Source: Gemmatimonadota bacterium
Lineage (GTDB): Bacteria; Gemmatimonadota; Gemmatimonadetes; Gemmatimonadales; Gemmatimonadaceae
Length of the DNA: 64,000 nt
Direction: 5' to 3'
NCBI GenBank assembly: GCA_028287305.1
Contig: JAQBPX010000032.1
Location: 62,001-126,000, forward strand
Shown here: piece by piece, positions 1-64,000 of the stretch
Layout of the letters: every line of letters begins with the position of its first letter
How positions within the stretch are numbered: the first letter of the stretch is position 1
Position numbers and translations under genes: made by a program
Notes under the pieces: model-generated
Database searches by the model: none
What the model was told of the DNA's origin: nothing
Seen by the model: the letters and a program-made list of their open reading frames with translations, nothing else

Positions 1-655
1 CGGCGGCCATCACCTGGACGAGTCCACCGTTGTAGTTGAATTGCGCACCGGGCTGGAAGGTGAACGGCCGCGACAACACGTATCGAAGCGGCTGGGAGTC
101 GCGCGTCATGCCGATCTCGTCGTTCTTCGGGTCGGAGTAGGGAACGCTCTCGTCCCACTGGAGGCCCGACGTCATCCCCAGTACGTGGCGCAGCGTGAGG
201 CGTCGTCGATCTGGCGTGTTCAACTCTGGGTATTCCGGGAACCAGTCCATCACGGGCTGGTCGAGGGACTTGATCGCGCCGTCGGCGAGGGCGAGGCCCA
301 CGAGCGCGCTGATCACGCTCTTGGTCACGGAGCGCACGTCGTGCAGGGAATCGCGCGCCATGGAGACGCGCCCGCGCGGAGTGCCCCAGCGTTCATCGAA
401 ACCGTCGAAGTACTCCTCGTAGATGAGGCGGCCGGAGCGCTCGATGAGGATCGCGTGCACGCCGAGCTCGGGCCATGCGCGAACGGACGCGGTGAGGGCG
501 GCAAGGCGGCTCGCGTCGACACCCATGGACTGGGGCGTGGCGGTGGTCCAGCCGTCAGTCGCGCTTGGGAATGCAGGCGCCGTGAGCGGACCCTGAGCAA
601 GGCCACGGCTCGGGATCAGGACGACGAAGGCGAGTGCGTGCAGGTACGTGCGCAT
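1..655 (-). CDS. Serine hydrolase, beta-lactamase class C/esterase family (3' end outside window)
   Basis: Reading the minus strand from ATG at 655 gives an open frame of 218 residues that runs off the window edge. Residues 1-20 form a signal peptide, so the enzyme should act outside the cytoplasm. The class C serine hydrolase core is visible: the nucleophile motif SVTK (residues 109-112, SxxK) and the YNG motif (near 209) that supplies the catalytic tyrosine. The segment between them (VMDWFPEYPEL, LRHVLGMTSGL) is typical of the family. These enzymes hydrolyse esters, peptides or beta-lactams; the substrate cannot be told. The C-terminal HxG/KTG region is missing because the window ends. Confidence 0.85.
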   Translation of the reverse strand, partial: MRTYLHALAFVVLIPSRGLAQGPLTAPAFPSATDGWTTATPQSMGVDASRLAALTASVRAWPELGVHAILIERSGRLIYEEYFDGFDERWGTPRGRVSMARDSLHDVRSVTKSVISALVGLALADGAIKSLDQPVMDWFPEYPELNTPDRRRLTLRHVLGMTSGLQWDESVPYSDPKNDEIGMTRDSQPLRYVLSRPFTFQPGAQFNYNGGLVQVMAA

Positions 656-689
656 CGTGCGGCGATGATTGCGGTGGAGGGATGGATCC

Positions 690-1223
690 TCAGACAGCCC
701 CACGGAGGAGCGTGCGATAAAGCAGCGTGCAATCATAGCCTGCGAGGGAGTAGACCGAGAGTGTGTCGGCTACTCCGGATGGTGGAGACGGGAGGGCGAG
801 CACCTCCGCGGTCGAGTTCTCCAACTGGGAAGGCGCGAGTCTCACCGCGGTCAGGTGCGGCGTGAACGAGAACGGCGTCGGCAGGTAGCGAAGTCCAGAG
901 TGAGCCAGCACCTGATGGAGGTGCCGCCACGGCGCGGGATCGGTGGGCGGGTAGTAGAAGACGCCCGATCCCTCGAACGTGGTCATGGCGTCGAATGACA
1001 CGGGAAGGGGCGCCGTGAGTTCGGCCAGCCGCTCGACGGCGGCGAGGGCCTCGCCGGGCACGGTGTCAGGCGCGAAGACGCCGACCCCTGACGAGCCCAC
1101 GAGGGTGATCTCGACGGGCAGGGGCGCGAGCCGCGGGGAGAAGCGCTCGCGCATCCCGCGCACGAACGTGCCCACCGCGCCCGGCATGTCCACCACCACG
1201 TACGTCGGCCTGGTGAAGTCCAC
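690..1223 (-). CDS. 2'-5' RNA ligase-like / 2H phosphoesterase superfamily protein
   Basis: This 177-residue protein starts with GTG at 1223. It has the alpha/beta layout of the 2H phosphoesterases, small enzymes acting on 2',3'-cyclic phosphates or 2'-5' bonds. The second HxT motif is clear (HLT, residues 123-125, in FTPHLTAVRL). At the place of the first HxT there is EIT (residues 38-40), so the first catalytic histidine seems to be replaced by glutamate. It may be inactive or divergent. It lies 34 bp upstream of the serine hydrolase start on the same strand and 17 bp below the next gene. Confidence 0.65.
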   Translation of the reverse strand: MDFTRPTYVVVDMPGAVGTFVRGMRERFSPRLAPLPVEITLVGSSGVGVFAPDTVPGEALAAVERLAELTAPLPVSFDAMTTFEGSGVFYYPPTDPAPWRHLHQVLAHSGLRYLPTPFSFTPHLTAVRLAPSQLENSTAEVLALPSPPSGVADTLSVYSLAGYDCTLLYRTLLRGAV

Positions 1224-1240
1224 GGCGAGATCGACTCCAA

Positions 1241-1825
1241 CTACACCCTGAGGGAATGGACCACCGACAGTTGTTGCGCCTGCGCCGTGCGAAGCAGGGC
1301 GAGCATGCTGCGCAGGTACGTGAAGAGGTAGTCCGCTCCCTCACCATCGTCGCCGCCGACCTGACGGTCGAAGGCCGGGTTCGCGCTCACGTAGTCGCGG
1401 GCCAGCGCCGCTTCGACTTCTCCGTCACCGAAGATACCGCCGTCATCGGCGAAGTAGACACGGATTGGGTCGGCTGCAAGGTTCGACAGCAGCTGGTCGA
1501 GCTGCTCGGCTGCGGCATCGACGGCTGCCGAGTCGAGCACCGTCACCGCCGTGAGGCCGAGCTCAGTTTCGAACCTGTACTGTCCACTGTCCTCCAGAAA
1601 CTGGAGCGCCGTGCCCGCCGGGAACGAGCGCAGGAGGCCTTGCGTGGTGTAGATCGCCCAGCCACTCCGCGTAGTTCCGCCGAGGTGATGCAGCCCGTCC
1701 ACCCTCGAGCCTGCACGTCCCCCTGCCTCGAGCTTGAGGGCGTCGAACTCTTCGAGCGACGCCAGCGTCGACGGCAGTTCGTGCGAGGCTACCGTAAAGG
1801 TGCGCGTGAGGTAGGCGTGTGACAT
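1241..1825 (-). CDS. Hypothetical protein
   Basis: The frame is open back to 1936, but I chose ATG at 1825 because the sequence before it is Cys/His-rich and unlike a folded N-terminus. The resulting 194-residue protein is acidic, without signal peptide or membrane segments. The middle (GWAIYTTQGLLRSFPAGTALQFLEDSGQYRFETELG) and the C-terminal part (YLFTYLRSMLALLRTAQ) look well folded. I recognise no family. It probably forms a transcription unit with the two genes below it, since the gaps are short and the strand is the same. Confidence 0.55.
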   Translation of the reverse strand: MSHAYLTRTFTVASHELPSTLASLEEFDALKLEAGGRAGSRVDGLHHLGGTTRSGWAIYTTQGLLRSFPAGTALQFLEDSGQYRFETELGLTAVTVLDSAAVDAAAEQLDQLLSNLAADPIRVYFADDGGIFGDGEVEAALARDYVSANPAFDRQVGGDDGEGADYLFTYLRSMLALLRTAQAQQLSVVHSLRV

Positions 1826-2075
1826 GATCAGGATGTGGTGTTGAAAATCGGACGCCAGCGAGCTGCACCTACGCTTCAGTTCCATCCGGAATGCGCACCA
1901 CGAGCCATGACCGTGCGTATCTCCTGCACCAGGCATGCCCGCCGCGAGTGGTGCTCTGTGATAGCATGACTTCGTTGGGTTTCCCCGGAAGCGCTTGTTG
2001 CGCGGCGGTCCCGTGGTAGAAGGGGCCGGATACGGACTGGCAGTCGTCGAAGGTGGTGGGTGGCGGGCACCCGTG

Positions 2076-2867
2076 CTAATGAATCCAGGCGCCGAGTCGC
2101 CTCCATCTTATCGCCGTCACGGCACGGAAATAGTCGACGCCTCGATCCGGGTCATATGAGTAGTAGATGAACGTGGGCGTACCGCGAAGGTTCGCGCGCG
2201 GCACGGGACCGTAATAGCGGCTATCGACGGAATTGTCCCGGTTATCGCCCATCATGAAGAACGTCCCGGCGGGCACGACGAGCGGCCCCCACTCGTGAAG
2301 ACTGGGCGCCGGCACAGGCGGGCCGAACCGGGAACCGCGGATCTCGACCTGATGCTGCCACGTGAAGCTCGACTGCGGTTGGTCCGCAATGGAGTCCGGG
2401 AGGACAAACGAGTTCGGCGATGGGACCACCGCACCGTTGACGGTCAGCTGCCCGTGACGCATGGCGATCGTGTCGCCACCCACCCCGATGATCCGCTTCA
2501 CCAGGGTGGGCGTCACCTCGTCCGGAGCGATGCGAATTGCCACATCCTGCGGTGGCGAGACGAAGACGGTGACGTCTCCTCGCCTCGGACTCGCGTACCC
2601 GGGCAGCGAGTGGCTCGTGAACGCAATGTGAGGCCCGAACCTGAGCTTGTTGACGAAGAGCCGGTCGCCGACGAGCAGCGTCGGCTCCATGCTGCCGCTT
2701 GGAATCCGGAATGCCTCGGCGAGCAGCTGCTGTGTTACGAGGAAGATCGCCAGGGTGGGCAGGGTGCCCATGATGATCGCGCGAGTGCGAGCCGCGAGCG
2801 ACACGCGCGTTGCTGCCGTGGGACGCGCCGCCGCGCGCAACGCGCGCTTCCGTCGAGACTTGCCCAT
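2076..2867 (-). CDS. lepB: Signal peptidase I
   Basis: Signal peptidase I removes signal peptides from exported preproteins at the outer face of the cytoplasmic membrane. The 263-residue protein has a basic N-terminus, one membrane segment (about 30-52), then the catalytic serine motif IPSGSMEPT (Ser59), the catalytic lysine in LVKRIIGVGGD (Lys124), and the conserved GDNRDNSVDSR box (207-217). Only one membrane anchor is present, so the topology is simple. Length and motif spacing are normal. A 120-bp gap separates it from the divergent phosphoesterase gene, room for two divergent promoters. Confidence 0.93.
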   Translation of the reverse strand: MGKSRRKRALRAAARPTAATRVSLAARTRAIIMGTLPTLAIFLVTQQLLAEAFRIPSGSMEPTLLVGDRLFVNKLRFGPHIAFTSHSLPGYASPRRGDVTVFVSPPQDVAIRIAPDEVTPTLVKRIIGVGGDTIAMRHGQLTVNGAVVPSPNSFVLPDSIADQPQSSFTWQHQVEIRGSRFGPPVPAPSLHEWGPLVVPAGTFFMMGDNRDNSVDSRYYGPVPRANLRGTPTFIYYSYDPDRGVDYFRAVTAIRWRRLGAWIH

Positions 2868-2987
2868 CCTGCTGCCTCCGTCAAAAGCCTGAGCCGCGTC
2901 AGCGTTCGGAACAAGATGTCCCTACCTGAGGCTAGCTAGAACGAACTTGCTTCGCGCAACGGCATTCCGGCAAGCAGATTCCCCTGC

Positions 2988-4163
2988 ATGAGATTCTTTA
3001 TTGCCTGCACAGCGATGCTCGCGCTCATGGCCGCCCCGATCCAGGGGCAGCGCTCCGTTCACGGCGTCGTATTCAACGACGCAAACGGCAATGGCGCCAT
3101 GGACCCCGGTGAACGGCCCGTGGCCGGCGTCGTGGTCTCCAACCAGCTGGACGTCGTCACCACCGATGCGGCCGGCCGATATCGGCTCGTTGTCGACGAG
3201 AAGACCATCGTCTTCGTGTCGGTCCCCACCGACTGGCGAACGGTTGGAACATCGTGGCGAGCGGTGGAGGGCAGCGACTCGATCAGCTTCGGCCTTCGCG
3301 CCGAGCGACAGCCTCGAACGTTCCGGTTCGTACATGCATCGGACACGCACATCGACACGGGCAACGTTTCGCGAGTCCGGCGATTCAGGACGCTTGCCGA
3401 TTCACTCAAGCCGGCGTTGACCCTGCTGGCCGGAGACCTCATTCGGGATGCGATGAGCCAGCAGGAGCCGCGAGCACGCGGCTACTTCGAGCTGTTCCTG
3501 GCGGAGATGAAGCTGCGCGCGCCGTACTGGACGGTGCCTGGCAACCACGACCACTTCGGCATCATCCAGAGCCGGTCGCACGTCCCCGAGACGCATCCGT
3601 TGTACAATCGCGGCATGTACCGCCACTACATGGGGCCGGAGTACTACTCCTTCAACTATGGCGGCGTCCACTTCATCGGGCTCGACACCGTGCAACCGGA
3701 TGACTCGGCGTACTACGGCGGCGTCGACAGCCTGCAGCTGGCGTGGCTGACGCGTGACGTTGCGACGCTGCCCACCGCGACACCGATCGTGATGTTCGCG
3801 CACATTCCGCTCGCGTCAGGCATCGAGCCGCTGACCGGCTATCTCGAGATGGCCATGGTCAGCAGCATCGCACACACGAAGTCGGGTCCGTCCTTTCGAC
3901 ACACGGGCGCAAACACCATGGCCGTGCTCGACGTGTTCAAGGGACGACCGCTGCCGCTGATCCTCGGCGGGCACACGCATGTGGCCGAAAAGCTGGTGTT
4001 CCAGACTGACCACGGCTTGCTGAGGTTCGAGCAGAGCGCGGCGATCGTCGGGCCCAATGACTATGGGCCGGTGGTGATGCCGTCGGGGTTTTCGCTTTAC
4101 ACGGTGAGGAAGGGAGTCGTCGATGCGGGGGTGTTCGTGCCGCTTGGGGTAAAGGAGAAGTAG
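2988..4163 (+). CDS. Secreted calcineurin-like metallophosphoesterase with N-terminal SdrD/carboxypeptidase-like beta domain
   Basis: A signal peptide (residues 1-20) precedes a small beta-sandwich of the SdrD-B/CarboxypepD_reg type (GVVFNDANGNGAMDPGERPVAGV..., about 25-75). From about residue 112 comes a metallophosphoesterase with its metal-binding blocks: SDTHID, GDLIRD, GNHDH, AHIPL and GGHTH. The same two-domain layout is seen in secreted phosphoesterases acting on phosphate esters in the envelope; the substrate is unknown. A diverged piece of a second copy of the GGHTH region lies at about 5985-6030, beyond the immunity gene island. Confidence 0.85.
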   Translation: MRFFIACTAMLALMAAPIQGQRSVHGVVFNDANGNGAMDPGERPVAGVVVSNQLDVVTTDAAGRYRLVVDEKTIVFVSVPTDWRTVGTSWRAVEGSDSISFGLRAERQPRTFRFVHASDTHIDTGNVSRVRRFRTLADSLKPALTLLAGDLIRDAMSQQEPRARGYFELFLAEMKLRAPYWTVPGNHDHFGIIQSRSHVPETHPLYNRGMYRHYMGPEYYSFNYGGVHFIGLDTVQPDDSAYYGGVDSLQLAWLTRDVATLPTATPIVMFAHIPLASGIEPLTGYLEMAMVSSIAHTKSGPSFRHTGANTMAVLDVFKGRPLPLILGGHTHVAEKLVFQTDHGLLRFEQSAAIVGPNDYGPVVMPSGFSLYTVRKGVVDAGVFVPLGVKEK

Positions 4164-4190
4164 CGCGAGGTGGGTAGTGGTAATGAGCGA

Positions 4191-4221
4191 GGCGCTCGCC
4201 GATTGCAGCGTGTTGTCAGGC
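4191..4221 (-). other. Decayed attC-like half site
   Basis: On the minus strand the stop region of the next gene reads GCCTGACAACACGCTGCA and continues as ATCGGCGAGCGCC. This closely follows the 5' half of the true attC sites in the array (GCCTAACGTGCGCTGCAGCC, GACGAGCGC). The core has lost its AAC (GCCTGAC instead of GCCTAAC) and no matching second half is visible. I read it as a degenerate cassette end, an inference from similarity by eye. Confidence 0.4.
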
Positions 4222-4653
4222 GGCGCCGAGGACTGCGCTCGCTCCGACGGCGACCGCCGCGAGCCGAAGTTCGTTGACGAAGGCGTCGACCGCGGCCGCG
4301 AGCACGGGGAACGCGACGGCTGCCGTCCTCGGCGCGCGACTTACCTCGGGATCGGCTTCGACGTCCGCTTCCAGCATCGCGTGCCCTGACCGGTCGACGA
4401 GGCGGAACTGCAGACGGACCGCGCCGCCGGCGGTCGACGGGCCGAAGCTACCGAGTACGGCCTCGCGGTGATCTGCGCTGCCCTTCGGGAATCCGGCCAG
4501 CGCATCGGCAAGGCTCGCGAACGCGTCGTGCGCCTCGTAAACGACGGCGGCGCCCGCGAACTCGCCGTCGCCGACGACAACCTGGATACGCAGGAAGTCC
4601 GGGTCCACCTCGACGATGCGGAGTGACAGTTCGGTCGGGATCGATGTTGGCAC
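4216..4653 (-). CDS. Hypothetical protein, possible immunity-type cassette gene
   Basis: This 145-residue protein starts with GTG at 4653. It begins with beta strands (LSLRIVEVDPDFLRIQVVVGDGEFAGAAVVYEAHDAFASLADALAGF), a pattern seen in small immunity-type proteins, and ends in a hydrophobic Ala/Val-rich tail. I do not recognise the family with certainty. Its stop lies in an attC-like sequence, and its start is only 22 bp from the stop of the CdiI-like gene. That suggests it is one of several small genes gathered here as former integron cassettes. Confidence 0.5.
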   Translation of the reverse strand: MPTSIPTELSLRIVEVDPDFLRIQVVVGDGEFAGAAVVYEAHDAFASLADALAGFPKGSADHREAVLGSFGPSTAGGAVRLQFRLVDRSGHAMLEADVEADPEVSRAPRTAAVAFPVLAAAVDAFVNELRLAAVAVGASAVLGAA

Positions 4654-4675
4654 GTTCGAATCGGGGAATCGGAGT

Positions 4676-5194
4676 TTAGCCGCGGCGCACGTGCGCCGCG
4701 CTGCGTGTCGAGCTCATTCGACGCCTCGTAAAGGCAGCCACGTCCGATATCGTGACTCGCCAGCTGGAGATGTCCTGGCCATCCTCGCTTTGGAGTTGAA
4801 TTGGTTCGAGCAATTCATAAGGCACCACGTCAACGCTGGGCGCCGACCCGAGTCGCTCGAGACGATCGCCGGTGAGGAGTTCCTCCTGGATCAGAACCGA
4901 CTCGCCGTCGCGAGCCATGGTCCACCAGAATTGCCAGGCGACGGTGAAGAAGGCCGTGCGCTCTGCACCGTGGAGTAGCCGCGCTGCCGCCTCATCCCAC
5001 TGTTGTAAGTAGCGCTCGCGCGACCACAGGGAGACTGGCGCGAGAAACTGCTCTCGATAACCGCCGAGAATGATTTCCCCCCGGAGGTCGAGTGCGCCGT
5101 CCTCACGTGGCTCGGGCGGAGCGTCAAGGAAGCAAATGTCGAACACTGATGCGATTGAGAAGATCGTGGAGGGGCCGTGTGTCGACTGGGCCAC
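4676..5194 (-). CDS. CdiI-like contact-dependent growth inhibition immunity protein
   Basis: The 172-residue protein matches from memory the CdiI-type immunity family, which binds and neutralises a toxin delivered by neighbouring cells: GEIILGGYREQF, then VSLWSRERYLQQWDEAAARLL, then FWWTMARDGESVLIQEELL, then SEDGQDISSWRVTISD. No toxin gene of this kind is in the window, so it would be an orphan immunity gene that protects against rivals. Its TAA stop (4676-4678) lies in GTTTAGCC, similar to an integron core. The last 20 residues are Arg/Ser-rich and look like read-through into a former attC. Confidence 0.65.
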   Translation of the reverse strand: MAQSTHGPSTIFSIASVFDICFLDAPPEPREDGALDLRGEIILGGYREQFLAPVSLWSRERYLQQWDEAAARLLHGAERTAFFTVAWQFWWTMARDGESVLIQEELLTGDRLERLGSAPSVDVVPYELLEPIQLQSEDGQDISSWRVTISDVAAFTRRRMSSTRSAAHVRRG

Positions 5195-5202
5195 GCTAAA
5201 AA

Positions 5203-5274
5203 GAGATCACCCAAGAGTGCTCGCGTGGCGAGTGCAGTTCAATAGGCGCGCTGTAGCTTCAGCGCTCGCTAGCT
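5203..5274 (-). other. Decayed attC-like site
   Basis: On the minus strand the segment begins AGCTAGCGAGCGCTGAAGCT and ends with CTCTTGGGTGATCTC. The intact attC sites of the array begin like TCCTAACGTGGCGCTGAAGC and end like AGCTTGGGCGTTAGAC. Both ends therefore match with a few substitutions, including in the cores (CTAGC for CTAAC, GTGATCT for GTTAGCT). The stop codon of the Imm27-like gene (5269-5271) falls in the first core, just as in the functional cassettes. The 72-bp length fits the shorter attC sites. Confidence 0.5.
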
Positions 5275-5979
5275 GGTGCGGTCGGGATAGCGATGGGCGG
5301 CCTCGGCGGCGGTAACGACCGCGAGTCGGGGCGGTCCACCTCCGTGCGATGAGCTCTGGGGGTAGGAGAGCTCCCAGAGTCGGGCATCGCCGGGATCTTC
5401 GTAGAGTGAGGTCCAGCCGTCCTCGGAACGTCCGATCTCCCTGAGATGAGTAGAGATGAGAGTAGCGATTCGTAGCGCCGTGGCGGGGTCGCCTGGCATG
5501 TACAGTTCGACTTCGTCGGGTCGAGGAGGAGGGGCCATCGAAAAGTGCGCATCCGGCTCGCGCCCGTCGCGATGCTCGGTGTCGGCCGCGTTCCCGGCGC
5601 CAAAAAGTCTCGCCAAGCCGACGCGCTTCGCGCCGAGCGCGAAGATGAGCGCCGGAACTCCGTAGACCAAGAGGCCAAGACCGGCCATCAGTGCGGACGG
5701 CCGTCCAACTCGGAGCTGCTGTTGGTCGCCGCGCAGTAGTTGGACCACTTCGCTGATGAAGTAGCCGAGATACCCCAGGGCCACGAGGCCGGCCGTCAAT
5801 CGAAATGCCAGCAGGGCGCGCTTCGGCGCGAGCAGGCCGATTACGATGAGGCCCATGAATCCGGCGATGGCGACGGACCATACGCGAGCCTTCGTCGAGT
5901 CAGAATCCCAGCCAGCAAGTGTCATCCACATCAGGAGCAGGATCACACACGCCAGGAACCATCGGGCGCCCCGACTCAT
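5269..5979 (-). CDS. Membrane protein with C-terminal Imm27-like immunity domain
   Basis: The N-terminal half has about four hydrophobic segments (residues 8-25, 34-51, 57-78 and 94-115). The C-terminal part carries GWTSLYEDPGDARLWELSYP followed by a GGGPPRL motif, the signature of Imm27, an immunity domain found next to polymorphic toxins. A membrane-anchored immunity domain suggests protection against a toxin acting at or crossing the membrane. No cognate toxin gene is visible. The gene is the third of a same-strand group of small immunity-like genes, with its stop inside an attC-like sequence. Confidence 0.65.
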   Translation of the reverse strand: MSRGARWFLACVILLLMWMTLAGWDSDSTKARVWSVAIAGFMGLIVIGLLAPKRALLAFRLTAGLVALGYLGYFISEVVQLLRGDQQQLRVGRPSALMAGLGLLVYGVPALIFALGAKRVGLARLFGAGNAADTEHRDGREPDAHFSMAPPPRPDEVELYMPGDPATALRIATLISTHLREIGRSEDGWTSLYEDPGDARLWELSYPQSSSHGGGPPRLAVVTAAEAAHRYPDRTS

Positions 5980-5984
5980 GACAG

Positions 5985-6033
5985 GGCCACACGCATGTAG
6001 CCGAGAAGCTGCTGTTTCAATCGACCACAGTAG
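5985..6033 (+). pseudogene. Fragment of a metallophosphoesterase gene
   Basis: The plus strand reads G-H-T-H-V-A-E-K-L-L-F-Q in one frame, matching GGHTHVAEKLVFQ of the phosphoesterase at 2988-4163 (DNA 3970-4012), with roughly four bases in five identical. Nothing else of the gene remains. It is a remnant of a diverged second copy, now bordering the immunity gene island on the side opposite the intact gene. Confidence 0.6.
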
Positions 6034-6050
6034 CTCAAGGCGCAGCGCAG

Positions 6051-6590
6051 CTAAAGTGGTGTCCCGAACACCAAGACCCAGTAACGCACGCCATTGCTGT
6101 CTGTCGCAACGCCCGCGCCCGCCTGGGTAAACCTGTGCGACACCATGTTCGCACTATGTCCGGGGGAATTCATCCAGGCGGTGACGACGGCCGCAGCGTT
6201 CGGGTATCCGCTCCCCACGTTTTCGGCGGTCGCGCGCCAGTGGTATCCCACGGCGTGCAGGCGGTCCTGGAGCCGTGGATAGCGCGACTTCGGAACATGG
6301 TGTGTCAGCGTGTGCGACGCGGCCATCTGGTCTGCCTGGATCTGGGCCGCACGCACCAACTCGGGGCTCCTGGTCAGCGCAGGCAGGTTGAGCGTGCCGC
6401 GTTTCGCGTTGGAACGAACGATCAGGCCTTCACTCGCAGTGTCCGCTGACGTGTCGATGTGGCCAGCAACCGTGCGCGTATGAGGCGCGCGGGTGGGAGC
6501 GGCCTGTGCAGGGGTGACGCGCCCTGCTGCGAGCGGTGCGAGCATGAGCAGGAATGCCGCAATTCCGGAATGGTCGCGATGAAGGCGCAT
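6051..6590 (-). CDS. Secreted CAP-domain (SCP/PR1-like) protein
   Basis: A signal peptide (about 1-30) is followed by a low-complexity linker and a CAP domain. Family landmarks are visible: NAKRGTLNLPALTRSPEL, QADQMAASHTLTHH (the first histidine of the cavity), the YHWRATAENVGSGYP box, WMNSPGHSANM with the second histidine, and a final YWVLVFGTPL strand. Bacterial CAP proteins of this YkwD type are secreted; their biochemical role is mostly unknown. Length (179) is normal for a single-domain member. Confidence 0.85.
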   Translation of the reverse strand: MRLHRDHSGIAAFLLMLAPLAAGRVTPAQAAPTRAPHTRTVAGHIDTSADTASEGLIVRSNAKRGTLNLPALTRSPELVRAAQIQADQMAASHTLTHHVPKSRYPRLQDRLHAVGYHWRATAENVGSGYPNAAAVVTAWMNSPGHSANMVSHRFTQAGAGVATDSNGVRYWVLVFGTPL

Positions 6591-6816
6591 GAAAGGGATC
6601 GTCAGGTGTGAGGGTGCCGCGTGTATATGCGCTCGACGGCCGGGTGCTGCTTCCAGCGAACATACGGGCCATGAACGCTGTGAGCTACCTCAGGTCGCGT
6701 CAACGCGACGGCGTCGCGATTCCATACGCCTTGCCGACACATGGCTCCCGCGTAGACTTCCGGGATCGCAAGGCGGGTTTTGCTGGGCGCCCTGCACCCT
6801 CACCGACCAGGACCAG

Positions 6817-7386
6817 ATGACCCGCCTCTTTCCGACGCTCGCCCGAACGCTCGTTGTCGCGGTGGCGGTCACCGCCTGCCGCTCCGGCGACTCGCTGACG
6901 TCGCCGCTGATGGCCACCGGCTCCGTGCCCGCTTCCGCCAGGGCGCCGGACAGCAAGGACCTCTGCAAGTCCGGCGGCTACGTGAACTACACCCGCCCGG
7001 ATCACACGACGTTCGCGAACCAGGGCGACTGTGTGAGCTTCGCGGCGCAGGGCGGCACGCTCGTGGCGGTCGTCGCGGTCCCCGCGCTCCCGGTGATCAC
7101 CAGCCTCACGAACGAAGGAAGCGTGGACCAGTGTGCCACGACTGGTCGCGTGCACCCGCTCTTCACGGCCGTCTTCAGTGGCGGCACGGCGACGTTTGGT
7201 TACGATTTCGAGCCCGCGGTGCCGGTGACGAGTGGCGTGCAGTTCGCATACGGCACGGTCAGTCGTTCCACTTACACACTGACCGTGAGCAACGCCGCAG
7301 GCTCGGTGACGCGCACCATCACGCCGTTTCCGGACATCAGTTACGTGGTCGGCTGCGGTGCCGACGGCGGCGCGCCGCCGCTCTGA
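6817..7386 (+). CDS. Putative lipoprotein with Ig-like C-terminal region
   Basis: I start at ATG 6817, because the following residues form a lipoprotein signal (RTLVVAVAVTAC, lipobox cysteine near residue 20). The frame is open further upstream but that part looks non-coding. The mature protein of about 170 residues has two cysteine pairs (DLCKSGGYV... QGDCVSF; DQCATTG... VVGCGADGG) and a PVITSLTNEGSVDQ... YTLTVSNAAGSVTRTITPF stretch typical of an Ig-like beta domain. Function unknown. A strong hairpin terminator follows 21 bp after the stop. Confidence 0.6.
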   Translation: MTRLFPTLARTLVVAVAVTACRSGDSLTSPLMATGSVPASARAPDSKDLCKSGGYVNYTRPDHTTFANQGDCVSFAAQGGTLVAVVAVPALPVITSLTNEGSVDQCATTGRVHPLFTAVFSGGTATFGYDFEPAVPVTSGVQFAYGTVSRSTYTLTVSNAAGSVTRTITPFPDISYVVGCGADGGAPPL

Positions 7387-7407
7387 CCTGTCGCAGCACC
7401 AACGAAC

Positions 7408-7440
7408 GGGGCGCCACGCATCGAGCGTGGCGCCCCTTTC
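7408..7440 (+). terminator. Rho-independent terminator
   Basis: A perfect 12-bp stem (GGGGCGCCACGC paired with GCGTGGCGCCCC, 7408-7419 and 7425-7436) with a 5-base loop is followed by TTTC. It lies directly behind the lipoprotein gene and before the permease gene, so it separates the two units. Confidence 0.8.
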
Positions 7441-7480
7441 ATTGATGGTCCAGCCGAAACCGCGGCGGCGCCCCGGACGT

Positions 7481-9988
7481 ATGGCAGCAATGTCTTCTCC
7501 TCTCGTGCGCGCCTTCGGCAGCCTGCGGTTCTCGACGCTCGACCTCAAGCTCGGCGCACGCATGCTCGTCAAGCATCCGGCGCTCACCCTGATCGCGACG
7601 ATCGCAGTGGCGTTCGCGATCGCCGTCGGCGCGATCGGGTTCGAGATCGCGCGACAGGCGCTCTGGCCGACGATTCCGCTTCCGGACGGCAACGCGATCG
7701 TCGCATTGCGGAACTGGAACGTCGCCGACAATGCGCCGGTCCCCGCATCGCGCCGTGATTATGAGCTGTGGCGCGACGGCCTCAGCAGCATCTCAAACCT
7801 CAGCGCCGTCGAGGTGGATGAGCGCAGCATCGCCGTCGGCGCCGGCGCCGGTCAGCCGGAGACCGTCGCCAATGTGACCGCGTCGACCTTTGCGCTGACG
7901 CGCGTTCCGGCGTTGATGGGACGCACGCTGCTCGAAGCCGATGAACGGAGCGACGCAGGAGACGTCGTGGTGGTCGGATACGACTTCTGGATGAACAAGC
8001 TGGGCGGCGCGGCAGGCGCTCTCGGCGGCGTCATTCACATCAGCGGCACGCCGGTCACGATCGTCGGCGTGATGCCGCGCGGCTACGGATTTCCACAGCG
8101 GAACGGCGTCTGGCGACCGCTGCACCTGGAGCGGATTCCCGAGGCGGCGCCGAGCTTGAAGTACGTCTTTGGACGGCTGGCGCCGGGCCGTACTCGCGAG
8201 GAAGCGACTGCCCAGGTGGCGACGATCGGCAGCCGGTCAGCGACGCTCTTTCCCGAGACGCACAAAAACGTGCGCCTGCAACTCATCTCTCTCCCAGACG
8301 CCGTCAGTGACTTGCCGGCCGCGGCGGCGTTGGTGCTGGGGTCGATCAACGTGTTCCTCGTGCTGTTGGTCGCGCTCCTGTGCGGCAACGTCGCAATGTT
8401 GCTGTTCGCTCGCGCCGTGAGCCGAGAGCGGGAACTGCTGGTTCGCACCGCACTCGGCGCCAGCCGTGGGCGCCTCGTCATGCAGCTCTTCGCCGAGGCG
8501 CTCGTGCTCTGCGCCGTGGGCGCGGGTGTGGGTCTCCTGGGTGCGCGCTTCGTGCTCGCGCGGACCTGGACGATGATCGAGGCGCAAATGGGCCCGCTGC
8601 CGTTCTGGATCGACAGTTCGGTTTCGACGGCGACCGTTCTATACGCTATCGGGCTAACTGTCGTCGCGGCGGCGATCGCCGGGGTCGTTCCCGCGCTCAA
8701 GGTGACGTCGGGTGGTACTGGTGACAGGCTCCGGGCCGCGTCGAGCGGCGGCGGCGGGTTGCAGTTCGGCGGCGTGTGGACCGTGGTCATCGTTGCGCAG
8801 ATTGCGCTCACGACGCTCCTTCCGTGGCCGCTGCTCGGGTTGGGAGGGGGACGCCTGGGAGAGGACAGGGTCGCAGGGTTCCCGGCCGAAGCCTTCCTGA
8901 CGGCCACGCTCGCGATGGATCGCGTCGACGGCGCCGCGGCGAGTGGAGACACGGTGCCGAAGGCCCGTGCGGCGCGACTCGAAACCGGCTACCTCGCGCT
9001 CGTCGACCGGCTCCGCCAGGACCCGGGCGTGCTGGACGTCACGTACGCCGACCAGATGCCGCAGCTGACCACCAGCAACTTTCGCACGATCGAGATGGAC
9101 CCGGGGCCGGCCGCTGGTCCCGGTGAACGGTGTGCGGGCTGCGACTACGCGAAGGTGGTGTCCGTCGATCCGCGATTCTTCGACGTGGTCGGTGCACCCG
9201 TGATCCGTGGCCGTGCATTGACGATCGCCGACGCGGAACGACGGGCGCGTGTCGTGGTCGTGAACGAGTATTTCGTCAAGCAGGCAATGGGCGGCCGCAA
9301 TCCAGTTGGCCGCCGCTTTCGCTTCTCATCAACACGCGCACCCATCGCGGAGTCGTGGTACGAGATCGTGGGTGTCGTGCCCGACCTGAGCGTCAGCCAC
9401 GATGGGACCCCGTATGGCCGTCGCATCTATCAGGCGACGCGGCCGAGCGAGACGGGACCGCTTCGACTCGCCATTCACGTTCGCGGCGATCCGCAGGGCT
9501 TTGCGGTGCGCCTGCGCGAGCTCGCGCAGGCGACCGATCCCGCGCTCCGCGTGATCGATCCGAGACCACTGCCCCTGCTGGAGGATGCCGATGCGTCTGG
9601 AATGTCGTTCGGGTTCGAGCTCCTGGTGAGCCTGACGCTCGTGACGCTGATGTTGTCGCTCGCTGGTGTCTATGCCGTGACGGCCTTCGCGGTCACCAGG
9701 CGGACGCGCGAGATCGGCGTGCGCGTCGCTCTCGGCGCGCGTCCGCTGGATGTCCTGATCATCGTCTTCAAGCGCCCACTCGTTCAGGTGGGGCTGGGCA
9801 TTGGCGTCGGTGCTATCCTGGGGTTCGTGCTCGCTAACGACGACCTGTCGAAGGTGCATCCCGATGTCCTCGGCAGCGCGGCGCTGTTCGCGCTGTCGAC
9901 GATCGCGTGCTGTGCACTCGCCTGCATCGTCCCCACGCAACGGGCGCTTCGGATCCAGCCGACCGAGGCGTTGAAGGACGAGGGGTGA
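7481..9988 (+). CDS. ADOP/MacB-family ABC transporter permease
   Basis: The protein has two MacB-like units, each with a periplasmic core and an FtsX-type membrane domain. Unit one: an N-terminal helix (IATIAVAFAIAVGAIGF), core with VVVGYDFWMNKLGGA and VTIVGVMPRGYGFPQ, then three helices (residues near 300-430). Unit two: core with VVVNEYFVKQAMGGRNPVGRRF and YEIVGVVPD, and three helices including AGVYAVTAFAVTRRTREIGVRVALGA. This duplicated, ATPase-less form is the orphan permease type common in Acidobacteria and Gemmatimonadota. No ATPase gene is adjacent. The start at 7481 puts a helix right after a basic N-terminus; an ATG at 7445 is also in frame. Confidence 0.85.
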   Translation: MAAMSSPLVRAFGSLRFSTLDLKLGARMLVKHPALTLIATIAVAFAIAVGAIGFEIARQALWPTIPLPDGNAIVALRNWNVADNAPVPASRRDYELWRDGLSSISNLSAVEVDERSIAVGAGAGQPETVANVTASTFALTRVPALMGRTLLEADERSDAGDVVVVGYDFWMNKLGGAAGALGGVIHISGTPVTIVGVMPRGYGFPQRNGVWRPLHLERIPEAAPSLKYVFGRLAPGRTREEATAQVATIGSRSATLFPETHKNVRLQLISLPDAVSDLPAAAALVLGSINVFLVLLVALLCGNVAMLLFARAVSRERELLVRTALGASRGRLVMQLFAEALVLCAVGAGVGLLGARFVLARTWTMIEAQMGPLPFWIDSSVSTATVLYAIGLTVVAAAIAGVVPALKVTSGGTGDRLRAASSGGGGLQFGGVWTVVIVAQIALTTLLPWPLLGLGGGRLGEDRVAGFPAEAFLTATLAMDRVDGAAASGDTVPKARAARLETGYLALVDRLRQDPGVLDVTYADQMPQLTTSNFRTIEMDPGPAAGPGERCAGCDYAKVVSVDPRFFDVVGAPVIRGRALTIADAERRARVVVVNEYFVKQAMGGRNPVGRRFRFSSTRAPIAESWYEIVGVVPDLSVSHDGTPYGRRIYQATRPSETGPLRLAIHVRGDPQGFAVRLRELAQATDPALRVIDPRPLPLLEDADASGMSFGFELLVSLTLVTLMLSLAGVYAVTAFAVTRRTREIGVRVALGARPLDVLIIVFKRPLVQVGLGIGVGAILGFVLANDDLSKVHPDVLGSAALFALSTIACCALACIVPTQRALRIQPTEALKDEG

Positions 9989-10022
9989 GTGCACACCGCA
10001 GTAACCTGCGGCAACCCGCCCG

Positions 10023-10418
10023 TCAGGGCTTCTTCGCCAACTCCGCCCGCTCATGATCCGACCACACGCGAACCGTGGTCGTTCCCTCGATCGTATACGC
10101 GCCGTACGAGGTACCCTGCGACGCGAACGACGTCACGACGGGTTGTGAATTGGCGTACGTCGCGCTGACGCCGCTCACCAGGCATGCGCCCCGCCTGCCC
10201 GGAGCCGTCGCGACGCCAGCGACGACAGCGCCACCGGCGCTCCGGGTGCTGGCGGGCACGCTGAACTTGTCGCTGCGGCAGCCCCGATACGAGACTACGA
10301 CAGTTACAGCGCGGCTCGTCATGTTCCTGATGGAGACGCTCGGGTAGGAGCGCGCACTGGCCAGCGGCATCGCGAGGATCGCAACGGCGGCGAACTGCCT
10401 GAGGGGAAGGAATGTCAT
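10023..10418 (-). CDS. Secreted hypothetical protein
   Basis: ATG at 10418 gives a 131-residue protein with a signal peptide (MTFLPLRQFAAVAILAMPLASA). The mature part is beta-rich, with YPSVSIRNMTSRAVTVVVSYRGC and a second cysteine in GACLVSG, so one disulfide is possible. The end (GTSYGAYTIEGTTTVRVWSDHERAEL) is regular beta structure. No family recognised. It stands alone, converging with the permease gene. Confidence 0.55.
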   Translation of the reverse strand: MTFLPLRQFAAVAILAMPLASARSYPSVSIRNMTSRAVTVVVSYRGCRSDKFSVPASTRSAGGAVVAGVATAPGRRGACLVSGVSATYANSQPVVTSFASQGTSYGAYTIEGTTTVRVWSDHERAELAKKP

Positions 10419-10564
10419 GTTGCGAACGTACGGTGCGGCGCGGGGAGGTGCCAGTGCACGGAGGCTTGCCGCCAACCGGACCTGCCTGAGGCGCGGACCA
10501 GCCCAGTGGCGACCCACCAGGCTGGCCCGCGTCAGGCCCTACCGAGCTTGGTGTTCCGCCGCGA

Positions 10565-11050
10565 CTAGCGACGGCAGCCCTTGGCTATCGCGTTCGCCAA
10601 CCGCTCCGCGTCTGCTCGAGTGAGGCCGTCGATTTCATAGCTGTTGCTAACGACTGCGCCGGCGATTCGAGGTGTACCGCCGTGGGCTTTCCCGTCGACG
10701 ACAACAGCCAGCTTTCGGCCGACATGCTGCTGGGTGAAGTCGTGAACGCGCTTCGCCGCATCGTCGGTTACGGTGAGGTCGACGACCCACTGGTTCTCGG
10801 CCTGGGATGCCCTGGCGCTCGCGCCGGTGATGTCGCCGGTCGCGACGAGGGGAGTCCGCGAGATGAGGATCGTCGTCGTGTCGTTGAGAGTGACGGCCTT
10901 GCTGGACTCCGCCTGCGTATCCGCCACCGCGCTCATCTCGACGACGGGGCATGGCGCGCTTGCGTCAGCCCGTGAGGCGCAGGAGATGCATACGCTGAGC
11001 ATCAGCGAGAACAGCGTGTGAACGATTGCAACGACCGGCTTGCGGGTCAT
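10565..11050 (-). CDS. Lipoprotein with a SecDF-P1-head-like domain
   Basis: ATG at 11050 gives a 161-residue protein with a lipobox (FSLMLSVCISC). The C-terminal 100 residues resemble the periplasmic P1 head of SecD: VVDLTVTDDAAKRVHDFTQQHVGRKLAVVVDGK, then IAGAVVSNSYEIDGLTRADAERLANAIAKG. In SecD this head binds translocating preproteins. Here it is alone on a lipid anchor, with no SecD membrane part. A role in binding exported or misfolded chains is only an inference. Confidence 0.6.
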   Translation of the reverse strand: MTRKPVVAIVHTLFSLMLSVCISCASRADASAPCPVVEMSAVADTQAESSKAVTLNDTTTILISRTPLVATGDITGASARASQAENQWVVDLTVTDDAAKRVHDFTQQHVGRKLAVVVDGKAHGGTPRIAGAVVSNSYEIDGLTRADAERLANAIAKGCRR

Positions 11051-11200
11051 GCGGGGACTTACGCAGGGCCGCGCGCGAAATGACTCGTACATTGGGGTGC
11101 TCCAGTCTGAGGGATCGGACGCGAGGGTTTCACTGCCGCGACGTGTTCGCGAGCAGCGCGATGCGCGGCACGCGAGTGCCGGCGATCGTCTCGTCTGACT

Positions 11201-11509
11201 TCAGGCGTGGAGCGGAGGGGGGCGAGCGGCTCGGTTGGTCGTGCGCTCGCACGAGCAGACCGGCCCGGACTCGCGGGTGGGCGCCGGCGCGGACTGAACC
11301 CGGCGGAGGAGCAGGCTCGCACTGGATGCCAGCAACTGCGGCCGCGCAGTGTCGACGTGCTTCCACTGCGGCGCCGCGGCCAGTAGTGCACCATGGCTCG
11401 CGGCCGCGACGCTTGGGCGCGAGCCGTGATGCGGGTGCGCCGAGATGTGCGCGCGTCCGTTCGTGGCGCTCCCCAGAAGCAACAGGAGCGCGGCTGCAAG
11501 CGAACGCAT
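11201..11509 (-). CDS. Possible small secreted His/Cys-containing protein
   Basis: An ATG at 11509 starts a hydrophobic signal-like stretch (MRSLAAALLLLLGSATNGRA), followed by a His-rich segment (HISAHPHHG) and a late CSC pair. Such composition is seen in small metal-related exported proteins of the DUF2946 kind, but I cannot confirm membership. The region is very GC-rich and open in several frames, so the gene may not be real. If it is not, 11051-11752 holds only the hairpin at 11685-11721. Confidence 0.3.
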   Translation of the reverse strand: MRSLAAALLLLLGSATNGRAHISAHPHHGSRPSVAAASHGALLAAAPQWKHVDTARPQLLASSASLLLRRVQSAPAPTRESGPVCSCERTTNRAARPPPLHA

Positions 11510-11684
11510 CACGGCACGAAACGACGCCATCGACATGTCAGCGGTTGCGGGTTGACCACCTGCTCGAACGTATGGGGGCCAGCTCCAGCGAGCAAGGGAC
11601 GGAGGCGTCAGGCGCGCACGAGAGGCAGAGGAGGTGACTCCCTTCGCAATTCTACTCTGCAGGCGAGCAGGAAGGCAGGAAGGC

Positions 11685-11721
11685 AGAAGCGGCACACCAG
11701 GTAGCCCAGTGTGCCGCTTCT
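11685..11721. terminator. Stem-loop, possible terminator
   Basis: AGAAGCGGCACAC (11685-11697) pairs perfectly with GTGTGCCGCTTCT (11709-11721) around an 11-base loop. It lies 31 bp downstream of the stop of the DUF1566 gene on the minus strand. There is no T-run on either side, so it is a transcript-end stabiliser or weak terminator at best. Confidence 0.5.
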
Positions 11722-11752
11722 CAATACGTCCTGCAGGTCAGAGGAAGTCCCG

Positions 11753-12442
11753 TCAGAACTTCCGAACGCACCGGACGGCGGGGAGGGTCTTGATTTCCCC
11801 GCCTTCCAGATAGCCCCATTTCCCAGTGGCCCATGTCACAGTCTGGCGAGCCCGCCCGGCGTACCACCCGCTGGTCCAGTAAACCCAATTGTCACGAAAG
11901 CTTCCGATCACTGCGCGGTGCTTCCAGACGCGGTCGAGCTCTTCGTATGAGGGAAGGTACCAGTCGCTGAACCCTCCGCCTACGAGGTCGTCACAGGTCT
12001 TCGGCGCGTCGTCCCTGGTATAACCCACGACGCGAGGGGCGTCGAAGTAGAGTCCGCCCGGCTGGTCTGTTGGATACGCGACCAGGCCGTGATTGCCGCC
12101 CTCGGCCACGTCCACGATTACGCCACCACGAACCCGATCTCCGGCTTTCGGCTCGGCGATCATTCCTGTGAGCGCCGCGTCGAGCGCGACAAGATCGGTC
12201 CGCCTGTTCATGCAGGCAGCCATCGAACCATTTGGCCGTACTGCGGCGTGCAGCTTCTTGTACCGCGCGTGGTTGGCCTCTGTCAACACCGTCGTGGCGG
12301 CGTACTTCGTCTCAACGCGCTCGAGCAACGTGCGGACCGCGTTATTGCAGCTACTCCTCGCAGCGGGGTTCTGCGCTTGCGACGGCGTCGGCACCGCGAC
12401 GACGGCGAGCGTGAGCAGGAGCACGGGGATTCTGGCGTCCAA
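11753..12442 (-). CDS. Secreted Lcl/DUF1566 C-terminal domain protein
   Basis: I chose the TTG at 12442 because it is followed directly by a signal peptide (DARIPVLLLTLAVVAVPTPSQAQ); the frame stays open upstream but looks non-coding there. The C-terminal 100 residues carry the DUF1566/Lcl hallmark: GGGFSDWYLPSYEELDRVW, NWVYWTSGWY, and a closing LPAVRCVRKF. The Lcl domain takes part in surface adhesion in Legionella; here only an exported, carbohydrate-binding-like fold can be inferred. The middle has paired cysteines. The 250 bp upstream (12443-12693) show no gene. Confidence 0.7.
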   Translation of the reverse strand: MDARIPVLLLTLAVVAVPTPSQAQNPAARSSCNNAVRTLLERVETKYAATTVLTEANHARYKKLHAAVRPNGSMAACMNRRTDLVALDAALTGMIAEPKAGDRVRGGVIVDVAEGGNHGLVAYPTDQPGGLYFDAPRVVGYTRDDAPKTCDDLVGGGFSDWYLPSYEELDRVWKHRAVIGSFRDNWVYWTSGWYAGRARQTVTWATGKWGYLEGGEIKTLPAVRCVRKF

Positions 12443-12693
12443 TCGTCTACTCTCCGTCTGTATGGATTCGGATATTACCTCCGGAACCCTCGTTCTGATA
12501 TGGACGAGTGATGCCTGGCGGCTTGGGAAGCGCATGGTGAATTGGCGCACTTGTTTTGTGCGCTTGCGCAGCCGCCGACAGGAACGCCTCAACGCGCCAG
12601 GTCGAGAGGAGAGTCCGCACCAGAATGACCGCCCCGCTACCTCTCGCGGGAGAGCGATCACCGCCAAGCTGTTGACGGAAAACTGCCAGCGCG

Positions 12694-12915
12694 TCACGCA
12701 CGGTCCAACCACTCACGGTACTGTGCCCAGTCCGCGTCGTAGATGCGGTCACGTTCGGCCTCGGGAAGCCTGGCGAGCGCCACGAGCTTCCGCGTGGCCA
12801 GAGGGTACTCCGCTTCGCCGATAAGCTCACGCCAGTAGCCTGCCGCGTCGACGACGTGTTTGCGAAGGGCGGCGAGGCTGCCATCACGAATCAAGAAACC
12901 CTTCGTCGGCTTCAC
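12694..12915 (-). CDS. Hypothetical protein at the distal end of the cassette array
   Basis: GTG at 12915 gives 73 residues, ending DADWAQYREWLDRA. The first codons lie inside a truncated attC, so the true start may be later, or the gene may be the remains of a longer cassette gene. The sequence is helical and rich in Arg and Ala. I do not recognise it. Confidence 0.4.
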   Translation of the reverse strand: MKPTKGFLIRDGSLAALRKHVVDAAGYWRELIGEAEYPLATRKLVALARLPEAERDRIYDADWAQYREWLDRA

Positions 12916-12927
12916 CGTTCGTTAGCA
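12896..12927 (-). other. Truncated attC at the distal end of the array
   Basis: On the minus strand TGCTAACGAACGGTGAAGCC runs on into GACGAAGG, matching the first half of attC sites in the array (for example GTCTAACGTGACGCCGAAGC, then TGACGAGC). No second half with a GTTAG core is seen below it. It marks where the recognisable array stops. Confidence 0.5.
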
Positions 12928-12992
12928 AGCAGACGGAAGGAGGTTCGGGACCAAGGGTTGCAGATATGTCGGATGTGACATAAGTTAGTAGG

Positions 12993-13341
12993 ATGCCTGA
13001 CCAGGACAAAACCGCTTGTCTGGCTTGCTGGAGAGGTAAGAACGCCGCCGTTCTCGGCGGCCGGCCGACTTGAGGCTGGCACGTTGCTTCGCCGACTGCA
13101 ACGCGGAGAATCGATAGGGCTACCGCATTCCCGACCGATGCCGAGTATTGGGAAACGGTGTCACGAACTCCGCATTGTCGATAAGGATGCGACATGGCGG
13201 ATCATGTACCACATCGGCGAGGACGCTATCGTCATTCTCGAGGTCTTCTCGAAGAAGACGCAGGCAACGCCCAAGCAGGTGATTCAGGTTTCTACGCGTC
13301 GGCTGGGTTTGTATCTGCGGCCCACCAAGGGGGAGGAGTAA
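12993..13341 (+). pseudogene. HigB/Gp49-type toxin of a toxin-antitoxin pair, frameshifted near the start
   Basis: The 3' part encodes a HigB/RelE-like (phage Gp49 type) mRNA-cleaving toxin: LEAGTLLRRLQRGES, then PHSRPMPSIGKRCHELRI, TWRIMYHI and VILEVFSKKTQATP. The 5' part begins with ATG at 12993 (MPDQDK) but runs into a stop. Removing one A from the AAAA run at 13008-13011 joins MPDQDK to PLVWLAGEVRTPPFSAAGRLEAG in one frame. The gene therefore carries a +1 frameshift, or a sequencing error. A TTG at 13084 could give only a truncated 85-residue form. Unlike the other cassettes it is on the plus strand. Its stop is at 13339-13341, overlapping the antitoxin start by one base. Confidence 0.7.
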
Positions 13342-13673
13342 TGGACGCAAAAAGGCGCAAGAAGCTTGAGGCCGCTGGCTTTCGCGTTGGGACGGTCGCG
13401 GATTTCCTAGAGCTCACTGTTGAAGAGGCCGCGCTAATAGATCTCAAGCTGTCGCTCGGAATCCTCGTTCGATCCGTGCGGAAGCGCGCCAAGCTGTCGC
13501 AGCAGGGACTCGCCGGACGACTGCACTCGAGTCAGTCACGGGTTGCAAAACTCGAGGCTGGCGACGCGAGTGTTTCGCTGGACCTGATTGTTAAGGCAGC
13601 CTTCGCGGCTGGCGCCAAGAAGGCAGACTTGGCGAATGCGATTGTCAAACGACGACGCGTGGCTGCTGGCTAA
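13341..13673 (+). CDS. HigA-type antitoxin, XRE-family helix-turn-helix
   Basis: ATG at 13341 overlaps the stop of the toxin gene (TAATG), the usual coupling for toxin-first HigBA pairs. The 110-residue protein has an XRE HTH (about 45-95): LGILVRSVRKRAKLSQQGLAGRL, SQSRVAKLEAGDASVSLDLIVKAAFAAGA. Antitoxins of this kind bind the toxin and repress their own operon. The TAA stop (13671-13673) is inside the attC core GGCTAAC. The pair is a cassette inserted against the direction of the array, as is often seen for cassettes with their own promoter. Confidence 0.8.
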   Translation: MDAKRRKKLEAAGFRVGTVADFLELTVEEAALIDLKLSLGILVRSVRKRAKLSQQGLAGRLHSSQSRVAKLEAGDASVSLDLIVKAAFAAGAKKADLANAIVKRRRVAAG

Positions 13674-13760
13674 CGCCAGAGCTCAGCTGCGGGCGAATCG
13701 AATGAATGCGAGCGCAGCGAGCTTCCAAAGATCGCCCGTCTGCTGCAGCGCACGTTAGCC
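13668..13760 (-). other. attC site 13 (93 bp)
   Basis: Core pairs GGCTAAC (13668-13674) and GTTAGCC (13754-13760) enclose an imperfect palindrome with the array-wide motifs: CAGAGCTCAGC near the left end and GCTGCAGCGCAC near the right end. In minus-strand reading it follows the cassette 13 gene, whose TAA stop is part of the core. The inner part (AATGCGAGC...GATCGCCCG) is almost the same as in the IS3-split attC 3, so these two sites are close relatives. Confidence 0.85.
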
Positions 13761-14213
13761 AACCCGCGCACGAAACTGGGCCAAGCGTCCACCGCCGGTT
13801 GCAACGAGCTGCGTTCCGTCGGGATCGGTAAGAGTCCAGCTTTCGTAGCTACTGGAATTCACGAGCGCCTCGAGGCGCGCTTCACTTCCGAAGCTCAGAT
13901 GAAGATCACCGGTGTCCTCAACGAGGTTCGCCGCGGTACAGGTCCGGTCGCCGAGGAGAGTGAGCAGCCTCTCAACAGCATCAACCGGCCTCGTGAGCCC
14001 GAACATCTGCTCATGATCCAGATCTGCCAGTGCCACGCGATGACCGGACACCAGCCGCCATGTCGATTCGACCATTAGCGCGAATCCTCCGTCGAACCGA
14101 AATACCCAAGAGTGAGGTGCGCCTGACGCGTCGACGATCGTTAGTCCGTGACCGACCAACGCAGCGACGCGTAGTTCGGCTGGTCCCGCAGATTCGTCCT
14201 CAGTGAGATGCAT
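13755..14213 (-). CDS. Cassette 13 gene: DUF6188-like protein
   Basis: The 152-residue protein has alternating beta strands (LRVAALVGHGLTIVDASG, HSWVFRFDGGFALMVESTWRLV) and a C-terminal part ending in SYESWTLTDPDGTQLVATGGGRL. That resembles DUF6188 proteins, a small family often found near immunity-type genes; I am not certain. There is no signal peptide. The stop codon TAA overlaps the attC core. The start is 32 bp from the core that opens the cassette, leaving no room for a long promoter. Confidence 0.6.
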   Translation of the reverse strand: MHLTEDESAGPAELRVAALVGHGLTIVDASGAPHSWVFRFDGGFALMVESTWRLVSGHRVALADLDHEQMFGLTRPVDAVERLLTLLGDRTCTAANLVEDTGDLHLSFGSEARLEALVNSSSYESWTLTDPDGTQLVATGGGRLAQFRARVG

Positions 14214-14244
14214 TCAGGTCTGAGCCGAGAAGTACTGTGTGGTT

Positions 14245-14251
14245 GGCTAAC
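14245..14251 (-). other. attC 12 remnant (single core)
   Basis: GGCTAAC followed by GCCCACTAG is the 3' core of an attC read on the minus strand, but no partner GTTAG core is found before the stop of the gene at 14279. About 30 bp of unrelated sequence lie between. The site is degenerate and probably not recombinable. Confidence 0.5.
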
Positions 14252-14278
14252 GCCCACTAGATCGCTGGCACACTGGCA

Positions 14279-14749
14279 TCAGCGCCCCGCTCGCTTTGCG
14301 ACGAGAGTCTCGTATGCCTCGATCATGGCATAAAGCGCCGGCAGGTCCGCCGCATAGGTCTGGTCATCGGCGATGACTTCTATGTGCTCCCGAATCAGAT
14401 AGTATTGCTGGTCACTTGTCAGCTTCCCACGCTTCAGTATGCGTTCTACCGTCGCGAATTGCCGCTGCATCAGTGAGCCCAGACTGACGCCGGCTCTTTC
14501 CTTTAACTGCCGATCGAGGAGTTGGCGCTGATCGAGGGAGGCCGCTTGAGTCATCGCCACCAGGTCATTCAAGATCATCTGGAGGCCAGGGAGGTTCTTG
14601 GCCTCTGATGCCCGCGTAACCGCTTTGGTAAACGTATCGCCTTCGGGTGGCAATCCGCTGAGAGTGTCGGCCCATCCCGCCATGATGCCGAGCAGACGGG
14701 AGAGCCTCTCCAACTCGAGCTGCTTTTCGGGCGAGAGCCGTCTCGTCAT
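14279..14749 (-). CDS. Cassette 12 gene: hypothetical helical protein
   Basis: This 156-residue protein is almost all alpha-helical by composition, with a long charged middle (LLDRQLKERAGVSLGSLMQRQFATVERILKRGKL) and no signal peptide or membrane part. No family recognised. It lies between an 18-bp attC scar upstream and a half-attC downstream, so it can no longer be moved as a standard cassette. Confidence 0.6.
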   Translation of the reverse strand: MTRRLSPEKQLELERLSRLLGIMAGWADTLSGLPPEGDTFTKAVTRASEAKNLPGLQMILNDLVAMTQAASLDQRQLLDRQLKERAGVSLGSLMQRQFATVERILKRGKLTSDQQYYLIREHIEVIADDQTYAADLPALYAMIEAYETLVAKRAGR

Positions 14750-14765
14750 TGGAATTGGGGTAGCG

Positions 14766-14783
14766 ATCTAACGCACGTTATGT
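14766..14783 (-). other. Collapsed attC scar 11 (18 bp)
   Basis: ATCTAAC and GTTATGT are separated by only GCAC. All of the attC hairpin between the cores is gone, while the outer core bases remain. A second scar of the same form is at 16454-16471. Confidence 0.55.
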
Positions 14784-14792
14784 AGCTGGCGC

Positions 14793-15446
14793 CTACCATC
14801 TCTTCAAGAAGCCTATTACCGCACGTAACACCGACAGCGCGTGTGGCGACATACCATCCTTCGCGAGTGCCGCGAACGCGCGCTCGACTTGGCCATCGCG
14901 CGTATGGTCTGCTACGGCGGACGCGGCGACGTTCTCGCGGAGAGTCGAGGCAAAGGCGCCACCACCCGGAATGCGCTCCGCGAACGCGAGCTCCTGCTTG
15001 CAGCATATCCTCTCAATTCGCGCGACGTTCTGGTCGGTGAGCCGAACACGAGAGAGTCGTGCGTGCGTCGCTTCGTGCACTAGCCACGTCGCAACCACAT
15101 AGGTCGGTGCCGCCTTTACGCTAGCAGCATCAAGCGCGCACACAGCGTCGCGCGTCCAAAACTGCCCCACCACGCCTGGCGGAAGGCCAGGCCATACCAG
15201 AATTGCCGAGACATCGCGACGAAGGCGAGTCATTCGATGCGGATCGTGCCGAGCGATTACGGCAAGCGCGTTGGCAACTCGTTGTGCATAGGGTTCATGA
15301 TCTCCCCGCACCCAAGCGACGCGAATCGGAATCGCGCCGGCCGACCACTCGTCACCGCGGAGTAGCGTGCGACGCAACACGCCGACCGCGGCATCTGCGG
15401 CCGCGGCGAGTGATCTTCGGAAAAGCGTGCCGTGCGGGGATGTCAT
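14793..15446 (-). CDS. Cassette 11 gene: hypothetical protein with HExxH zincin motif
   Basis: The 217-residue protein contains WLVHEATHARL (near residue 125), a full HExxH zinc-binding motif in a hydrophobic helix as in zinc peptidases. Downstream is ERICCKQELAFAERIPGG, where a glutamate (QELAF) could serve as third ligand. There is no signal peptide, so it may act in the cytoplasm. I know no named family. A small intracellular zincin on an integron cassette could act as a toxin-like or protein-processing enzyme; this is inference. Confidence 0.6.
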   Translation of the reverse strand: MTSPHGTLFRRSLAAAADAAVGVLRRTLLRGDEWSAGAIPIRVAWVRGDHEPYAQRVANALAVIARHDPHRMTRLRRDVSAILVWPGLPPGVVGQFWTRDAVCALDAASVKAAPTYVVATWLVHEATHARLSRVRLTDQNVARIERICCKQELAFAERIPGGGAFASTLRENVAASAVADHTRDGQVERAFAALAKDGMSPHALSVLRAVIGFLKRW

Positions 15447-15483
15447 GAATGGAAAACTTGGCTTGCGCTAGATCCTTGTAGCT

Positions 15484-15517
15484 ACATAACGCTCGCCAGC
15501 TTCAGCGCCCGTTAGAC
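15484..15517 (-). other. attC site 10, shortened (34 bp)
   Basis: ACATAAC (15484-15490) and GTTAGAC (15511-15517) enclose GCTCGCCAGCTTCAGCGCCC, which is only the right half of a normal attC of this array. The stop codon of the cassette 10 gene (15502-15504) lies inside it. It looks like an internal deletion of the palindrome. Confidence 0.6.
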
Positions 15518-15792
15518 TGCAGGTCGGATAGGTGATCGCCAATCGCCCCGCTGAGCCCGACGTTTTTGTTTGTCCAGCGAAGAACGATCAAACTGGCCGC
15601 CAAGGCGACAACTCCACCAATTGCCATGGCGGCCAATCGCCAGTACGGCTGCTCATCAATGTTGTACAGATTCGCCACGGCAGCGAGGAGCTCAGTCAGG
15701 CCAACTACCAGGAGAATGCCCGCGATAACGGTGCCGACGACTCGCGCAACACGTGAACGCGACGGTGCTTGCTCAATCATTGCTTCCGGCAT
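15502..15792 (-). CDS. Cassette 10 gene: small membrane protein
   Basis: The 96-residue protein has two membrane helices (about 20-42 and 52-71, VGTVIAGILLVVGLTELLAAVA and LAAMAIGGVVALAASLIVL) joined by a short loop (NLYNIDEQPYWR) and followed by a polar tail. Small two-helix proteins are common in integron cassettes; function unknown. The gene ends inside the shortened attC. Confidence 0.65.
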   Translation of the reverse strand: MPEAMIEQAPSRSRVARVVGTVIAGILLVVGLTELLAAVANLYNIDEQPYWRLAAMAIGGVVALAASLIVLRWTNKNVGLSGAIGDHLSDLQSNGR

Positions 15793-15829
15793 TGGCGCTT
15801 GAGTGGCGGTTCAGACAAACTGTGGTGCG

Positions 15830-15932
15830 GTCTAACGCCCAAGCTAGGCTGCGAGCGCGTCAGAATTAATAAGCGGCGGCGGAGCCGCCGCGTACAATAC
15901 TGGCGCTCGTCAGCTTCAGCGCCACGTTAGGA
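15830..15932 (-). other. attC site 9 (103 bp)
   Basis: Cores GTCTAAC (15830-15836) and GTTAGGA (15926-15932) flank a strong palindrome; the tip contains the inverted repeat GCGGCGGCGGAGCCGCCGC. The inner arms CCCAAGC...GGCTGCGAGCGC and GCGCTCGTCAGCTTCAGCGCC are the array-wide L motifs. The stop TAA of the SMI1/KNR4 gene is in the right core. Confidence 0.85.
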
Positions 15933-16424
15933 AGCCGCACCGTAATGCTTTCCGTCCTTCTCCCATGGCGGATGCAGCACGTTCAGGCGATCGTCGTTCA
16001 GATAGTGGCGCAGAAACGCCGAGAGCGAGGACGCTGCCGGAACCAGGTCGTGGCCGCTGTAGACCGCAACAACCTCCGTCGGCGCCGCGCCGTCAGTCGA
16101 CAGCCGCACCGCGTAGGCGTTGCACCAAATGCTGTAGTCCGCGAAGCAGAAGAACTCCGCGGCTCGCGCCGGCACCGCCTCTTGGTGGCCGAGTTCTGCC
16201 GCGACGCTCCGGACCCGGTGGAGTGGCCAGAACGCGATGAACTCGTCGTCCCAACTGGCATCCTGGATCCCATTCAGCGTGGCGAAGTAGTCGCGAACAT
16301 CGGCGGGCAGCCTCACGCCGCGGTCGCGCTCAAACGCCGCGATCTCCGCAGGCGACGCGCCCCCCGCCGGCTCGGCGCCCTTCGAGCGCCAGTAGGCCCC
16401 GAGGGCGCTAAGAAGCTCGGTCAT
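15927..16424 (-). CDS. Cassette 9 gene: SMI1/KNR4 family protein
   Basis: The 165-residue protein fits SMI1/KNR4 (SUKH): GGASPAEIAAFERDRGVRLPADVRDYFATLNG at the start, then DDEFIAFWPLHRVRSVAAEL, FCFADYSIWCNAYAVRL and a C-terminal SSLSAFLRHYL helix. In bacteria SUKH proteins are mainly immunity proteins against nuclease and other polymorphic toxins. There is no toxin gene beside it, so it would be an orphan immunity gene. Its stop codon is part of attC 9. Confidence 0.78.
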   Translation of the reverse strand: MTELLSALGAYWRSKGAEPAGGASPAEIAAFERDRGVRLPADVRDYFATLNGIQDASWDDEFIAFWPLHRVRSVAAELGHQEAVPARAAEFFCFADYSIWCNAYAVRLSTDGAAPTEVVAVYSGHDLVPAASSLSAFLRHYLNDDRLNVLHPPWEKDGKHYGAAS

Positions 16425-16453
16425 TTAGGTGCCCTCATGAGTGAGTCGTGGCT

Positions 16454-16471
16454 TCCTAACGACCGTTAGAC
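16454..16471 (-). other. Collapsed attC scar 8 (18 bp)
   Basis: TCCTAAC and GTTAGAC are separated by GACC only. The outer cores are kept and the hairpin body is lost, as in the scar at 14766-14783. Confidence 0.55.
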
Positions 16472-16494
16472 GCCATTGTTTGCAGTAGCCCGAC

Positions 16495-17169
16495 TCAGTG
16501 ATCCGCGTCGATAATGGGTGGAAATACTGAGTGCCAAAGACCAAGGCCGTCGCATGCCACGTCGAACTTCTCGACGAATGCGCGATAGGTACCAAGCGCG
16601 GGTCCTGCGAATTCACGCGCGAAGGAAATCCCGCCGACATTGCTAATCCTCAGGCCCGGGATGCTAGCAGGCCACTTTGCAACATCTGCCTTCTCAGGGG
16701 GAATGTAGCCGTCGGCATGGATGATTGCGTTGCGAAGTTGGTGCAATCGTTTGAGTATCGTCCACTCGGGGGCCGTGTCAGGAAACGGAATTCGAGCCAC
16801 CTTCTTTAAGTAGTCACGAGCCCGTTCAATGCCAGCACCACGGAGGTCTCCAAGCGATACGGATGCCTTGTGTACGTTCGCGTATGTCTCGCAGGTGTCG
16901 TTTAAGAATACTTCCAGCCCAGAATCCGCGCCGGTCAAGACAGAATACCGGAGCAGCGTAGGCAACTCGTCGGCTAACTCGTAGTAATCTTCTGACTGAT
17001 ACTCGTAGAAGTCCTGTTGCTCAGACGCCGGCAGGTCCTTTGCGGCCGCCGCAAGCCTAGCATCGAGTGCCGTCGCCTGCGCGACGAGGCTGTCTTCGAC
17101 GAGCTCGGAGAGCCGCTGGAGATTGTCGAGCTTGCGGAAGTAGAATCGCGAGAGCGGATTGTACGACAT
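16495..17169 (-). CDS. Cassette 8 gene: HEPN-like hypothetical protein
   Basis: The 224-residue protein is helical, with acidic stretches (ASEQQDFYEYQSEDYYELADELP). It contains LRNAIIHADG near residue 148, which matches the Rx4H motif of HEPN domains, whose arginine and histidine form an RNase site. Helices before it (LKRLHQLRNAIIHA) fit a HEPN layout. HEPN proteins often act in phage defence or toxin-antitoxin systems, so a role as an abortive RNase is possible; not proven. The gene sits between attC 7 and the scar at 16454. Confidence 0.55.
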   Translation of the reverse strand: MSYNPLSRFYFRKLDNLQRLSELVEDSLVAQATALDARLAAAAKDLPASEQQDFYEYQSEDYYELADELPTLLRYSVLTGADSGLEVFLNDTCETYANVHKASVSLGDLRGAGIERARDYLKKVARIPFPDTAPEWTILKRLHQLRNAIIHADGYIPPEKADVAKWPASIPGLRISNVGGISFAREFAGPALGTYRAFVEKFDVACDGLGLWHSVFPPIIDADH

Positions 17170-17182
17170 ATGCCTGGATGGC

Positions 17183-17251
17183 GTTTAACGCCCAAGTTCG
17201 GCGGCAAGCCATGAAATCACAGCGGCTTGTCCGCTGCAACGCATGTTAGGC
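17183..17251 (-). other. attC site 7 (69 bp)
   Basis: GTTTAAC (17183-17189) and GTTAGGC (17245-17251) enclose a short palindrome with GCCCAAGTTCGGCGGC and TTGTCCGCTGCAACGCAT arms. It is the shortest attC here that still looks complete. Confidence 0.8.
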
Positions 17252-17259
17252 AACTCGCA

Positions 17260-18510
17260 CTAGCGACGGCGTTTGCCCTTACTGGCTCGGAACAGGAAAT
17301 ACATATCATCCAGTATGGCATCTTTACGAGCATCAGCATGCGAGTCAAGCGGGCCGAGTGCGGAGAGCACCGTACCGACGCCTGCCGTGACCAACAATGG
17401 ATTGGCTGACACCACTCCGCATGTTGTTGCGAGGGCGCCCATGCCAATACGCAGGGCAGCCTTCTTGGCGAGAACACGCTCCGCTTCCTGAAGGCGCCTC
17501 TGAAGGTCCGTCAAGGCAGGGCCAATTACATCGCGCTCAATTTCCCTAGCTATATCGGTAGTGGAACTGGTGTTGGTTAGGCGTTCTTTTGCCGCCAGTC
17601 GCAGCGCGTTGCGAAAAGCCGCGAAATGCGGGTGCTCATCTTGCCTCAACTTCATAAGTGCCGCCGGATCGATACCGTCGATCGTGGGAAGGCGGAGGTC
17701 GAACATCACCTGTTCCGAAGACGGTGGCGATTCAGTTGTTGCAATCGCGGCATGAAGCTGAATTCCTATGCCGAGCGCACTTCCATGGACCTTGGCAGCG
17801 TCGAGATCCGAGGACAACCGTGAGGCAAATCTTGCTATCACAGCCTGCGAGACCAGCGTCACGAGTCTCGGTCTGCTTAGCGCACTGGAGTCGCCGAAAA
17901 CAACCCCCCACTGCGTATGCTCCAGAAGAGGATGGTTAAAAGTGTAATGAAAATGGTCATTATGTTGCTGCACCTCGGATAGCTCGCCGCCGGTCGCAAG
18001 CAGGGATAGATACTTCTCGTTTGCGACCGCACTCTTTACAAATGACGTTTGCGGCTGGAACTCCTCGTTACCCACTTCTGGTTTCACGATAAAGCGGACG
18101 AGATTGTCCGCACCGATTTCGCGGAGGTAGAGCAGCAGCTGAACGTACAGAAGAATATTGCGCTCGAACGCCTCTTCGTTCTCCCAAGGCTCTGTATAAT
18201 CTCGGGCGTCGGCCCCCACGATTAGGACGTAATCGAAGTAGTGCCAAACGCGACTAAAGAGCTCGTCTACCTGCCTTCTCATCATATCCCAGGCGTAAAC
18301 GTCAAGATCGCCCGAGAGATCGAGCGCCCGCCCCGCGACTATGATGGGCCCATTGGAACGTTCGGGCGTGTTGGCAACAAAAGCGGCAGCACGTGCATGA
18401 AGATCCTTGCGCGCTTTGTCCCGACCCAGGATAAGTGTGGCGCTTGCAATAGAGACTACGCCGTGCGCATCAATCCACTGCCTCAACCAGTATGTGTCAG
18501 TCGCGTGCAT
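17260..18510 (-). CDS. Cassette 7 gene: large hypothetical protein with C-terminal hydrophobic segment
   Basis: The frame is open to 18567, inside the preceding attC core; I chose ATG 18510 (MHATDTYWLRQWID), giving 416 residues, long for a cassette gene. The N-terminal half has an alpha/beta pattern (DYVLIVGADARDY, ILLYVQLLLYLREIGADNLVRFIVKP) that could be a nucleotide- or sugar-binding fold. The C-terminal region has a coiled segment (LTDLQRRLQEAERVLAKKAA) followed by a glycine-rich hydrophobic hairpin (IGMGALATTCGVVSANPLLVTAGVGTVL) and a basic end (GKRRR). No family recognised. Confidence 0.6.
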   Translation of the reverse strand: MHATDTYWLRQWIDAHGVVSIASATLILGRDKARKDLHARAAAFVANTPERSNGPIIVAGRALDLSGDLDVYAWDMMRRQVDELFSRVWHYFDYVLIVGADARDYTEPWENEEAFERNILLYVQLLLYLREIGADNLVRFIVKPEVGNEEFQPQTSFVKSAVANEKYLSLLATGGELSEVQQHNDHFHYTFNHPLLEHTQWGVVFGDSSALSRPRLVTLVSQAVIARFASRLSSDLDAAKVHGSALGIGIQLHAAIATTESPPSSEQVMFDLRLPTIDGIDPAALMKLRQDEHPHFAAFRNALRLAAKERLTNTSSTTDIAREIERDVIGPALTDLQRRLQEAERVLAKKAALRIGMGALATTCGVVSANPLLVTAGVGTVLSALGPLDSHADARKDAILDDMYFLFRASKGKRRR

Positions 18511-18555
18511 GAGTGGTCGGTGGCTGACGCAGTGTGAAAAGGATGCTTTGGAGCT

Positions 18556-18681
18556 GCCTAACGCCAAAGTTCAGCAGCGGATGCCATTTCGCGCAGGGAG
18601 AAACCCCCGACGACTCGAGATAGCGATCGCGCGCTCTACAAGGATGCTGCACGCGCGCGCCTGCTGCAACGCACGTTAGGC
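18556..18681 (-). other. attC site 6 (126 bp)
   Basis: GCCTAAC (18556-18562) and GTTAGGC (18675-18681) are perfect matches to the integron core consensus. The inner region is longer than usual, with GCGATCGCGCGC near its centre. Right arm: TGCTGCAACGCAC. The stop codon of the DUF4279 gene lies in the right core. Confidence 0.85.
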
Positions 18682-19152
18682 CTCAGGCGGGTCCGAGTCA
18701 TCCTCAGGCTCCTCATCAATTTGATAGATATCGAACCCCATTCCCGCCCCAAGAGCTGCCACCCCCGCGAGTGACGCGGCGTCTAGCAGCGGGCCCGTAC
18801 CAGCGTAGAGATAGGTTGACTTCCACGTGACGCCGAAGAACGTCTCGCCGCTCTCGGCGAAGCGTCGAAAGATCTGCGCATGGGGCAGCAGACGCTGATG
18901 CAGAAACTGGAAGTGCTCGCGCACGTCCTTCGACACGAGTTTCCCTCTAGTGCTGAGTTCCCAGCGGCCAGCTGCCTCGGGGGAAAGAACCATTCCTCCG
19001 CGATTCCGCCGCACGTCCCCTCGCCGAGCCGACGAATCGGGCATGAGTCCCGTCGCGGCGGTGAGAGCGGCGGGGTCAAGGTCTGGCGCGGACACCGAGA
19101 AGGTGACCGCGACACCGCGGATATGCGATTCGTGGAGGGGATTCAGCGACAT
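18676..19152 (-). CDS. Cassette 6 gene: DUF4279 protein
   Basis: The 158-residue protein fits DUF4279: VAVTFSVSAPDLDPAALTAATGLMPDSSARRGDVR at the start, then GRWELSTRGKLVSKDVREHFQFLHQRLLPHAQIFRRFAESG, then a closing beta/helix part (FGVTWKSTYLYAGTGPLLDAASLAGVAALGAGMGFDIY). DUF4279 genes are frequent in immunity loci and in integron cassettes; their activity is unknown. The acidic tail (EEPEDDSDPPEA) ends at the attC core. Confidence 0.75.
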   Translation of the reverse strand: MSLNPLHESHIRGVAVTFSVSAPDLDPAALTAATGLMPDSSARRGDVRRNRGGMVLSPEAAGRWELSTRGKLVSKDVREHFQFLHQRLLPHAQIFRRFAESGETFFGVTWKSTYLYAGTGPLLDAASLAGVAALGAGMGFDIYQIDEEPEDDSDPPEA

Positions 19153-19174
19153 CCCGGTCTCTGTGCTTGTTAAG

Positions 19175-19276
19175 GCCTAACGCCCTGGCTAAGCTGCGAG
19201 CGCGTCCAATTAATGAGCCGCGGCGGAGAAGCCCCGTACCGTGCCGGCGCTCGTCAGCTTCGGCGTCACGTTAGAC
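19175..19276 (-). other. attC site 5 (102 bp)
   Basis: GCCTAAC (19175-19181) and GTTAGAC (19270-19276) flank a palindrome whose interior is much like attC 9 (GCTGCGAGCGCGTC, AATTAAT, GCGCTCGTCAGCTTC). The cassette 5 gene reads about 60 bp into it. Confidence 0.85.
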
Positions 19277-19803
19277 AGCTGGTCGCGAACCGAACGCTTG
19301 AAACGGTACCATGCGCCTCGAAGCTGGGACAGCCACCACGCCGCCCGGCGCAACGCTCGCGGTGGTGCAAAAGAATCGTCGACCGTCCAGAACGCACGAA
19401 CACGCCCCTCGTGTCGCTTCCCGCGATCGTCTTCGATTGCGACGAGGCACTCGAACGGGATTTCCCATGCATTGCTGAATCCATGGTTCACGCTACGGCG
19501 CTCGGGTTGAAACTGGATCCGGAGGCTGGCAGCTCGCACCACCGCAGGGTCGATCCGCTGGCTCACGAGCAGCTTCGGAAACCAGTCTAGATAGCGGGTA
19601 ACCGATGCCCCCACGGGCGGGACCAGAAGTGCCTGCGGTGCCGCCCGGCCAGACAACAGGTCGACCTCGAGTACGGGCATGTCGCGCTCGACGACTTCAC
19701 GGGCGAGGTGGCTCATCGTGTAATCATCGCCTGACCAGTTCATCAGGCTCACGAAGGAATGGCCAAAGTTGTGTGCGGCGCTCTTGATAACTTTGTATTT
19801 CAT
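19210..19803 (-). CDS. Cassette 5 gene: hypothetical protein
   Basis: The 197-residue protein starts with KYKVIKSAAHNFGHSFVSLMNW and has an internal GYSN-like region and a Trp/Arg-rich part (ALRRAAWWLSQLRGAWYRFKRSVRDQL). The last 20 or so residues are encoded by the attC itself, so the native end may have been lost. I know no family; similar short proteins occur in soil integrons. The cassette's upstream core is disrupted by the IS1111-type element. Confidence 0.6.
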   Translation of the reverse strand: MKYKVIKSAAHNFGHSFVSLMNWSGDDYTMSHLAREVVERDMPVLEVDLLSGRAAPQALLVPPVGASVTRYLDWFPKLLVSQRIDPAVVRAASLRIQFQPERRSVNHGFSNAWEIPFECLVAIEDDRGKRHEGRVRAFWTVDDSFAPPRALRRAAWWLSQLRGAWYRFKRSVRDQLSNVTPKLTSAGTVRGFSAAAH

Positions 19804-19907
19804 CGAACTCCAGAGCTGTCTAGAAGTTATGACTGGGCTGGCCTCCGATCTCGGCGTGGGTTAGTTCCTCGAGCGTTGAGCCGGAGTCACCAGAGCCACC
19901 TGCGACG

Positions 19908-21089
19908 ATGCCACATGTCGCACACGGAGACCAACCCATGTCATCGCGTGCCGCGGTCGAACGTGTTGCTCGCCCTATCATCTATCTCGGGATGGATGTG
20001 CACAAGGACTCCATCACCGTGGCGGTCCTGCCGGAGGGCGCGAAGACGCCGACCCGCCTGGACCGGCTCCCGAATGACCTGCCCAAATTAAAGCGTTGGC
20101 TCGAGCGCGTGGCCCGGGACGGGGCGGTGCGCGCCTGCTACGAGGCGAGTGGGGCGGGGTATGTGCTGCACCGCGCGCTCACCGAGTGGGGCATCCCGTG
20201 CGAGGTGATCGCGCCGTCGCTCATCCCGAAGCGGTCGGGCGTCCAGCGGAAGCATGACACGCGCGACGCAGCCGATCTGGCGCGCCTGTATCGGGCCGGC
20301 GAGCTCGTGGCCGTGCGCATCCCGAGCGAGGCCGATGAGCGGGTGCGCGACGTGGTGCGCTGCCGCGAGACCTTCCAGCGCGAGATCCTCAAGTCGCGGC
20401 ACTACATCCTCAAGTTCCTGGCGCGACGCGGCTTCGTGTTCCGCGAAGGGACCAACTGGTGCACCCCGCACCTCAAGTGGCTCCAGCACCTGACGACAGA
20501 CGGCTCGCCACTCGCCGCCGAGGACCGCCTGATCTATCGCGAGTATCACGCGCTGTTGATGTACAAGCTGCAGCGACGCGAGGAACTCGACCGGCAGATC
20601 GAGCAGCTGGCCCTGCTGCCGGCGCTCGCCCCGATGGTCGGGCGCCTGCAGTGCTTCCGCGGCATCTCGCTCCACTCCGCGATGGTCTTGGCGACGGAGA
20701 TCGTCGATTGGCGTCGCTTCGAGCGGCCCGCGCAGCTCGCGTGCTACCTGGGGTTGGTGTCGCGCGAAGACTCGAGTGGCAACCAGCAGCGACTCGGGTC
20801 AATCACGAAGGCCGGGAACAGCCACTGTCGCCACGTGCTGGTCCAGGCGGCCTGGAGCTATCGGCACCGGCCGCAATCGAGCGTCGATCTCGTGCGACGA
20901 CAGCGGGGTCAGCCGCCCGCGGTGATCACGCACGCGTGGAAGGCGCAGCAGCGCCTGCATCAGCGGTTCAATCATCTGTCGTACCGCAAGCGCCCGCAGA
21001 TCGCAGTCGTCGCGGTCGCGCGTGAGCTGGTCGGGTTCCTGTGGGCCGTGATGCAGGACACGAACCCGACTCCGGCGCTCGCCGCGTGA
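19908..21089 (+). CDS. IS110-family (IS1111 group) DEDD transposase
   Basis: The 393-residue protein has the RuvC-like DEDD domain at the N-terminus (IYLGMDVHKDSITVAVLPEG, first aspartate near residue 30; YEASGAGYVLHRAL; HDTRDAADLARLYRAGELVAV) and the C-terminal Transposase_20 domain (LQCFRGISLHSAMVLATEI, LACYLGLVSREDSSG, GSITKAGNSHCRHVLVQAAWSYRHRP) that contains the conserved serine. These enzymes cut and join DNA under the direction of a structured RNA encoded by the element. ATG 19938 (MSSRAAVERV) is an equally good start. Confidence 0.92.
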   Translation: MPHVAHGDQPMSSRAAVERVARPIIYLGMDVHKDSITVAVLPEGAKTPTRLDRLPNDLPKLKRWLERVARDGAVRACYEASGAGYVLHRALTEWGIPCEVIAPSLIPKRSGVQRKHDTRDAADLARLYRAGELVAVRIPSEADERVRDVVRCRETFQREILKSRHYILKFLARRGFVFREGTNWCTPHLKWLQHLTTDGSPLAAEDRLIYREYHALLMYKLQRREELDRQIEQLALLPALAPMVGRLQCFRGISLHSAMVLATEIVDWRRFERPAQLACYLGLVSREDSSGNQQRLGSITKAGNSHCRHVLVQAAWSYRHRPQSSVDLVRRQRGQPPAVITHAWKAQQRLHQRFNHLSYRKRPQIAVVAVARELVGFLWAVMQDTNPTPALAA

Positions 21090-21351
21090 GGCTCGTGATC
21101 GTGGCGCGGCGTGTGGCGTCGAGGCTCGATGTGCGAGCACGCTCGACGGCGTTATGCGGGCCGGGTCGAACGCAGCACCGGCATCCCCGCGTCTAGAATG
21201 AGCCAGCTCCCGACGAATCCGCTTCTTGCCGCGCTGCCGAGGCCACTCGGTAATCGGCGCATATCAGCAGGATCAACCGTCGATGCTGCCTCGCGCCCAC
21301 GTCGTCCCACGATCACTCGCTATCGCTGTGGTATGCACTGACCGCTTGACA
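21090..21351 (+). ncRNA. Candidate guide (bridge/seek) RNA region of the IS1111-type element
   Basis: The 262 bp between the transposase stop and the right inverted repeat hold no gene. Two short segments match the insertion site: GGCGTTA at 21148-21154 is the complement of TAACGCC on the right side of the target, and GTCTAGAA at 21191-21198 equals the left junction at 19818-19825. Short matches to one strand of each flank are what guide loops of this family show. Limits and folding are unknown. Confidence 0.45.
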
Positions 21352-21509
21352 CCAGCCCAGTCATATCAACGCCCAAGCTCAGCTGCGGGCGCCGAGCGCG
21401 CGCGCGGATGTCGAGGATATGATGGAGCCGAGCAGGGCACAACCCTATGCCCGCCACGCGCCCGTCAGCTGTAGCGCACGTTAGACAGCAGAGACTGAGT
21501 GACCTGCCC

Positions 21510-22076
21510 TTACGGACAATCGATCGTATTGGACGGCGGGGCACCTGGTGGCGGTGCGACCTTGGGATGGCGCACAATGGAGAGACGTACAGTGTCCGGG
21601 AACGGAGCAGGCGATGTCAGGAACAGGCTCTCGGTGGCAAAATCACCCGAGCGACCGCCTTGTTTGCCGTTCGCGAGAATGTCGGCGTATAGGAAGCAAC
21701 GTCGCGTGATACTTGTCCAGGTCGAATCGCCATGCGGCGTCTTGACCAAGTGCACTTCGAGCCGGTAGGCCGAATCTTGGATCTCCTGTCGCAGGAAGAG
21801 CCAGCGGTACGCGACGTGGGTCGGTCGCTCAACCCAGGCGTCAGTGACCCGCCAGTCCATCGCATCGCTCGCCCGAAGAACGGCGGGCACGACGACGGGC
21901 ATCGCTACGAAGACTCCGCGGCGGCGCGCGTGGTCAGAACTTGTCGAGCGCCAGTCCGAGGAGTAGGTCTCGTCAATGGCGCGGGTGACAAGGAAGCACC
22001 CACCGGAATAAATGGCGAGTAGACCCGCCAGAGTGAGCAGGGCGTATCGCTGCCATCTGGCGTGCTGTGGCTTCAA
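21510..22076 (-). CDS. Cassette 4 gene: membrane-anchored hypothetical protein
   Basis: The 188-residue protein has one N-terminal hydrophobic segment (YALLTLAGLLAIYSGGCFLV, with a lipobox-like GGC), so it is membrane- or lipid-anchored. The mature part (VAYRWLFLRQEIQDSAYRLEVHLVKTPHG, RCFLYADILANGKQGG) is beta-rich. The gene ends 24 bp before the attC 4 right core. No family recognised. Confidence 0.6.
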   Translation of the reverse strand: MKPQHARWQRYALLTLAGLLAIYSGGCFLVTRAIDETYSSDWRSTSSDHARRRGVFVAMPVVVPAVLRASDAMDWRVTDAWVERPTHVAYRWLFLRQEIQDSAYRLEVHLVKTPHGDSTWTSITRRCFLYADILANGKQGGRSGDFATESLFLTSPAPFPDTVRLSIVRHPKVAPPPGAPPSNTIDCP

Positions 22077-22220
22077 GTGCTCCTCCGCCTGTCCATCAAC
22101 GATGTTCTGGCTGCTGTCTAACGCCAGAGCTCAGCTGTGGGCGAGCTTAATAAATGCGAGCGAAGCAAGATTCCAATGATCGCCCGGGATCTTGCGTCGC
22201 TTTCGTTGACACCTGATGGA

Positions 22221-23240
22221 TTACGCTGCGCGGCATTCAAAGGCAATAGGTGAGAGGTAGCGCAGCGCCGAATGAATGCGCGTCGTGTTGTAATAGTGCA
22301 TATAGCGTTGCAGTTGTCCGCGAAGATGGCGATCGGTGGGAAAGTGCACGCCACGGGTGAGTTCGGCCTTGAGCGAGTGGAAGAACGATTCAGCATGCGC
22401 GTTATCTCCCGGCCCGCGCACATTCGCGCTTTGCGCGATTCCGAGCGCGGCCAGCCGGTCGCCAAACGGAGCGCCCATGTACTCCGACCCTCGATCACTG
22501 TGAAAGATCACCCCGCGGGTGGGCCGGTGCGCGGCCGCCTTGTCGAGCGCCCGACAAACGACCGCCGAAGTGCGGCGCCGTGTGAGCGTCCAGCCGAGAA
22601 TCCGACGCGAATATTGATCCATGACGATCGCCAGGTACCGCCACTCATTCGCGACTCTCAGAAACGTGATATCCCCGACCCACACCTGGTTCACCCGCGT
22701 GACCTTCATGCTCCAGAGTCGTTTCGGATGCCGCGCATAGAGGTGATAAATCTTCACCTTCGCGCGATAGCCGAGGACGGCCCGTCCACGCAGCCCCGCG
22801 TCGTGCATGAGCTGCGCGACGCGACGCCGACTCACGATCCAGCCCTCCGACCGGAGCGCGCGCCAGATGCGCGGACTCCCGTAGCGGGCGCGATGCTGGC
22901 GAAATATCCGCAGGATGGCGATCGATAGCTCTCGGTTCTGTTTGCGGTGCGCGCTCTCACCCCGTCGTCGGGCCGCGTAAAAGCCGGCCCGTGTTACTCG
23001 ATAGAGACGACAGAGGGCAGCGACGCTCAGGCCGGCGCATTGCGTCTCAATGAACGCAAAGATGTCGGCTTTCGAGCGGAACAGAACCGGATGGCTTTTG
23101 TTAGGAGTTCGTGCTCCTGGCGCAATTGCGCGTGCTCCCGCTCGAGCCGTTGCAGCGCGGCGATCTCCCGCGAGGGGCCGGGGGGTGGCGCCTTTGGCGA
23201 CCGGCCTCGCAGTCGCCCATCGCGGAAATCCTTTCGCCAC
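22221..23240 (-). CDS. IS3-family transposase OrfB (DDE integrase domain)
   Basis: The productive part starts at the frameshift near 23095 and carries an HTH_21-like region (KADIFAFIETQCAGLSVAALCRLYRVTRAGFYAARRR, GSPRIWRALRSEGWIVSRRRVAQLMHDAGL) and the rve/DDE core: the first aspartate in WVGDITFL, the second in IFHSDRGSEY, the glutamate in DNAHAESFFHSLKAEL. The end (YYNTTRIHSALRYLSPIAFE) is typical. It is made as an OrfAB fusion by -1 frameshifting at AAAAG (23095-23099), where OrfA reads CTA-ACA-AAA-GCC. Residues upstream of that point in this frame are not expected to be used alone. Confidence 0.9.
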   Translation of the reverse strand: MAKGFPRWATARPVAKGATPRPLAGDRRAATARAGARAIAPGARTPNKSHPVLFRSKADIFAFIETQCAGLSVAALCRLYRVTRAGFYAARRRGESAHRKQNRELSIAILRIFRQHRARYGSPRIWRALRSEGWIVSRRRVAQLMHDAGLRGRAVLGYRAKVKIYHLYARHPKRLWSMKVTRVNQVWVGDITFLRVANEWRYLAIVMDQYSRRILGWTLTRRRTSAVVCRALDKAAAHRPTRGVIFHSDRGSEYMGAPFGDRLAALGIAQSANVRGPGDNAHAESFFHSLKAELTRGVHFPTDRHLRGQLQRYMHYYNTTRIHSALRYLSPIAFECRAA

Positions 23241-23380
23241 TTCGACAACATGAAGGGGTGGATCTCCAGCGCCGTGGCCACGGTCTTCACCTGAACCCCG
23301 GCCTGCTGACTCAAGCGAACGGCGGTGAGCTTAAACTCGTCGCTGTACTTCCGGACCGCGCGTGGTCGTGCTTTGGGCAT
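23027..23380 (-). CDS. IS3-family transposase OrfA (HTH)
   Basis: The 117-residue protein begins with RAVRKYSDEFKLTAVRLSQQAG, then VKTVATALEIHPFMLSKWRKDFRDG, a HTH_Tnp_1 domain that recognises the element ends. A leucine-zipper-like segment follows (EIAALQRLEREHAQLRQEHELLTKAI). The AAAAG slippery run lies in the ELLTKA codons, where translation shifts to OrfB. Confidence 0.9.
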   Translation of the reverse strand: MPKARPRAVRKYSDEFKLTAVRLSQQAGVQVKTVATALEIHPFMLSKWRKDFRDGRLRGRSPKAPPPGPSREIAALQRLEREHAQLRQEHELLTKAIRFCSARKPTSLRSLRRNAPA

Positions 23381-23456
23381 GCCGACACTCTCCTGGCTCG
23401 TTAGGTGAAAGTGTCAACGAAAGTGGAGCACGAACCCCCGTCTGCTGCAGCGCACG

Positions 23457-24090
<634 letters not shown>

Positions 24091-24096
<6 letters not shown>

Positions 24097-24459
24097 CGCA
24101 GGTGCATCGGAAGGCCATACCACCGGCGGCTCGATCAAGTCGAGTAGATAGCGGCGCGTGGCGAAGTAGACCACGTCACCAATGTCCGGAGCGCCGCGAT
24201 GCGCGTCATACCCAGTCGCGATGCGCTCGATCGCTTGGTCACGTCCTGCCGGCCACACGTGAAAGGCACCATCGTGACACAGCGCGCAGCGGATGTCCGG
24301 ATCGTCGACGAGGACCTCACAGATGGATAGCACGGCAAGACGCCGCGCGGGCGCAGGCGTACCGGCTTGATCAACGGCCGCGCACACCTCCCAGAGCCCG
24401 ACGATGTCGACGTCGCACTCTGATCGCAGATCCCTAACTATCACGTCGGTCATTGCCAT
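24091..24459 (-). CDS. Cassette 2 gene: hypothetical protein
   Basis: The 122-residue protein has no signal peptide and is built of mixed helices and strands (VIVRDLRSECDVDIVGLWEVCAAVDQ, RLAVLSICEVLVDDPDIRCAL, DIGDVVYFATRRYLLDLIEPPVVWP). Three cysteines lie in the first half. Its ATG is 8 bp behind the cassette's opening core, so there is no space for a ribosome site of its own apart from the core. It may depend on the array promoter. I do not recognise it. Confidence 0.62.
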
Positions 24460-24466
24460 GTTGTCG

Positions 24467-24567
24467 AGCTAACGCCCAAGCTCAGCTGCGAAGGATTCTC
24501 ATAAGAGTGGCGGCGCCGCCGCCACCGATCAATAGCGATCCTTCGTCTGCTGCAGCGCACGTTAGCC
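24467..24567 (-). other. attC site 1 (101 bp)
   Basis: AGCTAAC (24467-24473) and GTTAGCC (24561-24567) flank a palindrome with tip GGCGGCGCCGCC. It closes the attI-proximal cassette. The stop codon of the cassette 1 gene overlaps the right core. Confidence 0.88.
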
Positions 24568-24957
24568 GGCCGCTACCGGATGCTCGCTGCGAAATGGCTC
24601 TGCTAGGACCTGGAACTCATCCTCGTAGACCACATAACCAGGACGTTCGCTAGTGATCATCTCGGTCCGAATATCGTGCATATTAAGGATAGCGGCGTAT
24701 TCACGCGCGACATCGATATGCTCCGTGGCAGAGTCCTTGAACCAACTGACGGCCGCGTGATGGCCGTTCGGGCGCCGTGAGCGAGCAACGCGGTCTGGGA
24801 GGGGCAAATGCTCCCGCAGCCACATTCGAAGCTCATCGAGACGCTGCTCATCCCATTTAGGGACGCCCACACTCCGCAGATCGCTGACCCCCTCAAAGAT
24901 GCCAGCCTGCACCCCGGTGTCAGGATGTGTCCGCGCGATGACGAAGCGTACAAACAT
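24562..24957 (-). CDS. Cassette 1 gene (attI-proximal): hypothetical protein
   Basis: The 131-residue protein reads FVRFVIARTHPDTGVQAGIFEG, then DEQRLDELRMWLREHLPLPDRV, AAVSWFKDSATEHIDVAREYAAIL and a closing PGYVVYEDEFQVLAEPF. I recall similar unknown proteins from soil integrons, but no function. Being first in the array, it is probably the most recent arrival and the best expressed, directly behind the promoter candidate at 25040-25068. Confidence 0.65.
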   Translation of the reverse strand: MFVRFVIARTHPDTGVQAGIFEGVSDLRSVGVPKWDEQRLDELRMWLREHLPLPDRVARSRRPNGHHAAVSWFKDSATEHIDVAREYAAILNMHDIRTEMITSERPGYVVYEDEFQVLAEPFRSEHPVAAG

Positions 24958-24985
24958 GTCTGAACTGCCGATGATGATTATGGCT

Positions 24986-25135
24986 GGCTAACGCGACTTA
25001 GTAAGAAATTAGACGCCCTAAGAGGCGCTATTCACTCTGATTATCGGCCCCGAGCCGTCACCCGGCAAGACGGAGCGCGCGCGTCGCTGGGAGAATTGGG
25101 CCGAGAAGGCGTGGACAAATAATGCCGAAGGCTCG
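24986..25135 (-). other. attI-like recombination region
   Basis: Between the intI stop and the first cassette there are about 150 bp without a gene. The cassette junction is GTTAGCC on the minus strand (24986-24992), the expected integron core. Upstream lies GCGCCTCTTAGGGCGTCTAAT, which may hold weaker integrase-binding repeats. The region is at the 3' end of intI, not its 5' end. Confidence 0.65.
25040..25068 (-). promoter_or_regulatory. Candidate cassette promoter (Pc-like)
   Basis: Read on the minus strand: TTGCCG, 17 bases, GATAAT. This is close to the sigma-70 consensus in sequence and spacing. It lies in the attI region and points into the cassette array, about 50 bp from the first cassette junction. 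Confidence 0.55.
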
Positions 25136-26100
25136 CTAGTAGTCTACCGGGCTCTTCACTCCCAGCGCTCCCATCTTCGTGATGTGCGTGTAGCGCATGG
25201 TCTGCTTCACGTCGGAGTGGCCAAGCAGCACCGAATGGTTCGCAGGTCGGTGCCTCGCTCGAGAAGCTGCGTCGCGAAGGAGTGACGGAAGCAATGGCAA
25301 TGCACCCTGACCGTCAGCCCCGCCTCGGCGGCCGCCTGCTTGACGGCGCGCTGGAGCCCGGAGGGGTGCAGGTACCATCGCTCCACCTGGCGGCCGCGAG
25401 GGTCTCGCGACGTTCGCGTCGACGGAAAGAGCCAGTACCACGCCTCGGAACTGGCGGCGCCGGGATCCTTGGCCCCGAAGGCGTTGGGAAGTCCCACGAT
25501 TATGTGGGCCTTTCGGTCCTCCCGGTATCGTGCGCGTGCTCGCTCCATCTGCCTCTTGAGCTCGGGCAATGCACGCTCGGCGAGCGGCGTCATGCGGTCC
25601 TTGTCTCCCTTGCCGGCATGCACGGTGAGGGTGCGGCGCGCGAGGTTGACGTCCTTCAGTCGCAGGGTGAGGCACTCCGAGACACGGAGCCCGCTGCCCC
25701 AGAGCAGCATCGCGGCGAGCCGATGCTCGTCCACAAGATGGTCCATCACCGAGTTGCACTCGGCGATGCTGAGGGTGTCGGGCACGTGCTGCGGGCGCTT
25801 GGCATGGAGGTTCTCGTGGTCCCAATCGAGCTCGCGCCGCAGCACTCTGTCGAAGAGGAACTTGAGGGCGGCCAGCGCCTGGTTCTGGGTGCTGGCCGAG
25901 CAGCGTTCCTCGGAGGCGATGTGGGTGATGAACCGGCGGACGTCGCGCTCGTCCATCTCGTTCGGGTGCCGGAGCTGGTGGAACCTGATGAACTTCCTGG
26001 TCCACCAGATATAGGTCTTCTCGATGCGCGGGCTGCGGTGGAGGAGGCGCATCTCCTGGCGTATCTGGTCGATGAGGCGGGGTGGGGTGGGGGAGGGCAT
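25136..26100 (-). pseudogene. intI: Integron integrase IntI, single-base frameshift near the 3' end
   Basis: Tyrosine recombinase of the integron type. SAM-like core-binding domain 1-100 (RTEKTYIWWTRKFIRFH-type start, ATQNQALAALKFLF), catalytic domain with Arg139 (GSGLRVSECL), Lys164, HCFR (His269/Arg272), a second histidine in LLGHSDV, and the nucleophile Tyr in MRYTHI. The IntI-only insertion is present (GLPNAFGAKDP...WYWLFPS, about 203-226). After TDLRTI the frame breaks at about 25243: one base is missing (CGGTG where CAGGTG is expected), and the end GHSDVKQTMRYTH is in another frame. Unless this is a sequencing error, the protein lacks its nucleophile. It runs in the same direction as the cassettes. 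ATG 26100 is chosen; ATG 26160 is also open. Confidence 0.9.
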
Positions 26101-26168
26101 TGCGGACTCATAGCTGGTTTGCGGGGCACGGAAGCATCGTTTTGGTGCGGGGTGGGGCAAACGGCAAC

Positions 26169-26198
26169 GGCAGATCCTTCGCTTCGCTCAGGATGACA
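26169..26198. repeat. Dispersed 30-bp hairpin repeat, copy 1
   Basis: GGCAGATCCTTCGCTTCGCT followed by CAGGATGACA; ATCCT pairs with AGGAT. The same element recurs at 30348, 35532, 35573 and 52706. This copy sits upstream of intI, between it and the SET gene. Confidence 0.75.
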
Positions 26199-26257
26199 GA
26201 GGCTCGCTCTGGATAGCGGTGGTAGCGAGTCCTCGTTCCGCCACCCAAATTCTCGAC

Positions 26258-26725
26258 ATGACCTGCACCGAGCACGACTTCCCACTGGCGGCGCTGGAGA
26301 TCGTGCACACCGCCGCCGGTACCGGCCTCAGGGCGACCTGCGACATCCCGGTAGGCACCGCCGTCATGCGCTTCGACGGTCCAGTCGTTGCCTGGGGTGC
26401 GGTGCCACCCGACGAGGTGCGCTACGTCGCGATGCACGCCTCGGGCGACTGGATCATTCCAGGTTCGCCCGAGCGATTCATCAACCACTCCTGCGCGCCC
26501 AACACGCGCTCCACCGAATCGGGCGACCTGGTGACGACCCGCCACGTGCCACGCGGCGAAGAACTCACCATGAGCTACGACACGCTCGAGCCGTTCGAGA
26601 TCGAGCGGCGCCGGCTGCATCCCGACTGGTACTTCTGGGACGATCGCTGGTCGTTCGACTGCGCGTGTGGTGCGTCCAACTGTCGCGGCAGGATCGATCG
26701 CTACGTGATTCCCGGCGAGCGCTGA
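26258..26725 (+). CDS. SET-domain protein lysine methyltransferase-like
   Basis: The 155-residue protein is a minimal SET domain: AAGTGLRATCDIPVGTAVMRFDG (SET-I start), FINHSCAPNT (NHSC motif, binds S-adenosylmethionine), GEELTMSYDT (catalytic tyrosine region), and a post-SET zinc motif CACGASNCRG. SET proteins methylate lysine side chains. Start at 26258 (MTCTEHDF) is chosen because the upstream frame is non-conserved. Its TGA overlaps the ATG of the decarboxylase gene by one base (TGATG), so the two are translationally coupled. The target protein is unknown. Confidence 0.85.
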   Translation: MTCTEHDFPLAALEIVHTAAGTGLRATCDIPVGTAVMRFDGPVVAWGAVPPDEVRYVAMHASGDWIIPGSPERFINHSCAPNTRSTESGDLVTTRHVPRGEELTMSYDTLEPFEIERRRLHPDWYFWDDRWSFDCACGASNCRGRIDRYVIPGER

Positions 26726-27921
26726 TGCCCCAGGCCGCACTCCCGTGGTGGAACGGACGCACCCTCCACGTGCAGCACGACAGCCTCCGCATCGGCAGCG
26801 CCTGCGTCGAGTCGCTCGCCCGCGAGCATGGCACGCCGCTCTATGTCTATCACGGCGCGCAGGTCACCGATCGCGTGAACGCGATGCACGCAGCGCTCGC
26901 GCAGCACGGACTGCCATCGCGCATCTACTATGCGCTCAAGGCCAACCGGTTCGCGCCGCTCGTGGCCTTGTTGCGTTCGCAGGGCGACGTCGGCATCGAT
27001 GCGTGTTCCCCCCGCGAGATTGCCTACGCGCTCGACGCGGGCTTCTCGCCCGCTGAGATCTCGGTCACCGCCTCCTGCCTCTCGACGCGCGACCTCTCCT
27101 ACGTCTCGCAGTCGGGGTGTCACCTCAACCTCGACACGACCTCGGCCATCGAGCGCTACGCCGCGCTGCAACCAGCCGAGCGACGCATCGGCCTGCGCGT
27201 GGACACTGGAATCGAGACGGGGTACGGCGTGAACCAGAAGACGTCCTACGCGCGCGGCAAGCTCGGCATGATGCCCGAGGACTTCGACGCGGCGCTTCTC
27301 GGGGCCAGCGCGCACGGCCTCACGGTCGACACGGTCCACACGCACCTCGGCTGGGGGCTGCGAGCGAGTGACGACGCACTCATCGCGCGCGCGTTCGCGC
27401 TCGTGGCTGAGCTGGCGGAGCGCGTGCCCGCGCTCACCACCATCAACGTGGGCGGAGGCTTGGGCGGCCGGCTCGTTGCAGACGACGCACCGCTCGGCCT
27501 CGAGCGATGGGCGCAGCTCGTCGCCGATGCCTTCGGCCACCTGAAGGTCACCATCGCGTGCGAGCCCGGCACCTTCCTGGTAGCGGAAGCGGGTGCGCTG
27601 GTGGTTGAAGTCGCGAGCGTCTGGCAGAAGCGCGGCGTGCAGTGGGCCGGGATCGACGCGAACTTCGGGACCAACCTCTACGCGGCGCACTACGGCCTCC
27701 CACACGAGATCATCGCGGCGCGCAGCCCGCTCGGCGACGCTGCACACGAGTACTCGATCGCGGGGAACGTGAACGAGTCGGGAGACGTCTTCGCGCGCGA
27801 CCGCGCCCTCCCCGCACTCGACGCCGGTGACCTGCTGGTGCTCTATCCGGCGGGCGCGTATGGCTCGAGCATGAGCAGCGATCACTGCCTGCGCGGGAAC
27901 TTCACCGAGGTGCTGGCCTGA
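26725..27921 (+). CDS. PLP-dependent decarboxylase, Orn/DAP/Arg group 2 (fold type III, DapDC-like)
   Basis: The 398-residue enzyme has the alanine-racemase-type barrel: IYYALKANRFAPLVALL with the PLP lysine (near 72), VDTVHTHLGWGL (the His that stacks on PLP), INVGGGLGG (phosphate-binding), CEPGTFLVAEAGALV and the C-terminal NESGDVFARDR plus a YPAGAYG tyrosine. Enzymes of this class decarboxylate amino acids such as diaminopimelate or ornithine. LysA has its CxSGD motif where this one has NESGD, so the substrate may differ. It overlaps both its neighbours (SET and ABC exporter), suggesting that it makes a product which the exporter handles. Confidence 0.8.
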   Translation: MPQAALPWWNGRTLHVQHDSLRIGSACVESLAREHGTPLYVYHGAQVTDRVNAMHAALAQHGLPSRIYYALKANRFAPLVALLRSQGDVGIDACSPREIAYALDAGFSPAEISVTASCLSTRDLSYVSQSGCHLNLDTTSAIERYAALQPAERRIGLRVDTGIETGYGVNQKTSYARGKLGMMPEDFDAALLGASAHGLTVDTVHTHLGWGLRASDDALIARAFALVAELAERVPALTTINVGGGLGGRLVADDAPLGLERWAQLVADAFGHLKVTIACEPGTFLVAEAGALVVEVASVWQKRGVQWAGIDANFGTNLYAAHYGLPHEIIAARSPLGDAAHEYSIAGNVNESGDVFARDRALPALDAGDLLVLYPAGAYGSSMSSDHCLRGNFTEVLA

Positions 27922-30137
27922 TGGAGACCGCCGACCCCGAACCGTCGGCCGCCACGCCCGCGGGAGCGTTCGCCTTCGTGCGGGCGCTGGCGGGATGGTT
28001 CGCGAAGTTCCCCCGCCCCGTGACGCTGGTGGTGATCGGGCTGCTCCTCGAGACGGCGTTCGTGTCCGGCCTGCCGCTGCTCTTCCAGCGCCTGATCGAT
28101 GACGCGATCGTGCCGAGGCGCTCGGACGTCCTCGTGGTGCTGCTGCTCACGCTGCTGGTGGCGGCGCTGGTCGCGTCGGCGGTGAGCGTCGGTCGCGACT
28201 ACCTCTACGCGCGACTGATCACGCGCGTGTCCAACGACCTGCGCGTGCGCCTGTTCGCGCGCCTCCAGCGACTGCCGGCCGACTTCTTCAAGCGCAACGC
28301 ACTGGCCGGCGTCTCGTCGCGCTTCTCGGGAGACATGGGATCGGTGGAGCAGGCGCTCGCGTCGCTCATCGCGTGGCTGGCGCTCCCCGCGCTCGACATC
28401 CTGCTCGGCATGGTGCTGCTGTTCATCATCGACTGGCGGCTGGCCCTGCTCGCGCAGCTGCTCTGGCCCCTCTCGCTGGCCGGACCGCAATGGCTCGGCC
28501 CCCGCGCGACACACGCGGCCATCGACCTGCGCGACGAGCAGGCGCGCGTGCTCGCGTCGGTGGAGGAAGCCACGTCGGGCCAGGCGGTGATTCGCGTGTT
28601 CGGGTTGCGCGACCACATGGTCGATGCATTCGGCCGCTCCGCAGGCGCGCTGGTGCAGCGCGGCGTGCGCGTGCACTTCCTCTCCTCCATGATCGAGCGC
28701 TCGTCGGGCATCGGCATCCGCCTGATGCAGGTGATCGTGCTCGGGGTGGGCGGCTGGTTTGCATTTCACGGATCGATGAGCATCGGCGCGCTCGTCGCAT
28801 TCCAGTCGCTGTTCACATCGGTCGCGTTCTCCCTCGGCTGGATCACGCAGTACGTGCCGGTGCTCCTGCAGGCGGGCGTGGGGTTGGGCCGCATCGACAT
28901 GCTGCTGCGAGATGCAGTAGTCATTACCGACGCGCCCGATGCCACGCCGCTGCCCGCCGACTGGCGGCAGCTCGAGGTGGACCACGTGCGTTTCGTGCCC
29001 GATGGTCGCGTGGTGCTCGATGACGTGTCGCTCACCATCCGCCGCGGCGAGTCCATCGCGCTGGTGGGGCCGAGTGGCTCGGGCAAGAGCACGCTCCTCA
29101 ACATGCTGATGCGCTTCAACGAGCCCACCTCGGGCGCGATCCGCCTCGATGGCCGCGACATCCGCACGGGGACGCATGACTCGCTCGCGCAGCAGCAGGC
29201 CGCGGTGTTCCAGGAGTCGTTCCTGTTCAACACATCCATTCGCGAGAACGTGCGGATGGGTCGCATCAGCGCGACCGACGCCGAGGTCGAGGCGGCGGGC
29301 GCCATGGCTGGCCTCGGGCCGGTGGTCGCGAACCTGTCGGAGGGCTATGACGCCGCCGTGGGTGAGCGGGGATGCCGCCTGTCCGGCGGACAGCGACAGC
29401 GCGTCGCCATCGCGCGGGCGCTGCTGCGCGACCCGGGGATGCTGCTGCTGGACGAGGCGACGTCGGCGCTCGACGTGGCCATGGAGGCGGAGATCAACGA
29501 GACGCTCGCGACGGTGCGCCGTGGCCGCACCGTGATCTCCGTGAGCCACAGGCTGGCCAGCATCACCGACTACGACACGATCGCCGTGTTCGAGGACGGG
29601 CGCCTGGTGGAGCAGGGGCGCCATGAGCAACTGCTGGCGCTCGAGGGCACCTACGCGGCGCTCTGGCAGAAACAGGGCGGCTTCACGGTGAACGCAGCGG
29701 GCGACCGGGCCGAGGTGAACGCGCAGCGGCTGCGCGATGTGCCGCTGCTGAGCGTACTGTCGCTGCCGGTGCTCGAGCGGCTCGCCGGCCGCTTCGTGAC
29801 CGAGCGTGTTCCCGAGGGGCGCGTGGTGGTGCAGCAGGGCGACCCTGGCGATCGCTTCTACATCGTGGTGCGCGGCGTGGTGAACGTGTCGGTGGCGGTC
29901 GGGGACCGCCAGGAGGAGGTGGCCACGCTCTCAGCCGGCGATCACTTCGGCGAGATCGCGCTGCTCGGCGATGCGCCGCGCACCGCCACCATTCGAACGA
30001 CGGTTCCCTGCATCTTCATCTCGCTGGGCCGTTCGGAGTTCGCGGCGCTGATGGAGGAATCGCCGGAGCTGCGCGGGGTGGTGGCGGGCCAGGCGGAGCT
30101 GCGGCTGAATGAGCTGAGTGCGGTGGGGGCTGGGTAG
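27921..30137 (+). CDS. ABC exporter with C-terminal cyclic-nucleotide-binding domain
   Basis: The 738-residue protein joins a six-helix exporter membrane domain (about 25-325), a nucleotide-binding domain (Walker A GPSGSGKST, signature LSGGQRQR, Walker B MLLLDEATSALD) and a cNMP-binding fold (about 610-725: LPVLERLAGRFVTERVPEGRVVVQQGD, GDHFGEIALLGDAPRTATI). As a half transporter it should work as a homodimer. The cNMP part suggests gating by a nucleotide such as cAMP or c-di-nucleotides, but the ligand is not shown. Its ATG lies in the stop of the decarboxylase gene (TGATG). Confidence 0.88.
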   Translation: METADPEPSAATPAGAFAFVRALAGWFAKFPRPVTLVVIGLLLETAFVSGLPLLFQRLIDDAIVPRRSDVLVVLLLTLLVAALVASAVSVGRDYLYARLITRVSNDLRVRLFARLQRLPADFFKRNALAGVSSRFSGDMGSVEQALASLIAWLALPALDILLGMVLLFIIDWRLALLAQLLWPLSLAGPQWLGPRATHAAIDLRDEQARVLASVEEATSGQAVIRVFGLRDHMVDAFGRSAGALVQRGVRVHFLSSMIERSSGIGIRLMQVIVLGVGGWFAFHGSMSIGALVAFQSLFTSVAFSLGWITQYVPVLLQAGVGLGRIDMLLRDAVVITDAPDATPLPADWRQLEVDHVRFVPDGRVVLDDVSLTIRRGESIALVGPSGSGKSTLLNMLMRFNEPTSGAIRLDGRDIRTGTHDSLAQQQAAVFQESFLFNTSIRENVRMGRISATDAEVEAAGAMAGLGPVVANLSEGYDAAVGERGCRLSGGQRQRVAIARALLRDPGMLLLDEATSALDVAMEAEINETLATVRRGRTVISVSHRLASITDYDTIAVFEDGRLVEQGRHEQLLALEGTYAALWQKQGGFTVNAAGDRAEVNAQRLRDVPLLSVLSLPVLERLAGRFVTERVPEGRVVVQQGDPGDRFYIVVRGVVNVSVAVGDRQEEVATLSAGDHFGEIALLGDAPRTATIRTTVPCIFISLGRSEFAALMEESPELRGVVAGQAELRLNELSAVGAG

Positions 30138-30155
30138 CGCAAAGGGCGAACAGCC

Positions 30156-30309
30156 TCGACACGGATTTCACGGGGCGCGCCGTCGGCGCGCCACACGGGT
30201 CCAACCGTCCACAAAGAGAAAAATCATCTCGGCCGGGTCGGGATGATTTTTGCGGCCACCATCGCCGTACCCGTGTGCCGCCGCAGGCGGACAGTGTAAT
30301 CCGTGTCGA
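30156..30309. repeat. Long imperfect palindrome between the exporter gene and ridA
   Basis: TCGACACGGATTTCAC at 30156 pairs with GTGTAATCCGTGTCGA ending at 30309; CACACGGGT (30192-30200) with ACCCGTGTG (30269-30277); AAAAATCATC (30219-30228) with GATGATTTTT (30242-30251). Arms between are imperfect. The 154-bp structure lies between two convergent genes and may be a non-autonomous mobile repeat or a bidirectional terminator. Confidence 0.65.
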
Positions 30310-30347
30310 AAGCAGTTGCCGTTGAGGCAGGTTCAGAAACAGCCAAC

Positions 30348-30376
30348 GGCAGATCCTTCGCTTTGCTCAGGATGAC
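30348..30376. repeat. Dispersed 30-bp hairpin repeat, copy 2
   Basis: Same element as at 26169, with CTTTGCTC in the loop. It ends 4 bp before the ridA stop codon, in the 3' flank. Confidence 0.75.
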
Positions 30377-30379
30377 TAC

Positions 30380-30829
30380 TTAGTACGGCACCTGCGCCGT
30401 AGCCTCGATCTCCACCTTGGCCCTCGGCTCCAGCAGCCCCGCCACGATCACCACGCTCATCGGCGGATAGGTGGTGCCCATCACGGCCTTGTACACCACG
30501 CCCAGCTGCTTCTTGGCAACCATGTAGTGCGCGCGGTTGGTGATGTACCAGGTGAGCCGCGTGAGGTTCTCAGGCGCCGCGCCGGCCGCGTCGAGGATCG
30601 TCACGATGTTCTTCAGCGCCTGCTCGCACTGGCCCACGAAGTCGTCCGTCGTGAACTCCTGCGTCTCGGGGTTCCACCCGATCTGCCCCGCGATGCTCAC
30701 CGTGCGGCCCTTGGCGATCACGGCCTGGCTGAACCCCTTCGCGCGCATCCACCCATCCGGCTGGACCACAGGGTGACGCGGAACCTCCTCCGCGGCTGCT
30801 GCCGCTTCCGGCGCCTGGTCTTCACTCAT
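30380..30829 (-). CDS. RidA family reactive imine deaminase
   Basis: The 149-residue protein has a 20-residue acidic extension and then a YjgF/RidA trimer fold: GRTVSIAGQIGWNPETQEF, QCEQALKNIVTILDAAGAAPENLTRLTWYI, and the end PPMSVVIVAGLLEPRAKVEIEATA with the arginine that holds the substrate carboxylate. RidA proteins speed hydrolysis of 2-imines/enamines to ketones and ammonia. Its start overlaps the stop of the CoA ligase gene (ATGA), placing it last in the aromatic operon. There it could remove the amino group from the reduced aminobenzoyl-CoA product. Confidence 0.87.
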   Translation of the reverse strand: MSEDQAPEAAAAAEEVPRHPVVQPDGWMRAKGFSQAVIAKGRTVSIAGQIGWNPETQEFTTDDFVGQCEQALKNIVTILDAAGAAPENLTRLTWYITNRAHYMVAKKQLGVVYKAVMGTTYPPMSVVIVAGLLEPRAKVEIEATAQVPY

Positions 30830-32439
30830 TGCGGTCGCTCTCCCTCACGCAGCCGGTAGCGCTGCAGCTTTCCCGTGGTCGTGCGCGGGAGCACGTCGAC
30901 GAACTCCACCGCGCGAGGATACTTGTATGGCGCAATGCGCGCCTTCACGAAGTCCTGCAGCTCGTGCGCGAGCGCCGCGCTGCCCTCATTGGCAGGACGA
31001 AGCACCACGTACGCCTTCACAATATGGCCCCGCTCCTCGTCCGGCGCGCCCACCACCGCGCACTCGGCCACCGCCGCATGCTCGAGGAGCACGTTCTCCA
31101 CCTCGGGGCCCGCAATGTTGTAGCCGCCCGAGATGATCATGTCGTCGGTGCGCGCCTGGTACCAGAAATAGCCGTCGGCGTCGCGCATGTAGGCGTCGCC
31201 AGTCAGGTTCCAGCCGTCGCGTACGTACTTCCGCTGCTGCTCGAGGTTGCCCAGGTAGCGGCAGCCGGTGGGCCCGCGCACGGCCAGCCTGCCGACACTG
31301 CCATCGGCGACGTCACGCATCTCGTCGTCCACGATCTTCGCCTGGTAGCCGGTGACGACGCGCCCGGTGCTCCCCGGCCTGATGTCGTCGCCACTCGCGC
31401 TGATGAAGATGTGCAGCATCTCGGTGGCGCCGATGCCGTCTATGATCTTGAGCCCGGTTGCCTGCTGCCAGCCATCGAAGACGCTCAGCGGCAGGGTCTC
31501 CCCAGCCGACACGCACTTCCGCAGGCTGCTCACGTCATGCTCGCCGAGCAGCGCGGTCATCGCGCGATACGCGGTGGGCGCGGTGAAGCATACTGTAGGT
31601 TTGTGATCCGTGATTGCCTTGACCAGGTGCGGCGGCGTCGCCTGCTCGAGCAGCAGGGCGCAGGCGCCAAAGCGGAGCGGAAAGAGGAGCAGGCCGCCGA
31701 GCGCGTAGGTGAACGCCAGGGGAGGGGAGCCGCAGAAGACGTCGTCCTCGCTCGGCTTCAGCACGTAGCGCGGGAAGCAGTCGGTGATCGCGAGGATGTC
31801 GCGATGCGAGTGCATGGTGCCCTTGCCCTCACCTGTGGTGCCCGAGGTGAAGGCGATGATCGCCGTGTCCTCGGCGCTCGTGTCGCAATTGTCGAATGTC
31901 GAGGCCTTCGTCGACAACAGGCGATCGAGCTCGGCGGTCTCGTCTGCGTTCCAGCAGGTCACGCGACCATGCGCAAATGCCTGTTCGCACTCCCCGCGCA
32001 GGCGCTCGTCGCAAAGGGCGAGGTCGATCTTCGCCTTGCCGGCCAGGTAGCGGAGCTCGCGCTCGCGCAGCAACGGCATGGTGCACACCACGACGCCACC
32101 CGCCTTGAGCACCCCGAACCACGTGGCGGCGAGCATGGGGCAGTTCGCGGCGCGGAGCAGCACGCGGTTGCCGGGGATCACCTTCAGGTCCTCCACGAGC
32201 ACGCGCGCGATGCGATTGGCGCGCTCCGTCAGCTCGCGATACGTCCACTGCCCCCCTGGCCATCGAATGGCGACGCGGTCGCCCCACCCGCGCGCGATAG
32301 CTCCGTCGAGCAGTTCAGCTGCGCAGTTGAGCTGCTCCGGGTACGCGAGCTCGGGCGCGCCAGTCCAGTCGCGCACCGGCCACAGCTCGCGAGGCGGGAG
32401 GTTGTCCTCGCAGAAGGTGTCGAGATGCGCGGTGGTCAT
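30826..32439 (-). CDS. Aryl-CoA ligase (2-aminobenzoate/benzoate-CoA ligase family)
   Basis: AMP-binding enzyme of 537 residues, started at ATG 32439, which overlaps the acyl-CoA dehydrogenase stop. Motifs: [19 protein letters not shown] (P-loop-like), [50 protein letters not shown], and the C-terminal lysine in [14 protein letters not shown]. The first reaction of the operon would be aromatic acid + ATP + CoA to aryl-CoA. The family includes benzoate, anthranilate and salicylate ligases; the neighbours suggest anthranilate or salicylate. Confidence 0.87.
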
Positions 32440-33593
32440 TGGCCGGCCTTCAGCAGCTGTCCGGCGATCACGAGCTGCTGCACCTCGGTGGCGCCTTCGT
32501 AGATCCGCAGCGCGCGAATGTCGCGATAGAGGCGCTCCACGGGGCTGCCGCTCACCACGCCCTCCGCGCCGAGCAGCTGGATGGCCGAGTCGATCACGCG
32601 CTGCGCGGCTTCCGTCGCGTACATCTTCGCCATGGCGGCCTCGCGCGTGACGCGAGCGGCTGTGGTATCGCGCACCCACGCCGCGCGATACACCATGAGG
32701 GCGCTCGCGTCGATCTCCGTTGCCATCTCGGCCAGCTTCACCTGCGTCAGCTGCAGGTCGCCCAGCGTGCGGCCGAACATCTCGCGACCCTTTGCGCGCG
32801 CGAGTGCCTCGTCGAATGCGCGACGCGCGAATCCGAGCGCGGCGGCCCCCACGGTCGTGCGGAAGACGTCCAACGTGCCGAGTGCGACGCGCAGTCCCTT
32901 GCCGACTGTGCCGATCACGCGGTCGGCAGGCAGGCGGCAATCGTCGAAGCGGATGTGTCCGAGTGGATGTGGCGCGAGGGTGGAGACCTGCCCGGTGACG
33001 GAGAATCCCGCGTCGCCAGACTCGACCACGAGCGCGACGAACGACTTCTCCTCGCCCGCCACTCGCGCGAACACCACGTACTGGTGCGCGATGCCCGCGT
33101 TGGAGATCCAGGCCTTCTCGCCGTTCAGGATCCAGTCGCTGCCCTCGCGAGTCGCGGTGGTGCGCATGGCGGAGACGTCCGAACCTGCGCCAAGTTCGGA
33201 GATGGCGAACGCCGAGATGGCCTCCCCGCGCGCGACGGCCGGCAGCCAGCGCTGCTTCTGCGCCTCATTGCCATAGAGCGAGATCGGGCCGGCGCCGAGT
33301 CCCTGCATGGCGAACGCGAACTCGGCCAGTCCATTCACTCGCGCGATGGACTCGCGGGCGATGCAGATGCTGCGGACGTCGAGACGCTCGTGGCGGCCGC
33401 CGTACGGTTTCGGCACTGAGAGCGAGAGCCAGCCCGCGTCGCCGAGCAGGCGCACGAGGCGGGTGGCGTCGGCGTTCACGTCGTGGTCGCCGTGAATGTC
33501 CGCCACGTTCGCGAGCGCCCAGTCGCGCATCTCTGCGGCGAGCGCGCGATGCGAGTCCTGAAAGAACGGCCAGCTGAAGGTCGCCTGGTGCAC
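32436..33593 (-). CDS. Acyl-CoA dehydrogenase
   Basis: A 385-residue flavin dehydrogenase begun at GTG 33593, two bases after the enoyl-CoA hydratase stop. Motifs: [44 protein letters not shown] (FAD), and the end [25 protein letters not shown] with a glycine next to the usual catalytic glutamate position (YEGATE, Glu). It would oxidise a ring-reduced acyl-CoA to an alpha,beta-unsaturated one, after the hydroxylase/reductase step. Confidence 0.88.
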
Positions 33594-33595
33594 GC

Positions 33596-34404
<809 letters not shown>

Positions 34405-34408
<4 letters not shown>

Positions 34409-36750
34409 TGCGTGCGTTTCTTCTCCAGTTGGCGCTCCAGTTGCACCCTGCCCAGATGATACTGCCGGGGCCACGCGGCGCCAGCGTAGCCGAGCTGCGC
34501 GGCGGCGTGCAGGGTCCACATGGGGTCGGCCAGGTGGGGACGGCCGATCGCGACCAGGTCGGCGCGGCCGGCGGCGATGATCCCGTTCACCTGGTCGGCC
34601 TCAGTGATGTTGCCGACGGCGATCGTGGGCAGGTGGCCCTCGTTGCGAACCAGGTCGCTGTAGGGCGTCTGGAAGAGTCGTCCGAAAATAGGCTTCGCAT
34701 CGCTCGCGGTCTGGCCGGTGCTCACGTGAATAACATCGGCGCCGGCGGCGATGAACGCCTTGCCGATGGCTACGGAGTCCTCGGCGGAGAGGCCGTCCTC
34801 CACCCAGTCGGTGGCCGAGATGCGGACCGACATGGGTCGCTCGGCGGGCCACTCGTTGCGCATCGCAGTGAAGACCTCGAGCGGGTACCGCAGGCGATTC
34901 TCGATGGAGCCGCCGTATTCGTCGGTGCGCTGGTTGCTCACCGGCGTGAGGAAGCTCGAGAGCAGGTAGCCGTGCGCGCAGTGCAGCTCGAGCATGTCGA
35001 AGCCGCTCTCGATGGCCATCTGCGTGGCGCGCACGAAGTCGTGCGTCACGCGGTCCATGTCGTCGCGCGTCATGGCGCGCGGGGCGGGGAGCTGGTCGTT
35101 ATATGCGACCGGCGAAGGGGCGATGGTCGGCCATCCGTTCGACTCGAGCGGCGCATCGGCGCCGCCCGGAAGCCAGGGGAGACGCGTGGCTCCCTTGCGG
35201 CCACTGTGGCCGAGCTGGAGGCAGATCTTCGCGCGGCTCCATTCATGGACGAACGCCGTAACCCGGCTCCAGTGCTCCATGTGCTGCTCGGAGTACATGC
35301 CCGTGCAGCCGAGCGAGATGCGCGCGTCGGGGCTGGGGCAGGTCATCTCGGTCATGATCAGCCCGGCGCCGCCGAGGGCGCGGGCGCCGAGGTGGACGAG
35401 GTGGAAGTCGTTGGGGAGGCCATCGGTCGCGGAGTACATGTCCATGGGGGCAAGGACTACGCGGTTTTCGAGGGTTACCGAGCGGAGGCGGAAGGGCGTG
35501 AACATCGGGGGGACTGCGGCTCTGACTGCAACGGCAGATCCCTCGCTTCGCTCAGGATGACCAACGGCGGCGACGGCAGATCCCTCGCTTCGCTCCGGAT
35601 GACTACTGGCCGCAAACCACCGCTCCACCCCCTCGACATACGACGAATCGCGCAACCGCAAGTTCTCATGGCTCACCCGCTGGCTGCGCGTGAGCAGCGA
35701 ATACGCGAACTGCTCGGGGGGGAGGTGGATGTAGCGCTTCACGTGCTCGAACCACTCCATGGAGTTGCGCGCCGCGTTCTGCAGCCGTAGCGACTCCGGC
35801 ATGCGCTCTGCCTCGTACGCAGCGAGCGCCTCGGAGATCCGCGCCTTGTCGTCCCCGATCTCGCCGAGCGCCAGCGCCAGCGAGATCGCGTCCTCCATCG
35901 CCAGCTTGGTCCCACTGCCGATCGAGAAGTGCGCGGTGTGCGCGGCATCGCCCACGAGCACGGTGTTCCCATGGAACCACCGCGCATTCTTCACGCGCGT
36001 GAAGCGCGTCCACGGGCTCGCCGTCATGTGCGCTGCATTCGACATGAGCTTGTGCCCGCCGAGCACGTGCGAGAAGAGCTTCTCGCACGCCTCGATCGTT
36101 CCATGCACGTTGAGCTGGTCGAGGCCCGCCGAGATCCACGACTTCTCGTCGCACTCCACGATGAACGTCGAGAGCTTCTCGTCGAAGCGGTAGCAGTGCG
36201 CCTGGAACACGCCGTGCTCGTTCTCCACGAAGTAGAAGGTGAAGGCGTCGAGGGGCAGGGTGGTACCGAGCCAGGTGAAGCGCGCGGGGCGCACGTCGAG
36301 GTCGGGCTCGAACCACTCCGCATGACGCGTGCGGATCGCGCTGTTCACCCCGTCGGCGGCGATCACGACGTCTGCGTCGAGGTCGGCCGTGACCTCGGTC
36401 TCGAACTGCAGCTCGACGCCGAGCTCACGCGCGCGCCCCTGCAAAATGCCGAGCAGCGTCCGCCTCGCGATCCCGCTGAACCCGTGCCCGCCGGAGGTGA
36501 TGCGGCGGTCGCCGACCCCCACGTCGATGTCGTCCCAGTGCGCGAAGCTGCCGGTGATCGCGCGAAAGGTGGGCTCGTCGGCCGCGCGGAAGTTCTCCAG
36601 GGTCTGGTCGGAGAACACGACGCCCCATCCGAAGGTGTCGGTGGGGCGATTGCGCTCGACTACGGTGATGCGGTGCGCGGGCCGCGCCTGCTTGAGCAGC
36701 AGCGCGGTGTAGAGGCCCGCCGGACCACCGCCGACGATGGTGATCTTCAC
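34405..36750 (-). CDS. Bifunctional aryl-CoA hydroxylase/reductase (salicylyl-CoA 5-hydroxylase / 2-aminobenzoyl-CoA monooxygenase-reductase type)
   Basis: The 781-residue fusion has a flavin monooxygenase (1-375: [50 protein letters not shown]) and an Old-Yellow-Enzyme reductase (about 410-775: [67 protein letters not shown]). Such fusions hydroxylate and, for anthraniloyl-CoA, reduce the ring. The linker (about 383-407) holds [10 protein letters not shown] twice, which is the translation of two copies of the dispersed hairpin repeat. It heads the five-gene operon; each downstream gene overlaps or nearly touches the previous one. Confidence 0.88.
35532..35602. repeat. Dispersed hairpin repeat, copies 3 and 4, inside a coding region
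   Basis: Two copies (35532-35561 and 35573-35602) stand in tandem, 11 bp apart. Read on the minus strand they encode [24 protein letters not shown] in frame with the hydroxylase/reductase. Period 41 bp with spacer makes the second copy shift by full codons relative to the gene. Confidence 0.85.
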
Positions 36751-36762
36751 GAGTCGCGGCGC

Positions 36763-37026
36763 CTACTCGTCGGGCGTGTCGCTCTCCTCGTCCTGCTCGC
36801 CCTCTTCGGGCTCCGCATCCTGCGGTCCGAGCTTGATGCCCGCGAGGTCAGGGTCTTCATCGCTCGTCTTGCGCAGCTCGGCGTTCTCGCGCTTGCGGGC
36901 GAGCTTCTCGTCCTTCTTCGCCTTGCGGTCCTGCTCCTTCTTGCGCTTCTCGAAGCTGTAATTGGGCTTTTTCGCCAGGGGGCCGGCTCCGTAAGGGGGG
37001 AGGTGTCTTGGGGTGAGACTCAACAT
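36763..37026 (-). CDS. Small charged hypothetical protein
   Basis: The sequence KKPNYSFEKRKKEQDRKAKKDEKLARKREN, followed by an acidic tail (DAEPEEGEQDEESDTPDE), is a well-known small conserved hypothetical type. The segment before LAKKP (MLSLTPRHLPPYGAG) looks like a poor N-terminus, so the real start may be a non-standard codon near 36966. A nucleic-acid-binding role is possible from the basic half. Confidence 0.5.
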   Translation of the reverse strand: MLSLTPRHLPPYGAGPLAKKPNYSFEKRKKEQDRKAKKDEKLARKRENAELRKTSDEDPDLAGIKLGPQDAEPEEGEQDEESDTPDE

Positions 37027-37038
37027 ACCACCCGCCGG

Positions 37039-37509
37039 TCATCCCCGCTCGGCAGCCCCGCCCTCGGAGGCGCCTTCCGCCTCGATGGCCGCCGAGAACA
37101 GGGCGCGAATCTCGGGGCTCACGCGACGCGGGCGCCCGGTGCGCGGGTCCACCGGCGCCCAGAGGGTCCGGCTCTTCGCGAGGACCCTGCCGTCATCCTC
37201 GCGGCGGATTTCGGTGAATCGCTCGAAGGTGAGCCCCTTCGCATGGCCCACGCGAGTGGCGATCACGAGCGCGTCGTGAAGCACGGCCGCGCCCTGGTAG
37301 TCCACCTCATGGCGCAGCAGCACCCAGGCGAGGTCCACGCGACACTCCGGCGGCACCAGCGAGTGCCAGTGCGCCGTGGCGATGTCCTGCACCCACTGGA
37401 CGTAGACCACGTTGTTCACGTGCTGCTGCTCGTCCAGGTCGGCGGCGGAAACGCGGAGCCGATGCTCGTAGCATGCCTCGGGTCGGCGCCCCGCCGCGGG
37501 GTCGGTCAC
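37039..37509 (-). CDS. Acyl-CoA thioesterase, hotdog fold (4HBT)
   Basis: The 156-residue protein has the 4HBT signature: LRVSAADLDEQQHVNNVVYVQWVQDIATAHW with the catalytic aspartate in DLDEQQHV, then LRHEVDYQGAAVLHDALVIATRV. Such enzymes split acyl-CoA to acid and CoA. With the second thioesterase below, it may recover CoA when the aromatic pathway is blocked. Confidence 0.8.
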   Translation of the reverse strand: MTDPAAGRRPEACYEHRLRVSAADLDEQQHVNNVVYVQWVQDIATAHWHSLVPPECRVDLAWVLLRHEVDYQGAAVLHDALVIATRVGHAKGLTFERFTEIRREDDGRVLAKSRTLWAPVDPRTGRPRRVSPEIRALFSAAIEAEGASEGGAAERG

Positions 37510-37520
37510 CTGCGAGCCTG

Positions 37521-37712
37521 CTACTCGAGCGACTGCTTCAGCTCACCGCCGACGGTCACGTCGCCGCGCAGGATCTGCTCCCACGTGTACGTCGAGCCGT
37601 TGCGACGGCCCTTCTCCACGAGCTTGATGCCCGTGGGCGAGAAGGTCACCATGTAGGCGGTGCCCTTGATGTCGATCTCGCGCTTCAGTTCCTTGTCGAG
37701 TTTCGTGGCCAT
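37521..37712 (-). CDS. Small conserved hypothetical protein
   Basis: 63 residues, KLDKELKREIDIKGTAYMVTFSPTGIKLVEKGRRNGSTYTWEQILRGD. The pattern of a short basic beta domain suggests binding to nucleic acid or protein, but I do not know the family. Confidence 0.55.
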   Translation of the reverse strand: MATKLDKELKREIDIKGTAYMVTFSPTGIKLVEKGRRNGSTYTWEQILRGDVTVGGELKQSLE

Positions 37713-37733
37713 CGGTGCTCCAGGTTTGGGTGG

Positions 37734-38132
37734 TCAGCGGCCGGCGGGGAGAATATAGCGCGCGAGGGCCTCGCGCATGTCAGGGGCGAGCGCACGCGAC
37801 TTCTGTGATGCATAATCGAAGCTCACGATCACGGAGCTCACGTCGGCGGCGAGCTGGTCGTTGGCGTAGATGCCCTGCGCCAGCTCGAAGCTCGAGTTGC
37901 CCACCTTCCTCACCCACGAATCCACGCGCACGGTGTCCAGGAAGGACACCTGCCTCCGAAAGTCTATCGTGAGGCTCGCGAGGATCATGTTCGACACGTG
38001 CTCGCCCATGGTGCGCAGCATCTCGAGGCGCCCCACCTCGGCGTACGCCGAGTAGCTCGTGTTGTTGATGTGGCCTTGCGCATCGGTGTCGGCAAAGCGC
38101 ACCTGCACACCGATCGTGTGTGGCTCGCCCAT
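37734..38132 (-). CDS. Acyl-CoA thioesterase, hotdog fold (YbgC-like)
   Basis: 132 residues from ATG 38132. VQVRFADTDAQGHINNTSYSAYAEVGRLEML carries the catalytic aspartate (FADTDAQGH), and SLTIDFRRQVSFLDTVRVDSWV follows as in 4HBT. The ATG shares a base with the stop of the DinB gene (TGATG), so they are coupled. Confidence 0.82.
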   Translation of the reverse strand: MGEPHTIGVQVRFADTDAQGHINNTSYSAYAEVGRLEMLRTMGEHVSNMILASLTIDFRRQVSFLDTVRVDSWVRKVGNSSFELAQGIYANDQLAADVSSVIVSFDYASQKSRALAPDMREALARYILPAGR

Positions 38133-38653
38133 CAGGCGTAGTCTTCGCGGATCTGGTCCGCATGCCGCGACGCATGCGCCCCCGCGAGTCCCAGCCACTC
38201 ATACATGTGCATGGAACCGAGCGCGGGGTGCGGCCTTGCCACCGCGCCGAGCGCGAGCCCGTCGCCGGTGAGGGCCGCCTGCTTCACCTGCTGCATCGAA
38301 GGCTCGACCAGCGCGAAGGGCTCGGCGGGGGTGTCGTGCGGATGCAGCGGCGCCGGCGCCACGAACTTCGTGTCTCGCGCACGCCACTTGTCGGGCTTCA
38401 TGCTGTCGAAGATGGAACTCGCATCGGTCTCGGCGGCGAGTCCCGCCGCCTTCGCCTCGGCAACCGCGAGCGTGAACATCTTCGCGATGCGGCCATTCAC
38501 CATCGCGACGTGATGCACCACCTGGTCGGCCGACCATCGTCCCGGCGCGGGCGCCGTGGCGCGACGCTCAACCGGCACGGCGTGGTAGGTGTCGCGCAGG
38601 TAGCGAACCTGCTCGTCGAGAAAGGAGAAGATCTCCTCGAGGCGGGGATGCAT
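38132..38653 (-). CDS. DinB-family protein
   Basis: ATG 38653 gives 173 residues. The four-helix DinB fold has metal-binding histidines: WSADQVVHHVAMV and HASRHADQIRE (HxxxH). DinB proteins are often bacillithiol- or glutathione-like thiol transferases. Four such genes are in this window. Confidence 0.72.
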   Translation of the reverse strand: MHPRLEEIFSFLDEQVRYLRDTYHAVPVERRATAPAPGRWSADQVVHHVAMVNGRIAKMFTLAVAEAKAAGLAAETDASSIFDSMKPDKWRARDTKFVAPAPLHPHDTPAEPFALVEPSMQQVKQAALTGDGLALGAVARPHPALGSMHMYEWLGLAGAHASRHADQIREDYA

Positions 38654-38666
38654 GACGTGGGCGCCG

Positions 38667-39209
38667 CTAGCGGTTGACGGCCACGACTTCCCACGTGGGG
38701 CACTGCGGAACCGACGGCCCGGGCTGGGTGGGCGCGCCCGCGTTGCGGGGAAGCGTGTCGGCAACGGCCATGAGCTCCACGTCGAACACGAGCGTGGACT
38801 TCGGCGGAATGGCCGGGGGCCGGCCGAGCTCACCGTAGGCGAGCTGGTACGGGATGATCAGGCGACGCTGCGCGCCCACCTGCATTCCCTCGAAGCCCAG
38901 GTCCCACCCGGCGATCACGCGTCGCGATCCCTGCGGAAAGGAGATCGGCGTGCGACGCTGGCCGTTGGGCATGGTGTCGCGGCTCGAGTCGAATTTCGTG
39001 CCGTTGGTGAGGTAGCCCGTGTAGTGCACGAAGACACACGTCTTCGGCCCGACCATGCGGCCCGTGCCGGGCATGACGTCGATGTACTGGAGCGCAAACG
39101 CGCTCTTCACGTCGCCCTTCACCTGGGGGAGCGTGCTCTTCTCGGGATGGTTGCGCGCGCAGGCACTTAGCGTGAGCGCGGCCGCGGCGAACAGGCTGTA
39201 GGATCGCAT
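38667..39209 (-). CDS. Lipoprotein FKBP-type peptidyl-prolyl isomerase
   Basis: 180 residues from ATG 39209, with a lipobox (ALTLSACAR). The FKBP fold: CVFVHYTGYLTNGTKFDSS, SFPQGSRRVIAGWDLGFEGMQVGAQRRLIIPYQLAYGELGRPPAIPPKSTLVFDVELM. All key active-site positions (Y, F, D, V-I, W, Y) are kept, so it should catalyse proline isomerisation in the periplasm. Confidence 0.9.
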   Translation of the reverse strand: MRSYSLFAAAALTLSACARNHPEKSTLPQVKGDVKSAFALQYIDVMPGTGRMVGPKTCVFVHYTGYLTNGTKFDSSRDTMPNGQRRTPISFPQGSRRVIAGWDLGFEGMQVGAQRRLIIPYQLAYGELGRPPAIPPKSTLVFDVELMAVADTLPRNAGAPTQPGPSVPQCPTWEVVAVNR

Positions 39210-39219
39210 GGCCGAGAAT

Positions 39220-40833
39220 CTAGGGGGTGCCGTAGTGCTCCGCGAACCGGGCGCGCAGCTCGGTCTTGCGGACCTTGCCGGTGCCCGTTTTCGGGAGCGC
39301 GTCGATGGCGAGGAAGTCGTCGGGCACCCACCACTTGGGAAAGTGCGTGAGCACATGCGCCTTGAGGCTCTCGGGCTCGACCGCTGCGCCGTTGCGCGCC
39401 ACGATCAGCGCGAGCGGACGCTCGGCCCACCGCGGATGCTGGATGCCGATCACCGCGGCCTCGGCCACGTCCGGATGGCCCATCAGGAAGTTCTCGAGGT
39501 GCACGCTGCTGATCCACTCGCCGCCGCTCTTCACGAGGTCCTTGCTGCGATCCTGCACCGTGATGCGCCCGTCGGCGCCGATGGTCACGATGTCGCCGGT
39601 CCTGAACCACCCGTCGCTCGTGAACTTGTCGGCGGCTTCCTCGTCCTCGTAGTAGCGCCCCACGATCCACGGGCCGCGCACCTCGAGCTCGCCCATGCTC
39701 GCGCCGTCCCACTGGGTTTCGCCCGCCTCGTTCACGGCGCGAATCTCCACGAACGGCCCCGGGATGCCCTGCGTCGCGCGGTAGGCGTAGCGCTCGTCGT
39801 CGCTCGCGCTCACCAGGTCGGCGCGGTCGCAGGCCACGCTGCCGAGCGGGGACATCTCCGTCATGCCCCAGCCCTGGACGATCCGCATGTGATGGCGCTC
39901 CTGGTACGCGCGAATGAGCGACTCGGGCACGGCGGACCCGCCGACCAGCATGTAGCGGATGAGCGAGAGGTCGTGTCCGGGATTCGCGTCGAGGAACTGC
40001 AGGATGCCGAGCCAGATGGTGGGGACGCCGGCGGTGACGGTGACCTTCTCGTTCTCGAACAGGTCGACGAGGCTCGCGGGATCGAGGAAGGGGCCGGGCA
40101 GTACCTGTCGCGCGCCGACCATCGCCGCGATGAAGGGAATTCCCCACGCATTCGCGTGGAACATGGGGACCACGGGCATCACCGTGTCGGTCATGCTCAT
40201 GGGCAGCATGTTGCCGCTTCCGCCCCCCAGGGTGTGCAGCACCAGTGAGCGATGTGAATAGAGCACGCCCTTCGGCTTGCCGGTGGTGCCGCTGGTATAG
40301 CAGAGCGCGGCGGCCTGGTTCTCGTCGGTGACGTCCGCGAAGGGCGCGGGCTCGTGCGCGGCGATGAGCGCGTCGAAGTCGAGCATTCCCTCGGGCGCCA
40401 CGCCGTCATCGCTGATGACGAGCACGTGCTCGATCTTCGTGCGGGCCCGGAATCCCTCGAGCACCGGCAGCAACGACTTGTCGACGAGGATCACGCGGTC
40501 GCCCGCATGGCTCGCGATGTACGCGAGCTCGTCGCAGTGCAGGCGCAGGTTGAGTGTGTGCAGCACAAAGCCCGAGCAGGGGAGCCCGTAGTATGCGGCC
40601 AGGTGGCGGTCGTGGTTCCAGCAGAGCGTGGCCACGCGGTCGCCCGACTTGAGGCCGAGCGAGGTGAGGGCCGCGCCGAGCTGCCGCCCTTTCCGGATGA
40701 CTTCGGCGTACGAGGTGGAGGTGCGGCTCTTGTCGCCGTTGCGCGAGACGATCTCGCGGGCGCCGTGGACGCGCTCGGCCTGCGCGAGGAGGGTCGTGAG
40801 GGTGAGCGGGAAGTCCATCATCAGGCCGCGCAT
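39220..40833 (-). CDS. Fatty-acyl-CoA synthetase (AMP-binding)
   Basis: 537 residues of the medium/long-chain acyl-CoA ligase type: LCYTSGTTGKPKGVLYSHRS (P-loop), MFHANAWGIPF, VQGWGMTEMSPLG, DGWFRTGDIVTIGADGRITVQDRSKDLVKSGGEWIS and LPKTGTGKVRKTELR with the adenylation lysine. It activates a fatty or aryl acid. It lies just below the FKBP gene start, 10 bp away, in the same direction. Confidence 0.88.
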   Translation of the reverse strand: MRGLMMDFPLTLTTLLAQAERVHGAREIVSRNGDKSRTSTSYAEVIRKGRQLGAALTSLGLKSGDRVATLCWNHDRHLAAYYGLPCSGFVLHTLNLRLHCDELAYIASHAGDRVILVDKSLLPVLEGFRARTKIEHVLVISDDGVAPEGMLDFDALIAAHEPAPFADVTDENQAAALCYTSGTTGKPKGVLYSHRSLVLHTLGGGSGNMLPMSMTDTVMPVVPMFHANAWGIPFIAAMVGARQVLPGPFLDPASLVDLFENEKVTVTAGVPTIWLGILQFLDANPGHDLSLIRYMLVGGSAVPESLIRAYQERHHMRIVQGWGMTEMSPLGSVACDRADLVSASDDERYAYRATQGIPGPFVEIRAVNEAGETQWDGASMGELEVRGPWIVGRYYEDEEAADKFTSDGWFRTGDIVTIGADGRITVQDRSKDLVKSGGEWISSVHLENFLMGHPDVAEAAVIGIQHPRWAERPLALIVARNGAAVEPESLKAHVLTHFPKWWVPDDFLAIDALPKTGTGKVRKTELRARFAEHYGTP

Positions 40834-40993
40834 TTCTTGGCTGGCTCCGCGGGGGGTGCGGAACTATGCCACTGAAACTGCCTCAACAGCAACTGCCGTA
40901 TGCCACGGGTTTCACGGGCGCCGGCTGCGCAGGCGCATCACTGCGATCAACCTGGCAGTGTCAGCCGCGCAGCGGCTCAGTGCAACCCGTGGC

Positions 40994-41914
40994 TCAAGGC
41001 TGTTGCTGTTTGGTTGTTTCAGTGACGGGCACGATCGCCCGGATCGCCCCAATCACGGCTACGAATGCCTCCCCAATCGGCGCCACTACGTCGAAGTGTC
41101 CTGCGCCTTCCACGCGATGTACCACGGCGCCGGTAGCGGCGGCGTACGACTCGCTCTGCGCAATCGGCACGATCGGGTCGGCGACGCCGTGTACCATGTG
41201 CACCGGCACCGAGAGCTTGCCTCGCTCGATCGGGCTCACGGCGGCATAGCGCGCAGCAACCTCGGCACGAACTCCCCCCATCAATGGCGTCACGCTCGAG
41301 TTGCACCCACCCGGCGCCGCTCCGTACGCGGCCATGTCCGTGATGCCGGCCAGGCTCACCACGCCCTTCACGGCGAGCGGCGCCGCGCCCAGCGAAGGCG
41401 ATCCGACCTCGCCCGTCCTCCGCGACGCGATCCACAGCGCCAGCTGCCCGCCCGCCGAGTGTCCCGCGATCACCACGCGTCCCGTGTCGAGTGCCGCGTG
41501 CGACGCCGCGAGTGTCCGCACGTAGTCGACTCCCGCCGCCGCATCGGAGAACGTGCCGGGCCAGCCACCGCCCTCGTCTCCCAGGCGGCGATACTCGATG
41601 GTCCACACCGCGTAGCCCTCCTTCGCGATGGCCGCGGCGAGCGGGGCGTTGTGCCTGAGGTCATACGCAGCGCGCCAGCATCCACCATGGATAAGCACCA
41701 CCACCGGCACCGAGTGCGCGCGTGCCGAGGCGAAGTTCGGCGGCAGTCGCAGCTCACCGAACTGCAGCGCATTCTCTCCATAGGCCAGCCGCTCGTCGGC
41801 GGCGGGCGCGGGCAACGCAGCGAGCTCGGAGTACTGGATCATGTGCGGAGCAGGACGTGATTGGGCGCCGGCGCAGGCCGTCGTCGCCATCAGGAGCAGG
41901 AGGACGCGCTTCAT
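40994..41914 (-). CDS. Exported alpha/beta hydrolase (esterase/kynurenine formamidase-like)
   Basis: ATG 41914 gives 306 residues with a signal peptide (RVLLLLMATTACAGAQ). The hydrolase motifs are VVVLIHGGCWRAAYD (HGG oxyanion), VVIAGHSAGGQLALWIA (nucleophile GHSAG) and VEGAGHFDVVAP (His). The HGGxW start resembles arylformamidase and esterase relatives. Given the nearby anthranilate-type operon, formylkynurenine is a thinkable substrate, but the signal peptide argues against. Confidence 0.8.
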   Translation of the reverse strand: MKRVLLLLMATTACAGAQSRPAPHMIQYSELAALPAPAADERLAYGENALQFGELRLPPNFASARAHSVPVVVLIHGGCWRAAYDLRHNAPLAAAIAKEGYAVWTIEYRRLGDEGGGWPGTFSDAAAGVDYVRTLAASHAALDTGRVVIAGHSAGGQLALWIASRRTGEVGSPSLGAAPLAVKGVVSLAGITDMAAYGAAPGGCNSSVTPLMGGVRAEVAARYAAVSPIERGKLSVPVHMVHGVADPIVPIAQSESYAAATGAVVHRVEGAGHFDVVAPIGEAFVAVIGAIRAIVPVTETTKQQQP

Positions 41915-42354
41915 TTCCCTTGCTTGAGGAGCTTCTTCGGCGCGGTGAGTGACCACGAATCCTTCACGAGCTCCGCGAGCTCATCCCAGTCGCACTTGTC
42001 GTCCAGCCACACGCCGATCCACCCACTCGGCCCCACGTACGGTGGCACGAAGAAGCGGGCGGGGGCCGCCGCCACCATGTACGACTGGTTGCCCGGCGCG
42101 GCCTTCAGCCACACCGAGGGCCGATGTCCACCGGCATGCGAGTTCTCCTCCGACGCCATCGCAAAGATCTTCACGGTGCGGAAGGTCGCCGAGCCCCACG
42201 CCTCCACCTCGTGCGAGCCCGGCAGCGCCAGGCAGATCTTGCGCAGCTTCGCGAGCGGTCGCGGGACCGCGGCCTTCTTGGGCGTCCCTCGCGCCGTGGT
42301 CGCCTGTTGTGGCGTCCCCTTCTTCTTCGCGACAGCCTTCTTCTTCGCAGCCAT
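41911..42354 (-). CDS. MmcQ/YjbR family protein
   Basis: ATG 42354 gives 147 residues. A basic Lys/Ala-rich tail (AAKKKAVAKKKGTPQQATTARGTPKKA) precedes the YjbR fold (LRKICLALPGSHEVEAWGSATFRTVKIFAMA, SVWLKA, YVGPSGWIGVWLDDKCDWDELAELVKDSW). YjbR proteins are DNA-binding-like with unknown role. The stop overlaps the hydrolase start. Confidence 0.8.
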   Translation of the reverse strand: MAAKKKAVAKKKGTPQQATTARGTPKKAAVPRPLAKLRKICLALPGSHEVEAWGSATFRTVKIFAMASEENSHAGGHRPSVWLKAAPGNQSYMVAAAPARFFVPPYVGPSGWIGVWLDDKCDWDELAELVKDSWSLTAPKKLLKQGK

Positions 42355-42356
42355 GA

Positions 42357-42995
42357 TCAGCGATGCAGCAAGGGATATGGATTCACCGCCGTGCCGCGCC
42401 ACCATGCCACGCTCGGACGGCCTCGCGCAATGGCGAAGTGCAGGTGCGGCGTGTTCGCATTCGCGTTGCCGCTCGTGCCCACGTAGCCGATCACCTGCCC
42501 CTGCCGGAGCGCCATCCCCGGCTGCAGGCCGTCGGCGTAGCGCTCGAGGTGACCGTACATCAGTACGAACCGGTCGCTCGCATCCGCCGCGTATACCATG
42601 TGCCCGCCCGCCACGCTCTCGTGCACCTTCATCAACTTGCCGTCGGCCGCCGAGAGCACCGGTGTCCCACGCGGCGCCAGGATGTCGATGGCCTCGTGCA
42701 CCCGTCCCCCGCGCGCCTCGGCGTATGCGTCATGCAGTGCGGACGACTGGACGCCCTGCACCGGGATGATCATCGCGCTCGCGAGCGCATCGAGCTCCAC
42801 CTGGCTCGCGGTGATCGGCGCGCTGTCCGCGCGCGCCGCGGCGGAGACGGGCTCCACGGCCGCGATGTCGGCAGGTGCCTCGATGCCGACCGCCGTGTCG
42901 CCTGCTGACTGCGACGTATCCGCCGTCGCGCCCGCGCCCGCACCTCCGCACGCGACAGCGAGCAGCAGCGTCGCGACGCTACGGGGCGATGGCAT
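42357..42995 (-). CDS. Lipoprotein M23-family metallopeptidase
   Basis: 212 residues. Lipobox LLAVACGG, linker, then the LytM/M23 domain: DAYAEARGGRVHEAIDILAPRGTPVLSAADGKL with the zinc ligands (H-x8-D), VLMYGHLERYADGLQPGMALRQGQVIGYVGTSGNA and the catalytic HLHF. It cuts peptide cross-links in peptidoglycan or supports another hydrolase. The start overlaps the next hydrolase gene's end by 17 bases. Confidence 0.88.
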   Translation of the reverse strand: MPSPRSVATLLLAVACGGAGAGATADTSQSAGDTAVGIEAPADIAAVEPVSAAARADSAPITASQVELDALASAMIIPVQGVQSSALHDAYAEARGGRVHEAIDILAPRGTPVLSAADGKLMKVHESVAGGHMVYAADASDRFVLMYGHLERYADGLQPGMALRQGQVIGYVGTSGNANANTPHLHFAIARGRPSVAWWRGTAVNPYPLLHR

Positions 42996-43842
42996 GCGCC
43001 GCCAGTGTCGCGCGAATGTCGGCGAGTGTCTCGGGGCTGATCACGATGCTGCCGTGCGTCGCTCCCGCCACCTCCACCAGCTTCGCGCCACTCCACCGAG
43101 TGGCCATGCGGCGCGAATCGCTGATCAACGGATCCGCGGTTCCCACGATCAGGTGCACCACCACGGGATTCCACGTGCCCGCCGGTGGTCCCCATGCGAT
43201 GGATGCATGCGGACCCTCGCGCATCACGGCGACCAGTGCGTCCCTGTCGTTCCGCGCCATGAAGCCGGCATTCACCATGGCGAGCACGTTGTCGCTCAGC
43301 GCGGGCAGTAGCCAGTGGAACAGCGCGGTGAGTCCCTCGCCCCGCTCCAGCGCCGCGAGGTACGGCGCGAACGTCGAGTCCGTCTCGGCCGAGTCGCGAT
43401 AGAAGCCCGAGATCAGCGATGCGGTGGCGAAGCGCGACGGATGCGCCAGCGCGAGCCGCGCCGCGGTGCCTGCGCCCATCGAGTGTCCCACCAGGTGCGC
43501 ACGCGGGACCCGCAGCTCGTCCATGAGCGTCACGACGTCTTCCGACATGTGCGCGTAGGAGGCTGCGTCGCGGTAGTTGGTGCTCTTGCCGAAGCCGCGC
43601 AGGTCCATCACGATCACGCGATGATTCACGGCGAGCGAGTCGCCGATGCCCGCCCAGTTCTCGACCTGGTTGCCGAATCCGTGGAGCAGGATCACGGCGT
43701 CGCCGCTGCCGATGTCGCGATAGCGGATGCTCGCGCCGTTCGCCGTGACGAAGTGATCGGGCGCCGCGAGCAGTTGCGCGTGCGCGCCCGGCGCCGCGAC
43801 GAGCAGCAGCGCCAGGGCGCGAAGCCCACGTGACAGCGTCAT
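42979..43842 (-). CDS. Secreted alpha/beta hydrolase
   Basis: 287 residues with a signal peptide (1-22). Motifs VILLHGFGNQVENW, VIVMDLRGFGKS, AHLVGHSMGAGTAARLAL (nucleophile serine), GTADPLIS and a final GATHGS histidine. The substrate is unknown. Its start overlaps the stop of lgt by four bases (ATGA). Confidence 0.85.
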   Translation of the reverse strand: MTLSRGLRALALLLVAAPGAHAQLLAAPDHFVTANGASIRYRDIGSGDAVILLHGFGNQVENWAGIGDSLAVNHRVIVMDLRGFGKSTNYRDAASYAHMSEDVVTLMDELRVPRAHLVGHSMGAGTAARLALAHPSRFATASLISGFYRDSAETDSTFAPYLAALERGEGLTALFHWLLPALSDNVLAMVNAGFMARNDRDALVAVMREGPHASIAWGPPAGTWNPVVVHLIVGTADPLISDSRRMATRWSGAKLVEVAGATHGSIVISPETLADIRATLAAHAIAP

Positions 43843-44684
43843 GCGGCGGTTGCGTAGATGCCCGGCATTCCCGGCCTGGGCGACTTGCGCAGTTGCATGA
43901 TGATCGCGCCCACCACCACGAAGCCGATCGCGATCAGCTGCGCTGACGTGAGCGCGCCGAAGTAGCGGTCGTCCTTCGCGCGATAGAACTCCACGATGAA
44001 CCGCTCGACTCCCGCGAGCACGCAGTAGAGCCCGAACAGCCAGCCCTCGGCGTGCTTGTGGTCGCGCACGCGCCAGAGGTACCAGAACATCAGCAGCCCC
44101 ATCGCCACTTCGTAGAGCTGCGTGGGATACACGGAGAGCACGGTGTCGCCGGTGGCCCCGGCAGGGATGGCCGAGCTGAAGTCCTGCGACAGCGAGCGTA
44201 CGGTGGAGGGCGGCGCGCCCTCGGGGAACGCGACGGCGAAGCGGCTGAGCCAGGGGCGGCCATAGTCGTCGCCCACGGCCCAGCAGCCCGTGCGTCCTAC
44301 CGCGTAGCCGGCCGCAATGCCGGCAGCGCAGACGTCGGCGATGCGCAGGAAGGGAATCTTCCGACGCCTGATCGCGATCCAGCTCGCCAGGATGCCGCCC
44401 ATCAACCCGCCCCAGAACACGAACCCGCCGCGAGTGAAGAAGAGCGAGAAGTCGTGCATCAGGATCACGTAATACAGCTTGGCGCCGAGCAGGAACCCGA
44501 TGATCGACGCGAACACCACGTCGCCGATCGGTTCCGGGTCGAGCCCGCGGCGCACGCTCTCGTGCTGCGCCACGACCTGCCCGATGCCGAAGGCCGCGAG
44601 CACGGCCAGCCCGAAGCCGGTGACGGAGAGGGGCCCGAGCTGGAGGACCAGCGGGTGGTGGATGATCGGGTCGGGACTGGTCAT
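43839..44684 (-). CDS. lgt: Prolipoprotein diacylglyceryl transferase
   Basis: The 281-residue membrane protein has seven hydrophobic segments. It moves diacylglycerol from phosphatidylglycerol to the lipobox cysteine of prolipoproteins. Visible are the GGFVFWGGLMGGILASWIAIRR block (H-x-G region), the Lgt signature AAGYAVGRTGCWAVGDDYGRPW and the C-terminal GWLFGLYCVLAGVERFIVEFYRAKD. The arginine of GR.GC is present. It supports the many lipoproteins of this window. Confidence 0.92.
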   Translation of the reverse strand: MTSPDPIIHHPLVLQLGPLSVTGFGLAVLAAFGIGQVVAQHESVRRGLDPEPIGDVVFASIIGFLLGAKLYYVILMHDFSLFFTRGGFVFWGGLMGGILASWIAIRRRKIPFLRIADVCAAGIAAGYAVGRTGCWAVGDDYGRPWLSRFAVAFPEGAPPSTVRSLSQDFSSAIPAGATGDTVLSVYPTQLYEVAMGLLMFWYLWRVRDHKHAEGWLFGLYCVLAGVERFIVEFYRAKDDRYFGALTSAQLIAIGFVVVGAIIMQLRKSPRPGMPGIYATAA

Positions 44685-44709
44685 GGTGAACGATAACGTG
44701 GGGAAGGGG

Positions 44710-45594
44710 TCACCGGGCGAGCGCCACCACGATACACCCCGCGACCAGCAGGGTGATCCCGAGCCGCTTGGGCGGGCCCACCGGCTCGCCCAGCAGCCAC
44801 CAGCCGAGGAACACGCCGAACCCGATGCTGAGCTGACGGAGCGCCACGACGTAGCTCGCGACGCCCGACTTGAGCGCGGCGAGCACCAGCAGGTAGGCCA
44901 TCACGTTGAAGAAGCCCACCTGCAGGATGGGCCGCCAGTTCCGCTGCCACTCGGCGATGACGACGTCGCGCGGGTGACGGTGCATCACCCAGGCGGCGTA
45001 CATGCACGCGCTCATCGCCGTATACGTGTAGAAATACGTGAACGCGGAGAGCTGCTGGATGGCGCGCTTGTCCCAGATGGTGTAGCTGGCGGTGCCGAGC
45101 GCGGCGAGGAGCGCGAAGCCGGTGGCGGGGCTGCGCGCGATGGTCGGGATGAGCCCGCGCACCGAGTCGAGCGTGAGCGAGGGCAGCTGCAGCACCAGGA
45201 TGCCGGCGAGGATCAGCGCAAGGGCCGCGACGCCGGCGGGCGCGAGCCGCTCCTCGAGCGTGACGTATGCGAGCGGTGGCAGGAAGAGCAGCACTGCGCC
45301 GCGCGCCACGGGGTACACGCGCGAGAGTTCGTCGCGAGAGTACGCGAGCCCCAGGAACAGGTAGTTGGCGAGGGTGAACGCCGCACCCACCGTCGCGAAT
45401 CGCAGCAGCGACGCGCCGTGCATCCGCGCCTCGGGCAACCCGAGCACCAGGAATGCCGGCGCGAACAGCAGCAGCTCAGCCACCTTGCTCAGCGCCACGA
45501 AGAGCTGCGTTCCGCCGGCGCGCTTGAGCAGGTAGTTCCACCACGCGTGCATCACCGCCGAGAGGAGCACCAGCAGCAGCACGAGTGGCGACAC
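44710..45594 (-). CDS. EamA/DMT-family transporter
   Basis: 294 residues with about ten membrane helices arranged as two EamA repeats (residues 5-140 and 150-290). GTG start at 45594. The motif of the second half, YVVALRQLSIGFGVFLGWWLLGEPVGPPKRLGITLLVAGC, fits the DMT family. They transport small metabolites, often amino acids. Substrate unknown. Confidence 0.82.
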   Translation of the reverse strand: MSPLVLLLVLLSAVMHAWWNYLLKRAGGTQLFVALSKVAELLLFAPAFLVLGLPEARMHGASLLRFATVGAAFTLANYLFLGLAYSRDELSRVYPVARGAVLLFLPPLAYVTLEERLAPAGVAALALILAGILVLQLPSLTLDSVRGLIPTIARSPATGFALLAALGTASYTIWDKRAIQQLSAFTYFYTYTAMSACMYAAWVMHRHPRDVVIAEWQRNWRPILQVGFFNVMAYLLVLAALKSGVASYVVALRQLSIGFGVFLGWWLLGEPVGPPKRLGITLLVAGCIVVALAR

Positions 45595-45597
45595 GGG

Positions 45598-46332
45598 TCA
45601 GCCGGCGCCGTGGAGGAATCCGGTCGCCCAGTCGGCGCGACCATTCCGCGTGGCCTGCCCGGCCACCTCGCTGAATGCGTAATCGAGCGCGATCATCTCG
45701 ACGGACCATCGCGCGCCCCGCTGCGTGATCACTGCGTATCGCGCGTGGGGCGAGCCGGCTTCCACCGTGTCGAGCGGCTCGTCGTCCGCGGAGCGTGGAC
45801 AGCCGACACTGCCCGGGTTCAGCACGAGGCGGCCTCCCGTCGCGTACGCGAAGTGCTGCTGGTGGCTGTGCCCGCAGAGCACCACGTCGTGCGCCACGCC
45901 CGCGAGGCGCTGGTCGAGCGTGCGCAGGGTGGAGTTGGCGAGGCGACCGTCCACCTTCTCCTCGAGCAGGTACTCGCTGTCGCTGGACGGGCGGCCGTGC
46001 AGCGCGAGGGTCCCGGGCGCCAGCTCGAGCGATGCGGGCAGCGACGCGTAGCGCGCGCGCTGTTCGTGCGTGAGGGAGGCGCGCGTGAAGGACACGGAGC
46101 GGGGCAGGGAGTCGCGTGGCGGCGCTTCCACCAGCCAGCGATCGTGGTTGCCGCGCACGGTGGGCCAGCCCAGCGTGTCCAGCAGCTCGACCGTCTCGCG
46201 CGGCCAGAGCGGGCTGGTGGCGCAGTCGCCCAGGTTGACCACGGCATCCGGCGCGCGAGCCGCCAGGTCGGCGAGGACGGCCTCCAGGGCGAGGAGGTTG
46301 CCGTGTATGTCGGAGAGGATCGCAAGTCGCAC
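45598..46332 (-). CDS. Metallophosphoesterase (YfcE-like)
   Basis: GTG at 46332 begins RLAILSDIHGNLLALEAVLADL, an ideal N-terminus of the Metallophos_2 family; longer starts add a Pro-rich tail. Metal-binding blocks: DIHGN, NLGDCA, VRGNHDRW, VLCGHSHQQHF, LNPGSVGCPR. 244 residues. It is divergent from the ArsR gene at 46413. Confidence 0.85.
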   Translation of the reverse strand: MRLAILSDIHGNLLALEAVLADLAARAPDAVVNLGDCATSPLWPRETVELLDTLGWPTVRGNHDRWLVEAPPRDSLPRSVSFTRASLTHEQRARYASLPASLELAPGTLALHGRPSSDSEYLLEEKVDGRLANSTLRTLDQRLAGVAHDVVLCGHSHQQHFAYATGGRLVLNPGSVGCPRSADDEPLDTVEAGSPHARYAVITQRGARWSVEMIALDYAFSEVAGQATRNGRADWATGFLHGAG

Positions 46333-46406
46333 GGAGGGAAACGTCGCCGGTGCCGGGACCTGCGGCAACGCGGCGCTTGACAGGCCGCGAGCGGGCGATA
46401 ATACTA

Positions 46407-46418
46407 AACCATATGGTT
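46407..46418. promoter_or_regulatory. Palindromic operator candidate at the ArsR start codon
   Basis: AACCATATGGTT is a perfect 12-bp palindrome that includes the ATG (46413) of the ArsR-family regulator. A dimer bound here would block the gene's own initiation. Confidence 0.5.
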
Positions 46419-46871
46419 AAGTCAGCCGCCCCCACCCTCGACGCCGTGTTCGGCGCCCTGGCAGACCCCACCCGGCGCAGCATCGTCGCGCGGCTCGCCC
46501 GCGATGGCGAAGTGGCGCTGGCGCTCGTAGCCGATCCGTTCCAGATGTCGCTCGTCGCCGTGTCCAAGCACGTCTCGGTGCTCGAGCGCGCCGGGCTGGT
46601 GGAGCGTCGCCGGGTGGGACGCGAGCGACGATGCCGCCTGCGCGTCGCAGCGCTCGCGCCGATCGCCGAGTGGCTGCGTCCGTACGAGCAGATGTGGAAC
46701 GCGCAGTTCGACCGGCTCGAGGCCTACCTGGACCGGCACTCACCACCCGAGGAGAACGCCCCATGTCCCCCGCCAGCACCGCAGCGCAAGACACGACCCT
46801 CCGCATCAGCCGCACGCTCAACGCCCCGCCCGAGCGCGTCTTCGCGGCGTTCGCGTCGCCCGAAGCCATGA
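46413..46871 (+). CDS. ArsR-family transcriptional regulator (SRPBCC-associated)
   Basis: The winged helix is complete: LDAVFGALADPTRRSIVARLARDGEVALALVADPFQMSLVAVSKHVSVLERAGLVERRRVGRERRCRLRVAALAPIAEWL. This type of ArsR lacks metal-binding cysteines and is usually paired with an SRPBCC (AHSA1) gene, as here. The natural end would be near SPPEENA; instead, the frame continues 108 bp into the next gene (46763-46871) with a low-complexity Ser/Arg/Pro tail. This overlap is odd. Confidence 0.85.
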   Translation: MVKSAAPTLDAVFGALADPTRRSIVARLARDGEVALALVADPFQMSLVAVSKHVSVLERAGLVERRRVGRERRCRLRVAALAPIAEWLRPYEQMWNAQFDRLEAYLDRHSPPEENAPCPPPAPQRKTRPSASAARSTPRPSASSRRSRRPKP

Positions 46872-47215
46872 AGGAATGGTTCTCCCCCGCGCCGGTCACG
46901 GTTCAGGCGGTGGAGCAGGACTTTCGGGTGGGCGGCGCGTACGTGGTGCACATGCGCCTCCCCGACGGCAAGGTGCGGCCGGTGGGCGGCACCTATCGTG
47001 AGATCGAGCCGAACACGCGCCTCGTCTACACCTGGCGCTGGCAGGACTCGCCGAACTTTCCGGAGACCACGGTGTCGCTCGACTTCAGGCGGACCGCTGA
47101 TGGAAAGACCGAGCTGGCGATGGTGCACGAGGGACTGCCCGACGAGAGCTCGCGCGACCACCACACCAAGGGATGGACGGGCTGCCTCGAGCGCCTGGAG
47201 GGCTACCTCGGCTGA
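46763..47215 (+). CDS. SRPBCC (AHSA1-like) domain protein
   Basis: 150 residues, START-like fold: LRISRTLNAPPERVFAAFASPEAMKEWFSPAP, DFRVGGAYVVHMRLPDGK, PNTRLVYTWRWQDSP, TELAMVHEGLPDESSRDHHTKGWTGCLERLEGYL. These proteins bind hydrophobic ligands. The start ATG 46763 is inside the regulator's C-terminal frame. Regulation by the upstream ArsR is the common arrangement. Confidence 0.88.
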   Translation: MSPASTAAQDTTLRISRTLNAPPERVFAAFASPEAMKEWFSPAPVTVQAVEQDFRVGGAYVVHMRLPDGKVRPVGGTYREIEPNTRLVYTWRWQDSPNFPETTVSLDFRRTADGKTELAMVHEGLPDESSRDHHTKGWTGCLERLEGYLG

Positions 47216-47243
47216 TCAGCCGGAATTGCGGGGCCGTGCTCGT

Positions 47244-47588
47244 TCAGGCCGCCCTGCGGCTCCCGAGTGCGGCGCCGGCCACCGCGCCAAGGCCCGCGAG
47301 CGACGTGGCGAGGATCGGCCCGATGGGGTTCGACGCGGTCGACAGGGCAAGTGCGCTGGAAGCGACGAACCCGATCGCGCCCCCGATGAGCGCGCCGCGG
47401 AATTCGGAGGGCGCCAGCCAGCCGAGCCGGGTGGAGGCGCGCACGGCGAAGGCGACGGCGAGGAGGCCGCCGAGCAGGCCGCCGGCGATCAGCCCGGCGC
47501 GGCCGAAGCCGTGGCCCACCACGGATCCGAAGGTGCCGCCGATGCCGGCGAGCGCGCACGTGATGAGGAAGAGGCAGAGTCGCTTCAT
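47244..47588 (-). CDS. Membrane protein
   Basis: 114 residues, with four hydrophobic glycine-rich helices (LCLFLITCALAGIGGTFGSVVGHGFG; LIAGGLLGGLLAVAFAV; ALIGGAIGFVASSALAL; ILATSLAGLGAVAGAALG). ATG 47588. No family recognised; it lies alone on the minus strand between two plus-strand genes. Confidence 0.6.
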   Translation of the reverse strand: MKRLCLFLITCALAGIGGTFGSVVGHGFGRAGLIAGGLLGGLLAVAFAVRASTRLGWLAPSEFRGALIGGAIGFVASSALALSTASNPIGPILATSLAGLGAVAGAALGSRRAA

Positions 47589-47723
47589 GCGGTGCAATGT
47601 TAGCGACGCGTGGCCGCCGCGCGCCACGTATGCATCCTGTCAGGGACTGCTGCGCGGGGACGAAGGGAGTGGCGGTTCCGGCGCGCGCGTGGACATTACG
47701 CAGCCATCCCCAATGAGGAGTCC

Positions 47724-48302
47724 ATGATGACCAGCAAACTCGTGAGCCGGCTGTTCACGCTCGGCTTGTCGCTCGCCTCGATCGCGCTCGTCGCACCGAG
47801 CGCGCAGGCGCAGGAGCTGGACGCGAAGTCCGCGGCGCGCGTCAAGCAGCACTACCTGGCCGACCTCGATTCGACGCACGCGAAGATCATGGCCCTCGCG
47901 AACGCGATCCCCGAGGAGAAGTACGGGTGGCGGCCGGCGCCCGGCGTGCGATCGGTGTCGGAGGTGTTGATGCACCTGGTTGGCGAGTGGGACTACTACG
48001 CGCCCGGCTCGGTCGGCGGCAAGCCGCCCGCGGATTTCGGCTCGCCGCGCGAGGCACTGCCGGCGCTCGAGAAGGTGACGGGCAAGGCCGCGATCCTCGC
48101 GCAGCTCGAGAAGAGCTGGGCGTATTGCCAGGCGCAGATGGCGGCCGCCGATGCGGCGTCAATGACGGGGACCTACAAGCCCTGGGGGGTGACGCTCGAG
48201 GAAGCCGCCTTCGGCATGACCGGCGACCAGCACGAGCACCTGGGCCAGCTGATCGCCTATGCGCGGAGCGTGGGCGTGAAGCCGCCATGGAGCAAGATGT
48301 AG
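47724..48302 (+). CDS. Exported DinB-family protein
   Basis: 192 residues from ATG 47724. A signal peptide (MMTSKLVSRLFTLGLSLASIALVAPSAQA) precedes a DinB four-helix bundle: KIMALANAIPEEKYGWRPAPGVRSVSEVLMHLVGEW and DQHEHLGQLIAYARSVGVKPPW with the HxxxH-type ligands. Periplasmic DinB proteins are frequent in this phylum; the role is unknown. Confidence 0.78.
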   Translation: MMTSKLVSRLFTLGLSLASIALVAPSAQAQELDAKSAARVKQHYLADLDSTHAKIMALANAIPEEKYGWRPAPGVRSVSEVLMHLVGEWDYYAPGSVGGKPPADFGSPREALPALEKVTGKAAILAQLEKSWAYCQAQMAAADAASMTGTYKPWGVTLEEAAFGMTGDQHEHLGQLIAYARSVGVKPPWSKM

Positions 48303-48307
48303 GTCAC

Positions 48308-48376
48308 ATATGCAAGCAGGGGGTTGCATGTCCCGGTAGCGCGGACTACTATACATGCAACCCAAACATTGCATAT
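48308..48376. promoter_or_regulatory. Double palindromic operator candidate upstream of the SRPBCC/ArsR pair
   Basis: Two 23-bp boxes, 48308-48330 and 48354-48376, are inverted copies. Each has the form ATATGCAA-N7-GTTGCATG, so each is itself a palindrome (ATGCAA-N8-TTGCAT). They stand 23 bp apart, directly before the ATG at 48380. Two ArsR-type dimers could bind. The regulator is probably the gene at 48813. Confidence 0.6.
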
Positions 48377-48379
48377 CAC

Positions 48380-48832
48380 ATGACCGACACCATCCGCAAG
48401 GAAGCCGTCCTCAAGGCCCCCCGCGCCCGCGTCTGGCGTGCCATCTCCGACGCCGCTGAGTTCCGCACCTGGTTCAAGATGGAGCTCGACGGCCCAATCT
48501 CGGCCGGGAGCACGCGCCGCGCCAAGGTGCTCCATCCCGGATATGAACACTGCATGTTCGACATCTCTTTCCTGCGCGTGGAGCCAGAGCATCACGTGAG
48601 CTGGCGCTGGCACCCGAATGCCGTGGACATGAGCCAGGACTACTCCACCGAGCCCACCACGCTCGTCACCTTCGACCTCGAGGACGCCGAGGGGGGCACG
48701 AAGCTCACGATCGTCGAGTCGGGGTTCGACGCGCTGCCCGACTCACGCCGCGACATCGCCTTCCGTGGCAACGAGGGCGGATGGACCGGCCAGATGAAGA
48801 ACATCATCGCGCATGTCGAGCGCGACGCGTAA
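48380..48832 (+). CDS. SRPBCC (AHSA1-like) domain protein
   Basis: 150 residues: IRKEAVLKAPRARVWRAISDAAEFRTWFKMELDGPISAGST, FDISFLRVEPEHHVSWRWHP, TKLTIVESGFDALPDSRRDIAFRGNEGGWTGQMKNIIAHVE. It is the second ligand-binding SRPBCC protein in the window, and again paired with an ArsR gene, here downstream and overlapping by 20 bp. Confidence 0.85.
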   Translation: MTDTIRKEAVLKAPRARVWRAISDAAEFRTWFKMELDGPISAGSTRRAKVLHPGYEHCMFDISFLRVEPEHHVSWRWHPNAVDMSQDYSTEPTTLVTFDLEDAEGGTKLTIVESGFDALPDSRRDIAFRGNEGGWTGQMKNIIAHVERDA

Positions 48833-49157
48833 CCGTCGCAGCACGCACGTGCGCACCGCGCACGTGTTCGCGGCCCTCGGCGACAGCACGCGGCTGTCGC
48901 TGGTATCGCGCCTGAGTCGAGATGGTCCCGCGTCCATCTCGGCGCTCACGGCGGGCACGGGCATCACGCGCCAGGCGGTCTCGAAGCACCTCGAGGTGCT
49001 CGAGCAGAGCGGGCTCGTGCGCGGGTCACGCCGCGGGCGCGAGCGACTGTGGGAATTCCGGCGCGGGCCCGTGGACGACGCGCGCGAGCAGCTCGCGCGG
49101 ATCTCCGCGCAGTGGGACGACGCGATCGAGCGCCTGCGGGCGCTCGTCGAGGAGTGA
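48813..49157 (+). CDS. ArsR-family transcriptional regulator
   Basis: 114 residues: HVFAALGDSTRLSLVSRLSRDGPASISALTAGTGITRQAVSKHLEVLEQSGLVRGSRRGRERLWEFRRGPVDDAREQLARISAQWDDAIERLRALVEE. Same subtype as the one at 46413, with the paired gene upstream. The operator boxes at 48308-48376 would make it autoregulated. Confidence 0.87.
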   Translation: MSSATRNRRSTHVRTAHVFAALGDSTRLSLVSRLSRDGPASISALTAGTGITRQAVSKHLEVLEQSGLVRGSRRGRERLWEFRRGPVDDAREQLARISAQWDDAIERLRALVEE

Positions 49158-49217
49158 GCAGCGGATCAGGCTCGCTCCTTGCGCCTCCTCCGGGTACACA
49201 CCAACGGAGCGAATCGC

Positions 49218-49439
49218 ATGTCTGATCGCAGCAAGCCGCACAACGGGCGCGACACGGGTGGCCACTTCAAGGTTCGCCAGGCGGATGTCGAGGACCTGCG
49301 AACCGAGCCCGAGGGCGAGGCCCACCTGCGCGACGACGTGCGGCTCGGCGGCGCGGTGGAGGATACCGGATCGCATGCCGGCGAACTCGGCAAGCACATC
49401 GAGCAGCTGATCGACGAGAACGAGGCGGGCGCCAGCTAG
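49218..49439 (+). CDS. Small acidic hypothetical protein
   Basis: 73 residues (SDRSKPHNGRDTGGHFKVRQADVEDLRTEPEGEAHLRDDVRLGGAVEDTGSHAGELGKHIEQLIDENEAGAS). Polar and probably disordered; no family known. A plausible ribosome site (CGGAGCG) precedes the ATG. Confidence 0.5.
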   Translation: MSDRSKPHNGRDTGGHFKVRQADVEDLRTEPEGEAHLRDDVRLGGAVEDTGSHAGELGKHIEQLIDENEAGAS

Positions 49440-49464
49440 CGCCCCCAGCGCGTGGTGGTTCGGC

Positions 49465-50133
49465 CTACCGGTCCACTACGCGCGAGCCCGCGGGCACCGC
49501 AAAGCGGAATGCGCCCGCGTCCACCTTGCCGTTCGTGACGAGCGAGGTGAGCCGGATGCGACGCGTGACCCCGCTCGCCTCCACGATCTCGAACTGGCGC
49601 ACGAAGCCATCGGCATCGTCCACCCAGACGCGCGCATTCGTGAACGGCAGCCCTGACCCGGCGCGCGCGGTGAGCGCGAGCACCTTCGCCGGGCGATCGC
49701 CCACCTTCTCGGCGCCCGCGAGCTTCACGTCGTACTTCGCGGCTGCGGTGCGCGACAGGAACTGCGCCGAGAGGTCCACGCCGGCGGCGCCCTCATCGCC
49801 CTGCGCCTGGCGGATCACCTGGCCCGGCGTGGTGCTGGGCAGGTAGAGCCAGAGATTCTTCCCGTCGGCCACGATGCGGTCGCCCGCGGGCTCGGTGAAG
49901 GTGACCGAGAGCTTGCCCGGCCGCTGCTGCTGGTACGCGCCACTCGCCTTGAGGTCCGATCCCGTGATGGGGTTGAGCAGCACCTGGTCGAACGACGCGC
50001 GCACGGTGCGAACCTTGGCCCACGCAGTGATTGCGCGGTCGAGAATGCTGCGCGCGTCCTGCTGGCGCGGGGGTTTCGCGGCGCCCAGCATGGATATCAG
50101 CGCGAGCAGCGCGACAGGCTTGAGTCGGGTCAT
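49465..50133 (-). CDS. LolA-like outer-membrane lipoprotein carrier
   Basis: 222 residues with a signal peptide (LKPVALLALISMLGAAKPP). The LolA fold: ILDRAITAWAKVRTVRASFDQVLLNPITGSDLKASGAYQQQRPGKLSVTFTEPAGDRIVADGKNLWLYLPST, AQFLSRTAAAKYDVKLAG, ITNARVWVDDADGFVRQFEIVEASGVTRRIRLTSL. It should carry lipoproteins through the periplasm to the outer membrane. The lipobox proteins of the window are possible cargo. Confidence 0.85.
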   Translation of the reverse strand: MTRLKPVALLALISMLGAAKPPRQQDARSILDRAITAWAKVRTVRASFDQVLLNPITGSDLKASGAYQQQRPGKLSVTFTEPAGDRIVADGKNLWLYLPSTTPGQVIRQAQGDEGAAGVDLSAQFLSRTAAAKYDVKLAGAEKVGDRPAKVLALTARAGSGLPFTNARVWVDDADGFVRQFEIVEASGVTRRIRLTSLVTNGKVDAGAFRFAVPAGSRVVDR

Positions 50134-50233
50134 GCGTTTGGTACCCCTTTTCGACGGGTGTCGTTCCGTAATGCCCCGTTCCCGCAGCCCCGCAGTGCAA
50201 GCCAGTAGCCCGTAGCCGTCGTTACTGCAGCCC

Positions 50234-50288
50234 GATGACTGCAGCCCCAGCCAGAAGCCCCAAGCCACGCTGTTACCGAAGTCCCGGC
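50234..50288. repeat. Dispersed GAAGCC-rich repeat, copy A
   Basis: ACTGCAGCCCCAGCCAGAAG followed by CCCCAAGCCACGCTGTTACCG occurs here and, with few changes, at 60277-60330. It lies between the lolA-like gene and the DAHP synthase gene, in a 160-bp gap without a gene (50134-50294). Confidence 0.65.
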
Positions 50289-50294
50289 AGCCCA

Positions 50295-51365
50295 CTACCC
50301 CAGTGCGAGCTTTCCCCGCGTAGGTGGCCGAACGGCGCCAGGCGCAGGCGTGATGGTCCGCCCGATCGCCCCGGCGATGGCCTTCGCCTCGAGCACCAGC
50401 TTGGCGAACTGCTCGGGAAAGAGCGTCTGACCGCCGTCCGACAGCGCCTGCTCGGGGTGCGGGTGGACTTCCACCAGCAATCCATCGGCGCCCGCGGCGA
50501 TCGCGGCGCGGCCCATCGGCGTGACCTTGTCGCGCAGCCCCGTGCCATGGCTCGGGTCCGCGACGATCGGCAGGTGCGAGAGGCTCTGCACCAGCGGAAT
50601 GGCGCTCAGGTCGAACAGGTTGCGCGTGAGCGTGTCGAAGCCGCGAATGCCGCGCTCGCAGAGGATCACCTGGTCGTTGCCCTCGGCCAGGATGTACTCG
50701 GCACTCAGCAGCAGGTCCACGATCGTCGCGGCCATGCCGCGCTTGAGCAGCACGGGCTTCTTCATGCGACCCACCTGCTTGAGCAGCGAGTAGTTCTGCA
50801 TGTTGCGCGCGCCGATCTGGATGCAGTCGGCATACTCCGCCACGAGGTCGGCGCCCGCCTCGTCGAGCGCCTCCGTCACGATCGGCAGGCCGGTCTCCCT
50901 GCGCGCGGTCGCGAGGAACTCGAGCCCCTGCTTGCCGAGTCCCTGGAACGAGTAGGGGGACGAGCGCGGCTTGAATGCGCCGCCGCGCAACGCGGCCGCA
51001 CCGGCGGCCTTCACCATGCGTGCGCTCTCGACGATCTGCTCCTCGCCCTCCACGCTGCACGGGCCCGCAATGATCGGCACGTCGGCGCCGCCGAACGACA
51101 CGCCCGGCGCGATGGTCACGATGGTGTTGTCGGCGCGCCACTCGCGCGAGACCTGCTTGTACGGCCGCGTGACGTAGATGACTTCCGCCACGCCCGCCAT
51201 GGCCTCGATGCCCGATCCGTCCACGCGACGGTCGTTGCCCACGAGCCCGATGCTCGTGCGCTGCTGGCCCGGCATGGGCCGCGCCGTGAATCCCATCGCC
51301 TCGATGGCACTGACGACGCGCGTCACCTGCTCGTCCGTTGCGTCATGCCGCATGACCACCAGCAT
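50295..51365 (-). CDS. aroF: 3-deoxy-7-phosphoheptulonate synthase (DAHP synthase, AroF/AroAbeta type)
   Basis: 356 residues: an N-terminal ferredoxin-like (ACT-like) regulatory domain ([26 protein letters not shown]..., about 1-70) and the type I-beta barrel: [126 protein letters not shown]. It starts the shikimate pathway from PEP and erythrose 4-phosphate. Start ATG 51365 shares a base with the stop of the MBL gene (TAATG). Confidence 0.92.
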
Positions 51366-52135
51366 TACTCGCCTTCCTCGATGCGGACCTCGAAGCCGTC
51401 GAAGGCGACGTCGAGTGGTCCCGTGAACTTTTCCCGAATGATCCCCGCGATGTCCACGCGCTCCACCGGTGGGTAGAGGTGCGTGAGCACGAGGTGCCTC
51501 GGCTGCGCGAGTCGCGCGAGCTCGGCGCACTCCTCGGGCGTCAGGTGCCCCGCGACCGGCATGGAAGCGGGGAGCGAACATTCCGTGAGCAGCAGGTCGC
51601 AATCGCGCGCCCAGGCTGCCAGCCCGGCATCGAACCCCGTGTCGCCCGTGTAGACGATCCGGCGCCCGCCGCGCTCGATGGAATATGCCACGCTCTCCAC
51701 CGTATGGGGAACCGGGCGGGCCTCGATGACGGTTCCGTCTCCCACCGACAGGCGCTCCCCGGGCTGGATCTCCACCAGCGTCACCGGCCACCCCGGCGCG
51801 AGGATCCAGTCGCCGTACGCCTGCGCGAGGCGCTCGAGCAGCCCCCACGTTCCCACGGGGCCCACGATCGTCATGGGCGCGGAGCGAGGCGTCATCATGC
51901 CGTGCTTCCACGCCTGGAAGAGCGTGGGCAGGTCGCCGTGATGATCGGGGTGGAAGTGCGTGAGCAGGAGGTGCGTGACGAGGGGCCACGGCAGCCCCAG
52001 CGCCGGCAGCCGCTGCGCGGTTCCGCTGCCGCAATCCATCAGCAGGCGATGCGATCCCGCCTCCAGCCACTGGCACGACCGCGAGCGCTCGGCCGTGAGC
52101 GCTACGGTGCCGGTGCCTACCGTGACGAGTCGCAT
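51365..52135 (-). CDS. MBL-fold metallo-hydrolase (RNase Z-like)
   Basis: 256 residues: [22 protein letters not shown] is the HxHxDH metal motif, with later ligands in [26 protein letters not shown] and [10 protein letters not shown]. The family includes tRNase Z, but here the lack of the long flexible arm suggests another phosphodiesterase or hydrolase. Coupled to aroF. Confidence 0.82.
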
Positions 52136-52162
52136 TCGTGCCGCGTGCCAGGTCGCGGCGTG

Positions 52163-52672
52163 CTACTTCTGCTTGTCGTCGGCGGTGGGGCCGTACATGG
52201 ACGGCACCTTTTCATCCACCATTCGCAGGTAGAGGCCGAGCTGCGCGCGGTGATGCACCAGGTGGTTGAGCACCGTGGTCCGCAGCATGAAGTAGCGAGT
52301 GCCACCCTGCATCGCGTGACCCGCGGCCTTGAGTGTCCACGTCTCGCCGAGCGCGGCGTCGGTCGCCTTCTCGATGGATGCGCGCCCAGCGGCGGCGTTC
52401 TTGTCGAACTCGGCGAGCAGCGTCTCGGTAGTCTCGAGGCTGTAGCCGGGGAACTTCGGGCCGTCCACCGGCGCGATGTCGAGCTCGTCGCGATCCATGA
52501 TCATGTTCACCCACCCCGGCAGCCGCGCGACGAGCTGCGCGAGGTGGCCCATGGGGAACGACTTCTCGTGCGGCTTCCAGGAGCCCTTGTCGGTGGGCAC
52601 GCGCTCGAGCACGCGGCGGGTGGTGGCAATCTCCGAGTCGAATTCCGGGAGGAGGAGTTCCGAGATGGGCAT
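52163..52672 (-). CDS. DinB-family protein
   Basis: 169 residues from ATG 52672: [65 protein letters not shown]. Metal ligands are the H in MGHLAQL and the HLVHH group. Third DinB gene of this window. A dispersed hairpin repeat separates it from the FlgD-like gene. Confidence 0.8.
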
Positions 52673-52705
52673 GAGGGTTTCCGGTTGGGTGACAGAACGG
52701 CGCAA

Positions 52706-52735
52706 CGGCAGATCCTTCGCTGTGCTCAGGAAGAC
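52706..52735. repeat. Dispersed 30-bp hairpin repeat, copy 5
   Basis: CGGCAGATCCTTCGCTGTGC followed by TCAGGAAGAC, a slightly worn copy of the element at 26169. It touches the stop codon of the FlgD-like gene. Confidence 0.7.
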
Positions 52736-53760
52736 TACTTCCCGACGAACAACATCTTCTTGAACGTATTCACCCCACCCGCCCGGAAGCGGAGCAGGTA
52801 GACGCCTGGCGCGACGGTGCGGCCCGATCCATCGGTGCCGTCCCACTGCAGCCGGCTGTCACATCCACCACTCCCTCTTCCATAGATGCCCGATGGCAGC
52901 CGTGCGGGCAGCGCGCCGGGCACCAGGGTCTTCACCAGCGACCCGCGAAGGTCGCGCACCTCGAGCTGCACGTCGCTCTCCACGCGCAGGTCGAACCAGA
53001 TGCAGGTGACGCCCGTGACCGCATTCGGGAACGGGTTCGGGAAGTTCTGGTAGATCAGCGTGGCGCGCGGCGCGTCGGAGCTGAGGATCACGAAGGTGGA
53101 GGAGCTGATCACGCGCGCGCTGTCGGCGGGGCTGCCATTCGCCACGCGCGCCGTGACCGCCCAGCGATACGAGGTGTTCGCCGCGAGGTCCAGCGGCGAG
53201 GTGAACACCGTGTCGATGAGGCCCGGCGCCAGCAACTCGACCTGCTGCGTGGCCACGTTCACCACGCTGAAGTCGTAGGTCCACGGCCCCGGCGGCGTGC
53301 TCACGCGCGCGCTCGACCAGTTGAAGGTGGGGCGCCTCGAGTCCACCGTGATGTTGTTCACTCCCTCCGGGCTGATCAGCGTCAGCCATGCCGGCGTGGT
53401 CACGGGCCCGTACACCTGCTGCACGCGGGTCACGCTGCGGTTGTCGATCACGGTGAGCCGCACGAACAGCGTGGTATTGGGCGGCAGCAGTCGCTGCACC
53501 TTGAACGACGACGACTGCCCGAGGTGGTCTTCCCGATATACGACGCCGGCGAACTGCTGGTCCCTCGCGATCTCCACCCTGAGCGTCAGCGGCCCATCCG
53601 ACTCGCTGAACCCCTGCGTGAGCGCCACCATCTCCGGCGCCACGGGAAAGGGAAAGAAGGGGGCATTCACGAACTGAAGGGTCGCGGTCTGCGCCCACGC
53701 AGCCTGCGACCCGGAGACGACGCTCGCCACCACGGCGAGGGCGAGCAGCCAGCGCCTCAT
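52735..53760 (-). CDS. Secreted protein with FlgD-like/T9SS-type C-terminal domain
   Basis: 341 residues, signal peptide 1-23 (LLALAVVASVVSGSQAAWA). Middle: two fibronectin-like beta units. The end, LIYQNFPNPFPNAVTGVTCIWFDLRVESDVQLEVRDLRGSLVKTLVPG... LQWDGTDGSGRTVAPGVYLLRFRAGG, is the FlgD Ig-like sorting-type domain common in Bacteroidota-like and Gemmatimonadota secreted proteins. The start overlaps the smc stop (ATGA). Confidence 0.8.
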   Translation of the reverse strand: MRRWLLALAVVASVVSGSQAAWAQTATLQFVNAPFFPFPVAPEMVALTQGFSESDGPLTLRVEIARDQQFAGVVYREDHLGQSSSFKVQRLLPPNTTLFVRLTVIDNRSVTRVQQVYGPVTTPAWLTLISPEGVNNITVDSRRPTFNWSSARVSTPPGPWTYDFSVVNVATQQVELLAPGLIDTVFTSPLDLAANTSYRWAVTARVANGSPADSARVISSSTFVILSSDAPRATLIYQNFPNPFPNAVTGVTCIWFDLRVESDVQLEVRDLRGSLVKTLVPGALPARLPSGIYGRGSGGCDSRLQWDGTDGSGRTVAPGVYLLRFRAGGVNTFKKMLFVGK

Positions 53761-56700
53761 GCGCCGGCGCCGACCGCCTCGTTGGTGTTGATGCCCTCGA
53801 CCACCTGCCCGCGCATCCGCACCGACACCAGGCTCGAGACGCCCGGCTCCTGCATCGTGACGCCGTACACCGCATCCGCCGCCTCGGTGGTGGTGCGCGG
53901 GTTGTGCGTGATCACGATGAACTGCGTGCGCTGCTTGAACTCGGTGAGCATGCGCACGAAGCGGCCCACGTTGGCGTCGTCCAGCGGCGCGTCCACCTCG
54001 TCCAGCAGGCAGAAGGGGCTCGGCTTCGTGAGGAAGATGCCGAACAGCAGCGACAGCGCGACGAGCGCGCGCTCGCCGCTCGACAGCAGGTGGATGCGCT
54101 GCGTGCGCTTGCCGCGCGGGCTCGCGTGGATCTCGATGTCGCAGTCCAGCGGCGTGTCCGGGTTCTCGAGGCGCAGGTCGCACTCGCCGCCGCCGAAGAG
54201 CGACATGAAGATCTGGCGGAAGTTCTCGCGCACCTGGTTGAACGTCGCGAGGAACAGCTCGCGCGCCTGCACGTCGATCTCCCGGATCGCCTGCTGCAGC
54301 TGCGCGCGCGCATCGAACAGGTCGGCGCGCTGCGTGGTGAGGAACTCCAGGCGACGCACCTGCTCGTCGTGCTCCTCGATCGCCAGCACGTTCACGGGAC
54401 CGAGGGTCTCGAGCTGCTGGCGAAGCGCCTCGGCCTCGCCGCGCAGCGACGCGTCGTCCATGTCCACCGGCTCGTGCGTGGCGAGCATCTCGTCCAGTGG
54501 CTTGCGCCACTCGGTCTCGAGCCGTTCGCGAATCGCCGTGCGGCGCCCCGACAGCTCCGTGTACCGGAGCTCGGCCGAGTGCAGCTCCTCGCTGACCATG
54601 GTGCCGCGGCGGCGCGCCTCGTCCAGCGCATGGTCGCTCACCGTGAGCGCCTCGTCGGCGCTCACCACGCCGGCTTCGGCGTCGGACAGGTGATGCTCGC
54701 CGTCCGCCAGCGCCGAGGTGCGCGCATCGAGGTCCATCTGCCACGCCTGCATTTGCTCGGCCAGCGTCGCGTCCGCCTGCGACAGCTCGCTCAACTCGGC
54801 GTGGAGCGCCTGCAGCCGCTGCGCGGCATTGCCGAACTCCTGCTCCAGCCGGCGCGCGCGGTCACTCGCGACCTCCAGCCGCGCCTGCGCCTCGGCCACC
54901 GATACCTGCGCCTGCGTGCGGAACTCGCGCGCATGCTCCTGCCCACCCTCGACCTCGGTGAGCTGGGCGCGAAGCGTGACCAGCTCGGTCTCGCGCTCGG
55001 TGCTCGCAACGCGCACCGCCGCGCTCTCCTCGTCCAGCGAGGCGATGCGCTGCTGCAGCTCGTTGCGACGCGTCACCAGTCGCTCGCCGAGGGCCACCGC
55101 CTCCTGCAGCTCGCGCTCGGCGCGCTGGCTGCGGCGCTCGAGCTGTGCGAAGTGCTCCTGCGCCTGTGTCACGCCCTGCTGGCTCTCGTTCGCGGCTTCC
55201 TGCATGCCGTTCACGCGCAGCTCGGACGCCTGCAGCGCCGCGCGCAACTCATCGGCGCGGGCAGAGGCCACCGCGCGCGCGCCTTCCGCCGCGGCGAGCT
55301 CGGAGCGCAGCGAATACAGCTCGGCGCGGCGGCGAAGCGGACCAGGACCGGCGGTGGTGCCCGGCAGCCACACCGCACCGCGCGCGTCCACGAAGGCAGA
55401 CCCATTGTCCACCGCCTCCACGTGCCCGAGGAGCATCTTCACCCAGTTCCGACCCGGGCCCGCCGCCTGCACCAGCTCGGCGAGCACGCCGTGCGACTCC
55501 TGGCCCATCATCTCGTCGGTGAGCGCGTCGAGCGGAAGGAGGAGCAGGGGACCGGGATTCGCCTCGTGATGCCAGCTGCGGATCTCGTCGGCTGCCGCGC
55601 GATCGCGAACGATCACCGCGTGCACGGTGGCGCCCAGGAAGCGCTCGACGAGGAGGGCCGAGCCCTGGTCCGCCGAGATGAAGTCGGAGAGCGGGCCGAG
55701 GATCGAGCCCTCGGCGAACTGCTCGCGCTCCTTGAGCAGCCGTGCGGCGGCGGGGGCCAGTCCCACGCGCTCGCGCTCCAGCGCCTCGAGCGCGTTCACC
55801 TTGCCCTGCAGGCTCGTGAGCGCCTCGTCCGCGCGGAACAGCTCACCGCGCGCACCGGCTTCCTCCTCGCGCGTGGCACGATCGGATTCGCGCGCCTCGC
55901 GCAGTGCGTCCTGCGCCCCGGCGAAGGCCGCGCGCGCGCCCTCGAGCGCGACCTGCGACTCCGCCAGCTCGCTCCTCACCAGCTCGAGCGCCTCGGCCAG
56001 CTGCCGGCGCTCGAGCTCGAGCGTGTCGTGGCGCTGTGACACTTCGTCGAGCTCACGCTGCGCGCGCTCGCGCTCGTGATCGTGGCGTCGCACGCGATCG
56101 TGCAGCTCGCGCAGCGCGCGCTCCGCGACATCCAGCGCGCCGCGGGCTGCGCTCACCAGCTGTCGCGCCTCCTCGTCGGCGCGCTGCGCCTGCGCCATCG
56201 CCTCGCGCGCGGTGCCGAGCTCCTCGTCCAGCCGGACGCGCTCGGTGCTCGCGTGCTCGCGATCCATGGCCAGTCGCTCGCCGTGCGCCGCGCCCTCGCC
56301 CGCCTCGGTCTCGGCACGCTGGCGTCGCGCGAGCGCATTGCGCTGGCGCTCCTCAGCCACGGCCATCTCGGCGCGAATGCGCTGCACGCCCTCGCGCTGG
56401 CTCGCGACGAGGCGGCCCAGCTCCGCGCGATGCGCCTCGGCGGCGGCGCGCGCGGCGTGCGCACCCTCGCGCGCCTGCTCGGCGTTGCGCATCGCCTCCT
56501 CGTTCAGCGGCTGCGCCTCGCGCAGCTCGGCGACGCGCAGCTCGAGGCGGCCAAGTTCCTCCGCCCACGCTGCCATCTCGCGGGCGGCCAGCGCGATCTC
56601 CACCGTGAAGCGCCGAGTGGTGATCTCCGAGTAACGCTCGGCGCGCTTGCGCTGCCGCGCCAGCGAGCGAACCTGGCTCTGCACCTCGTTGATCAGGTCG

Positions 56701-57275
56701 TCGAGGCGCTGCAGGTCCGTCATCGTCTCCTCGAGGCGACGCTCCGTGGTGCGGCGGCGGTCGCGATAGAGGCCCACGCCGGCCGCTTCCTCGAACAGCT
56801 CGCGACGATCGTCGGGGCGGTCCGAGAGCAGCGCGTCGATCATCTTGCTCTCGATCACCACTCCCGTGTCGGCGCCGAGGCCGGTGCCGCGGAGCAGGTC
56901 GGCGATGTCGCGCAGGCGGCAGGGAGCGCGGTTCAGGAAGTACTCGCTGTCCCCGGAGCGTGAGAGGCGCCGCGTGATCACGACTTCCTTGAACGGCACC
57001 GGGAGGATGCCCTCGTCGTTCGAGAAGTGCAGCGACACTTCAGCCACGTTCACGGCGCGGCGGGCGCTCGAACCCTGGAAGATCACCTCCTCCATCTTGG
57101 CGCCGCGCAGCAGCCGTGCGCGCTGCTCGCCGAGCACCCAGCGCACGGCGTCCGAGACGTTGGACTTGCCGCAGCCGTTCGGGCCCACGATCGCCGTGAC
57201 GCCCGGCTCGAACTCGAGCACGGTGTTGTCGGCGAACGACTTGAATCCCTGCAGCTCGAGCTTGGTCAACTGCAC
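53757..57275 (-). CDS. smc: Chromosome segregation protein SMC
   Basis: 1172 residues, normal for SMC. Head N-half: LELQGFKSFADNTVLEFEPGVTAIVGPNGCGKSNVSDAVRWVLGEQ (Walker A 31-39). Long coiled coils (170-500 and 660-1020) around a hinge (LGPLSDFISADQGSALLVERFLGATVHAVIVRD...). Head C-half: RIHLLSSGERALVALSLLFGIFLTKPSPFCLLDEVDAPLDDANVGRFVRML (signature and Walker B). It condenses and segregates chromosomes with ScpAB, which are not in the window. The upstream SPOR gene touches its start, giving a coupled unit with a cell-division-like protein. Confidence 0.96.
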   Translation of the reverse strand: MQLTKLELQGFKSFADNTVLEFEPGVTAIVGPNGCGKSNVSDAVRWVLGEQRARLLRGAKMEEVIFQGSSARRAVNVAEVSLHFSNDEGILPVPFKEVVITRRLSRSGDSEYFLNRAPCRLRDIADLLRGTGLGADTGVVIESKMIDALLSDRPDDRRELFEEAAGVGLYRDRRRTTERRLEETMTDLQRLDDLINEVQSQVRSLARQRKRAERYSEITTRRFTVEIALAAREMAAWAEELGRLELRVAELREAQPLNEEAMRNAEQAREGAHAARAAAEAHRAELGRLVASQREGVQRIRAEMAVAEERQRNALARRQRAETEAGEGAAHGERLAMDREHASTERVRLDEELGTAREAMAQAQRADEEARQLVSAARGALDVAERALRELHDRVRRHDHERERAQRELDEVSQRHDTLELERRQLAEALELVRSELAESQVALEGARAAFAGAQDALREARESDRATREEEAGARGELFRADEALTSLQGKVNALEALERERVGLAPAAARLLKEREQFAEGSILGPLSDFISADQGSALLVERFLGATVHAVIVRDRAAADEIRSWHHEANPGPLLLLPLDALTDEMMGQESHGVLAELVQAAGPGRNWVKMLLGHVEAVDNGSAFVDARGAVWLPGTTAGPGPLRRRAELYSLRSELAAAEGARAVASARADELRAALQASELRVNGMQEAANESQQGVTQAQEHFAQLERRSQRAERELQEAVALGERLVTRRNELQQRIASLDEESAAVRVASTERETELVTLRAQLTEVEGGQEHAREFRTQAQVSVAEAQARLEVASDRARRLEQEFGNAAQRLQALHAELSELSQADATLAEQMQAWQMDLDARTSALADGEHHLSDAEAGVVSADEALTVSDHALDEARRRGTMVSEELHSAELRYTELSGRRTAIRERLETEWRKPLDEMLATHEPVDMDDASLRGEAEALRQQLETLGPVNVLAIEEHDEQVRRLEFLTTQRADLFDARAQLQQAIREIDVQARELFLATFNQVRENFRQIFMSLFGGGECDLRLENPDTPLDCDIEIHASPRGKRTQRIHLLSSGERALVALSLLFGIFLTKPSPFCLLDEVDAPLDDANVGRFVRMLTEFKQRTQFIVITHNPRTTTEAADAVYGVTMQEPGVSSLVSVRMRGQVVEGINTNEAVGAGA

Positions 57276-58666
57276 TAGAACACTCTCCCCGTTCGAAACA
57301 CGAGCGACGGCGCGATGCCCGCGGCGAGCAGCGCGTCGATCAGCAGTATGGATTGCGCGGGCGTCTCGAAGGCGCCCGCGTAGAGCTTCACTGAACCGTC
57401 TTGCTGCTGCAGCGCATACACCGGCAGGTCGTGCGCTGCGAACGGCGCCAGGCGCGCCGCCACATCCAGTTCCGCCAGCGAGTCGGCAAGCAGGAAGGCC
57501 AGGGGAGCGCGGATCACCTTGCCGAATCCCGCTTCCACCACGCCGCTCTTTCGAAGCGTCGCGAGCAGCGATTCTGCCTCACTGGCCGATCCGTACGCCC
57601 CACCCCGAATGCTGTACCACACGGCGCCCTGGTACTGCACCGGCGCGAAGGTGCCGGCGGGGACTGCCTCCCGCATCTCACGCGCCTTCAAGATAGCGCC
57701 TGCCGGCGTGTTGAGGTTGGTCAACTCCACGCTCCAGGCGGCCGCGGAAATCGAGTCTTCCGGGTTCTTGACAACGGGCAACTGGGGCGCAGGCGCGCCG
57801 TCCGTGAGGCGGATCGCGTTGCTGGAGCCGGTGTCGGGCTTCACGCGCTGGTGCTCGCCCAGCGGGGCGCTGGCGAAGGGCCTCCGTGCGAACCAGAAGG
57901 TGATGCCGGCCAGCACGAGCACGGCCACCGAGCCAAGGCTCCAGGCTTGCCAGCGCTGAAGGGTGCGGAGCGAAGGTCGCGCGCTCGACCGCGGCTTCGG
58001 TCGCGCGCGCGCAGGCTTCTCCGTGCGTGGGGCGTGCTCTGAGGCGATCGCCGGCACCGCCTCGGGCACGGCGTCATCGTACCCGCTGTGCGCCGACCGC
58101 GTGACGGCGGGCTCGATGCCGCGCGAGCTGCGCACCGACGCCAGCACGCGCGACACGGGAAGCGCCGCCGGCACCTTCTCGCCCACGAGGACGGCGCCAT
58201 CGGTGTGTGCCACCAGCATCTCGATGTCGGGCGCGTCTGCCCGCGCCACGAGCACCAGCAGTGCACCGGCCTCGCGGAATCCGGCGGCCAGGCGCGCCCA
58301 GCGCTCGTGCGACAGCAGCTCCTCGATGCGTGACAGGTCGCTGCCGCTCGGCATCACGAACAGCTCCTCGGACTCCTGCGTGGGCCGCGCGATGCGATTC
58401 AGCGACACGCCGAAGAGGAAGCTGTCCACCAGTCCGTGCGGGTCGTCGTCCTCGCCGCTCACCAGGCTCGCGATGGGATACGCGTCGCCCAGCAGGTCGC
58501 CGAGCGCCACGCGGCGCCTCGAGCATTGCGTGCGCGCGATGCCCACGGCCACCCAGGCGGTGCTCTCGGCGTCGTCGCCGAGCACCACGACGGCGCTCGC
58601 GAAATCGAGCCCCTCGCCAAGCCGGCGGCCCTCGGCTTCCCAGTCGATGCGGGAGTGATCGACCAC
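57275..58666 (-). CDS. SPOR-domain membrane protein
   Basis: 463 residues. The N-terminal 200 residues are a cytoplasmic alpha/beta part (ASAVVVLGDDAESTAWVAVGIARTQCSRRRVALGDLLGD..., LVLVARADAPDIEMLVAHTDGAVLVGEKV) like a MinD-type domain without a P-loop. One membrane helix (AWSLGSVAVLVLAGITFWFA, about 250) is followed by two SPOR-like repeats (PVQYQGAVWYSIRGGAYGSASEAESLLATLRKSGVV; PVYALQQQDGSVKLYAGAFETPAQSILLIDALLAAG). SPOR binds denuded septal glycan. It ends on the smc start codon. Confidence 0.75.
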   Translation of the reverse strand: MVDHSRIDWEAEGRRLGEGLDFASAVVVLGDDAESTAWVAVGIARTQCSRRRVALGDLLGDAYPIASLVSGEDDDPHGLVDSFLFGVSLNRIARPTQESEELFVMPSGSDLSRIEELLSHERWARLAAGFREAGALLVLVARADAPDIEMLVAHTDGAVLVGEKVPAALPVSRVLASVRSSRGIEPAVTRSAHSGYDDAVPEAVPAIASEHAPRTEKPARARPKPRSSARPSLRTLQRWQAWSLGSVAVLVLAGITFWFARRPFASAPLGEHQRVKPDTGSSNAIRLTDGAPAPQLPVVKNPEDSISAAAWSVELTNLNTPAGAILKAREMREAVPAGTFAPVQYQGAVWYSIRGGAYGSASEAESLLATLRKSGVVEAGFGKVIRAPLAFLLADSLAELDVAARLAPFAAHDLPVYALQQQDGSVKLYAGAFETPAQSILLIDALLAAGIAPSLVFRTGRVF

Positions 58667-58669
58667 GGG

Positions 58670-60148
58670 CTACGGCTGCCCCTCGTAGACCCAGTACGCG
58701 CGACCCGAATCCTTGCCGACCTTCTCGGCCTCGTCGCGCGTTGGATAGGGGCCGAGGACAACGCGCCAGATCGTCGCACCATCGCGATTGGTCTGCAGCA
58801 CGCGAGGGGCAACGCCGCCCACGCGAATCTGCGACGCGAGGTCACGGGCCTTCGCCTCGTCGAGCACCGCGGCGAAGGACACCGTCCACCCCGCACGCGT
58901 CGGCGCAGTGGCCGCGGGGGCGCGTGCGGCGGGCTTCGCGGAGCCCGTGCTGTCGGTGGCCGAGGCGGTGGAGTCGTGCACCGAGGTATCGATCGCGACG
59001 GCCGGGGGATTCGTGTCGAACTGCACCGGCAGGTCGAGGCGCTTGTCGCGCGGGCGGAAGCCGTTCCAGGTGAAGGCGTACCAGCTGTCCTTCGCGCCGC
59101 CCACGATGTCGGCGCGATGCGTGAGCGTCTCACCGTCGATGGCCGCGACGTCGGCGCCCTGCGCCACGAGCACGCTCCCGTCGGGCGACACGAGGGGGAG
59201 GTCGCTGCGCCAGTCGGTGGAGACGGAGCCGATCACGCGGTCCGTTCCCACCGCCACGATCCACGCAGAGTCGCCACGCTCGGGACGCGCCAGCAGGTAG
59301 CGGCCCACGGGGTCCATCCGGAGGTCTCGCGTGACTCCCGGCAGCTCGATGCGCTGCACGACCTTGTTCTGGTAGCGGTCGAACACCTGCACCACCGCGC
59401 TCGCCTGCGTGGCGACGTAGATGCGATCGCCGCTCGGCGTGGCCACTGCGTCGGTGACAGTCGCGGTGAGCGACAGCGGCGTGATCCACTCCATGGTGCG
59501 CGACCGAATGCCCACGAGCCCGGAGTCCACCACGAAGTAGAGACGGTCGCCGGTGGTGACCGTCTGCCCGTGCCACTCCACGTCGAAGCGCAGCGTGTCG
59601 AGCAGCCGCGTGTCCGGGGGACGCATGCGGTAGAGGTTCGCTTCCTGGTTCCGTCCCACGAGCACGATCAGGGAACCGTCGTGCTGCGCCCACACTGCGC
59701 GCGCCGCGCGGGGCGGCTTGAATGACCAGTCGCCACTCGGCGTGAGTCGCACGATGGCCCCATCGGCGCCGATCCCGTAGATGCTCGTGCCGTCGGCGGA
59801 CGAGAGCGACGTGAGCTTCGCGCGCGACGCATTGCCCGCGCCGCCGAGCCGGAAGTCGATGCGCGCCGGAAGTCCCTTCTGGTCCACGTAGGCCAGGAGC
59901 CCCGCGTCGGAATCGAAGGCCAGGATGCGATCGACCGCGGGCGCGGGGTCGCCCGACTGCCAGAGCAGCGAGTCGTACTTCGGCACGCGCATCACCCGCG
60001 CGATCCCGCCCTTCTGCGGCACCCGGATCGCCAGCATGTCGGGGCCGCGATTCACAGGGGCGGAGGGCGCGCTGCCCTGCGCAGCGCCGGAGCCGGAGTC
60101 TCTTCCGCAGGCCGCCGACAGGGCGAGGATCAGGAGTCTTTTTCGCAC
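58670..60148 (-). CDS. Lipoprotein with beta-propeller and C-terminal SPOR domain
   Basis: 492 residues. A lipobox (LILALSAACG) is followed by a TolB/WD-like propeller (repeats such as DSLLWQSGDPAPAVDRILAFDSDAGLLAYVDQKG, VGRYLLARPERGDSAWIVAVGTDRVIGSVSTDWRSDLPLVSPDGSVLVAQG) and an Ala/Ser-rich linker, then a SPOR domain (GWTVSFAAVLDEAKARDLASQIRVGGVAPRVLQTNRDGATIWRVVLGPYPTRDEAEKVGKDSG). It should be anchored in a membrane and reach septal peptidoglycan. It precedes the other SPOR gene by 3 bp. Confidence 0.78.
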   Translation of the reverse strand: MRKRLLILALSAACGRDSGSGAAQGSAPSAPVNRGPDMLAIRVPQKGGIARVMRVPKYDSLLWQSGDPAPAVDRILAFDSDAGLLAYVDQKGLPARIDFRLGGAGNASRAKLTSLSSADGTSIYGIGADGAIVRLTPSGDWSFKPPRAARAVWAQHDGSLIVLVGRNQEANLYRMRPPDTRLLDTLRFDVEWHGQTVTTGDRLYFVVDSGLVGIRSRTMEWITPLSLTATVTDAVATPSGDRIYVATQASAVVQVFDRYQNKVVQRIELPGVTRDLRMDPVGRYLLARPERGDSAWIVAVGTDRVIGSVSTDWRSDLPLVSPDGSVLVAQGADVAAIDGETLTHRADIVGGAKDSWYAFTWNGFRPRDKRLDLPVQFDTNPPAVAIDTSVHDSTASATDSTGSAKPAARAPAATAPTRAGWTVSFAAVLDEAKARDLASQIRVGGVAPRVLQTNRDGATIWRVVLGPYPTRDEAEKVGKDSGRAYWVYEGQP

Positions 60149-60276
60149 TTCGAAATCTACATGCTCGGGCGTCGGTAACTGCGTGGCTTCAGGCTTCTGG
60201 CGAGGGCTTCGGTCCTCGGGCTTCAGCAGGGTCGGCTTCGGGCTTCAGTCCCCCGAAGCCGTAGCTCCCGAAGCCC

Positions 60277-60330
60277 GACGACTGCAGCCCCAGCCAGAAG
60301 CCAGAAGCCTCGCTGTTACCGCAGCCCCGG
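60277..60330. repeat. Dispersed GAAGCC-rich repeat, copy B
   Basis: Second copy of the block at 50234-50288. The gap 60149-60335 is filled with further GGCTTC/GAAGCC words, in tandem-like disorder; no gene is seen in it. Confidence 0.65.
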
Positions 60331-60335
60331 TAGTT

Positions 60336-63300
60336 CTAGAAGCCAGGCCAGAGGCTCCACGACCAGAATCCCTTCCGCCCCGGCGCATCCACCGGGACCG
60401 CATAGTCCCAGCGCAGGATCGCGTAGCCGAACAGGTTCAGCCGGAGGCCCGCGCCATAGCTTCGGAGCGGGTAGCGCTGGCGGGTCACGTCGTAGTTCAT
60501 GGGACGTCCCCCGTAGAGCGCCTGGTCCCGGCTCCACGCGGCGCCGATGTCGTAGAAGAACAGGCCATCCAGCGGCGGCAGCGCGATCGGCAGGATGCCC
60601 AGCTCGAAGCGGCGCACCAGCGGGAACCGCAGCTCTGCATTCGCCACCGCCACGCGGCTCCCGAGCAGCTGCACCGCGCTGCAATTGCTCGTGTTGGCGC
60701 CCACCACGGGACAGCCCGAGTAGAACGAGCTGTTGCGGTCGTAGCCGCGCACGAAGTCGGGGCGCGCGATGTACTTGGGGAAGGTGCTCTCGTCGCGGCC
60801 GATGCTCATGTTCGCGTAGGCGCGCGTGGCGAACGTGAGGTAGTTGAACAGGATCGCGTCGTAGCGGCGATAGTCCGCCAGGTACTCGACCCAGTCGAAC
60901 GAGCCCACCACGGGGCTCACCTGGAAGCGATATCGCCGGCCGAGGATCGGGCCCGTGTAGCCGAACAGCGTGTTGTCCGAGACGTACGCGAGCTGCGCGT
61001 CCACATAGTTCAGGCTCGGGTCGCCATGGCGCCCCTTGAGCGTGAAGTCGCCGGTGACGCGGCCATCCACGAGCGTGCGGTCGATGGTCACGCGCTGGCG
61101 GTCGATGTTGTTGAAGCCGCCGCCGAACTCGATCCGGCTGAACCGGTTGAGCGGATATGCCGTGACCGCGAACAGCTGGCGCGCAATGTACGTCGTGATC
61201 TCCTGGTGCTCCGTCGCCTCGCTCGTGCCCGGCGTGAACGAGAGCGAGTCGCTCGACAGGAAGTAGTAGGGGTTCTGCGAGATCCCCGTGGAGAACTGCC
61301 AGCGGCTGCCGAGGCTCGTGTACCCCATGAACACGCGCGACTCCGCGATGCGCCCATTCACCTCGCCCGAGAACGCCACGCGATTGTTGCCGAGCATGTC
61401 GCTGAGCACGATGGTCGTGCCGCCGAAGACGTTGCGGCCGTACGTGTCGGGCGTGTAGCCGATCGCGGGGCGCGCGACGTAGTCGGGCTGGAAGCGCACC
61501 CGGTACTTCGAGTCGCGGAAGCGCGCCGTGTCGGGGAGCGCGAAGTCGGAGCTGTCGAGCAGCGCGGCCACGCTCAGCGTGCGGAGCGGCGCATCGAGCG
61601 TGTCACCATGCGCGTGGGTCGTGTCGAACGGCGCGACCTGCGCAATCACCTTCGCCGGGTTGAAGGGCGCCCTCTTCAGCTGCCGCGGGTCGTCGATCTG
61701 CCAGATGGTGTACTGGCCATCCTCGTAGTACGTGAACGCCAGGCGGTCCGCCCCGTGCGCCCACGAGATGGCCGGGCTGTACTCGGTGATCGCGCCGATC
61801 GCGCCCACCACGTCCGTGAGCTGGAAGTGCTGGTGCGTGGCGGTCTCGTAGAGGTAGAGGTTCGCCGTCCCCGTGCGATCGGAGAGGAAGGCGATCGACT
61901 TGCCATCGGGCGCCCACTGCGGGTTGATGTTGAGGCCCGCCTGCCCGGGCAGCACGGCAATGTGCCCGCCCTCCAGCTCGTACGTGGCGATGCGCCACTT
62001 GGGGAAGCGCAGCAGCTCCACGCTGGCGCTGTCGCCGCGGTCCGTGGCGAACACGATCGACTTTCCGTCCGGGCTCCACTGCGGCTGCAGGTCGCCGAAC
62101 TTGTCGTTCGTCAGTCGCTTCATGTTGTGGCCGTCGGCATCCACCACGTAGAGGTCCGTGATGCCGCCCACGTTGCCGCTCACCACCAGCTGCCGGCCAT
62201 CGGGGCTCCAGCTCGGGCTCGTGACGCCCTCGAGCGGCAGCGTGAACCGCTTGGTCACGCTGCGGCTCTGCACGTCCGCCAGGTAGAGCACGTCGCGCCC
62301 GCGGTACTGCGCGGTGAAGGCGAGCTGGCGACCATCCGGCGAGAAGCTGCTCTGCGAGTAGAGCAGCCGCAGCTCCTCGTAGTTCGGGTCGGTGGTGCTC
62401 TTCACGATGCGCTTGATGCGCTTGCCGGTGATCGCGTCGCCCAGCCACAGGTCCACGAACACCTCGCCTCGCGAGAACTTTCCGTTCGACAGGAACGCGA
62501 TGTAGCGCCCATCCTGCGAGAGCGAGGGCGCCAGGAAGATCTCGCCGCCGCTCTTGCGCGCATTCAGCAGCGGCGACGAGAACTTGCGCGGGCGCTCGAG
62601 CGTGGCGACCGCCGGCAGGTAGCGCCGCTGCATGTCCTCCTTCCACTCGTCGCCCAGGTCTTCCAGCGAGAGTCCCAGCTGCCGCTTGAACGCGCGCTCC
62701 ACTCCCACGCTCGGCACGCTGTTCATGATCTGGCCGATGGCCTCGTCGCCCCACCGCGAGCCGATGTACGCCCAGAAGGCGTGGCCGAAGCGATAGGGGA
62801 AGTAGCGGTCGGGACGCTCCGACATCTGCTCCACGCTCGGGATGCCGCCGTTCATCGCGGCATCGCGCATCCAGGTGTCGGTGAGCGTCGAGCTCGGGCC
62901 GAGCGACAGGTACTCCGCCATCCCCTCGGCGAACCAGAGCGGCACGTTCACCTGCGCGAGTGCCTGGAGGCCGTTGCCCGCCTTGCCGCGCGCGAAGATG
63001 TCGTACTGGAACGCGTGCGTCATCTCGTGGCCGAGCACGTGCTCGAACGACTTCATGTCGCCGGTGAAGGGAAGCAGCATGCGGTGACGCAGCGCTTCCG
63101 TCACGCCGCCGGTGCCCTCCCCCAGGTCGCCGGTGACGTTGTTCTGCCCGAAGTCGGTGCGACTGGAGAAGAGGACGAGGGGCTTCTTCTCGCGGAACTG
63201 GTGGTCGAGCAGGCGCGCGAGGCGGGCGTAGGAGCGCTCGGCCATGCGCGCGGCGTCCATCACGGCCGCGTGCTCTTCCGGGTAGTAGTAGACCAGGAAG

Positions 63301-63449
63301 TGCTCCGTCTCGAGCACGTGCCAGTCGAACCGGTCGTACTGCACCTGGTTCTGGCCGAAGTACGATTGCGCCGCGAGCGCGCGCGGCGCGCCGGCTGCCA
63401 GGAGCGCGGCCGCAATGGCCGCGAGCCACGGGCGGCCGCGCAACGTCAC
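60336..63449 (-). CDS. Outer-membrane protein: gluzincin-like protease, TolB propeller and beta-barrel fusion
   Basis: 1037 residues from GTG 63449, with signal peptide (LAAIAAALLAAGAPRALAAQ). Residues 30-300 are a zinc-peptidase-MA-like domain: VLGHEMTHAFQYD gives HExxH and WFAEGMAEYLSLG the third ligand. About 330-640 is a TolB/WD40 propeller with repeats such as SWSPDGRQLVVSGNVGG, QWSPDGKSIVFATDRG and QWAPDGKSIAFLSDRTG. The last 380 residues alternate beta strands and end in W-G-F like a BamA/TamA barrel. A surface or periplasmic protease attached to a barrel is suggested. GTG overlaps the rsfS stop. Confidence 0.78.
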   Translation of the reverse strand: MTLRGRPWLAAIAAALLAAGAPRALAAQSYFGQNQVQYDRFDWHVLETEHFLVYYYPEEHAAVMDAARMAERSYARLARLLDHQFREKKPLVLFSSRTDFGQNNVTGDLGEGTGGVTEALRHRMLLPFTGDMKSFEHVLGHEMTHAFQYDIFARGKAGNGLQALAQVNVPLWFAEGMAEYLSLGPSSTLTDTWMRDAAMNGGIPSVEQMSERPDRYFPYRFGHAFWAYIGSRWGDEAIGQIMNSVPSVGVERAFKRQLGLSLEDLGDEWKEDMQRRYLPAVATLERPRKFSSPLLNARKSGGEIFLAPSLSQDGRYIAFLSNGKFSRGEVFVDLWLGDAITGKRIKRIVKSTTDPNYEELRLLYSQSSFSPDGRQLAFTAQYRGRDVLYLADVQSRSVTKRFTLPLEGVTSPSWSPDGRQLVVSGNVGGITDLYVVDADGHNMKRLTNDKFGDLQPQWSPDGKSIVFATDRGDSASVELLRFPKWRIATYELEGGHIAVLPGQAGLNINPQWAPDGKSIAFLSDRTGTANLYLYETATHQHFQLTDVVGAIGAITEYSPAISWAHGADRLAFTYYEDGQYTIWQIDDPRQLKRAPFNPAKVIAQVAPFDTTHAHGDTLDAPLRTLSVAALLDSSDFALPDTARFRDSKYRVRFQPDYVARPAIGYTPDTYGRNVFGGTTIVLSDMLGNNRVAFSGEVNGRIAESRVFMGYTSLGSRWQFSTGISQNPYYFLSSDSLSFTPGTSEATEHQEITTYIARQLFAVTAYPLNRFSRIEFGGGFNNIDRQRVTIDRTLVDGRVTGDFTLKGRHGDPSLNYVDAQLAYVSDNTLFGYTGPILGRRYRFQVSPVVGSFDWVEYLADYRRYDAILFNYLTFATRAYANMSIGRDESTFPKYIARPDFVRGYDRNSSFYSGCPVVGANTSNCSAVQLLGSRVAVANAELRFPLVRRFELGILPIALPPLDGLFFYDIGAAWSRDQALYGGRPMNYDVTRQRYPLRSYGAGLRLNLFGYAILRWDYAVPVDAPGRKGFWSWSLWPGF

Positions 63450-63952
63450 TTGCCGCTGCCGCCCGACTTGCTGCGCTTGCGCGGGGCGGCGGGCTTCTTC
63501 GCGGGCTTCTCGGCGAGCATCGCCTCCGCGTCGCGGTCGTTGTCCAGGTCGCTGCCGGCCCCGCTCGTGTTCTTCACCTGCGCGTCGCCACCGGCGGCGG
63601 TGATCTTCACCTCTTCGGCGTCGCCCCACAGCCGCTCGAGCTGGTAGTAGTTGCGCAGCGTCGGGTGAAAGAGGTGAACCACGAAGTCCACGTAATCGAG
63701 CAGCACCCAGCGACCCTGCTGCAGTCCTTCCACGTGGTTGGGTCGCAGCTTGTCCGACTTCTTGAGGTCGTCCTGCAGGCGCTCGCCCAGCGAGCGGACG
63801 TGCGTGTCGGAGGTGCCGCTGGCGATGATGAAGTAGTCCGTCATGTCCGTCACGCCCTTGAGGCTGAGGATGATGACGTCATTCGCCTTGCCATCGAGGA
63901 GCATGGCGGCGGCGTGCTGGACGTGCTGGAGGGACGGTGGGGACTTGGGCAC
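63446..63952 (-). CDS. rsfS: Ribosome silencing factor RsfS
   Basis: 168 residues. The RsfS domain is clear: HAAAMLLDGKANDVIILSLKGVTDMTDYFIIASGTSDTHVRSLGERLQDDLKKSDKLRPNHVEGLQQGRWVLLDYVDFVVHLFHPTLRNYYQLERLWGDAEEV. It binds ribosomal protein uL14 and blocks subunit joining in slow growth. The C-terminal 50-residue Lys/Ala/Pro-rich tail is extra. The start lies 48 bp from the window edge. Confidence 0.93.
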   Translation of the reverse strand: MPKSPPSLQHVQHAAAMLLDGKANDVIILSLKGVTDMTDYFIIASGTSDTHVRSLGERLQDDLKKSDKLRPNHVEGLQQGRWVLLDYVDFVVHLFHPTLRNYYQLERLWGDAEEVKITAAGGDAQVKNTSGAGSDLDNDRDAEAMLAEKPAKKPAAPRKRSKSGGSGK

Positions 63953-64000
63953 TAGCGGGGGGCTCAGGGGCGCAGGGGCTGCGGGGCTGAGGACTTCGGC

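What the first reader, a model, noticed from the sequence alone, without database searches (positions are those of the whole stretch)
19818..21370. IS1111-type element inserted base-exactly in an attC core
The 13-bp inverted repeats ATGACTGGGCTGG lie inside the ends; removing 19822-21367 recreates GTCTAACGCC without any lost or extra base. Known: the IS1111-attC subgroup of IS110 elements targets attC sites. This would be a member in a non-proteobacterial chromosomal integron.
Basis: partly seen in the sequence, partly recalled or inferred. Interest (0 to 1): 0.8.

Follow-up and report, generated by a model that had tools for sequence, protein, structure and literature searches.

The report
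Guide-RNA jumping gene in integron site
A soil-bacterium (Gemmatimonadota) jumping gene has landed, base-exactly, in the recombination site of an integron gene cassette, and its relatives do the same because a short RNA they encode spells out that site; this extends a mechanism known from proteobacteria to another phylum rather than being a new kind of system.

Summary
Confirmed. Window 19822-21367 is an intact 1546-bp IS1111-type element (DEDD transposase, perfect subterminal repeats, 7/3-bp extensions, 3' non-coding region). It splits the R' core of an attC between GTCT and AACGCC with no base lost or gained. The attC belongs to a chromosomal integron: intI at 25207-26160 passes TIGR02249, and six other attCs lie at 15.8-24.1 kb. 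The own genome holds one copy, so the refutation test was run on relatives: with the window, 13 insertions in Gemmatimonadota interrupt an attC at the same base and orientation; relatives with other guide sequences sit at other sites; a few are unresolved. The 3' region encodes a two-domain RNA with covarying stems, and its two loop segments match the right and left flank of each copy far above shuffled pairings (0 of 20000). A seekRNA/bridge RNA that reads the attC core is the best explanation. One relative, in a genome with ~117 differently spelt attC sites, carries guides for that spelling. New are the phylum, the lineage (no plasmid relative above 42% identity) and the guide/attC matching; the mechanism is published. 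Kinship with ISKpn4/ISPst6/ISPa21 could not be tested.

The parts
19822..21367 (+). IS1111-type insertion sequence, 1546 bp (boundary ambiguous by one base: 19823-21368 equivalent)
19822..19828 (+). left terminal extension AGAAGTT (7 bp)
   Evidence: conserved AGAANNN in relatives
19829..19841 (+). left subterminal inverted repeat ATGACTGGGCTGG
19908..21089 (+). DEDD transposase ORF (393 codons; likely true start 19938); D30, E79, D117, D120 and S290 invariant
21120..21285 (+). predicted seekRNA/bridge RNA in the 3' non-coding region: target-binding hairpin followed by a second (probably donor-binding) hairpin
21148..21153 (+). right-target guide GGCGTT, complementary to the top strand of the right flank AACGCC
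21191..21194 (+). left-target guide GTCT, identical to the left flank GTCT (pairs with the bottom strand)
21352..21364 (+). right subterminal inverted repeat CCAGCCCAGTCAT
21365..21367 (+). right terminal extension ATC (3 bp)
19818..19821 (-). outer part (AGAC) of the split R' core of the interrupted attC
21368..21486 (-). remainder of the interrupted attC (R'' GTCTAAC ... GGGCGTT of R')
15830..15932 (-). intact attC with the same 10-bp target GTCTAACGCC
17183..17251 (-). intact attC, core GTTTAACGCC
18556..18681 (-). intact attC with target GCCTAACGCC
19175..19276 (-). intact attC with target GCCTAACGCC
22116..23462 (-). attC whose loop carries an IS3 element; the GTCTAACGCC target itself is intact
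24004..24096 (-). intact attC with target GCCTAACGCC
25207..26160 (-). integron integrase intI, same strand as the cassette genes

Best explanation
An intact IS1111-family element that inserts into the R' recombination core of integron attC sites because its 3' non-coding region encodes a seekRNA (bridge RNA) whose two short guides, GGCGTT and GTCT, pair with the two sides of GTCT|AACGCC. Shown here: structure and ends, exact insertion, conserved attC location in relatives, a conserved RNA fold with compensatory changes, and co-variation of both guides with both flanks. Inferred: that the RNA is made and loaded by the transposase, that a circular intermediate integrates, and that the insertion blocks recombination at this attC. 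It lies antiparallel to the cassettes because the guides fix its orientation.
For: Exact empty-site restoration. Six other attCs in the same array, five with the exact 10-mer class. Relatives in Gemmatimonadota (L003-L006, L008, L012, L061, L065 and four copies in one genome, L075/L089/L148/L149) interrupt attC at the same base. Guide against right flank: 112 of 152 positions match against 61.5 +/- 6.0 in shuffled pairings, 0 of 20000; elements outside attC alone 85 of 120 against 49.6 +/- 5.1; left guide 88 of 125 against 58.7 +/- 4.2. Elements with other targets carry other guides, e.g. ACCCCCCT for flank AGGGGGGT, AGCGCCCT for AGGGCGCT. RNA fold: 95% of cells paired against 32-42% when slid, 11 pairs with double changes. 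The top-strand guide lies 5' of the bottom-strand guide, the order reported for IS1111 seekRNAs (PMC11187229).
Against: Single copy in the own genome. Some relatives match poorly (L069, L070, L063, L010); L063's guide (GGCGTT) does not match its right flank (AACAACG), though its left flank is lost at a contig end. Folding energy of the single sequence is not better than shuffles; the support comes from covariation. No expression or transposition data. The guide columns were picked on an alignment made here after seeing matches, and the elements are related, so the shuffle test does not remove all shared ancestry; the agreement across many different targets is what counts.
Confidence: 0.92

Rival explanations
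1. The transposase recognises the attC hairpin (folded or single-stranded), as IntI does, rather than the base sequence alone.
For: The attC-sited copies lie in real attC folds. In two host genomes the 10-mer GYCTAACGCC occurs 232 and 290 times, and none of 20 places looked at was an attC, yet the single full-length copy found in each genome is in an attC (L061, L062).
Against: Relatives of the same clade with non-attC guides insert at ordinary sequences that match those guides. In the own genome 7 of 9 intact 10-mers are attC R' ends anyway, so sequence alone explains attC there. Copies inside genes may simply be lost by selection.
Confidence: 0.12
2. Chance: a non-specific IS that happened to land in an attC.
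For: Only one copy in this genome.
Against: Thirteen insertions at the same attC base including the window's, and guide-flank matching.
Confidence: 0.01
3. It is a direct descendant of the known proteobacterial IS1111-attC group, brought in with cassettes (same mechanism as the best explanation, different ancestry).
For: Same target class and same family architecture.
Against: Relatives above 55% identity were found only in Gemmatimonadota; no plasmid relative exceeds about 42% in a collection rich in class 1 integron plasmids; the 19-member clade is separate from the proteobacterial rows with 100/100 support and contains many non-attC members. No ISKpn4/ISPst6/ISPa21 sequence was available, so this is not excluded.
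Confidence: 0.1

Closest known systems
IS1111-attC group (ISKpn4, ISPst6, ISPa21, ISPa25; [quoted passage not shown]
   Same: IS1111 architecture, 7/3-bp extensions, 3' non-coding region with seekRNA, insertion at one end of attC sites
   Different: Host phylum Gemmatimonadota rather than proteobacteria; transposase of a clade of its own in the tree made here (direct comparison not possible); guides fit local attC spellings
ISEc11 / ISXne4 (natural seekRNA redirection pair, PMC11187229)
   Same: Close relatives whose guide segments differ in step with their targets
   Different: Targets unrelated to integrons
IS621 (IS110 bridge RNA, PMC11208160; PDB 8wt6)
   Same: DEDD recombinase family, two-loop RNA pairing with target and donor
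   Different: IS110 type: RNA in the left end, no long subterminal repeats; sequence match to the solved chain is weak (E 4.8e-6)
IS4321/IS5075 (target Tn21-family terminal repeats)
   Same: IS1111 member hitting a mobile element at a fixed site
   Different: Different target; only about 22% identity between IS4321 and relative L014; the window protein was not compared with it directly

Membership tests
IS1111 family | subterminal inverted repeats of 11-13 bp | tested here: met
   13 bp perfect, 14 with flanking T/A
IS1111 family | asymmetric terminal extensions, 7 bp left and 3 bp right | tested here: met
   AGAAGTT / ATC from the restored empty site
IS1111 family | longer non-coding region downstream of tnp | tested here: met
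   21090-21351 downstream (262 bp to the repeat) against 66-96 bp between left repeat and start codon
IS1111 family | DEDD transposase with C-terminal Transposase_20 domain | tested here: met
   PF01548 + PF02371; D30, E79, D117, D120, S290 invariant in 8 diverse members
IS1111 family | no target duplication | tested here: met
   removal restores GTCTAACGCC exactly
IS1111 family | 3' RNA with top-strand guide 5' of bottom-strand guide | tested here: met
   by sequence and covariation only
IS1111-attC group | insertion in attC at one fixed position and orientation | tested here: met
   window plus 12 insertions in relatives
IS1111-attC group | transposase clusters with ISKpn4/ISPst6/ISPa21 | not tested
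   no reference sequence found in the collections; tree without them
IS1111-attC group | exactly the same attC base as ISKpn4 | not testable with these tools
   figures and the 2008/2009 papers are not held
chromosomal integron | IntI integrase | tested here: met
   TIGR02249 297 bits, cut-off 265
chromosomal integron | array of attC sites in one orientation | tested here: met
   seven attCs, R' always towards lower coordinates
chromosomal integron | attI site and cassette promoter | not tested
   not looked for

The most novel reading that the evidence does not exclude
A Gemmatimonadota lineage of IS1111 elements gained attC targeting independently of the proteobacterial ones, by guide changes alone, and its guides follow the attC spelling of each host's integron (GGCGTT where attC reads AACGCC; ACACGTT in a genome with about 117 sites like ATAACGTGTGCTTCTGCTG and only two GYCTAACGCC).
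Probability: 0.45. Interest if true: 0.62.

Novelty: new member of a known kind. Interest (0 to 1): 0.42.

Why it matters
It carries guide-RNA-directed attack on integron recombination sites beyond proteobacteria and gives a natural series of related elements with many different guide/target pairs, useful for reading the IS1111 targeting rules. It also makes testable whether such elements follow the attC spelling of their host and whether they freeze cassette order.

Tried and rejected
Searched plasmids for proteobacterial attC-targeting references and read the flanks of 26 records: none clearly in attC, so no ISKpn4-type reference was obtained. L014 (GGCAT|AACGTTTT) and L134 (CACCT|AACGCCTT) have attC-like cores but no clear arm partner and were left unassigned. 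L063, L066 and L067 were not assigned to attC (mismatched flank, unknown site, missing right end). Rfam gave nothing. Single-sequence folding was no better than shuffles. The pattern CATATCAACGCC across the phylum was too short to be useful. Chance insertion was rejected on the relatives.

Full report
WHAT IS THERE. The perfect inverted repeats ATGACTGGGCTGG lie at 19829-19841 and 21352-21364. Deleting 19822-21367 joins GTCT to AACGCC and restores GTCTAACGCC with no base lost or added; one base (A) is shared, so 19823-21368 is equivalent. Outside the repeats there are 7 bp (AGAAGTT) on the left and 3 bp (ATC) on the right, the lengths published for IS1111 elements (PMC11187229). The ORF 19908-21089 is an IS110/IS1111-family DEDD transposase with D30, E79, D117, D120 and S290 invariant among eight diverse members; the conserved ATG at 19938 behind GGAG is the likelier start (sequence). 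A 262-bp non-coding stretch follows the gene.

THE SITE. The element lies in an attC of a chromosomal integron. intI at 25207-26160(-) passes TIGR02249 (297 bits, cut-off 265). Seven attCs lie at 15.8-24.1 kb, all with R' towards lower coordinates; five of the other six carry exactly GYCTAACGCC, against 0.20 expected in the window. On the cassette strand the interrupted site reads ...GGGCGTT|AGAC: the R' recombination core GTTAGAC is split. The transposase gene runs against the cassette genes.

THE REFUTATION TEST. The own genome (4.37 Mb, 39 contigs) holds no other copy by DNA, protein or end sequence. Relatives were found in Gemmatimonadota; the host itself is placed there because genomes of its own family return the same loci as records named Gemmatimonadaceae or Gemmatimonadetes (inference). 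Copies L003, L004, L005 (= L062), L006, L008 (= L076), L012, L061, L065 and four copies in one genome (L075, L089, L148, L149) all have the right flank AACG continuing into an attC arm, and a left flank ending in T before AGAA where it is readable (L012 lacks a readable left flank, L005 has a worn R''). With the window that is 13 insertions at the same base and orientation. L004 and L006 come from one metagenome bin.

HOW IT PICKS THE SITE. In the 3' region a short segment equals the reverse complement of the right flank and a second equals the left flank: in the window GGCGTT (21148-21153) for AACGCC and GTCT (21191-21194) for GTCT. Relatives with other targets have other segments in the same alignment columns: GCCCCT for AGGGGC, ACCCCCCT for AGGGGGGT, TCAACT for AGTTGA, AGCGCCCT for AGGGCGCT, TGTTATCC for GGATAACA. 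Taking one element per distinct 6-nt right flank, 112 of 152 positions match against 61.5 +/- 6.0 for shuffled partners (0 of 20000 reach it); without the attC elements 85 of 120 against 49.6 +/- 5.1; for the left guide 88 of 125 against 58.7 +/- 4.2. The right flank nearly always begins with A and the left flank mostly ends in T, so part of the agreement is trivially shared; the shuffles keep that part.

THE RNA. Eighteen aligned regions give a two-hairpin consensus. The first hairpin holds both target guides on opposite sides of an internal loop; the second carries CATATCAG, which resembles the right IS end (TCATATC|A), so it is probably the donor-binding part (inference). 95.1% of cells pair, against 32-42% when the partner is slid; 11 pairs show changes on both sides, and 59 cells change on both sides against 20.6 +/- 3.2 shuffled. 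Single-sequence energies are unremarkable. The order, top-strand guide first, is the one reported for IS1111 seekRNAs (PMC11187229).

LINEAGE. A maximum-likelihood tree puts 19 Gemmatimonadota transposases in one clade with 100/100 support, apart from proteobacterial and actinobacterial rows. attC-sited members occur in the window's own subclade and also as L065 and L075, mixed with members at other sites (L064 next to an IS630-like transposase gene; L066; L068-L071). So the target changes within the clade. No plasmid relative exceeds about 42% identity. Whether ISKpn4, ISPst6 or ISPa21 fall inside this clade could not be tested.

GUIDE AND HOST. The genome with four copies (G073) contains about 117 sites like ATAACGTGTGCTTCTGCTG and two GYCTAACGCC; its element carries ACACGTT and GCAT. 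The window genome has none of the former, and seven of its nine intact GYCTAACGCC are attC R' ends. In two further hosts (G156, G241) the 10-mer is common (290 and 232) and mostly not attC (0 of 20 looked at), yet the one full-length copy found in each is in attC. That leaves room for an added attC requirement or for loss of harmful insertions.

NOVELTY. attC-targeting IS1111 elements and their seekRNA are published (PMC11187229). New here are the phylum, the lineage and the guide/target series. Gemmatimonadota are already listed among integron carriers (PMC8618304); a search for attC, integron integrase and Gemmatimonadota found only two reviews in the held library. I file it as a new member of a known kind.

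Noticed in passing
22186-23437: An IS3-family element (transposase 22221-23240, imperfect terminal repeats) sits in the loop of another attC of the same array (22116-23462), leaving both core sites intact.
   Followed up: partly
25207-26160: intI lies on the same strand as the cassette genes with its 3' end facing the array, the 'inverse integron' arrangement.
   Followed up: no
G000 C4:673214 (L145) and C12:141715 (L146): Two orphan attC-like sites far from the integron in the same genome.
   Followed up: partly
G156 and G241 genomes; L173-L192: The word CGTTAGGC/GCCTAACG, equal to the attC R' core, is the most over-represented 8-mer in 400 kb of G156 (121 against 47 expected by a Markov model), scattered and mostly not in attC folds; GYCTAACGCC occurs 290 and 232 times in the two genomes.
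   Followed up: partly
L064: A close relative is inserted next to an IS630-like transposase gene, apparently at that element's end; L072 shares the flank AGTGTAGTGTC but no IS was recognised there.
   Followed up: partly
G073 (L075, L089, L148, L149): A genome with about 117 attC sites of one spelling in several arrays and four IS copies all in attC: a good system for studying IS load in a large integron.
   Followed up: partly
L007 (= L073): A relative targets the palindrome AGGGGCAGCCCCATGTGGCTGCCC, with a matching GCCCCT guide.
   Followed up: no
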